DNA of 26,120 bases from a virus: positions 1-26,120 of the IMG/VR virus record IMGVR_UViG_3300030333_002954. One strand, written 5' to 3'. The notes beneath the pieces are model-generated. The model saw only the letters and a list, made by a program, of their open reading frames with translations, was not told the DNA's origin and made no database searches. A program made the translations under genes and the position numbers. Position 1 is the stretch's first letter, and every line of letters begins with the position of its first letter. Positions 1 through 26,120 of the stretch are shown in pieces.

Positions 1-566
1 TCCCAATCTGGGTGCTTTTTATCTTGCCCATAGCGGTAGAGTTGCTCAAAATAATTGAATCCACGCGGAGTAGAGCAAAATAACGCCCAGCCTTGCCTAT
101 CTGCTAGTGTTGGTCGTAAGAACATCTCATATACTTGTTTTGATATGAGCGCCATTTCGTCTATTACTAAATAATCTATACCTTCTCCTATAAGACTTTC
201 CGGGGAGTCCGCGGAACGTACCGCTATTTCTGAGTTAAGTCCGGATAGGCGCATGAAGTATAGATCGCCACTAATTTCTTTCTTGGATTCTACTGGTAGC
301 TTTAATTCGCGAATGATGATACGCTTTACTTCACGAGCAACCTTTTGACCAAGATTATAATTTGGCGCTACGATCCAACCGCGTGTGTTTGGTGTTAGTA
401 GCCATGGAATGATCTCGTGTGCGGCCATCCAGCTCTTGCCAGATCTCCGACCCATGTTGCAGACGCGAAACCGCGCCTTGGAATTATGTATGGCCTGTTG
501 GTGTGGTGTCGGCTGATATCCCAAGAGCTTCCAGAGCTTCTCGCGGTTCAGTATTTGCTTGATCAA
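1..566 (-). CDS. terL: Terminase large subunit, N-terminal part (cut by window edge)
   Basis: This is the ATPase motor that packages DNA into the phage head. About 188 residues are visible. A Walker A motif reads GRRSGKSW near residue 47 and a Walker B reads DYLVIDEM about 85 residues later, preceded by the usual HQQAIHNSKARFRV lead-in. The nuclease domain lies beyond position 1. An in-frame TAA upstream leaves no ATG before the Walker A, so I place the start at a TTG (566-564) with GAGG about 8-9 bases upstream. The first 83 bases then overlap the end of the small-subunit gene. The ATG just before Walker A would delete the lead-in and is unlikely. The family call is firm and the exact start is inferred. 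Confidence 0.93.
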   Translation of the reverse strand, partial: MIKQILNREKLWKLLGYQPTPHQQAIHNSKARFRVCNMGRRSGKSWMAAHEIIPWLLTPNTRGWIVAPNYNLGQKVAREVKRIIIRELKLPVESKKEISGDLYFMRLSGLNSEIAVRSADSPESLIGEGIDYLVIDEMALISKQVYEMFLRPTLADRQGWALFCSTPRGFNYFEQLYRYGQDKKHPDW

Positions 567-891
567 TTGGGTTGTCCTCGAAACCGCACTCTTTTAGTAC
601 GCTTTCAATGTTTCCAGTAAGGTCGATCGCAGTTTTGTCGGACATGCCGAGGTAATTCTTTGCTAAAAAGATAGATGCAGCTGTATTCTGCTCTTCTAGG
701 CTCATTTTTATAAGGTTCTTGCGCAGAGATAATTTTAATTCTTCTTGGCCAGCTTCATATTCTGGTTTAAAGCGTTTTCTAATGACGCTTTCGTTGCACT
801 GGTAGTATTTGCCAATGTCCATGTAGGTACAGCCGAAACTGGCCAGCATGCGTACCTTTTTACCATCGATGTCAATTTTTTTACCCATCAC
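484..891 (-). CDS. terS: Terminase small subunit
   Basis: This 135-residue protein probably recognises phage DNA and hands it to the large subunit encoded immediately downstream. The N-terminal half has a helix-turn-helix pattern (residues about 12-40, around YMDIGKYYQCNESVIRKRF). The middle contains the stretch NLIKMSLEEQNTAASIFLAK followed by NYLGMSD, a pattern I associate with phage small-terminase proteins of this type. Two methionines open the frame; the second is equally possible. It overlaps the upstream HTH gene by 11 bases and the large-subunit start by 83 bases, which suggests translational coupling. The call rests on position plus the conserved middle segment. Confidence 0.8.
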   Translation of the reverse strand: MMGKKIDIDGKKVRMLASFGCTYMDIGKYYQCNESVIRKRFKPEYEAGQEELKLSLRKNLIKMSLEEQNTAASIFLAKNYLGMSDKTAIDLTGNIESVLKECGFEDNPIDQANTEPREALEALGISADTTPTGHT

Positions 892-1255
892 TACTTACCT
901 CATTGGTTGACATGAATGCTTTGCTACACTTTGCAAGGCAACGCCGCCAGTATGTCTTTGCACTGGATACGCTGATATCCAAGGCTTCTGCAATTACTGG
1001 AAAGGTGTGCTTTAATGTGCGCATTTTAAACACTTCTAATTCACGCATGCTTAGTTTGTCGTAGATCTCGTGGGCGTTGAGCTGGAGCCAGCGTTGTTCT
1101 GGCGGAATGAGTCCACTACGAAAGATCGCAAGCTTTTCAGCGAATTCTTCACTTTGTATTATAGCATCTTCTAATAAAGTGGCATCCGCATCCGATAGAT
1201 TATGCCATTCTTTATCCATAAAGCGACATAAGCTACACATGCAAAGTGTTGACAA
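881..1255 (-). CDS. Helix-turn-helix protein upstream of terminase
   Basis: The C-terminal half (residues about 68-110 of the long form) has a LuxR/sigma region 4-type HTH: LSMRELEVFKMRTL, then VIAEALDISVSSAKTYWRRC. It may be a DNA-binding regulator of the packaging or late genes, or an additional DNA-recognition partner of the terminase. The longest frame starts with TTG at 1255 and would add a Cys-rich leader (CMCSLC). The internal ATG beginning MDKEWHN, 12 codons later, looks more natural. Neither start has a convincing ribosome site. It overlaps the small terminase by 11 bases. Function is inferred from the HTH alone. Confidence 0.7.
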   Translation of the reverse strand: MSTLCMCSLCRFMDKEWHNLSDADATLLEDAIIQSEEFAEKLAIFRSGLIPPEQRWLQLNAHEIYDKLSMRELEVFKMRTLKHTFPVIAEALDISVSSAKTYWRRCLAKCSKAFMSTNEVSSDG

Positions 1256-1331
1256 AAAAGGGTAAAAAAAATTTAGAGAGACAATACCAAGTCAGCCAAT
1301 TTCCAGCCTTGGTGTTGCCGTATCATTTCGT

Positions 1332-1357
1332 GACACCGGACTATTTATCCGGGTGTC
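1332..1357. other. Hairpin in the divergent intergenic region
   Basis: GACACCGGA and TCCGGGTGTC form a stem with one bulged base around an 8-base AT-rich loop. It lies in the roughly 300-base gene-free stretch (1256-1554) between the terminase block and the plus-strand module. No T-tract follows, so a terminator is unlikely; a regulatory or processing site is possible. A weaker GCCGG/CCGGC pair lies at 1402-1428. Confidence 0.35.
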
Positions 1358-1473
1358 CTTCGACGGTGCCGCGAATGACTGTGTAAAATTGTGGAGATCT
1401 GGCCGGATATTATGCATTGACCGCCGGCTATATTTTGAACTCACTCGCGGCCGGGTTCATCATTTATTGAGTG

Positions 1474-1502
1474 TTGACAATAAGCTACAAAATAGCTACA
1501 CT
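1474..1502 (+). promoter_or_regulatory. Sigma70-type promoter of the plus-strand module
   Basis: A perfect -35 TTGACA (1474-1479) is followed by a 17-base spacer and TACACT (1497-1502) as -10. The first gene starts about 50 bases downstream. The spacer and -10 carry a direct repeat AGCTACA (1483-1489 and 1494-1500), which could be an operator half-site pair. The decamer GTGTTGACAA also occurs at 1246-1255 but without a good -10. Confidence 0.6.
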
Positions 1503-1554
1503 ACACATATTATATACAAAACAACAGCGGCAGAAGCCGCAGAAGGATAACAAA

Positions 1555-2037
1555 ATGACACATAACAATAAAAAAAACAATGCTTTAACACCCGAGCAGA
1601 TGGAGCAAGCTCTCTATATTTTGCGTGACGGCTGGTGTATGATGAACGGCCAAGAGTTCGGAGAGCTATGTCTAGACATGGAATACAACGACGTTAGGAA
1701 GAGCTATATCAACGAAAACTTTCGACGGTTCCAAAATGATCTTGGCGGACAAATTGCAAAAACCAGCGGCGAGTTCATGAAAAGACTCGCCACGGGTCTA
1801 GTAAGATTCCACGAGCTAAGCAATGCAAGACAGTATTATGTACTGGCTATTGATTATGATGGCAGCGGGTACGGTGTGGAATTCGGATCTTATGATAAGC
1901 TCGATGTTATAGAAGAGCAAAAATACAACAACGAATATTATGATGACATTGATAGCCTGATCATTACAACTATTGACGACCAGCAAACAATAGATGAAGA
2001 GATCAACAAATTAACCAAACTAAAAAAAGAAGGATAA
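1555..2037 (+). CDS. Hypothetical protein, first gene of plus-strand module
   Basis: This is a 160-residue acidic protein of unknown family. The ATG at 1555 is preceded by AGAAGGA seven bases upstream, a strong ribosome site, so the longer frame beginning at 1471 is not used. The sequence looks soluble: an N-terminal Asn/Lys-rich tail, a central helical segment with several Arg residues (RRFQNDLGGQ to RLATGLVRFHE), then an aromatic, Asp/Tyr-rich C-terminal half ending in a Lys-rich helix. No catalytic motif or membrane segment is seen. It opens a compact run of genes with 4 to 9 base gaps, so co-transcription is very likely. Confidence 0.75.
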   Translation: MTHNNKKNNALTPEQMEQALYILRDGWCMMNGQEFGELCLDMEYNDVRKSYINENFRRFQNDLGGQIAKTSGEFMKRLATGLVRFHELSNARQYYVLAIDYDGSGYGVEFGSYDKLDVIEEQKYNNEYYDDIDSLIITTIDDQQTIDEEINKLTKLKKEG

Positions 2038-2041
2038 TAAA

Positions 2042-2464
2042 ATGCGAATAATAGAGCAAGAAGCGCCCAAGTGGCGAACCGTGTTAACGTGGATGACTGC
2101 AATTATAGAATCACACACTAAACTCAGTTGGAATAAAACAAACCTAAACGGATCTATCCCGGCGGACAATGTGAATTCAGTATTGCAAGACATGGCCAAA
2201 GCTGCGGACGCTGCCGTTGAATTGCAGCGCGAAAATGAGCAGCTTAAAAAACAGAATGAGCAGCTTAAAAAACAGGATGATGATCAGATTGCCATTATTT
2301 GGCATATTAAGGACGTACAAAAAGCCGCGGAAGACATGAACAAAAAACTCAGTGACGAAGACTGTCAGTACATTTTAGCAGAGATACTATACTTTCATGA
2401 CGCGAACATTGGCGTGAGCTGGGAAACAATACGCTTTTACATAACAAAATACACCACGGAGTAA
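2042..2464 (+). CDS. Hypothetical coiled-coil protein
   Basis: This 140-residue protein has an alpha-helical coiled coil in the middle (about residues 55-85). The coil contains two identical heptads NEQLKKQ made by a perfect 21-base tandem duplication in the DNA. The C-terminal part (FHDANIGVSWETIRFYI) looks like a small folded domain. No enzyme motif is seen. It starts four bases after the preceding stop and ends four bases before the next gene. The coiled coil suggests self-association or a partner protein; the role is unknown. Confidence 0.75.
   Translation: MRIIEQEAPKWRTVLTWMTAIIESHTKLSWNKTNLNGSIPADNVNSVLQDMAKAADAAVELQRENEQLKKQNEQLKKQDDDQIAIIWHIKDVQKAAEDMNKKLSDEDCQYILAEILYFHDANIGVSWETIRFYITKYTTE
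2234..2275 (+). repeat. Perfect 21-bp tandem duplication
   Basis: Two exact copies of a 21-base unit (2234-2254 and 2255-2275) beginning AATGAGCAGC lie inside the coiled-coil gene. Each adds exactly one heptad (NEQLKKQ), so the register of the coil is preserved. This is probably a recent slippage or duplication event. Confidence 0.9.
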
Positions 2465-2468
2465 GATC

Positions 2469-3404
2469 ATGAAACAACAAAAGACAACAATGAGCCGCGC
2501 ATTTTTAGCGCGCGCGCTTTTCAGTAACGGCCTGACCGCGGCCGGCGTATTAAAAACACTAGAGCAAATTACCGTAAAAGCTCACGAGATCAACAAACCC
2601 GGCTGGGTACAAAATGCCGCGAAGCTTTGGCAGTGGCTGCTAAAACCAGCCAGCAAGGCCGGAGCGCCGCCGTTCACGATGTTCACGCTAGGCAATAGCA
2701 AATTACCATTTATTAGCTGGAGTACGCTCCCGGGTATAAATTGCCCGGGTGCCGGTGCATGCTGGAAGTTTATAAAAGGTATTTTGGCGGGCTGGTGTTA
2801 TAGTGTGAAAGCATGGCGGTATCCGGCGGCATTTATGCGACAATTGCAAAACACATTGTTAGAGCGCGGCCTAGTATTCCGCCAGATCATACACGCAGAC
2901 ATAGAGCGCATTCTAGAAAAAACATCTGGCGCGGTCACGCTGCGGCTTTATGTGGACGGTGACTTTAGCAGTGTAGAGGTCCTCCGGTTTTGGATGGATA
3001 CGCTCAAAAAATACCCGCGTTTAAATGCATACGGATACAGTAAAAGCCTGCATCTGTTTAAAGAGCTAGACAAGACCGGCTATATATGGCCGAAAAACTA
3101 CGCTTTAAACATGTCTAGTGGCGGAATACATGAACACACCAAGACCGGCGCATATGTGCGAAATATGGCCATATATCGCGGCGATTTTATAGCCGTGAAC
3201 GTATCCGCTAAAACTTTGGACAATTGGAACAACCAAAAATTGACCAAACAAGACCGCCGCGAGATCCGGAGCAAGGTAAACGCCAGTAAGGTTTTTATAT
3301 GCCCGAAATATTGCGGCGAGTGTACACTTATAAAAGACAATCCGCACGCATGCGGCAATTTAGAGCGTTTTAAGGACGTTAAGATATTGATTCCAATTCA
3401 TTAG
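2469..3404 (+). CDS. Gp88-like Cys-rich phage protein of unknown function
   Basis: This 311-residue basic protein has a pattern I associate with the phage Gp88 family. It reads FTLGNSKLPF and INCPGAGACW near residues 70-98, then a WRYPAAFMRQLQNT segment. A central VDGDFSSVEVLRFWMD is followed by AYGYSKS, and a C-terminal Cys cluster CPKYCGEC ends in HAC. The spaced cysteines could bind a metal. Family biochemistry is not known to me and I assign no function. The local DNA is visibly richer in GCGC/GCCGG-type words than the flanking minus-strand genes, hinting at a separate origin. It is the largest gene of the plus-strand module. Family assignment is by recalled pattern, not by search. Confidence 0.75.
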   Translation: MKQQKTTMSRAFLARALFSNGLTAAGVLKTLEQITVKAHEINKPGWVQNAAKLWQWLLKPASKAGAPPFTMFTLGNSKLPFISWSTLPGINCPGAGACWKFIKGILAGWCYSVKAWRYPAAFMRQLQNTLLERGLVFRQIIHADIERILEKTSGAVTLRLYVDGDFSSVEVLRFWMDTLKKYPRLNAYGYSKSLHLFKELDKTGYIWPKNYALNMSSGGIHEHTKTGAYVRNMAIYRGDFIAVNVSAKTLDNWNNQKLTKQDRREIRSKVNASKVFICPKYCGECTLIKDNPHACGNLERFKDVKILIPIH

Positions 3405-3413
3405 GGGCGAGAC

Positions 3414-3599
3414 ATGAAAACACCAAAAAACAATTATGAAGCGCTTTTAATTGGTTTAGAGTTAGCTATAACAGCACCAACAGAAAAAAAATCAATTGAA
3501 GCGCTACAGCTTGCGGAAGCATTTGCCGCGCAATTAACAAAAAAACAAGTTAAGCGCGCAAAAAATACAGTACTTAAAAAACTTAAATTAAAAGGTTAG
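3414..3599 (+). CDS. Small basic hypothetical protein
   Basis: This 61-residue protein is predominantly helical, with a Lys/Arg-rich C-terminus (KKQVKRAKNTVLKKLKLKG). The ATG follows GGGGCGAGAC, an acceptable ribosome site. It lies nine bases after the Gp88-like gene and three bases before the next gene. The basic tail could bind nucleic acid; no family is recognised. Confidence 0.65.
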   Translation: MKTPKNNYEALLIGLELAITAPTEKKSIEALQLAEAFAAQLTKKQVKRAKNTVLKKLKLKG

Positions 3600-3602
3600 A
3601 AC

Positions 3603-3833
3603 ATGAAAACACAAATTGAAAACATTACAGCGCAATATAATAACGTAATTATGAAAACAAATTGCTGGTTGCATAGCTTGAAAGAATTTGAAAGCTATGA
3701 TATTTTGGCAATTGTAAACGGTATTCTATACAGCGTTTTTAGTATGATCTATACGGTAGCGCCCAGCTGGCCAGCCGCTAAAGATAACATTATAAAAGCT
3801 ATAGAACACTTTGAAGCAGAAAACGAGCTTTGA
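3603..3833 (+). CDS. Small hypothetical protein
   Basis: This is a 76-residue protein. The start shares the MKT opening of its upstream neighbour and lies three bases after that gene's stop. A mildly hydrophobic centre (ILAIVNGILYSVFSMIYTVA, about residues 35-54) could be an amphipathic or single membrane-associated helix. No motif is recognised. The stop codon overlaps a possible tiny gene that follows. Confidence 0.6.
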   Translation: MKTQIENITAQYNNVIMKTNCWLHSLKEFESYDILAIVNGILYSVFSMIYTVAPSWPAAKDNIIKAIEHFEAENEL

Positions 3834-3922
3834 CACCCGGCGACATATTCCGCGAGCTGCTTATCATAGCTTATTTTGTTTGGCTGTGCTGGTCTAGTCA
3901 TAAGCTGTGGCCGGATGAATAA
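3830..3922 (+). CDS. Possible 30-residue membrane peptide
   Basis: A short frame starts with TTG at 3830 and overlaps the previous TGA (TTTGA junction). It encodes 30 residues with a hydrophobic core LLIIAYFVWLCW and a short charged tail. It ends 11 bases before the module terminator and would be expressed by re-initiation. The evidence is position, the overlap and the membrane-like composition only; it may be non-coding. Confidence 0.35.
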   Translation: MTPGDIFRELLIIAYFVWLCWSSHKLWPDE

Positions 3923-3933
3923 ACAAACAGCGT

Positions 3934-3965
3934 AAAAAAGCCCGCTTTCGAGCGGGTTTTTTTTT
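3934..3965 (+). terminator. Rho-independent terminator of plus-strand module
   Basis: CCCGCT and AGCGGG form the stem with a TTCG loop (3941-3956), extended by G:T and A:T pairs. It is flanked by an A-run and a run of nine T. The A-run pairs with the T-run, so it could act in both directions. Confidence 0.9.
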
Positions 3966-4014
3966 GCCCATACATAACCAGCCGCGGCCAGAATTCGCGC
4001 CGCATTCACAAAAT

Positions 4015-4045
4015 AAACCGGCTTTAAATATAGAGCTGGTTTTTT
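4015..4045 (+). terminator. Second terminator-like hairpin
   Basis: ACCGGCT (4017-4023) pairs with AGCTGGT (4034-4040) through one G:T pair and a 10-base loop, followed by a T-run. Flanking A bases extend the stem. It could back up the terminator at 3934. Confidence 0.6.
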
Positions 4046-4089
4046 GTTCCGTAAAAATTCCGTAAATAGCCTAAAATAAGAAAAAATTC

Positions 4090-4135
4090 ACGCCGGCGGT
4101 ATATGTGCCGCCCGACGATAAAACCGGCGTTTTTT
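4090..4135 (+). terminator. Third hairpin, with two competing stems and a T-tract
   Basis: CGCCGG (4091-4096) pairs with CCGGCG (4124-4129) directly before six T. An internal stem GGCGG (4095-4099) with CCGCC (4108-4112) shares two bases with the outer one, so the two stems partly compete. It could be a terminator or an attenuator remnant. Confidence 0.55.
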
Positions 4136-4194
4136 GGTGCTAAAATAGACCAGGTCCGGATCCTGGGTCCGGAATCACAGCGCAAAATATACAG

Positions 4195-4230
4195 GCCGCG
4201 CCGCTAGCGGTAGAATGCGGCGGCTTTTTT
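4195..4230 (+). terminator. Fourth GC-rich hairpin with T-tract
   Basis: GCCGC (4195-4199) pairs with GCGGC (4220-4224), with a nested CCGCTAGCGG palindrome (4201-4210), directly before six T. It starts a T-rich array of GCGG words. It is probably a terminator for plus-strand transcription. Confidence 0.5.
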
Positions 4231-4325
4231 GCGGCTTTGGTGCCTAGTTTGGATGTGTTTTTTTTGCGGCTTTTTTTGCGGGTTTTTTGCTGGTTTCTTG
4301 CGGCTTTTTTGCTGGGTTTTTTTAG
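4216..4325 (+). repeat. Degenerate T-rich GCGGC array
   Basis: Runs of five to eight T alternate with GCGGC, GCGGG or GCTGG words about every 10-16 bases. On the minus strand this reads as A-runs and GCCGC, creating a Lys-rich spurious frame. The wider stretch 3966-4420 holds no gene I can support; it contains the hairpins listed and a direct repeat GGTCCGGA near 4153-4173. Confidence 0.6.
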
Positions 4326-4420
4326 TGTAACAAAATGTGACCCGCAAACCAAAATTTGATGATTTTTTGGCTCAAAATCATGCTCGGACACCGATTTTAA
4401 TATTTTTGACTTGAAGAATT

Positions 4421-4639
4421 TTATATTTGAGGTTCGCCGAATTTTTTTATCATTCGGTTCCGCCACGCCAATCTGTCACGGTTTTTTATTTTTAAAAAGC
4501 AGCGGTCTAAATGCTTGATGTTTAGCTTATGATACCAGCCAATTATATACTTGCATTCAATGCCATTTTCGCCATCATACGCGAATTGGCACTGTTTATC
4601 CGCATTATGGCTTAATGGACATCTTGGGTAAAAAAGCAC
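4421..4639 (-). CDS. Doubtful small Cys-rich protein
   Basis: This 72-residue frame starts with GTG and has no clear ribosome site. It has several cysteines in the first half (RCPLSHNADKQC, then GIECKYI and a later C) with aromatic and basic residues, like a small zinc-binding protein. A Trp/Arg/Lys-rich tail follows. It lies downstream of the primase-helicase in the same direction, beyond the 9-bp inverted array. The composition looks protein-like, but the start and expression are uncertain. Confidence 0.4.
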   Translation of the reverse strand: MLFYPRCPLSHNADKQCQFAYDGENGIECKYIIGWYHKLNIKHLDRCFLKIKNRDRLAWRNRMIKKFGEPQI

Positions 4640-4655
4640 CGTACACCCCCAGAAA

Positions 4656-4762
4656 GTAAAAAAAGTAAAAAAAGTAAAAAAGATTGTCGTGACAACTAGT
4701 GCGAAACTGCGTTACCAAGTAAAAAAGTTTTTTACTTTTTTTACTTTTTTTACTTTTTTTAC
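4656..4762. repeat. Inverted arrays of 9-bp AGTAAAAAA repeats
   Basis: Three tandem GTAAAAAAA units (4656-4681) face four TTTTTTTAC units (4728-4762) across a 46-base spacer, so the two arms are complementary over about 26 bases. A further perfect palindrome AAGTAAAAAA-G-TTTTTTACTT sits at 4717-4737. It begins eight bases beyond the primase-helicase stop. It could be an AT-rich origin with iterons, a bidirectional terminator, or both. Confidence 0.9.
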
Positions 4763-4770
4763 CTATGCGG

Positions 4771-6633
4771 TTATTTAAGAAATGCATCCAACTCATTGGC
4801 GCAACGCACATAATGACCCCGCTCGATTTTAGTAATATACCCCATGCTTTCCAGCTTATCCAGCCACTTATAAACACTTTTCATACTAGTGATCTTCAGC
4901 GTCTTTTCCAGCGCATCAGCAAACTGCATGTATGAAAAATTGTCACCTTCCGACTCTACCGCATTTAGTACTCTTTCTTCCGTATTTTCTTCCGGATCTG
5001 TATACCAGTATGCTTCATTCTTTGGCAGCGGCTTGCGATATTGAAAATATAGCTGTTCATCTTCCGTATGCAGCCAGATACCAAGCGGCACTTCATGGAA
5101 CTCGTTCTCGGTTCTGATCTTGGTGATCTTGAACACTTTCAACTGGTTATGTCGCCCGGTGTTGGCCACTTGAACCAGATTATCCAGAAAGTTCACAAAG
5201 TAGGACCCACCATACACCATGGAATGTTCCAGCGGCCGCTTTTCTTCCAGTTTCTTATGATGACTGATCATCATGAACGCGCACTGGTATTCTTTCCGTA
5301 GCTCATCGATACGACTCATCAGCTGCGTGAGTGCATCATTCTTATGCAGCTGCGTACCAGAACTACTATATAGATTGTCCACCACGCACACATCAAAGTC
5401 ACCAGACATGAGGTTTCCTTCGATGGCTTTGTACTGGTCTGTGAAGATCTTTATATTTTCCATGCTTGTGATCAAAAGGTTATCTCGTAACAGACCTATC
5501 TTATGCGGATACTGAGCCATCATCCCGGCCATACACTTATCCACTCGTGTCTTCATATGTGCATCCATCATCTCGAACTGCACCAGTAATACTTTTCTAG
5601 GCCGCGGTACATTAAATGTGAGGAATGGCACTCCCATGGCCACAGACATGGCGAATTGCAAAGCCAGTATGGACTTGCCCACGTTTGATTGGCCAGAGAT
5701 GCTAGAAGTGCCATTCTCTAAAAGTATTTCCTCACAGATCTGTACCACCTCATCTTGAAATCGATTGATAAATGTTTCCGGGTCATACGCATTTAGTCCA
5801 CCAAAGTCCGCTGCACTAGCGCCATACACTGGCATTTTATCCGCGTAACTATATAGGTCATTGGCCGTATAGCCATCCATAAAGTAGTCTGTAATATCAT
5901 ATTTGTCTGGCTTATTGTTCCATTTTAATATTTTTATCTTCCGGGTTTTATTTTGTTTGTACAGCTCCATGGCGACCTTGCTTGCACCTTCCACGCCTTT
6001 TTCATCATTGTCATAACATATAACCAGTTTTGTAAACTTTTCAATGCTGGAAATATCGCGAGGGAGTGCGCCAGCACCCGAGGTAAACGTAATAGCTGGC
6101 GCACCGTTGGAATTGGCCGTGATGGCATCTTTCTCGCCTTCCACGACCAGTAGCGTGCTGTTGGTTTGTAGTTGTGGAAGCACGCTCATGGGGTAGATCT
6201 TGCAATCTGCGTTTCCAAACTGCTGACCTTTGTGAAACTTGTAATGGTCTTCATCAATTTCAAATATCAGCTGCACTTCGTCATCACCTTTATTTCTGGC
6301 ACCTATGCCATACTCTTTTGCTTTCTCTGGCCATGGCAGCTGCTCATGCTTAACGATAAGGTCAAAATGTTCTAAGAATACCGCCCTTGCTTCATCGTAT
6401 TTGGCCTGTTCTCTGGCCTTATTACCTCTGATGAATACTGGAGTTCTGGTATTCATTAGCTCTGGCGGTCTTTCCTCTATCTTTTCCATATCGTTATGAT
6501 ACCAGTGCTTATGGCAACGATGGCAGTAGCTGAATTCTTCATTGATAGAGACACTAAAGTCCTTTCCACATCCATCCTGTGGGCAAACCGCTCTAGTGCC
6601 GCGCGTATTGACGCGACTGAACTGCGGTTTCAA
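4771..6633 (-). CDS. TOPRIM primase / RecA-fold replicative helicase
   Basis: This 620-residue protein would prime and unwind DNA at the phage replication fork. Its domain order starts with a zinc finger with C17, C22, C37 and C40. A TOPRIM domain follows, with VVEGEKDA (E165, E167) and CYDND (D208, D210). A RecA-type ATPase has Walker A GQSNVGKS (314-321), Walker B VCVVDN (415-420) and MMISHHK (454-460). A C-terminal winged-helix-like segment spans about residues 560-615. The order resembles the T7 gp4 layout, but the ATPase looks closer to the RepA/AAA_25 type than to DnaB. It overlaps the upstream nuclease by four bases (ATGA), implying coupling. It is the last well-supported gene of the early operon. 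Confidence 0.93.
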   Translation of the reverse strand: MKPQFSRVNTRGTRAVCPQDGCGKDFSVSINEEFSYCHRCHKHWYHNDMEKIEERPPELMNTRTPVFIRGNKAREQAKYDEARAVFLEHFDLIVKHEQLPWPEKAKEYGIGARNKGDDEVQLIFEIDEDHYKFHKGQQFGNADCKIYPMSVLPQLQTNSTLLVVEGEKDAITANSNGAPAITFTSGAGALPRDISSIEKFTKLVICYDNDEKGVEGASKVAMELYKQNKTRKIKILKWNNKPDKYDITDYFMDGYTANDLYSYADKMPVYGASAADFGGLNAYDPETFINRFQDEVVQICEEILLENGTSSISGQSNVGKSILALQFAMSVAMGVPFLTFNVPRPRKVLLVQFEMMDAHMKTRVDKCMAGMMAQYPHKIGLLRDNLLITSMENIKIFTDQYKAIEGNLMSGDFDVCVVDNLYSSSGTQLHKNDALTQLMSRIDELRKEYQCAFMMISHHKKLEEKRPLEHSMVYGGSYFVNFLDNLVQVANTGRHNQLKVFKITKIRTENEFHEVPLGIWLHTEDEQLYFQYRKPLPKNEAYWYTDPEENTEERVLNAVESEGDNFSYMQFADALEKTLKITSMKSVYKWLDKLESMGYITKIERGHYVRCANELDAFLK

Positions 6634-7421
6634 ATCGTATTCTTTTTACTTTGTAAATGTAGTAGGTCTTGAAATATGCTTGCACCCGCATCAATTTTCT
6701 TACGATCTACCATATGCTGGTGGTACTTTACTTCGGTCTTATCAAATCTTAATATCATGGCATAAGCGAATTTGCGTTTGGTGTCTGAATGTTTGAGTCT
6801 CTTAGGCTTGCCGCCTTCCATGACATAATAATCCACATTGCTAGACTTTTCCATCATGGTAACGTACTGCGCCACTTGGATCTTATGCTCTTTATATAGA
6901 TACTTACTTGTCTTCCAATCGATCAGCACCAGATCATCGCCAACCTTGCCAACACAATCCACTGTACCAGCTACACGCTGCTCATTGTCTACCAGTATCA
7001 ATTCACTGGCCAATGGTTTGAATTTGACCTTATTGACCCAATTGAGATACCCGGTAAAGCATTTCATGGCGCTAACAAATTGATTTTCCGTAAAATCTCT
7101 AGGGTCCACATTCAGACCACGTTGATGTGCTTCTATTAATATGTGTAGTAGCGTGCCTGTTTCGCCCGCATCCTTTAGCATTGCATCCACATCATTGCCT
7201 AGCGCAGTTTGACGTTTTGCCCATGCCATTAATGCATTTTTATTCCAGCCTAGATTATCTCCGATAATACCAGTGACGCTTGGAGCTTTGGTATCATCTT
7301 CCAAAATATACATTGCGCCATGCTTCTTGAACTTGTCATATCTTAATATGTCGCCAATTGTTTCGTCCAGATCGACTTCCACAAAGCCTTTCTCTTTTAC
7401 GTTCTTTAGTAGTTTCCCCAT
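6630..7421 (-). CDS. PD-(D/E)XK nuclease, RecB/Cas4-like
   Basis: This 263-residue protein is probably a DNA exonuclease. The core motifs are all present: H93 in GTLLHILIE, E140, D155 in AGTVDCVG, D168-x-K170 in LIDWKTS, and the QVAQY helix at 182-186. This is the RecB-nuclease arrangement seen in phage exonucleases that work with recombination or replication proteins. The ATG at 7421 lies 15 bases beyond the upstream membrane-protein gene. A role in end processing or recombination-dependent replication is inferred from its coupling to the primase-helicase. Confidence 0.9.
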   Translation of the reverse strand: MGKLLKNVKEKGFVEVDLDETIGDILRYDKFKKHGAMYILEDDTKAPSVTGIIGDNLGWNKNALMAWAKRQTALGNDVDAMLKDAGETGTLLHILIEAHQRGLNVDPRDFTENQFVSAMKCFTGYLNWVNKVKFKPLASELILVDNEQRVAGTVDCVGKVGDDLVLIDWKTSKYLYKEHKIQVAQYVTMMEKSSNVDYYVMEGGKPKRLKHSDTKRKFAYAMILRFDKTEVKYHQHMVDRKKIDAGASIFQDLLHLQSKKNTI

Positions 7422-7436
7422 GTTGTTGTCCTCTGT

Positions 7437-7619
7437 TTAATGGTTGGATATGAATTCTTCTAATTTTTGTTTTACCTCACTTCGCTGCCATGCCTGTTTG
7501 GTCACGCTAAACAGCATTAATAAAATAAAAAGGCCAGTGGCAAAGAAAAAGAATGCCAGCGCCAGTACCAGTGCTTCCACGCACCATTCTGCTACGTTAA
7601 TTAGAAACATCTTCATCAT
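7437..7619 (-). CDS. Small single-span membrane protein
   Basis: This 60-residue protein has one strong hydrophobic helix (about residues 12-38, rich in Ala, Leu and Phe) followed by a short charged tail (KQAWQRSEVKQKLEEF). It overlaps the upstream membrane gene by 23 bases. It sits between a methyltransferase and a nuclease, so it is probably an early inner-membrane protein, perhaps for host takeover or exclusion. No family is recognised. Confidence 0.7.
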   Translation of the reverse strand: MMKMFLINVAEWCVEALVLALAFFFFATGLFILLMLFSVTKQAWQRSEVKQKLEEFISNH

Positions 7620-7809
7620 CCTTAATATTCATGATCTTTAAAAACAATTCCATCTTGCGGTCGATGGCCAGTAATAATATCCACATGCGCTTGAACCACA
7701 TCCATACATACCACTTCATCAAAAAATAAAATACGACACCAAAAAATGCGACCATGATCACATCCATTACACCGGTTATCATTACCTCATATAAATACCA
7801 TTTTGTCAT
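7597..7809 (-). CDS. Small membrane protein
   Basis: This 70-residue protein is very rich in aromatic and aliphatic residues. It has one or two membrane helices (about residues 8-33 and 34-50) and an acidic tail KDDEDVSN. The start overlaps the methyltransferase end by four bases (ATGA type). With its downstream partner it forms a pair of small membrane genes inside the DNA-metabolism operon. Function is unknown. Confidence 0.7.
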   Translation of the reverse strand: MTKWYLYEVMITGVMDVIMVAFFGVVFYFLMKWYVWMWFKRMWILLLAIDRKMELFLKIMNIKDDEDVSN

Positions 7810-8702
7810 GTTGTCTCCTCTTGTTTAATTCTTTTCATTATTTCATGTGCAACTTGTGGTACTATTGCGTTTCCGAGTCCTGTAAGTCTGTCCACCCGAT
7901 CGGGTATCCCATTAGCCACTCTACCCACATCGGGTTCAGCGTTCCAGTACCTTGCTGGCTTTTCGTAGGAAACATATTTTTCATGTGTACCGCTTGGCTC
8001 AGATTCACTGAATGCATCGAGCCTTCCTTCTGTTGGCTGCTTTTTAATTTGTCTGTAAATGTGTCCGCTACTGTTGGTGTTGGAAACATTTTTGGATGAA
8101 ATTTTTTTACTGCCACTTGCTCCGCTAATGAACCCGGCAAGTCTTTTCTGCCGATGCTTTTCCGAAATTTTATCCTTTTTGCTCTTCTTTCTTTTGTTGG
8201 CTCTATTTGTACTGTTCCCGGCGTAAGCCACAATCCATATCCTTTTTCTTCGATGCCAAGCTCCCACTTCGTCTGCGCCGATAATTTGCCATTCACAATC
8301 GTACCCGATTTCGGTAAGGTCGCAGAGTACTCGTTCAATTCCTCTATGAATGAGCATTGGTACGTTTTCAATGAGCGCATATCTTGGTCGTACTTCGCTA
8401 ATAATGCGGTGCATTTCTGACCATAGACCCGACCTTTCGCCATCTATACCAGCTCCTTTGCCCGCTTGACTAATATCTTGACATGGGAAACCACCAGTAA
8501 TAAGGTCAATATTCTTAAAGTCATTTCCATCCAGTCTTGTAATGTCATTATATATTGTGACTCCGGGAAAATTCTTGTTAAGTACTTTCTGAGCATATGT
8601 ATCTATTTCGCAGAATCCAACCAGCTCAAGATCATCACCCCAACACCACTGTGCTGCCAATGCAAAGCCACCAATGCCACTAAATAGGTCAAGCATTCGC
8701 AT
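7806..8702 (-). CDS. C5-cytosine DNA methyltransferase
   Basis: This 298-residue enzyme transfers methyl groups from S-adenosylmethionine to cytosine in DNA, probably to protect phage DNA from host restriction. Visible motifs are I (DLFSGIGGF, residues 5-13), IV (GGFPCQD with nucleophile C74), VI (ENV, 112-114), VIII (GAWHRRKR, 147-154) and X (GLGNAIVPQ, about 275-283). The region between VIII and X, which should read the target sequence, is Lys/Ser-rich and low in complexity. A second 193-residue frame runs through exactly that part. The start follows the upstream zinc-ribbon stop by one base (TAATATG). No cognate restriction enzyme is evident, so it looks like an orphan methylase. Confidence 0.95.
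   Translation of the reverse strand: MRMLDLFSGIGGFALAAQWCWGDDLELVGFCEIDTYAQKVLNKNFPGVTIYNDITRLDGNDFKNIDLITGGFPCQDISQAGKGAGIDGERSGLWSEMHRIISEVRPRYALIENVPMLIHRGIERVLCDLTEIGYDCEWQIIGADEVGAWHRRKRIWIVAYAGNSTNRANKRKKSKKDKISEKHRQKRLAGFISGASGSKKISSKNVSNTNSSGHIYRQIKKQPTEGRLDAFSESEPSGTHEKYVSYEKPARYWNAEPDVGRVANGIPDRVDRLTGLGNAIVPQVAHEIMKRIKQEETT
7862..8443 (-). CDS. Overlapping frame inside the methyltransferase gene
   Basis: A 193-residue open frame lies entirely within the methyltransferase gene in another register. It has an ATG at 8443 and AAAGGAG nine bases upstream. The product has ordered, non-repetitive features: GYGLWLTPGTV, PGSLAEQV, MFPTPTVAD and LNPMWVEWLMGYPIGWTDLQ. I recall very similar motifs in proteins annotated as hypothetical or methylase-related in phages. 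The GWTDL block is the shifted reading of the methylase RVDRL block, so each may simply mirror the other's conservation. It is either a true overprinted gene or a recurrent shadow. Confidence 0.4.
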   Translation of the reverse strand: MAKGRVYGQKCTALLAKYDQDMRSLKTYQCSFIEELNEYSATLPKSGTIVNGKLSAQTKWELGIEEKGYGLWLTPGTVQIEPTKERRAKRIKFRKSIGRKDLPGSLAEQVAVKKFHPKMFPTPTVADTFTDKLKSSQQKEGSMHSVNLSQAVHMKNMFPTKSQQGTGTLNPMWVEWLMGYPIGWTDLQDSETQ

Positions 8703-8703
8703 A

Positions 8704-8898
8704 TTATTTGCAACGAGGACATGTTTTTACTTCTTTACCAATTCTTGGTATCACACCAAATGGATATATCATATGCGTCACAGCATATATTCTTTTATTG
8801 ACCTTTTCCCATACATGGCCACATACACCGCAAGCTTTTAATACTTCATCCACGATAAGCTTACGACCTCGTGTTTCTTTATTTTCTACATGCAGCAT
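8704..8898 (-). CDS. Small zinc-ribbon protein
   Basis: This 64-residue protein has two CxxC knuckles, C23/C26 in ACGVCGH and C60/C63 in CPRC, a zinc-ribbon arrangement with a 33-residue insert. The start at the internal ATG (MLHVEN) is favoured because AAAGG lies seven bases before it; a longer form would start at 8931. The stop is one base before the methyltransferase ATG. It may bind DNA or RNA, or bridge proteins; no specific family is recognised. Confidence 0.7.
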   Translation of the reverse strand: MLHVENKETRGRKLIVDEVLKACGVCGHVWEKVNKRIYAVTHMIYPFGVIPRIGKEVKTCPRCK

Positions 8899-9095
8899 TT
8901 CTTTACCTTTCTCCCCGACCCGCAAATACATTTTTGATTGCGCCCAACCAGCTTTTTTGCTTCTGATTCTGTGCAGTAGAACGGATCTCTTTTGTATTGT
9001 CTGATAAATCCACCGTATCCACCGGCGGCTTTGATAAGTTTTGTTTTAAATCCTGTTTTGCCGCTTGACGGCGCAGATTTCTCCGGCGTACCCAT
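8886..9095 (-). CDS. SEC-C motif protein (overlaps another frame)
   Basis: This frame ends in RNQKCICGSGRKVKKCC, an almost textbook SEC-C zinc motif (CxCGSG, then CC). That motif is found in SecA tails and many small proteins. I choose the internal ATG at 9095 (69 residues); a longer form could start at TTG 9146, but its ribosome site would be too close. The same DNA is open in another frame (8903-9139) that has the better start. The motif is strong, but its expression signal is weak. Confidence 0.5.
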   Translation of the reverse strand: MGTPEKSAPSSGKTGFKTKLIKAAGGYGGFIRQYKRDPFYCTESEAKKLVGRNQKCICGSGRKVKKCCM

Positions 9096-9139
9096 TCTGA
9101 ATTCGGATACTTCTTCTTGTGATGCTTTGTCTTTGGCAT
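8903..9139 (-). CDS. Basic hypothetical protein overlapping the SEC-C frame
   Basis: This 78-residue basic protein (MPKTKHHKKKYPNSEWVRRR at the N-terminus) has the best start signals here. GAGAGGAG lies eight bases upstream, and the ATG overlaps the preceding stop (TAATG). Its stop is four bases before the zinc-ribbon ATG, so it fits the operon spacing. No family is recognised; basic residues suggest nucleic-acid binding. It competes with, or coexists with, the SEC-C frame in another register. Confidence 0.5.
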   Translation of the reverse strand: MPKTKHHKKKYPNSEWVRRRNLRRQAAKQDLKQNLSKPPVDTVDLSDNTKEIRSTAQNQKQKSWLGAIKNVFAGRGER

Positions 9140-9354
9140 TACCCAATCTCCTCTCTCACTTTTTGCGTTATATCATGCTCTTTGCCATTCTTATCTTTAA
9201 AGCATGCAAAATGGACTTCACTATTCTTGCGTTGTGTCATTAATTCTTTCATGTCTTGCACTAGTTCATCGAAACTAAACGCCAGTACCAGAGCGTCTTC
9301 CCACTCTTCACGCTCATTATCATATGCTATGCTGCCAGCGTAGTGTGCTTTCAT
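9139..9354 (-). CDS. Small acidic hypothetical protein
   Basis: This is a 71-residue protein. The first half is acidic and helical (NEREEWEDALVLAFSFDELV). The second half has a short basic strand-like segment (SEVHFACFKDKNGKEHD). It overlaps the upstream nuclease-like gene by four bases (ATGA), and its stop forms TAATG with the next start. The family is unknown. Confidence 0.65.
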   Translation of the reverse strand: MKAHYAGSIAYDNEREEWEDALVLAFSFDELVQDMKELMTQRKNSEVHFACFKDKNGKEHDITQKVREEIG

Positions 9355-9737
9355 GAAAACTCCGGAAATCGGTCATAGGAATAAAACCACTTACGATTCT
9401 TGGTCTGGTTATTCTTGCCTGTAGTTATCGCAAGGCTCAATGCATGCGAGTTGTCATATGGGTAGTATGCAATAATGTTTTTTGGCAAAAAATACACGGC
9501 CACTACGTCTATTCTATTGGTATTTTTATATTTTGTAAGGCTTACTTCAATTGATGTACCACGTTTTAACTCCGTTACCGTTTTGATCTGGACACGTTTC
9601 ATTATACCGCTGGTTAATTCTACCACCAGATCTACTTGGTCAGAGTCAACAACAGGCGCATAAATATTATATCCTTGCTCGATCAAACTTTTTTGCACTG
9701 CTAATTCGCCCATTTTACCTTTATTGAGACTGTGCAT
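9351..9737 (-). CDS. PD-(D/E)XK endonuclease-like protein
   Basis: This 128-residue protein has a compact restriction-endonuclease fold signature: NKGKMGELAVQKSLIEQGY with E11, then DQVDLVVEL with D36, then RVQIKTV with Q50-x-K52. The pattern resembles the group I intron/PDDEXK_5-type nucleases. I start it at the ATG of MHSLNKGK because GGAG lies eight bases upstream. The frame is open to 9764 but the added nine residues lack a signal. It overlaps the next upstream nuclease gene by 17 bases. It may act in DNA repair, junction cleavage or host DNA attack; the substrate is unknown. Confidence 0.8.
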   Translation of the reverse strand: MHSLNKGKMGELAVQKSLIEQGYNIYAPVVDSDQVDLVVELTSGIMKRVQIKTVTELKRGTSIEVSLTKYKNTNRIDVVAVYFLPKNIIAYYPYDNSHALSLAITTGKNNQTKNRKWFYSYDRFPEFS

Positions 9738-10206
9738 AGCGATTTCTCCATAGCTGCTGCACACTCTTTAATTGAAATTGTTCTAGCGTATAGAATTGTC
9801 CATAGCCAGTATCTTTTATATTGGTCTTGCGCAGTAGGTCTTGTGCTGTGGCACCGCCCTGTATGGTATAGTGCGGTAGGTCAGCTGTTACTAGTAGATA
9901 TATATCTGCATCTTCTAGCTTTTTATGTAGTTTGCATTGTAAGTAACCGGGGTCATAACTGGTGGTCTTTACGTCAACCTTGCGGCCACTTATGATCAGG
10001 TCATATCCTCTTCTGTGTGGTCCTACAGAAAAGTCTGGGAATCTATTGAAATATTTGGCGACAGCGATCTCGCCAGCCATTCCATTTATGTCTGGATCAA
10101 GTTTTTGTTTGCGAAAGCTCGTTCCATTTTTTTGGTTCTGAATCATCCTTTCCGTTCCGCTCAACAATGCCATGTTCAGTTCCAACTGGTTTAGTGTTAT
10201 CTTCAT
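9721..10206 (-). CDS. PD-(D/E)XK nuclease-like phage protein
   Basis: This 161-residue protein contains NGMAGEIAVAKYF (E46), RRGYDLII (D69) and RKVDVKTT (D78-x-K80), the complete PD-(D/E)XK core. The later DADIYLLVTADLP strand fits the same fold. I recall similar proteins as hypothetical genes in many phages. If the first ATG is used, it overlaps the upstream gene by 110 bases; later methionines at residues 12 and 21 would reduce this. MALLSG has GGA seven bases upstream. The role is probably nucleolytic DNA processing. Confidence 0.8.
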   Translation of the reverse strand: MKITLNQLELNMALLSGTERMIQNQKNGTSFRKQKLDPDINGMAGEIAVAKYFNRFPDFSVGPHRRGYDLIISGRKVDVKTTSYDPGYLQCKLHKKLEDADIYLLVTADLPHYTIQGGATAQDLLRKTNIKDTGYGQFYTLEQFQLKSVQQLWRNRYAQSQ

Positions 10207-10516
10207 CTGGTTGTGGTTCTTTTTTTAATCCAGTATACAAGACCATATAATTACAGATATCCATAGCTCTGGACATTACGGTTTCATCACTGACTTGTAC
10301 CCCGGTTTTTGCGTCATTGCAGATTGCATCTACATGCTTCAATACATACACCATTAATGCTTGTTCTGGAGTTGTACCAAGCCTTGCAGCTACATGTTTA
10401 AAATTGTACAAACGATCTTCGTTTGATATGGTATATTCGACGCTTTTTGCGTCACTAAGAGACATAGCTGTTTCAAAAAATTCTTTTCTATGCTGATTGA
10501 ATTCTTTACTGTTCAT
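10097..10516 (-). CDS. Conserved phage hypothetical protein (helical)
   Basis: This 139-residue protein has motifs that I have seen repeatedly in phage genomes: DRLYNFKHVAARLGTTPEQA, VYVLKHVDAI and DICNYMVLYTGL. The all-helical pattern with DICNY recalls MazG-like nucleotide pyrophosphohydrolases, but the ExxE metal motif of that family is not clear, so I do not assign the reaction. The C-terminal 35 residues are polar and probably disordered. It overlaps the upstream gene by four bases and the downstream nuclease by up to 110 bases. Confidence 0.75.
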   Translation of the reverse strand: MNSKEFNQHRKEFFETAMSLSDAKSVEYTISNEDRLYNFKHVAARLGTTPEQALMVYVLKHVDAICNDAKTGVQVSDETVMSRAMDICNYMVLYTGLKKEPQPDEDNTKPVGTEHGIVERNGKDDSEPKKWNELSQTKT

Positions 10517-10797
10517 TCTTCCTCATCCCAATTGGTCATGTCTTGCAACACATCGACCTCTACCTTTAATGCAGCGATCTGTGCATCCATTGCAACAACG
10601 GCATCTATGACACTGCCATGTGCTTTTATTCTTTTGTTGAAAATATCCATTTGGTATTGTGACCAGTTAAATTCTTCATCAAGAACCAATATAGATTCCT
10701 TTTCTTCTTCTATTGCGCTGGTATGCTCACTACAACATGAACATATCACGCTTTCATGTTCTTTCAGCTTTGCGCCGCAACATTCACTTACTAGCAT
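10513..10797 (-). CDS. Small zinc-finger protein with helical tail
   Basis: This 94-residue protein opens with SECCGAKL and ICSCC (C6, C7, C19, C21, C22), a short zinc-ribbon-like fold. A long acidic helical region follows, with a predicted coiled coil near residues 60-88. It overlaps the preceding gene by 14 bases and the next by four. It may be a DNA- or protein-binding adaptor; the function is unknown. Confidence 0.7.
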   Translation of the reverse strand: MLVSECCGAKLKEHESVICSCCSEHTSAIEEEKESILVLDEEFNWSQYQMDIFNKRIKAHGSVIDAVVAMDAQIAALKVEVDVLQDMTNWDEEE

Positions 10798-11134
10798 TGT
10801 TCTTCTTATAATTACTTGGGTTATCTAAAAATCTTAATATCTCATCGCATACATCCATTGCGATCTCCATGCGTTTATCTTCGTTTTTAACTTTATGTTT
10901 TTTTAACACTTCATCTACGCATTTACTTACAACATTCACGAGATTTGCTTTTGCATTCATTTTTTTATCTCCTAATACTTGCGGGGTCATGGCTGTTTCC
11001 ACCAGTGCCGACCCTTGACCAGTTTTTACAACATTTCTGACCCCGCTTTCATGCACTGCGACATGATCGGCAATTTCAGCTGGAGAATTCTCTAGTTTGC
11101 CAACCTCAATGAATTCATTTGTCATGCTTTTCAT
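10784..11134 (-). CDS. Hypothetical early protein
   Basis: This is a 116-residue protein when started at the ATG of MKSMTNEF, which has GGAG about nine bases upstream. The open frame extends to 11176, but that would overlap the resolvase-like gene without a ribosome site. The N-terminal half is polar. The C-terminal half is helical, with Lys-rich (EVLKKHKVKNEDK) and Cys-containing (DVCDEILRFL) segments. No motif is recognised. Confidence 0.65.
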   Translation of the reverse strand: MKSMTNEFIEVGKLENSPAEIADHVAVHESGVRNVVKTGQGSALVETAMTPQVLGDKKMNAKANLVNVVSKCVDEVLKKHKVKNEDKRMEIAMDVCDEILRFLDNPSNYKKNNASK

Positions 11135-11163
11135 CTTTAACTCTCCAGCATAATCTTTATTGA

Positions 11164-11475
11164 TCACGAAACACATTTTTCTAATAACCTTTTAAATGTG
11201 GATTCGCGAAGTATATATACCCAGTGACCTCTATCTTGTCTGGTGGCCACCAGATCACAATTTTTGAACTGTAGATATGCGGGCAATTTTTTGCGCCGCT
11301 TTACTTGTACTTTTAATTCTATATCATCAACATGCGCTAAAATATCAACATCACTTTTTTGCATGATACTACGACCATCACTACCCCAAGCTCGTATGGC
11401 CTTGATGTCGAGGCTCTCAAACATGCTAAGAACCTCGACCTCACCACGATAGCCTTTTTTAGCTACGTTGATCAA
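11164..11475 (-). CDS. Holliday-junction-resolvase-like nuclease (Hjc type)
   Basis: This 103-residue protein has the size and motif order of archaeal Hjc-type resolvases: YRGEVEVLSMFE (E12), WGSDGRS, SDVDILAH (D44), and ELKVQVKRRKKLPAYL (E53/K55 or Q57/K59). It would cut branched DNA formed during replication or recombination, resolving it before packaging. It overlaps the SSB-like gene by four bases (ATGA), so the two are probably translated together. The fold is clear; junction specificity is inferred from similarity in layout. Confidence 0.8.
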   Translation of the reverse strand: MINVAKKGYRGEVEVLSMFESLDIKAIRAWGSDGRSIMQKSDVDILAHVDDIELKVQVKRRKKLPAYLQFKNCDLVATRQDRGHWVYILRESTFKRLLEKCVS

Positions 11476-11990
11476 AATGGTAGCTTTTCGTCTGAATCTT
11501 CTGCTTCTGGCCTATAAACAGAGCCATCTTCTTTGAATAACTCTTCTGGTCTATAGTTTGGTTTCATCTCCGCCCAAGCGTCCTTTGCTGCTTTAGCCAA
11601 TGCTTTTTTTGGCACTGGAGCAGTACGATATTGTGTGTCCATGCCTTCACCTTCGCGATTAACGATCACATCATAATCTGTTAGATCGCCCCAATCTTCA
11701 TTCTGGTCAAAAAATGCCAATTCCTTGATCACACTTTTTTGCTGCATTTCCAAAAAGCATACTTGATCTTTCATCCATACTGGCACAAACCAAAAATGTT
11801 TTACCTCTGTTGAGCCAGATGGCACATCTGCTCTATCTTTGTATCTGGTTGGCTTTTTATCTTCCCAAACTACATAACCAGTAGTAGGTGCTTCCAATAC
11901 GCGAAAACGATTCTCACCGGGTTCCAACTTGACATATAGTCCAGCGGAGCCAGAATCGGGTACTTCGTAATTACTAGGTAGTATTCCCAT
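11472..11990 (-). CDS. ssb: Single-stranded-DNA-binding-like protein
   Basis: This 172-residue protein has LYVKLEPGENRFRVLEAP at the N-terminus, then KHFWFVPVWM, KSVIKEL and DWGDLTDYDVIVNREGEG. These match a phage single-strand-binding protein pattern I recall. The C-terminus is acidic and ends in DEKLPF, like the protein-docking tails of SSB proteins. AGGAG lies nine bases before the ATG. It would coat single-stranded DNA for the primase-helicase and nucleases of this operon. The tail is the strongest direct evidence. Confidence 0.8.
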   Translation of the reverse strand: MGILPSNYEVPDSGSAGLYVKLEPGENRFRVLEAPTTGYVVWEDKKPTRYKDRADVPSGSTEVKHFWFVPVWMKDQVCFLEMQQKSVIKELAFFDQNEDWGDLTDYDVIVNREGEGMDTQYRTAPVPKKALAKAAKDAWAEMKPNYRPEELFKEDGSVYRPEAEDSDEKLPF

Positions 11991-12291
11991 TCGTAATTTC
12001 TCCTGTTGTCTTTTGTTGTGATGACGCAGCAGAGCGTATTAGGCTCGATGTTTCCGAGCCTTTTGCGTTCAATATAGTATAGCCACGCCTTTCTATTTGA
12101 CTCAACACTTGAGCCAAAGTCTTTTTATCTAGACCATCAGCCTTAATGCCAATATCTGATCGTATAATTTGATTGTTCTTACCGGGTATATAATCTTTTG
12201 CTTCTATATTAGCAGTTCTTAATAGCTTTTTAATATGCGCCGCGAACTGTATGCGCTCATGTTTATCTTTAATGTGTACAATATATAACAC
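11974..12291 (-). CDS. Hypothetical early protein with structured start region
   Basis: This is a 105-residue protein if started at GTG 12291, with AGGTG about seven bases upstream. The frame is open to a GTG at 12345, but that leader reads like non-coding sequence. Conserved-looking blocks are KDYIPGKNNQIIRSDIGIKA and LSQIERRGYTILNAKG; the family is not recognised. The start codon and ribosome site lie in the right arm of a long hairpin, suggesting translational control. It overlaps the SSB-like start by 17 bases. The C-terminal 25 residues are polar and disordered. Confidence 0.65.
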   Translation of the reverse strand: MLYIVHIKDKHERIQFAAHIKKLLRTANIEAKDYIPGKNNQIIRSDIGIKADGLDKKTLAQVLSQIERRGYTILNAKGSETSSLIRSAASSQQKTTGEITNGNTT

Positions 12292-12356
12292 TAGGCAGCA
12301 CCTATTGTCAGTGAAGGATAGACAGACAAATGGAGGGTACGGCACCGCCTAGTGTT
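12287..12356 (-). promoter_or_regulatory. Long RNA hairpin over a stop and a start codon
   Basis: On the minus-strand RNA, AACACTAGGCGGTGCC (12356-12341) pairs with GGTGCTGCCTAGTGTT (12302-12287). There are 16 pairs, of which three are G:U. The first 10 pairs are perfect. The loop is 38 bases and contains CCCTCC. The left arm holds the stop of the upstream HTH gene. The right arm holds the likely ribosome site and GTG start of the next gene. Confidence 0.75.
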
Positions 12357-12573
12357 GCGGAGCATTAATTGTGATCTTTTCAATATCATCTAAACTTTTT
12401 ACGTTTATTAGTGTACGGTTTCCGTAGCTTTTTATAATGAGCGATCGATTCGCTTTATTTTGCTTTTTTAAAGCTACTGCATATTTTAATCCGCGCTCAG
12501 ATACACCAAGGTATAGCGCAGCTTGTTTAATGGTCATCCAACCTATTTTGTTTTGTACAGCTTCGGTGGCCAT
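12349..12573 (-). CDS. Excisionase / MerR-like helix-turn-helix protein
   Basis: This 74-residue protein has WMTIKQAALYLGVSERGLKYAV, a winged-HTH of the excisionase/MerR type, near residues 12-33. It is followed by a strand pair with YGNRTLINVKSLDDI. It may be the directionality factor for the integrase or a second switch regulator. The first ATG has no strong ribosome site; the ATG of MTIKQ is an alternative. It overlaps the Cro-like gene by 31 bases, so it is probably co-transcribed. Confidence 0.75.
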   Translation of the reverse strand: MATEAVQNKIGWMTIKQAALYLGVSERGLKYAVALKKQNKANRSLIIKSYGNRTLINVKSLDDIEKITINAPQH

Positions 12574-12776
12574 ATAATGTTTTTCTCGTCTATTTGAAAT
12601 ATTTTAGCAATTAATGATTTGTGTCTGGTTAAGAAGTTTCTTTTGCCATTGAATAATCTACACAGCATACTTGCGGATAAGCCTGTCATCGGCTCCATAT
12701 CACGATAACTATATCCAAATTCATCCATAAGCTGATGAATTGTCCGGTGGTTCTGTGATGTTTTTTTGTCTGCCAT
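12543..12776 (-). CDS. Cro-like XRE-family repressor
   Basis: This 77-residue protein contains an XRE-type HTH: TIHQLMDEFGYSYRDMEPMT followed by LSASMLCRLFNGKRNFL. It is far too short for a CI-type repressor with a peptidase domain, so it is more like Cro. It is transcribed away from the integrase from a divergent promoter region and heads the early operon. It probably binds the repeats between the two promoters. No ribosome site is evident, and the leader is only about 15 bases. Confidence 0.8.
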   Translation of the reverse strand: MADKKTSQNHRTIHQLMDEFGYSYRDMEPMTGLSASMLCRLFNGKRNFLTRHKSLIAKIFQIDEKNIIWPPKLYKTK

Positions 12777-12798
12777 CTGTGTACAACTTAGATTTGAT

Positions 12799-12828
12799 AA
12801 TATAGTTTTTACAAGTATTTTTTTGCAA
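12799..12828 (-). promoter_or_regulatory. Early-operon promoter (minus strand)
   Basis: Read on the minus strand: -35 TTGCAA (12828-12823), an 18-base spacer, then -10 TATATT (12804-12799). The start codon at 12776 lies just downstream. The -35 hexamer is self-complementary and is shared with the integrase promoter. Confidence 0.6.
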
Positions 12829-12831
12829 GTT
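12806..12831 (+). promoter_or_regulatory. Candidate operator direct repeats
   Basis: TTTTTACAAGTA (12806-12817) and TTTTTGCAAGTT (12820-12831) match at 10 of 12 positions with a 14-base offset. They cover the shared -35 and the minus-strand spacer, which suits a repressor that blocks one or both promoters. Confidence 0.5.
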
Positions 12832-12852
12832 ATGCATATTTGTCGCTATATT
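12823..12852 (+). promoter_or_regulatory. Integrase promoter (plus strand)
   Basis: -35 TTGCAA (12823-12828), an 18-base spacer and -10 TATATT (12847-12852) lie 35 bases before the integrase start. The geometry is identical to the minus-strand promoter that uses the same hexamer. Confidence 0.6.
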
Positions 12853-12886
12853 TGAATAGTTATTGAAGGACAAAGGAGACAAAATT

Positions 12887-14014
12887 ATGGCATCAATTAA
12901 CAAACGCACCGAAAAAAATGCTAAAAAACCATATGTGCTTTCATACTTTGACCCGGTCAAAGGTAAGTGGCAAAAAGCTACATTTCAGCATGAAAATGAC
13001 GCAAATGAGGAGCTTCGACGCTGGGAGAACATAGCGCATTATCATAAAACCAATAATCCTATATGGCACGCAATGTACTTTCAAACGGAAGAAACCGTGA
13101 CCATACAGAATGTGTTTGACGCATTTACTGCTAATGTACTGGACAAGAAGACCAATATGGATACTGTGGAAAAATATGAAAACGTCATGAATAGCGTTAA
13201 GCATATTTTTCCATTAGACACACCAGTAGATAATATACGAAGTATGAAAGAAAATGGACTATTAGGATGGGAGATATATAAATCAAAGCGCAATGAGACA
13301 TGCACTCGTAATGGCATCAACAGCTACTTACGCGATCTACGTCACATCTTTAACTGGGCGAGGGTCAATGGCGGTTCTCAAGGTCGCGGCATGGTCAATT
13401 TTGAAGTGGTCACTAAAAACGATAAGTACAATGCATCAGAGGTAAATCAAGTTGTGTTCAAGGTATGGACGGATGAGGAAATACTTACATTATTTAATCA
13501 CGCTGACCTTAGTGAGTTTCAAAAGGATATATTAACGCTATATACTTACACTGGCGCGCGAGCCACAGAGCTACTTGGTTATAATTATAAAAGGCGCGAT
13601 AAGGTACTAGAATGGCAACATGTAGATTTTAATGAGCGTACTATCAGCTTACTACCAAAACGCAAGTATTCGCGCAAATTGGCCAAGCAGCATCCCATTG
13701 TAATGGATATACTTAGAAAGTGGAAAGAACAAGGCAAAGAAAAGCCATTACCATTTGGGTATAAAAAGCTGCGTGGCATTATTGCTGATATCAATGATAT
13801 TACTGGAATCCAGTTTACATGCCATGATCTGCGTAGGCTGAAGGCACAGCTGGCGGAAGAAGAAAACGGCGATATACAGCTTGCTGGGTACGCTATTGGC
13901 GATACTACTAGGTCAGTTGTAAATAAGTACTATGCACCAGTATCGCATGCAACGATGGATAAGCTAAATGACAGTATTGATAACGCGTTCAATCGTAAAA
14001 TGGGGGTGGCGTAA
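12887..14014 (+). CDS. int: Tyrosine-recombinase integrase
   Basis: This 375-residue enzyme would integrate the phage into the host chromosome. Catalytic residues are visible: R225 in YTGARATEL, H313 and R316 in CHDLRRLK, and Y348 or Y349 in NKYYAP. The usual second box (LGH) is replaced by LAGYAIGD, so the second His is absent. The N-terminal part has an arm-binding-like region (residues about 1-45) and a core-binding helical domain (about 75-165). The start at 12887 has AAAGGAG upstream; an earlier in-frame ATG at 12863 has no such support. No attachment site could be recognised. Confidence 0.93.
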   Translation: MASINKRTEKNAKKPYVLSYFDPVKGKWQKATFQHENDANEELRRWENIAHYHKTNNPIWHAMYFQTEETVTIQNVFDAFTANVLDKKTNMDTVEKYENVMNSVKHIFPLDTPVDNIRSMKENGLLGWEIYKSKRNETCTRNGINSYLRDLRHIFNWARVNGGSQGRGMVNFEVVTKNDKYNASEVNQVVFKVWTDEEILTLFNHADLSEFQKDILTLYTYTGARATELLGYNYKRRDKVLEWQHVDFNERTISLLPKRKYSRKLAKQHPIVMDILRKWKEQGKEKPLPFGYKKLRGIIADINDITGIQFTCHDLRRLKAQLAEEENGDIQLAGYAIGDTTRSVVNKYYAPVSHATMDKLNDSIDNAFNRKMGVA

Positions 14015-14232
14015 TGAGTTCATTTCATGTTACTGGACGTTGTTTAGAGCCAATTACATTGACTGGTAGAGTCTTTTTAGATAGAGTAAAATTGCCAAGT
14101 GGTAAAGTAGTTAATCTTTATAGAGCAAAACAAAAATACTCAATGAACGAATGGCATTTCTACTACTATAGAGGTCGTAGATATTTGGTAACAGTGGAAG
14201 ATTATTCTAATAGCACTGTCGTTAATTATTAA
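14014..14232 (+). CDS. Small basic hypothetical protein after integrase
   Basis: This 72-residue protein has a start that overlaps the integrase stop (TAATG). It is rich in Tyr, Arg and Val with alternating hydrophobic residues (FLDRVKLPSGKVVNLYRAKQ and RGRRYLVTVEDY), suggesting a small all-beta fold. No family is recognised. It is likely translated from the integrase message, so it may be made during lysogeny. Confidence 0.6.
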   Translation: MSSFHVTGRCLEPITLTGRVFLDRVKLPSGKVVNLYRAKQKYSMNEWHFYYYRGRRYLVTVEDYSNSTVVNY

Positions 14233-14255
14233 ACGCAATACAAAGGATAAATGCA

Positions 14256-14648
14256 ATGAAAGTAAACGTAACTATAGAACTCAATGTTCAAGATATAATG
14301 GACTTACTCTGTATAGGTTTTGAAGGCGGTGTAAACTACTGGTGTGAGTCTATTCAAGGTATAGGTGGCGACACTTCTAAGCTGCCAGAAAGGCGATATG
14401 AAGTGCAACATGAATACGAATGGCTGGCAATTGGTGGACGTTTAGAAATTGGCGCAGATGGTGAAATACATACGCTTACGCCAGAAATGCTCGAAAAAGG
14501 TTTACAGCTATGGATAGATAAAAATTCAGTTGAGGTGTATTACGATCAACGGCGCAAAAAAAGTGTCGTAGAGCTTGGAAATATTGATGCTGGCGATGCT
14601 GATAATATTATTCAGTATTCGCTATTTGGAAAGCTTGTATATTGTTAG
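14256..14648 (+). CDS. Conserved phage hypothetical protein
   Basis: This 130-residue protein contains LCIGFEGGVNYWCESI near the start and DADNIIQYSLFGKLVYC at the end. I recall this pair from a widespread phage protein family without known function. CAAAGGATAAATGCA before the ATG gives a good ribosome site. It is the last plus-strand gene before the convergent late operon. The sequence between the blocks is acidic and strand-rich. Confidence 0.7.
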   Translation: MKVNVTIELNVQDIMDLLCIGFEGGVNYWCESIQGIGGDTSKLPERRYEVQHEYEWLAIGGRLEIGADGEIHTLTPEMLEKGLQLWIDKNSVEVYYDQRRKKSVVELGNIDAGDADNIIQYSLFGKLVYC

Positions 14649-14663
14649 TAATTAATTACGCCC

Positions 14664-14691
14664 GCGCATTTACAACTCTTCTTCAATGCGC
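14664..14691. terminator. Weak hairpin at convergent gene ends
   Basis: GCGCATT (14664-14670) pairs with AATGCGC (14685-14691) around a 14-base loop. It covers the last codons of the minus-strand tail gene, 15 bases past the plus-strand stop. There is no T-tract, so this is at best a factor-dependent or partial terminator. Confidence 0.35.
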
Positions 14692-15722
14692 AATTTAAAA
14701 TTAAATCGATTACTGGCCACTTGTTGCATTTTTAAAGCTGATTGACCGAACCGCGCAAAAATATGACTACTTTCCGCATTGCTTCCAGTATGCGTGTTAT
14801 CAATTGAAAATATAAATGGCAAGTGATTTCCATTGGTCATATTCCACACATCGTTCACAAATGAATCTCCACTTGGGTCATATGTGTTATACTGTGTAGG
14901 CATGACCTCATCATGCGCAACATGACTCATGGTCATGTCATATATCATACGACCGCCAAATACTTGTTGCTGATTTGAAGTCGTCACAAATGGAGATTTG
15001 GACGTACCAGATGTTTGACGGCCGTGATGTGTCATGGTAGAAAAGCGTTGCCCGCCTAAACTTTCTTGCACATTGACCCCATCAAAATCTATAGTCCTAG
15101 TAAGATTGACATCTACAGGAGCAGCGTCATAGTATTCACCTACGAGTATGGACCCTACAGTAAGGTCAGTGCTGCTAAAATTACCACTGTCACTACCTTC
15201 AAATTGGATACCCCAGTGACGTAGATCAGATTCTGCGCATGTCACGATAGTACTACCATCCGCAGCTGGTGTAAATATATTGGATGAGCCATCAGCGCCA
15301 CCAGCGTTCACTACCTCAGTGCAGTTAATTGCAGTTGCACCAATTAGGTTTGCCCCTTGAATATGTGACTTGGTATCACTTGCTGAAATACGAATTTTTC
15401 CAGTTGCAGTGGCTAGATTGTGATTTAATATGGCAATAAAAGAATGCTTAGATGATGACTCACCCATCATGTCAAGACTAATAACTACATTGTCATCTTT
15501 GGCTGCTGAAGATGCCGATGTATCAAACGTCACTAAGTTATGTGGACGCATATCAAAGAGGTCTTCTTCGCTGCCGCCACCACTTTTAATACCAACTAAA
15601 TTGTCTCCTGTACTTGTTGCCTGTACATCATAAAAACCGTTCACAGATACGCCACGCGATAAACGATAACTTATTTGGTCACAGTAAAATCTTACTCTTG
15701 CTATGGGTAAATTATTTGCCAT
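14670..15722 (-). CDS. Distal tail protein
   Basis: This 350-residue protein is the last gene of the tail block. The sequence is rich in Ser, Gly, Asn and Thr with alternating hydrophobics, typical of beta-rich virion proteins. No coiled coil or transmembrane segment is seen. A conserved-looking block LGGQRFSTMTHHGRQTSG lies around residue 225. Its start overlaps the hub gene stop by one base. By order it should be a tail-tip or receptor-contact component. It is not repetitive enough for a long fibre. Confidence 0.65.
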   Translation of the reverse strand: MANNLPIARVRFYCDQISYRLSRGVSVNGFYDVQATSTGDNLVGIKSGGGSEEDLFDMRPHNLVTFDTSASSAAKDDNVVISLDMMGESSSKHSFIAILNHNLATATGKIRISASDTKSHIQGANLIGATAINCTEVVNAGGADGSSNIFTPAADGSTIVTCAESDLRHWGIQFEGSDSGNFSSTDLTVGSILVGEYYDAAPVDVNLTRTIDFDGVNVQESLGGQRFSTMTHHGRQTSGTSKSPFVTTSNQQQVFGGRMIYDMTMSHVAHDEVMPTQYNTYDPSGDSFVNDVWNMTNGNHLPFIFSIDNTHTGSNAESSHIFARFGQSALKMQQVASNRFNFKLRIEEEL

Positions 15723-18217
15723 TATCCTACCTCTCTTGCTGTTATGTCAATTGAGCCTACTTTTCTTGTAAGATCAGTGATCATGAAATATTTACTTGTC
15801 CATGCATCTGCACCCGCATTGTAAGGCATGTCGGAAAACAAAATAATATCTCCAGTTTCCAACTTGTAAGCAATGCTGGGATTTGTGATCGAGCATGATA
15901 CGACATCTTTTATATCGCCGTGTAAGTGGTCTAAAAAACTATAGAAATCTGTATTGTGATCTGCAGCTGGCGTAGTGGATATGGTTCCTACATTCATATC
16001 TAAATTTATCTCTACAATATTTTCTTTATCGCTAAACGCAAATTTTTCTCTATTAGTAGCATTTGTGCCAGTGGTGCTGGTAACATACTCACCAGATCTA
16101 GCCGGATGTAATTCATTGTTTACCACCGCTTTTGTAATAACATCTTCCATGCTGGTTTGTGACAAACTAAATGAACCTTTAGTAATGTCAGTTTTAGTAA
16201 TAGTTGCCGCTACATCTCCAGCTTGATATGCGCTATTGCTACCATTACCCGCACCCGGCATGATATATGCCATCGAGCCATCTGGTCTATGTTTAAATAT
16301 GAAATTAAATTCATATGCTAACTGGTCTAGTTTGCTTTTAAGATTGACCGGGTCAAGCTGCCAGTATCTAACCTTGTAATTATCTACATGACGTTTATCA
16401 TGAAGTCCGCCACCAGTTTCTGAGCTATCGTGAAAACTGGTTGCCCAACCATCTGGGTCTGCTGGATTAATACCGGCAAATCGGACCATTAGATCTCGAT
16501 GAGCTTCATGGCCATGTTGAACCGATGCATCACTTCCACTGTATGTTTCTTTTAATCCATTTGTTCCGCTATACATCACTTTTATCTTTTCTATGTCCGC
16601 GTAAGTGGTCTTTGATTTATTAGTATCACTAAAATCAGATTCGACATCTACATACATAATAAAATCATTACACGTTATTGTTGATGCAATTTGAGCCGAT
16701 GTATTCCATTCTGCTTGTAATCTTATTGGTGGTAATTGGCTATTATTACCAGTGTATACACTTAGCGCATCAACATCTTGATAATCACTAGCATAAATGC
16801 TACTTGCAGCGCTTAGTCCAGACCCCAATGATACATTCACGCTTGCTGTACTGTTATTGTTTGTGTCATAATAACTTCCATATGAATATGATCCAGCTTG
16901 ATTTTTATATCCAACTCGAAAGTCTACATAAGCATTGCCACCATTGTTGACCCATTGTACATTGCCTTTTGCGATAAATTCCAACGCATTGTACTTACCT
17001 CGTATTTGCGGAAAATTAAAATGTATATTGTTTTCCTGTGCGCCACCACCACTACTAATGGTCGCTGTTGCACTAGCGCCAGTTCCATTATATGAATGAC
17101 CAAGTAAATTATTCATATTATTCCAATTGCTTGCAGCAGTTGTGTCAGATATACTAATAGGAGCAGCGCCAAATCTTCTTCTTAGCGATACATTGACTAT
17201 ACCAATATTTGCATTTGAATCATATCCGGAATTTTTATTTTCAGTTGCCGATTGATACGAGTCGCTGTGAAACTGCGCAAATGAATCCATGGACTCTTCA
17301 TAAATATGAGGTCTGATATCTGTATATTCCTTAGATGGCATGACCAATAATATCTCTGGGTCAGCTAAACGCAATACAGGCACAGGATGTACATGCTTTG
17401 TAGCTTCTCTTACTTTATGTTGGTCGCTGTTTGCTGCATATGCGCCATACGCCACAGGAATATAAACATTTCCATTTGCAGTTTTGTCTTGCGGAAAATT
17501 CACTCGATGCCATGGCTCTGGACTTTCTAATTCTATTTCTATTGTATCACCATCGTTGACCATTGATATACTAGCAATACGACCCGCAAAAACAGTACTT
17601 CCATTACTTAAAGTATCTTCACCAAAAAGCATACTTAATATTCTTGCTGGTCTATTCAAATAAGTTCTTGTTCCATTGATCAGCTCTTTACTAATTGCTG
17701 CGCCATTATATTGAAAGTTTGGTATTTGTATTGTCACGTTAGCTATGCCACTGGTCATTTTATTTAGATCAATGCTAGTACGAATGCTGGGAGAGTTTAA
17801 AACACATCCAGTGTAATGTGTGCCGCCAACGATCGTGTTGCTAGTTGCTAGATTAATATTGGTGACCGTAAATATCTTGCTGTCATCAGCATGAACTCTT
17901 TGTATCGTTGACCCTGTTTCTCTAGATACGCTAATGATACTTCCGCTTACATGCTGCTGCGCTGTGATGGTCATTAATTCGTCATTGATCCTAATGATCG
18001 TATCGTTTGGAAGGTCTGCTTCTATCGCATCACTTTTATCGGAGTCGCTACCGCCCACTCTTGGATTGATCGAGATATCGCTAGTTTCGTCAATTGCAAC
18101 TTCTTCATCGAGTGTATAGCCGCTATCTACATCGCCATATAGATCAATAATCCAGTTTTCTGCAATGTTTGTGGCCTTTATTGCGTTGGAATATGCGGCT
18201 GGTAAAGTTAATGGCAT
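15722..18217 (-). CDS. Tail hub / tip protein
   Basis: This 831-residue protein is encoded directly after the tape measure, the position of the tail-tip hub in siphophages. The first 250 residues and the last 250 (ending in a segment YFMITDLTRKVGSIDITARE) look like baseplate-hub domains. A central Asn/Ser/Gly-rich part (about residues 330-560) looks like an inserted beta-sandwich, possibly carbohydrate-binding, around NALEFIAKGNVQWVNNGG. It would plug the tail and contact the host surface. The assignment rests on position and size; the start shares one base with the tape-measure stop. Confidence 0.7.
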   Translation of the reverse strand: MPLTLPAAYSNAIKATNIAENWIIDLYGDVDSGYTLDEEVAIDETSDISINPRVGGSDSDKSDAIEADLPNDTIIRINDELMTITAQQHVSGSIISVSRETGSTIQRVHADDSKIFTVTNINLATSNTIVGGTHYTGCVLNSPSIRTSIDLNKMTSGIANVTIQIPNFQYNGAAISKELINGTRTYLNRPARILSMLFGEDTLSNGSTVFAGRIASISMVNDGDTIEIELESPEPWHRVNFPQDKTANGNVYIPVAYGAYAANSDQHKVREATKHVHPVPVLRLADPEILLVMPSKEYTDIRPHIYEESMDSFAQFHSDSYQSATENKNSGYDSNANIGIVNVSLRRRFGAAPISISDTTAASNWNNMNNLLGHSYNGTGASATATISSGGGAQENNIHFNFPQIRGKYNALEFIAKGNVQWVNNGGNAYVDFRVGYKNQAGSYSYGSYYDTNNNSTASVNVSLGSGLSAASSIYASDYQDVDALSVYTGNNSQLPPIRLQAEWNTSAQIASTITCNDFIMYVDVESDFSDTNKSKTTYADIEKIKVMYSGTNGLKETYSGSDASVQHGHEAHRDLMVRFAGINPADPDGWATSFHDSSETGGGLHDKRHVDNYKVRYWQLDPVNLKSKLDQLAYEFNFIFKHRPDGSMAYIMPGAGNGSNSAYQAGDVAATITKTDITKGSFSLSQTSMEDVITKAVVNNELHPARSGEYVTSTTGTNATNREKFAFSDKENIVEINLDMNVGTISTTPAADHNTDFYSFLDHLHGDIKDVVSCSITNPSIAYKLETGDIILFSDMPYNAGADAWTSKYFMITDLTRKVGSIDITAREVG

Positions 18218-20451
18218 TACGCTCTATTTATTGATTTCTGTATTTCTGGTAGCATTACATCTCTTACAAATGATTTATTACCAACCATATTTCCTTGTAT
18301 GTTTACTGTCACTCCACCATTACTTTGGCCAGAGTTCATCGCTGCTAGGTTTTCTACGCCAATATTCTGTACCGCACTGCGCTGCATGATAAACTCACCA
18401 GCCTGTGCCATGATCGGTACATTGTCTTGTCCTTGAACCATTCCGCCAGTAGCAAATCTTTGTATACCGCTATTTTTAATTAATCCACCAGTATGGCCAA
18501 CAAACATAGATGAAGCCTGTAAAAATGCACCACCCACTTGACCACCGGGAACCATCATTAACAATGCACCAGCTGTTTGCAGAGCAAGTGAGAATTGCTG
18601 GTCAAATGTCATAGACTCATCACTAGCTTGTTTTAAAGCAGATGCAATGCTCAAAATACCGCTTGCCACTAAACGCAGTTCTTGTTGTTGCTTTTGGTAT
18701 GCTTTATTTGAATCTATTATTGATTGTGCATTGTTTTTTTCTTCTTGCGTAGCATCATTAGTTGCTTGCGCCAGTGCAAGTTTTTGATTGGTAACATTAA
18801 TAATTGCTTCTGCTAATGCTTTATGTGTTTCATTTGATATGTCTAATTGAAAATTCTCCAATGACAATTCTTCTGTAAAGTTTGTTACTTGGCCTATCAC
18901 ATCTTTATACGGCAACTGCATTGCGGATGCTAATTCTCTCGCACCTTGCTCAACAATGTCCATTTTTTCTAATGTCAATTCATGCGCGCCATCTAACTCA
19001 GCCTGTATTCTAATTGCTTCTTGGTTGATCTGAGCAGTACTTGATGCCATTTCTACCATGCGCTTTTCAGATTCTTTATCTGCTTTTGCTTTTTCTTTTG
19101 CAATTCGCGCCGCTTCTTTATCCGCTTCATTTTTTGCATTCAATGCGTCAATTTGCTCTAATAAACTCACTTCTAATTCAGTTAATTGACGATCCTGTAA
19201 GTAATAAGCGCGCGCAGCTGCTTTACCAAGTTCTGTGTCTTCTTTCATTACTGCTAAACGTGCCTGTAAGCCACTTTCACTATCTCTTAGTGATTGAATA
19301 TGCTTTTGAATTGCTTCTAATTGATCTTCCAGTGCTTTAGTTGTTTCTTCAGTGCTGCCAGTAAGTGTAACATTACTATCTGCCAGTTCTACCACTAGAT
19401 CGCCCAAGTTTTGTACTCCGTACTGCGCCGCAACAGTTCCTTCGGCAAATTCCTCTATTTTTTCCATTGCCAGATCAATTGCCATGACAAAGCCTGTACC
19501 AAGTAATATAAAAATATTTTTACTCATTGCACCAGTTAACGCAATAGTCTGAGCTGTAGCAATAGCCGCTTTACCAGCGTATGTGACTACTGCTGCCGAT
19601 AGTCCGTACAGTATAAATGCTGCTCTATTGCCCTCAATTGCTACACTGGTCAATGTTAATGCAAATTCTGCAAATGGCATTAACATTTTACCCATTGTCT
19701 CAGTCATTTCTGTTAATTGACCTTGAACACCTCTTAATCGATTTGCGAACTCATCCTGTGTGCGCACAAGGTCGCCTTGCGCATCGGTAGTATTGTTATA
19801 AATAATACTCATCCTACTGAGTACTTTGGCGGTTTGGTCTAGTTCTGTACCAGTTTCAGCAAGACCAAGGCGATACGCTTCTTGCTTTATGGTAGCTTCA
19901 GTTAGACTAATACCAAGACTTCTAACTGCTTCATGATTACCAATGATCGCACTGGTAAATCGTTGCGCTACATCACCAGTAGCTACGTTATTGAATGATC
20001 CTACATCCATTGATAATTGGGCAATGGATTGTGATAATCTAGCAGCGTGTTCTCTACTAAACCCAAGCGGCACAAATGTGTCTTGTAAGCTTGCTAATAA
20101 ACCAATCATTTCAGACTTGGCAATTCCAAAGCTATCGGTAATGCTCTGTGCAAATTCTTCCGTTGCCGGTGCAAAATCTCCAAACACGACATTAAACTTA
20201 CTTGCCTGTTCTCTTGCGTCCGATGCAGCTTTTACAAATCGACCTAATGCTGTGATCGTGCCGCCAATAGCAAACGCATATAGCAGCATGTTATTACGAA
20301 GTTGACTTACCTCTTTTCTAAATGTTGCGCCAGCATTAGATGCGTTATTGCTATCTCTTGCAAATTTTCTGGTCTGCTCACTTACGCGCTTTATCTCTGT
20401 TTCAGCTTTGCCAAAGCCTTTTGTTCTTATCTCTATTATGAATTTAGACAT
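18217..20451 (-). CDS. Tape measure protein
   Basis: This 744-residue protein sets tail length and is threaded inside the tail tube. It shows the expected mix: an N-terminal helical segment with TEIKRVSEQTRKFARDS, hydrophobic helices (LLYAFAIGGTITALGRFV, and a cluster around residues 280-330), a long coiled coil of Ala/Lys/Glu (about 380-500), and a Gly/Ala-rich C-terminus. I start at the ATG of MSKFIIEIRT, which overlaps the T-frame stop by eight bases; an earlier start at 20481 is possible. At about 0.15 nm per residue the tail would be roughly 110 nm long. Confidence 0.9.
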   Translation of the reverse strand: MSKFIIEIRTKGFGKAETEIKRVSEQTRKFARDSNNASNAGATFRKEVSQLRNNMLLYAFAIGGTITALGRFVKAASDAREQASKFNVVFGDFAPATEEFAQSITDSFGIAKSEMIGLLASLQDTFVPLGFSREHAARLSQSIAQLSMDVGSFNNVATGDVAQRFTSAIIGNHEAVRSLGISLTEATIKQEAYRLGLAETGTELDQTAKVLSRMSIIYNNTTDAQGDLVRTQDEFANRLRGVQGQLTEMTETMGKMLMPFAEFALTLTSVAIEGNRAAFILYGLSAAVVTYAGKAAIATAQTIALTGAMSKNIFILLGTGFVMAIDLAMEKIEEFAEGTVAAQYGVQNLGDLVVELADSNVTLTGSTEETTKALEDQLEAIQKHIQSLRDSESGLQARLAVMKEDTELGKAAARAYYLQDRQLTELEVSLLEQIDALNAKNEADKEAARIAKEKAKADKESEKRMVEMASSTAQINQEAIRIQAELDGAHELTLEKMDIVEQGARELASAMQLPYKDVIGQVTNFTEELSLENFQLDISNETHKALAEAIINVTNQKLALAQATNDATQEEKNNAQSIIDSNKAYQKQQQELRLVASGILSIASALKQASDESMTFDQQFSLALQTAGALLMMVPGGQVGGAFLQASSMFVGHTGGLIKNSGIQRFATGGMVQGQDNVPIMAQAGEFIMQRSAVQNIGVENLAAMNSGQSNGGVTVNIQGNMVGNKSFVRDVMLPEIQKSINRA

Positions 20452-20827
20452 CTGATTTTGTAGCCTTATTATACTCGTCATCTATAGCAGAAAAGATGAC
20501 TAAACGATGATATGACGCATCATCTATATTGCTGGCAAGCGGAATATTAAAGCGTTTCATGGCCATGTATTCTTCTAAGGTCATAATGACCTCATCGGTT
20601 AAGAAATACGATGGATTTGCGCAATGTATGAGGTTAAAGTAACATTGCTGGCCGGGAGAGAACTTCTTTTGCTTATCCTCTGCAAGAATGCGTTCTATCT
20701 CGTTCCAAAGCTCCTCTTCATCGTATGTGACCATCTTGCCCAAAGTTGGACTGGATGCTACATACGGAAATTGGAGATCGTTTGGCTTAAAAGACTTATA
20801 ACTACACCACAAACCAATGCGGTGCAT
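20444..20827 (-). CDS. Tail assembly chaperone, T part (read by -1 frameshift)
   Basis: This 127-residue frame lies between the G chaperone and the tape measure. Its ATG overlaps the G stop by one base, but it is also in the -1 frame directly after an A AAA AAG slippery site. The frame can therefore be fused to G to give about 218 residues. In lambda-like phages the GT fusion recruits tail-tube protein onto the tape measure. Features are acidic helices (EELWNEIERILAEDKQKK) and an aromatic FNLIHCANPSYFL. Independent translation from the ATG cannot be excluded. Confidence 0.8.
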   Translation of the reverse strand: MHRIGLWCSYKSFKPNDLQFPYVASSPTLGKMVTYDEEELWNEIERILAEDKQKKFSPGQQCYFNLIHCANPSYFLTDEVIMTLEEYMAMKRFNIPLASNIDDASYHRLVIFSAIDDEYNKATKSDV

Positions 20828-21099
20828 TAACTCTTTTTTTTAGATACGCCAGCCTTGTATTTATTATATGCAGCAATTAGCACTTCATCGATTTGATTGT
20901 CATCCATATCAGCGAATATTTCTTGTGGTTTCTTAAAAGAAAAATTCATGACCCATTCTAGCATATCGTAGAATTTATCAGAATTCATTTCGCCTGTTTT
21001 AATATCGATGGCAGCAATTTCCATGCGATGAAGTTTGCGCCTATCTGCAAAGGTGAGGTCACGGATCTCAAATGAGCCGTGATCGGTTTTTAGTGTCAT
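20827..21099 (-). CDS. Tail assembly chaperone, G part
   Basis: This 90-residue protein follows the tail-tube gene, the position of gpG in siphophages. It is mostly helical: IRDLTFADRRKLHRMEIAAI, FYDMLEWVMNFS and QIDEVLIAAYNKYK. It ends in SKKKS, where the run of eight A forms the slippery sequence. A -1 shift there would extend it into the T frame. It acts as a chaperone during tail assembly and is not expected in the virion. Confidence 0.85.
   Translation of the reverse strand: MTLKTDHGSFEIRDLTFADRRKLHRMEIAAIDIKTGEMNSDKFYDMLEWVMNFSFKKPQEIFADMDDNQIDEVLIAAYNKYKAGVSKKKS
20833..20839 (-). promoter_or_regulatory. Programmed -1 frameshift site A AAA AAG
   Basis: On the minus strand the G frame reads TCT AAA AAA AAG AGT TAA. 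The heptamer A AAA AAG (20839-20833) is in the proper zero-frame phase, six bases before the stop. After a -1 shift, reading continues GAG TTA ATG CAC into the T frame. The eight-A run could also permit polymerase slippage. Confidence 0.85.
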
Positions 21100-22116
21100 T
21101 TATGTATTGCGCATTGTTAATGTACCGAATAAGAGCTTTTGTTCTATATCATACATCATTGCAGCTTGTTCATTCAAGCTCACTCCGGTAATTATGGCCT
21201 TGTCGCAATGGAATGCCCAATTGGTATCACTTGTCTTGGCAGACGCTTGACCGCTGTGATTGCCTAGATTATTGACCAGTCCTGTTTGGGCGGTATCATT
21301 TGAAAAGTTTGCAAGTACACCTCTAGTGTCATAATCTAATTTTACTGTAGATGACATGGTTACTACAGGTCCTTCTGGTACACTGCGAGATATGGTATAT
21401 GGTCTATTATTTACTGGGTCATAACCGATATAATCCACTGGATTTTCTATTGTAATAGCAAAGCTTTGCATCACTGGACTTGCTACACCGGCAATGGTTC
21501 TATAAGTAAGGTCATGTATGGTCTGCAATCCGTTAATAGTTGGCGCAGTAGTAGTTCCAGCTGCATGTGAAAAAGTTGGTTTATATCCAGTTTTCATGGT
21601 CAAAGAGTATTTTAAACGACCACCATCTGTGCCAGCATCACCCGAAATGGTCAAAGATATTGGGCAACAGCTTGTAAGCTCAACACAGTTATCAGCAGAA
21701 CTAGAATTATCTGTTACTTGCGGCGATAATAATTTGACCGTGTATGTTCTAGTTGCGGCCGCAGTAGTCAGACCGTGATATAGATTTGGTGCGGTATATG
21801 AGTCTGCTACGGTAATTACGTCACTACTAGCAGCGGTATGAAAAATACCTTCCAACACACCAAGAACAGTATCGTTCAGAAGACCGGTCATAGTGATCTC
21901 AGATGGCGTATTTTTACTACTAGAATATATCTCTGCAAAATCCGCAACGAACTTGCCAGACTTTGCTGATAGATCTTGATCTGGAGCAAATGATGGCAGA
22001 CTTACACTATCTGTAAAAAGCTGTGCGGTATTATCTACCGGTGTACCAACTGTTGATTCTGCAACAAGTCCTACACCGAAATCATTGGGTTGATGAGCTA
22101 CTACGTTATTAGCCAT
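21100..22116 (-). CDS. Major tail (tube) protein
   Basis: This 338-residue protein is located just before the G/GT chaperones, where the tail-tube gene sits. The composition (Ser, Thr, Gly, Asn, alternating strands) and an N-terminal VGLVAESTVGTPV lead fit tube proteins. GFYDMLEW-type helices are absent, so it is not another chaperone. At this length it probably carries an added domain beyond the roughly 150-250 residues of the simplest tube proteins. AAGG precedes the ATG by 9-10 bases. Confidence 0.82.
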   Translation of the reverse strand: MANNVVAHQPNDFGVGLVAESTVGTPVDNTAQLFTDSVSLPSFAPDQDLSAKSGKFVADFAEIYSSSKNTPSEITMTGLLNDTVLGVLEGIFHTAASSDVITVADSYTAPNLYHGLTTAAATRTYTVKLLSPQVTDNSSSADNCVELTSCCPISLTISGDAGTDGGRLKYSLTMKTGYKPTFSHAAGTTTAPTINGLQTIHDLTYRTIAGVASPVMQSFAITIENPVDYIGYDPVNNRPYTISRSVPEGPVVTMSSTVKLDYDTRGVLANFSNDTAQTGLVNNLGNHSGQASAKTSDTNWAFHCDKAIITGVSLNEQAAMMYDIEQKLLFGTLTMRNT

Positions 22117-22118
22117 AA

Positions 22119-22286
22119 TTATTTACCTTTTTTTACCTCTTCTACGAATTCTTTTGCAACTTCTGGTACAGCATCTACGTCCACTGTTTTGCCCTCATTT
22201 AACTTATTCCAATTATCACGCGAAAAACCAGAGTGACTATTATACTTTGGCACTGCGTCACATTTATCTTTTTTCTTTACTTTCAT
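22119..22286 (-). CDS. Small hypothetical protein between tail genes
   Basis: This is a 55-residue protein with a Lys-rich start (MKVKKKDKCDAVP), a central FSRDNWNKLNEGKTV and a C-terminal acidic helix (PEVAKEFVEEVKKGK). Its ATG overlaps the stop of the tail-completion gene by four bases (ATGA), and its stop is two bases before the tube-protein start. The tight packing argues that it is real. Its Lys-rich N-terminus and N-W-N-K-L pattern recall small head/tail-associated peptides; the function is unknown. Confidence 0.7.
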   Translation of the reverse strand: MKVKKKDKCDAVPKYNSHSGFSRDNWNKLNEGKTVDVDAVPEVAKEFVEEVKKGK

Positions 22287-22717
22287 ATTACCTCAAATAC
22301 GTTTGCTGTAAATGTTGCTTCTACTAATAGCACATCGGATGACAAATCACCAGTATCTGGTGCATAATTAATATTATCCAACTTCCCATTAAAAAAATAT
22401 GTTTCATGAGATGTGTTATTTCTGATCAATCTTTTTACGCGCTCCATGATGGATGCTAATGTGTCAATATGTGTATCGCGTTTGTATTCACCACCAACCA
22501 TTCTATAATATTGCACCAGCACCTCATAATTGCGAGTATGGCCGTTTGCTTGCTCTTCTTCAATTGTATCGCTAATTGGTCTAAGATTGAACCAATTTGT
22601 TCCACGCTGTACATACTCAACATCATAAGAAACTGGCTGTGTAAACTCTGCAACCAGCAATGCTTCTAATGGTGATAAAATATTTGTATCTAAGTGATTA
22701 GTAAACGTAATGGCCAT
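22283..22717 (-). CDS. Tail completion / terminator-like protein
   Basis: This 144-residue protein sits between the head-tail connector and the tube protein, the usual place of the tail-terminator or completion protein. It has FTQPVSYDVEYVQRGTNWFN, then YEVLVQYYRMVGGEY, a strand-rich pattern with paired helices (IDTLASIMERVKRLI). It should cap the tube or join it to the head. Its start overlaps the preceding stop by one base. The assignment is by position and fold-like pattern. Confidence 0.7.
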   Translation of the reverse strand: MAITFTNHLDTNILSPLEALLVAEFTQPVSYDVEYVQRGTNWFNLRPISDTIEEEQANGHTRNYEVLVQYYRMVGGEYKRDTHIDTLASIMERVKRLIRNNTSHETYFFNGKLDNINYAPDTGDLSSDVLLVEATFTANVFEVI

Positions 22718-23694
22718 TAGCGATATATTTGCCCAGACTTGATACTACCGATAGCTACATCAGAGGATTGAAATATTACGCTGAACTCATCATCTGCAAC
22801 ATAAACACCCGGCTGCCAAGCGACCATTGCGCCATAGGCCATGGATTGATATGATCCGTTCATTGTCTCTGCATCCACTACTTTTTCCATGCGTAAACCA
22901 TTATCATTCTTCACATACACATCGAACTTTACTGGACTTGAGGTTCCCGGCGCAAAAGTACCGCCAGTAGATATCACTAATCTTACCTCATCATAATCCA
23001 CGCTAGGTGGTCCATGCATCTTAATATCGCGAGGATATCCTGTAGTGCTACCATTGATACTAACCACTTGCACGATACCATCCTCACTTCTATTTGTGGT
23101 TTCATGCCATAATGCAAACTCACCACGCTTTAATTTATCAAGTAAACCTTCGCCATCTGGACTTAACGCTTTTTCATAGATCTCATCTGCTTTGTTTTCA
23201 TCAAATCTGCGTACCAGATCAGCAGCTGCTAATAACGCATTTATTCGCACCAAAATGAAGTCATAATCTCTAGAGCTTGCACCTTGTAGGTCTGCGTTCT
23301 TTCTGCGATATATGGGTCTGTTTATATATGACCTGATCAGATCTGCGCTTTCATTGACCACTGCTGTTTTTAGCGTAGCAAAATCTTGTGATTCTTCCCA
23401 GTTTCGAGAGTTCATGTCTGCTACACTGGAACCACCAATATACATGTCTAAGCGGTCAGATGCTGCTTGATATGTCCATTCGTTCATGGCGTTTGGTGTG
23501 TCGGATACATAGGTTTGCTCTGCGCCATCCATAAATATTGCGGAGCAATAACCAGCATTATGCAAGTAGTACAAGTTAGAGGTTCCAGATGCAACCCAAT
23601 TGTTGGGTAGGACTCGCTTGCGATCGTAAGAGTCAACGTCACATATCGCTTGGAGATCAGTAGTTATATTGCAGAATGCCTCGAATCTTGTCAT
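22717..23694 (-). CDS. Head-tail connector protein
   Basis: This is a 325-residue protein. Residues about 105-200 are helical (LKTAVVNESADLIRSYINR, then YDFILVRINALLAAADLVRR) and resemble the gp6/adaptor-type connectors that sit under the portal. The C-terminal half, with the segment VRLVISTGGTFAPG near residue 240, is strand-rich and is an unusual extension for a connector. It would attach the tail to the portal ring. The start overlaps the previous gene by four bases. Confidence 0.65.
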   Translation of the reverse strand: MTRFEAFCNITTDLQAICDVDSYDRKRVLPNNWVASGTSNLYYLHNAGYCSAIFMDGAEQTYVSDTPNAMNEWTYQAASDRLDMYIGGSSVADMNSRNWEESQDFATLKTAVVNESADLIRSYINRPIYRRKNADLQGASSRDYDFILVRINALLAAADLVRRFDENKADEIYEKALSPDGEGLLDKLKRGEFALWHETTNRSEDGIVQVVSINGSTTGYPRDIKMHGPPSVDYDEVRLVISTGGTFAPGTSSPVKFDVYVKNDNGLRMEKVVDAETMNGSYQSMAYGAMVAWQPGVYVADDEFSVIFQSSDVAIGSIKSGQIYR

Positions 23695-23876
23695 GCTTGT
23701 GCCATGGTTGTTCTATTATTACTCAAAATGGTGACATCTGGTATCTGTACAGTATGTATAAGCGCCATCATTAAGCTCATGATGACCACATCTTGCGACT
23801 CTGCGTACATACGCTCTAATTCTTTCAATTGCTTCATGACCTCAATGATGCGATCTATTTTTTCTGCGTCACCCAT
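23691..23876 (-). CDS. Small helical hypothetical protein
   Basis: This 61-residue protein begins with an acidic/basic helix (KIDRIIEVMKQLKELERMY) and continues with a Met/Ile-rich hydrophobic stretch (VVIMSLMMALIHTVQI). It overlaps the muralytic-like gene by eight bases and the connector gene by four. It may be a virion component or a small accessory lysis protein. No family is recognised. Confidence 0.6.
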   Translation of the reverse strand: MGDAEKIDRIIEVMKQLKELERMYAESQDVVIMSLMMALIHTVQIPDVTILSNNRTTMAQA

Positions 23877-24351
23877 ATTTACTTACGATCTCAGCAAAAT
23901 GTTCTGGTGTGCCTTTACCTTTGGCTGTGTTATAATACTTTTTCCAATACAACGCCTGATCTTCCAATGTTCTAGGCAATGGCTTTGGAACTCTTCTGTA
24001 ATGCAATCTGCAAAATATAATTTGTGCTGCTATATTGGTAGTAAGAATAAATCTCCAATCATCCTCATTTGGTTTAAGAAAATATTTCCAATCCAGCATA
24101 CATACCTCTGCCACCTTTTTCATAAGTGAATCACGGTACTTTAAATAATTATCGCAAATATCTACAGCATTATGCGGCTCGCATTGCCAAAAACCTCTGG
24201 CGGGTCCTTTCATTTGCTTTAAATAAACATATTTAGATTCTACTAAGCCAGTATTGTAAACCAGCTCTAATGCGCGTTGATCAGCATACTTTGCACCTAA
24301 CAAATTGATGACACCATGTATGATGTCTCGCATTTGATTACTATCTACCAC
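23869..24351 (-). CDS. Lysozyme / transglycosylase-like muralytic protein
   Basis: This is a 160-residue protein. LVYNTGLVESKYVYLKQ, with candidate catalytic E38, followed by GPARGFWQCEP, has the layout of a lysozyme-superfamily active site. The end reads LPRTLEDQALYWKKYYN and KGTPEHFAEI, which I recall from phage-encoded hydrolase-like proteins. It could be the endolysin, since holin and spanin candidates are directly upstream, or a tail-associated hydrolase. The start is GTG 24351 and overlaps the tiny basic gene by 11 bases. The family is likely; the cell-wall activity is inferred. Confidence 0.7.
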   Translation of the reverse strand: MVDSNQMRDIIHGVINLLGAKYADQRALELVYNTGLVESKYVYLKQMKGPARGFWQCEPHNAVDICDNYLKYRDSLMKKVAEVCMLDWKYFLKPNEDDWRFILTTNIAAQIIFCRLHYRRVPKPLPRTLEDQALYWKKYYNTAKGKGTPEHFAEIVSKYG

Positions 24352-24424
24352 GCTTTATCTTTTTTGTTTTTTTCGCTGGCTTTTTCTTGCCCATCTTTTT
24401 TCCGTAACCTTTTTTACTTGGCAT
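24341..24424 (-). CDS. Tiny basic peptide
   Basis: This 27-residue peptide is made almost entirely of Lys, Gly and Arg (MPSKKGYGKKMGKKKPAKK, then TKKIKRGR). AAGGAGT lies about five bases before the ATG, one of the best ribosome sites in the late region. The stop overlaps the GTG of the muralytic gene. Small basic peptides of this kind often occur near phage structural genes. The role is unknown, possibly nucleic-acid or charge-neutralising binding. Confidence 0.6.
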   Translation of the reverse strand: MPSKKGYGKKMGKKKPAKKTKKIKRGR

Positions 24425-24433
24425 ACTTACTCC

Positions 24434-24661
24434 TTATTTACCTTTGAACACGCCTTCTAGAACGTCTGTTACTACATCTACCATCTTCTCAAAGAATACT
24501 TGTTCTTTATCTTCGCTCACGAATGGTATGTCAATTTTCTTATTGATAGCAGTAGCGATGTTATCTCTCATTGCATCCGATGCTAAATGATCCATTGCCT
24601 GTTCTTGCATCTTATCTGCTTGAGCTTCTGCAAACTCTACCAACATTGATTTAATGTCCAT
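24434..24661 (-). CDS. Small helical hypothetical protein
   Basis: This 75-residue acidic protein is largely helical (MLVEFAEAQADKMQEQAMDH) with a C-terminal EKMVDVVTDVLEGVFKGK. The ATG overlaps the stop of the small membrane gene (TAATG) and AAGGACAAG precedes it. No signal or membrane segment is seen. It lies within the lysis cassette; a structural or chaperone-like role is possible. Confidence 0.65.
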   Translation of the reverse strand: MDIKSMLVEFAEAQADKMQEQAMDHLASDAMRDNIATAINKKIDIPFVSEDKEQVFFEKMVDVVTDVLEGVFKGK

Positions 24662-24795
24662 TACTTGTCCTTTATTTTTCTTATTAATAAAAATATTGAT
24701 AACACAGCCACTACTATTTGTAACGCATCATTAACATGGCCAAGATGTAGTGCGTAGTTCGTAAAATTAATTCCCGCTATTCGTAATGTGTCCAT
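24661..24795 (-). CDS. Small single-span membrane protein (lysis cassette)
   Basis: This is a 44-residue protein with one membrane helix (about residues 24-38, LQIVVAVLSIFLLIR) and a short basic tail (KIKDK). Its ATG overlaps the stop of the holin-like gene and its stop overlaps the next ATG (TAATG at both ends). This points to tight coupling. It may be an accessory holin, antiholin or pinholin-like partner; the evidence is topology and location. Confidence 0.65.
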   Translation of the reverse strand: MDTLRIAGINFTNYALHLGHVNDALQIVVAVLSIFLLIRKIKDK

Positions 24796-25112
24796 TAGTG
24801 CCTTCCGTTAATTCGACTCATAGAGCCTTTTAGTTCTGATACTTGATTATCCAGATCATTTATCTCTTTTGTGATCGCATCAAACTTTCTATCCAGTTTA
24901 TCATCTGACTGATTCCATCTTCCTATAAGTTTTATTACCATGCCTTCCATATTTTCTAGAGTCTCGCTTTGACCTTTGTTCTCAACTTTCAAATTTTCCA
25001 ATGCTTGTTGCTGCATTTCTGATTTCTTTGATAATGACATCACTAAATAAATAAGCAAAGCACCACACACGCCGATCATTCCGGCTTCTGAGTACAGCGC
25101 AATAAAATCCAT
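24795..25112 (-). CDS. Holin-like protein (membrane span plus coiled coil)
   Basis: This 105-residue protein has one N-terminal membrane helix (residues about 10-28, GMIGVCGALLIYLVMSL) followed by a long charged coiled coil (about 30-95). It resembles in layout the BhlA-type holins. It is encoded between the spanin-like pair and the muralytic gene, starting one base into the upstream stop. It would make the inner-membrane lesion at lysis. The sequence family was not verified. Confidence 0.65.
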   Translation of the reverse strand: MDFIALYSEAGMIGVCGALLIYLVMSLSKKSEMQQQALENLKVENKGQSETLENMEGMVIKLIGRWNQSDDKLDRKFDAITKEINDLDNQVSELKGSMSRINGRH

Positions 25113-25387
25113 TATTCACTTTTACCTAAAACTTTACTTAACAACGACCGATTCACTTCTTCCAACTCCTGTTCTTTGTATTTTTCAAGACGCGCAACGC
25201 GCTCATCCAATAATTCTTCATATTCAATTAAACTTTGTTTTATATGCTCAATTTCTTGATTGTTGCTGTAAATACTAGCATTAATGGTGTACCATGCGCC
25301 TGTAAGAGTAACAATAAATAATACCAGTTGTATTGCCCACTTAACGCTGATATGTATTTGCAATTCATCATTTAATGGCTTGCTCAT
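25112..25387 (-). CDS. Inner-membrane spanin-like protein
   Basis: This 91-residue protein has an N-terminal membrane helix (residues about 15-35, WAIQLVLFIVTLTGAWYTI) and a coiled-coil domain of about 50 residues predicted in the periplasm (EHIKQSLIEYEELLDERVAR). This is the Rz-type i-spanin layout. It overlaps by four bases the gene of a tiny lipoprotein, the expected o-spanin partner. It would fuse inner and outer membranes after the wall is cut. A second holin is the alternative. Confidence 0.65.
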   Translation of the reverse strand: MSKPLNDELQIHISVKWAIQLVLFIVTLTGAWYTINASIYSNNQEIEHIKQSLIEYEELLDERVARLEKYKEQELEEVNRSLLSKVLGKSE

Positions 25388-25497
25388 TTAACTTCCCAGC
25401 CAGCAATAGACCAGCCAGAATCACATCCAGTTATATGTGTCATGGCTACAATAACTAATAAGAGCAGTATATAACTACCAAGCACACGCTTTTCCAT
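25384..25497 (-). CDS. Tiny lipoprotein, Rz1-like o-spanin
   Basis: This is a 37-residue precursor. A basic start (MEKRVLG), a hydrophobic core (SYILLLLVIVAM) and a lipobox ITGC at residues 22-25 give a classical lipoprotein signal. The mature peptide is only 13 residues (CDSGWSIAGWEVK). It should sit in the outer membrane facing the i-spanin encoded four bases overlapping downstream. It is shorter than the usual Rz1 and lacks its proline-rich part, so the pairing is inferred. Confidence 0.65.
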   Translation of the reverse strand: MEKRVLGSYILLLLVIVAMTHITGCDSGWSIAGWEVK

Positions 25498-25502
25498 TTT
25501 TT

Positions 25503-25793
25503 TCATAATACCATCCACCATGCAATAGCAGTTTCTACAAAAAGATCAGACATTGTATTATACGCCCACTTTTCTTTTGAGCCATACACTCTCCAATTTT
25601 CTACGAACCACTCGAATATTTCCCACAATACACCAATAATAAATACTCCAAGCACGCACCATAGATCTGACCAACCGCACCATTGGAATATCTTGCATAA
25701 GAATGCGCCAGCAGCGATATGATAACTAGTCCAGCCATCTAATTGACCAGTGCGCAATTGCCAGCTCACTAATTTTGCCAATGGGTTATTCAT
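25503..25793 (-). CDS. Membrane protein near lysis genes
   Basis: This 96-residue protein is rich in Trp. It has two to three membrane helices (about residues 25-38, 42-58 and 80-95) and conserved-looking acidic residues (LWEIFEWF, MSDLFVET). The E/D pattern inside helices recalls VanZ-like and related small membrane families; I do not assign it. The start overlaps the upstream gene stop by four bases. It could be an accessory holin or an envelope-interacting late protein. Confidence 0.65.
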   Translation of the reverse strand: MNNPLAKLVSWQLRTGQLDGWTSYHIAAGAFLCKIFQWCGWSDLWCVLGVFIIGVLWEIFEWFVENWRVYGSKEKWAYNTMSDLFVETAIAWWMVL

Positions 25794-26083
25794 CTCAACG
25801 CCACCTTACCATTGACCAGTTTATGTTTAACAATATCGATGCGCCCATGGCCATCATCATGCTTTTTAGCACATTCATCCACATAAAATTCTTCACAAGT
25901 TTTAAAACTATCACTACGCTTTACCACTTCTCCATCAACCCATACAAAATAATCCTTTGCAGCGCTTGGATAGGTCAGCGTAGACATATCACCATTTGCT
26001 AGTTGAATTGTTTTCTTCATTCCTGGCTTATTATTTTTATGAATGACCACATCATGGCCTTGGGCGCATCGTCTTACGATCAT
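25790..26083 (-). CDS. Hypothetical late protein
   Basis: This is a 97-residue protein of unknown family, with a strand-rich N-terminal half and a His/Asp/Lys-rich end (CAKKHDDGHGRIDIVKHK). Two starts are possible: ATG 26083, which overlaps the upstream stop by four bases, or the ATG of MKKTIQLANGD at 26020. Three cysteines and several histidines could bind metal. It overlaps the membrane gene by four bases. Confidence 0.6.
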   Translation of the reverse strand: MIVRRCAQGHDVVIHKNNKPGMKKTIQLANGDMSTLTYPSAAKDYFVWVDGEVVKRSDSFKTCEEFYVDECAKKHDDGHGRIDIVKHKLVNGKVALR

Positions 26084-26120
26084 TCTACTACTTCGACCTC
26101 TTCTTCCAATGATGCACGAA
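26080..26120 (-). CDS. C-terminal end of an upstream gene (partial)
   Basis: The last 12 residues of a frame entering from the right edge are visible: RASLEEEVEVVE, then TGA. The stop overlaps the next ATG (ATGA), the coupling style used throughout this operon. The acidic tail gives no function. Confidence 0.6.
   Translation of the reverse strand, partial: RASLEEEVEVVE

Follow-up and report, generated by a model that had tools for sequence, protein, structure and literature searches.

The window, that is, the whole stretch of viral DNA analysed here (26,120 nucleotides), carries on its minus strand a 298-residue ORF with the motifs of a C5-cytosine DNA methyltransferase (MTase; hereafter alpha), within which a second ORF of 193 residues (hereafter beta) is entirely contained in the +1 frame (table 1). 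A preliminary description of the locus had already given both ORFs, their coordinates, the internal ATG, the ribosome-binding-like AAAGGAG nine nucleotides upstream of it and the interlocking motifs of the two frames, and all of these were found exactly as claimed. The same description had located the overlap in the target-recognition region (TRD) of the methylase; this is correct but understated, as the nested ORF also covers methylase motifs V–VIII and, in a second methylase class, the whole gene. Given the TAG that lies in its frame immediately 5' of the ATG, beta has no upstream extension. In many relatives the start is kept at methylase codons 83–87, with AGGAG, GGAGG or AGGA 6–9 nucleotides upstream; the start codon itself varies (ATG, TTG, GTG), and the Shine-Dalgarno sequence is poor in some. 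Two small minus-strand ORFs, at 9351–9764 and 9721–10206, neighbour the methylase: one is a PD-(D/E)XK nuclease (PF11645, 6.7e-12), the other has a weak match to a Type II restriction enzyme (PADLOC, 0.0033), and together they are possible nuclease neighbours of the methylase.

Table 1. Features of the two overlapping reading frames, in window coordinates
Feature	Coordinates	Strand	Basis or remark
Putative alpha subunit (298 aa): C5-cytosine DNA methyltransferase with motifs I–VIII and X in its frame	7806..8702	minus	
Putative beta subunit (193 aa): ORF nested in the +1 frame, holding TRD and motif IX	7862..8443	minus	
AAAGGAG, ribosome-binding-like site of beta	8453..8459	minus	ATG at 8443, 9 nt downstream
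In-frame TAG, immediately 5' of the beta ATG	8444..8446	minus	
Alpha catalytic core, motifs I–VIII, aa 1–160	8223..8702	minus	Pfam, M.HhaI match, AlphaFold, Foldseek
Alpha aa 165–275, separating motifs VIII and X: low complexity, predicted disorder	7878..8210	minus	pLDDT mostly <50; substitution periodicity of the other frame
Alpha motif X, LGNAIVPQVAHEIMKRIK region, aa 276–294	7821..7877	minus	Invariant L276, G277, N278, V281, P282; pLDDT 92–94
Beta N-terminal region, aa 8–56, overlapping alpha motifs V–VIII	8276..8422	minus	hhalign to ArV1 067b; predicted short strands
Beta TRD unit FPTPTVADTFTDKLKSSQQKEGSMHSVNLSQAV	7988..8086	minus	Identity 0.67 in beta frame vs 0.34 in methylase frame
Beta motif IX, LNPMWVEWLMGYPIGWTDL	7883..7939	minus	Aligned with LNPAFPEWMMGWPTGWVT of single-chain enzyme, E 1.3e-10

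The methylase frame taken by itself is only part of a monomeric C5-MTase. Alpha matches the Pfam family DNA_methylase (PF00145, 3.7e-50) over residues 1–209, with motifs I–VIII including PCQ and ENV, and M.HhaI at 7e-20. The AlphaFold model has a confident core at residues 1–160 (pLDDT about 90–98, with a dip to ~80 at residues 71–90) and a confident motif X helix (92–94), with disorder between the two, and Foldseek aligns it to M.HhaI (1e-16) over only ~165 of 327 residues. Since alpha is disordered between motifs VIII and X, the methylase-frame model holds no folded TRD; the folded TRD and motif IX that stand beside motifs I–VIII in a single-chain C5-MTase are absent from alpha, whose residues 165–275 are predicted to be disordered and are under selection in the other frame. 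Beta, for its part, matches phrog_1008 (annotated 'DNA methyltransferase') at 1e-16 over residues 6–187. Modelled alone, it reaches a mean pLDDT of 65.7, with five short strands predicted in its N-terminal region; this model had no fold match in the PDB, which speaks neither for nor against a subunit, and a PDB sequence search with beta found nothing. Searched against Pfam, the nested ORF matched no family and no HNH, and a hidden homing endonuclease was rejected on this ground. Against ordinary monomeric MTases a beta-type profile gives a weak match, confined to motif IX (RRLTPxECERLQGFPDDW), and the LNPMWVEWLMGYPIGW of beta corresponds to motif IX of single-chain relatives. The N-terminal region of beta aligns by hhalign with protein 067b of Arthrobacter phage ArV1 (6e-19), the alignment continuing into the TRD.

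The identity of the nested frame is clarified by relatives in which the same parts are arranged differently. Protein gp71 of mycobacteriophage IrishSherpFalk is one chain of 391 residues, with motifs I–VIII followed in frame by PTPTxxD units (LLPTPTTQDGSNCGGPSQFNRNSLPLN and further PTP units), a motif IX of the form LNPxxxEWMMGWPxGW (LNPAFPEWMMGWPTGWVT) and motif X (IGNGVVPQQ). Its residues 194–390 match phrog_1008, the beta family, at 1.3e-57, and a profile of nested proteins aligns with the chain across TRD and motif IX (hhalign, 1.3e-10). One unit, PTPTxQDxxNxGGPSQxxRNxxPLN, belongs to the methylase frame of the IrishSherpFalk enzyme and to the +1 frame of two loci of the window's class (L103, L004). 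In the Arthrobacter phages ArV1, KHumphrey and Orcanus the alpha ORF ends after motif VIII and an overlapping +1 ORF carries TRD, IX and X; these pairs are an intermediate state. Two Mycobacterium phage relatives, L283 (single chain) and L289 (split), share 95–97% identity in two long blocks that flank a single 1-bp indel at the junction. The split form occurs in three further relatives, and a search of genome contigs with the single-chain query returned one relative. Because single-chain and split relatives hold the homologous parts within one MTase, the nested frame represents the enzyme's TRD plus motif IX, and it very probably encodes the DNA-target-recognising half. Within the IrishSherpFalk gene itself, a +1 stretch (L260:659–1189) is open over motifs V–VIII and resembles the N-terminal region of beta; it may be a relic or still be in use.

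The TRD units themselves are shared among loci. Seven shared unit types show identities of 0.67–1.0 in the beta frame and of 0.34–0.54 in the methylase frame, save for one type (0.87) known from two instances only. The unit FPTPTVADTFTDKLKSSQQKEGSMHSVNLSQAV recurs in classes 1 and 2 and in a Lacticaseibacillus phage. The variable, shared PTPTxxD units of beta suggest exchangeable specificity modules.

The preliminary description had proposed that the second frame might encode a regulator. A regulator or inhibitor of the methylase, overprinted on it but unrelated to it, would account for a beta N-terminal region without known counterpart among monomeric MTases, and for a beta that matches no family of known function beyond 'DNA methyltransferase'. 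Yet the TRD and motif IX of beta are homologous to the TRD–IX–X half of single-chain and split MTases; as single-chain relatives bear the beta sequence as their own TRD, IX and X, the regulator reading finds no support, and we hold it to be highly improbable. The partner that the same description offered beside the regulator is borne out.

Constraint on the synonymous codons of the methylase was measured on relatives collected through its first 86 residues, a part free of any overlap with the nested ORF (L090–L169). For a set of 16 among the nearest of them, with the window counted in, we asked how often the codon was shared where the amino acid was shared. The second position of beta codons coincides with the methylase wobble base, so that selection on each frame is separable. 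Outside the overlap the same-codon fraction was 0.415, against 0.389 expected from codon usage, and downstream of the beta end it was 0.428 against 0.386; in the core overlap (motifs V–VIII) it rose to 0.616 (0.36 expected) and in the motif IX block, which reads LNPMWVEWLMG in the other frame, to 0.878 (0.349 expected). All disjoint pairs agreed on the overlap constraint (7/7; Fisher p = 1.7e-13). A substitution periodicity test, which mixes locus sources and includes five rows found through the second frame, gave a control region where the methylase wobble base is the most variable (0.56) and a TRD where methylase position 1, the beta wobble, is the most variable (0.63) and the methylase wobble the least (0.45). 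An earlier synonymous test on loci found through the second frame, and biased in that respect, gave a like picture and is not relied on. Constraint thus falls on both frames over motifs V–VIII, and on the nested frame in the stretch from VIII to X.

The other reading put forward at the outset was that of an annotation shadow, with conservation of the +1 frame merely forced by the methylase protein and its codon usage. In the nearest relatives, codon shuffling gave few or no +1 ORFs as long as the real one (p = 0.003, the lowest value attainable with 300 shuffles). Long +1 ORFs relative to shuffles are frequent over C5-MTases, some clades without the motif included, and this, along with the missing Pfam family for beta, speaks for a shadow. 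It fails, however, on synonymous codons constrained inside the overlap only (0.62–0.88 vs about 0.35 expected), on a second frame that stays open in nearly all relatives and on a start region that is kept (codons 83–87 in class 1, Asn2 in class 2); moreover, both TRD periodicity and modules follow the +1 frame, and the modules stand in frame in single-chain enzymes. We therefore give the shadow very little credence; what lies in the second frame is a genuine gene under selection.

The preliminary description had also suspected that the overlap is widespread, and it proved to be so. In IMG/VR, a search with only the nested protein retrieved 552 viral stretches, and a second methylase class (NELALFAGAGGG...) has at least 600 relatives. 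Among 75 class 2 loci analysed, 74 carry a +1 ORF over nearly the whole gene, and in 72 this ORF is longer than all 100 codon shuffles. Here the beta ATG overlaps the methylase start (ATGAATG in 44/75), and Asn2 of the methylase is AAT in 75/75, never AAC, the beta ATG being thereby kept. In three class 2 loci (L008, L014, L070) the methylase frame is broken near the same G-rich codons, at residues ~80–85, near the position where the beta of the window starts; such breaks may reflect phase variation, slippage or an error of sequencing. Named carriers include phages of Paenibacillus larvae, Acinetobacter, Klebsiella, Lacticaseibacillus, Mycobacterium and Synechococcus, as well as a Leptospira plasmid. 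A match to phrog_1008 is also shown by the betas of both classes (1 and 2) and by those of Paenibacillus and Arthrobacter phages. A third methylase class (HFFAGIGVWS...) shows this overlap too, in Pseudomonas phage PMG1 (L179) and Aeromonas phage AeroV_348 (L263); in PMG1 the annotated gene is the +1 frame and not the methylase frame. In related sequences, the canonical LQGFPDDW methylases L154–L169, +1 ORFs exceed codon shuffles though without LNPxWVEW. A literature search, not exhaustive, found no paper describing overlapping two-frame methylases of such breadth.

Overall, we regard it as highly probable that the locus is an overlapping two-subunit C5-cytosine DNA methyltransferase of the M.EcoHK31I kind, with a catalytic alpha and a recognition beta pairing in trans. 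In such an enzyme, alpha would provide AdoMet binding and catalysis (motifs I–VIII), a disordered linker in place of a TRD and the C-terminal motif X helix, and beta would supply its conserved N-terminal region, motif IX and a TRD whose PTPTxxD units are interchangeable. Both would be translated off one mRNA, beta from the internal ATG with its own Shine-Dalgarno sequence, and would associate in trans into one active methyltransferase, as in M.EcoHK31I. Alternatively, a +1 ribosomal frameshift or transcript slippage could yield a single fused chain, with motifs I–VIII from alpha followed by TRD and IX, and no separate beta. The fused order does occur in nature as a single chain, a 1-bp indel interconverts the forms, and in the Arthrobacter phages, where the +1 ORF includes motif X, a frameshift would yield a complete enzyme. 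The methylase frame of the window, however, contains motif X, as it does in classes 1 and 2, and is open through to it, and the +1 frame is shut by the TAG just 5' of an ATG with a Shine-Dalgarno sequence. As a fused product would be devoid of motif X in the window's class, assembly in trans is favoured, and the fused chain appears improbable. For the two-subunit enzyme we infer that both proteins are made and form a heterodimer, that beta arises from an internal start instead of a frameshift, and that specificity is set by the PTPTxxD units.

Extending this to phages at large, we lean towards the view that a large share of the C5-MTases now listed as one protein each are obligate two-subunit enzymes, their DNA specificity encoded by exchangeable modules in a hidden +1 frame, indels of +/-1 nucleotide interconverting single-chain, split and overlapped forms. 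Many phage 'DNA methyltransferase' annotations would then cover half an enzyme, with the specificity half missing or listed as spurious, and cloning or specificity prediction that starts from nothing but the annotated ORF would fail or be misleading; the native two-frame DNA would be needed for it. The family would also offer a rare series whose ends are a single chain and a pair of fully overlapping genes, on which the origin of overlapping genes and dual-coding constraint may be tested.

A gene hidden out of frame in a phage methylase has been described before. The ShiLan element, an out-of-frame HNH gene inside a phage methylase gene (PMC11855218), resembles the window in this arrangement; yet it is a homing insertion, whereas the second frame of the window is TRD plus motif IX, with no HNH match. 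Existing annotation has touched on the nested frame in several places: the phrog_1008 label makes no mention of a second frame or subunit, and gp50 of Paenibacillus phage Diva ('g49 internal gene') and ArV1 067a/067b record an internal or overlapping ORF beside the methylase, their annotation notes assigning no two-subunit function. Among two-subunit enzymes, Lee et al., in 1995, are said to have found the small chain of M.EcoHK31I encoded inside the large gene in a different frame, and in this frame relation the window is alike, its small ORF lying within the large one in another frame and under selection. The distribution of motifs also agrees: in M.EcoHK31I (YGGCCR) the large subunit carries I–VIII and X and the small polypeptide IX (PMC3404938), as do the large and small chains of the window. 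The two may differ in the TRD, which is selected in the small-subunit frame here and was placed in the large subunit of M.EcoHK31I by published prediction (PMC3404938). M.AquI (CYCGRG) is likewise split after motif VIII, with a small subunit comprising the variable region and IX; unlike the window, where motif X is in alpha, this subunit carries X as well (PMC3404938), a layout that the Arthrobacter phage pairs resemble (IX and X in beta). The overlap of the M.EcoHK31I type is a known kind, far wider than the few studied cases, with hundreds of viral sequences carrying it; the additions to it are this breadth, the selection that places the TRD in the small-subunit frame, and the series of single-chain, split and overlapped forms.
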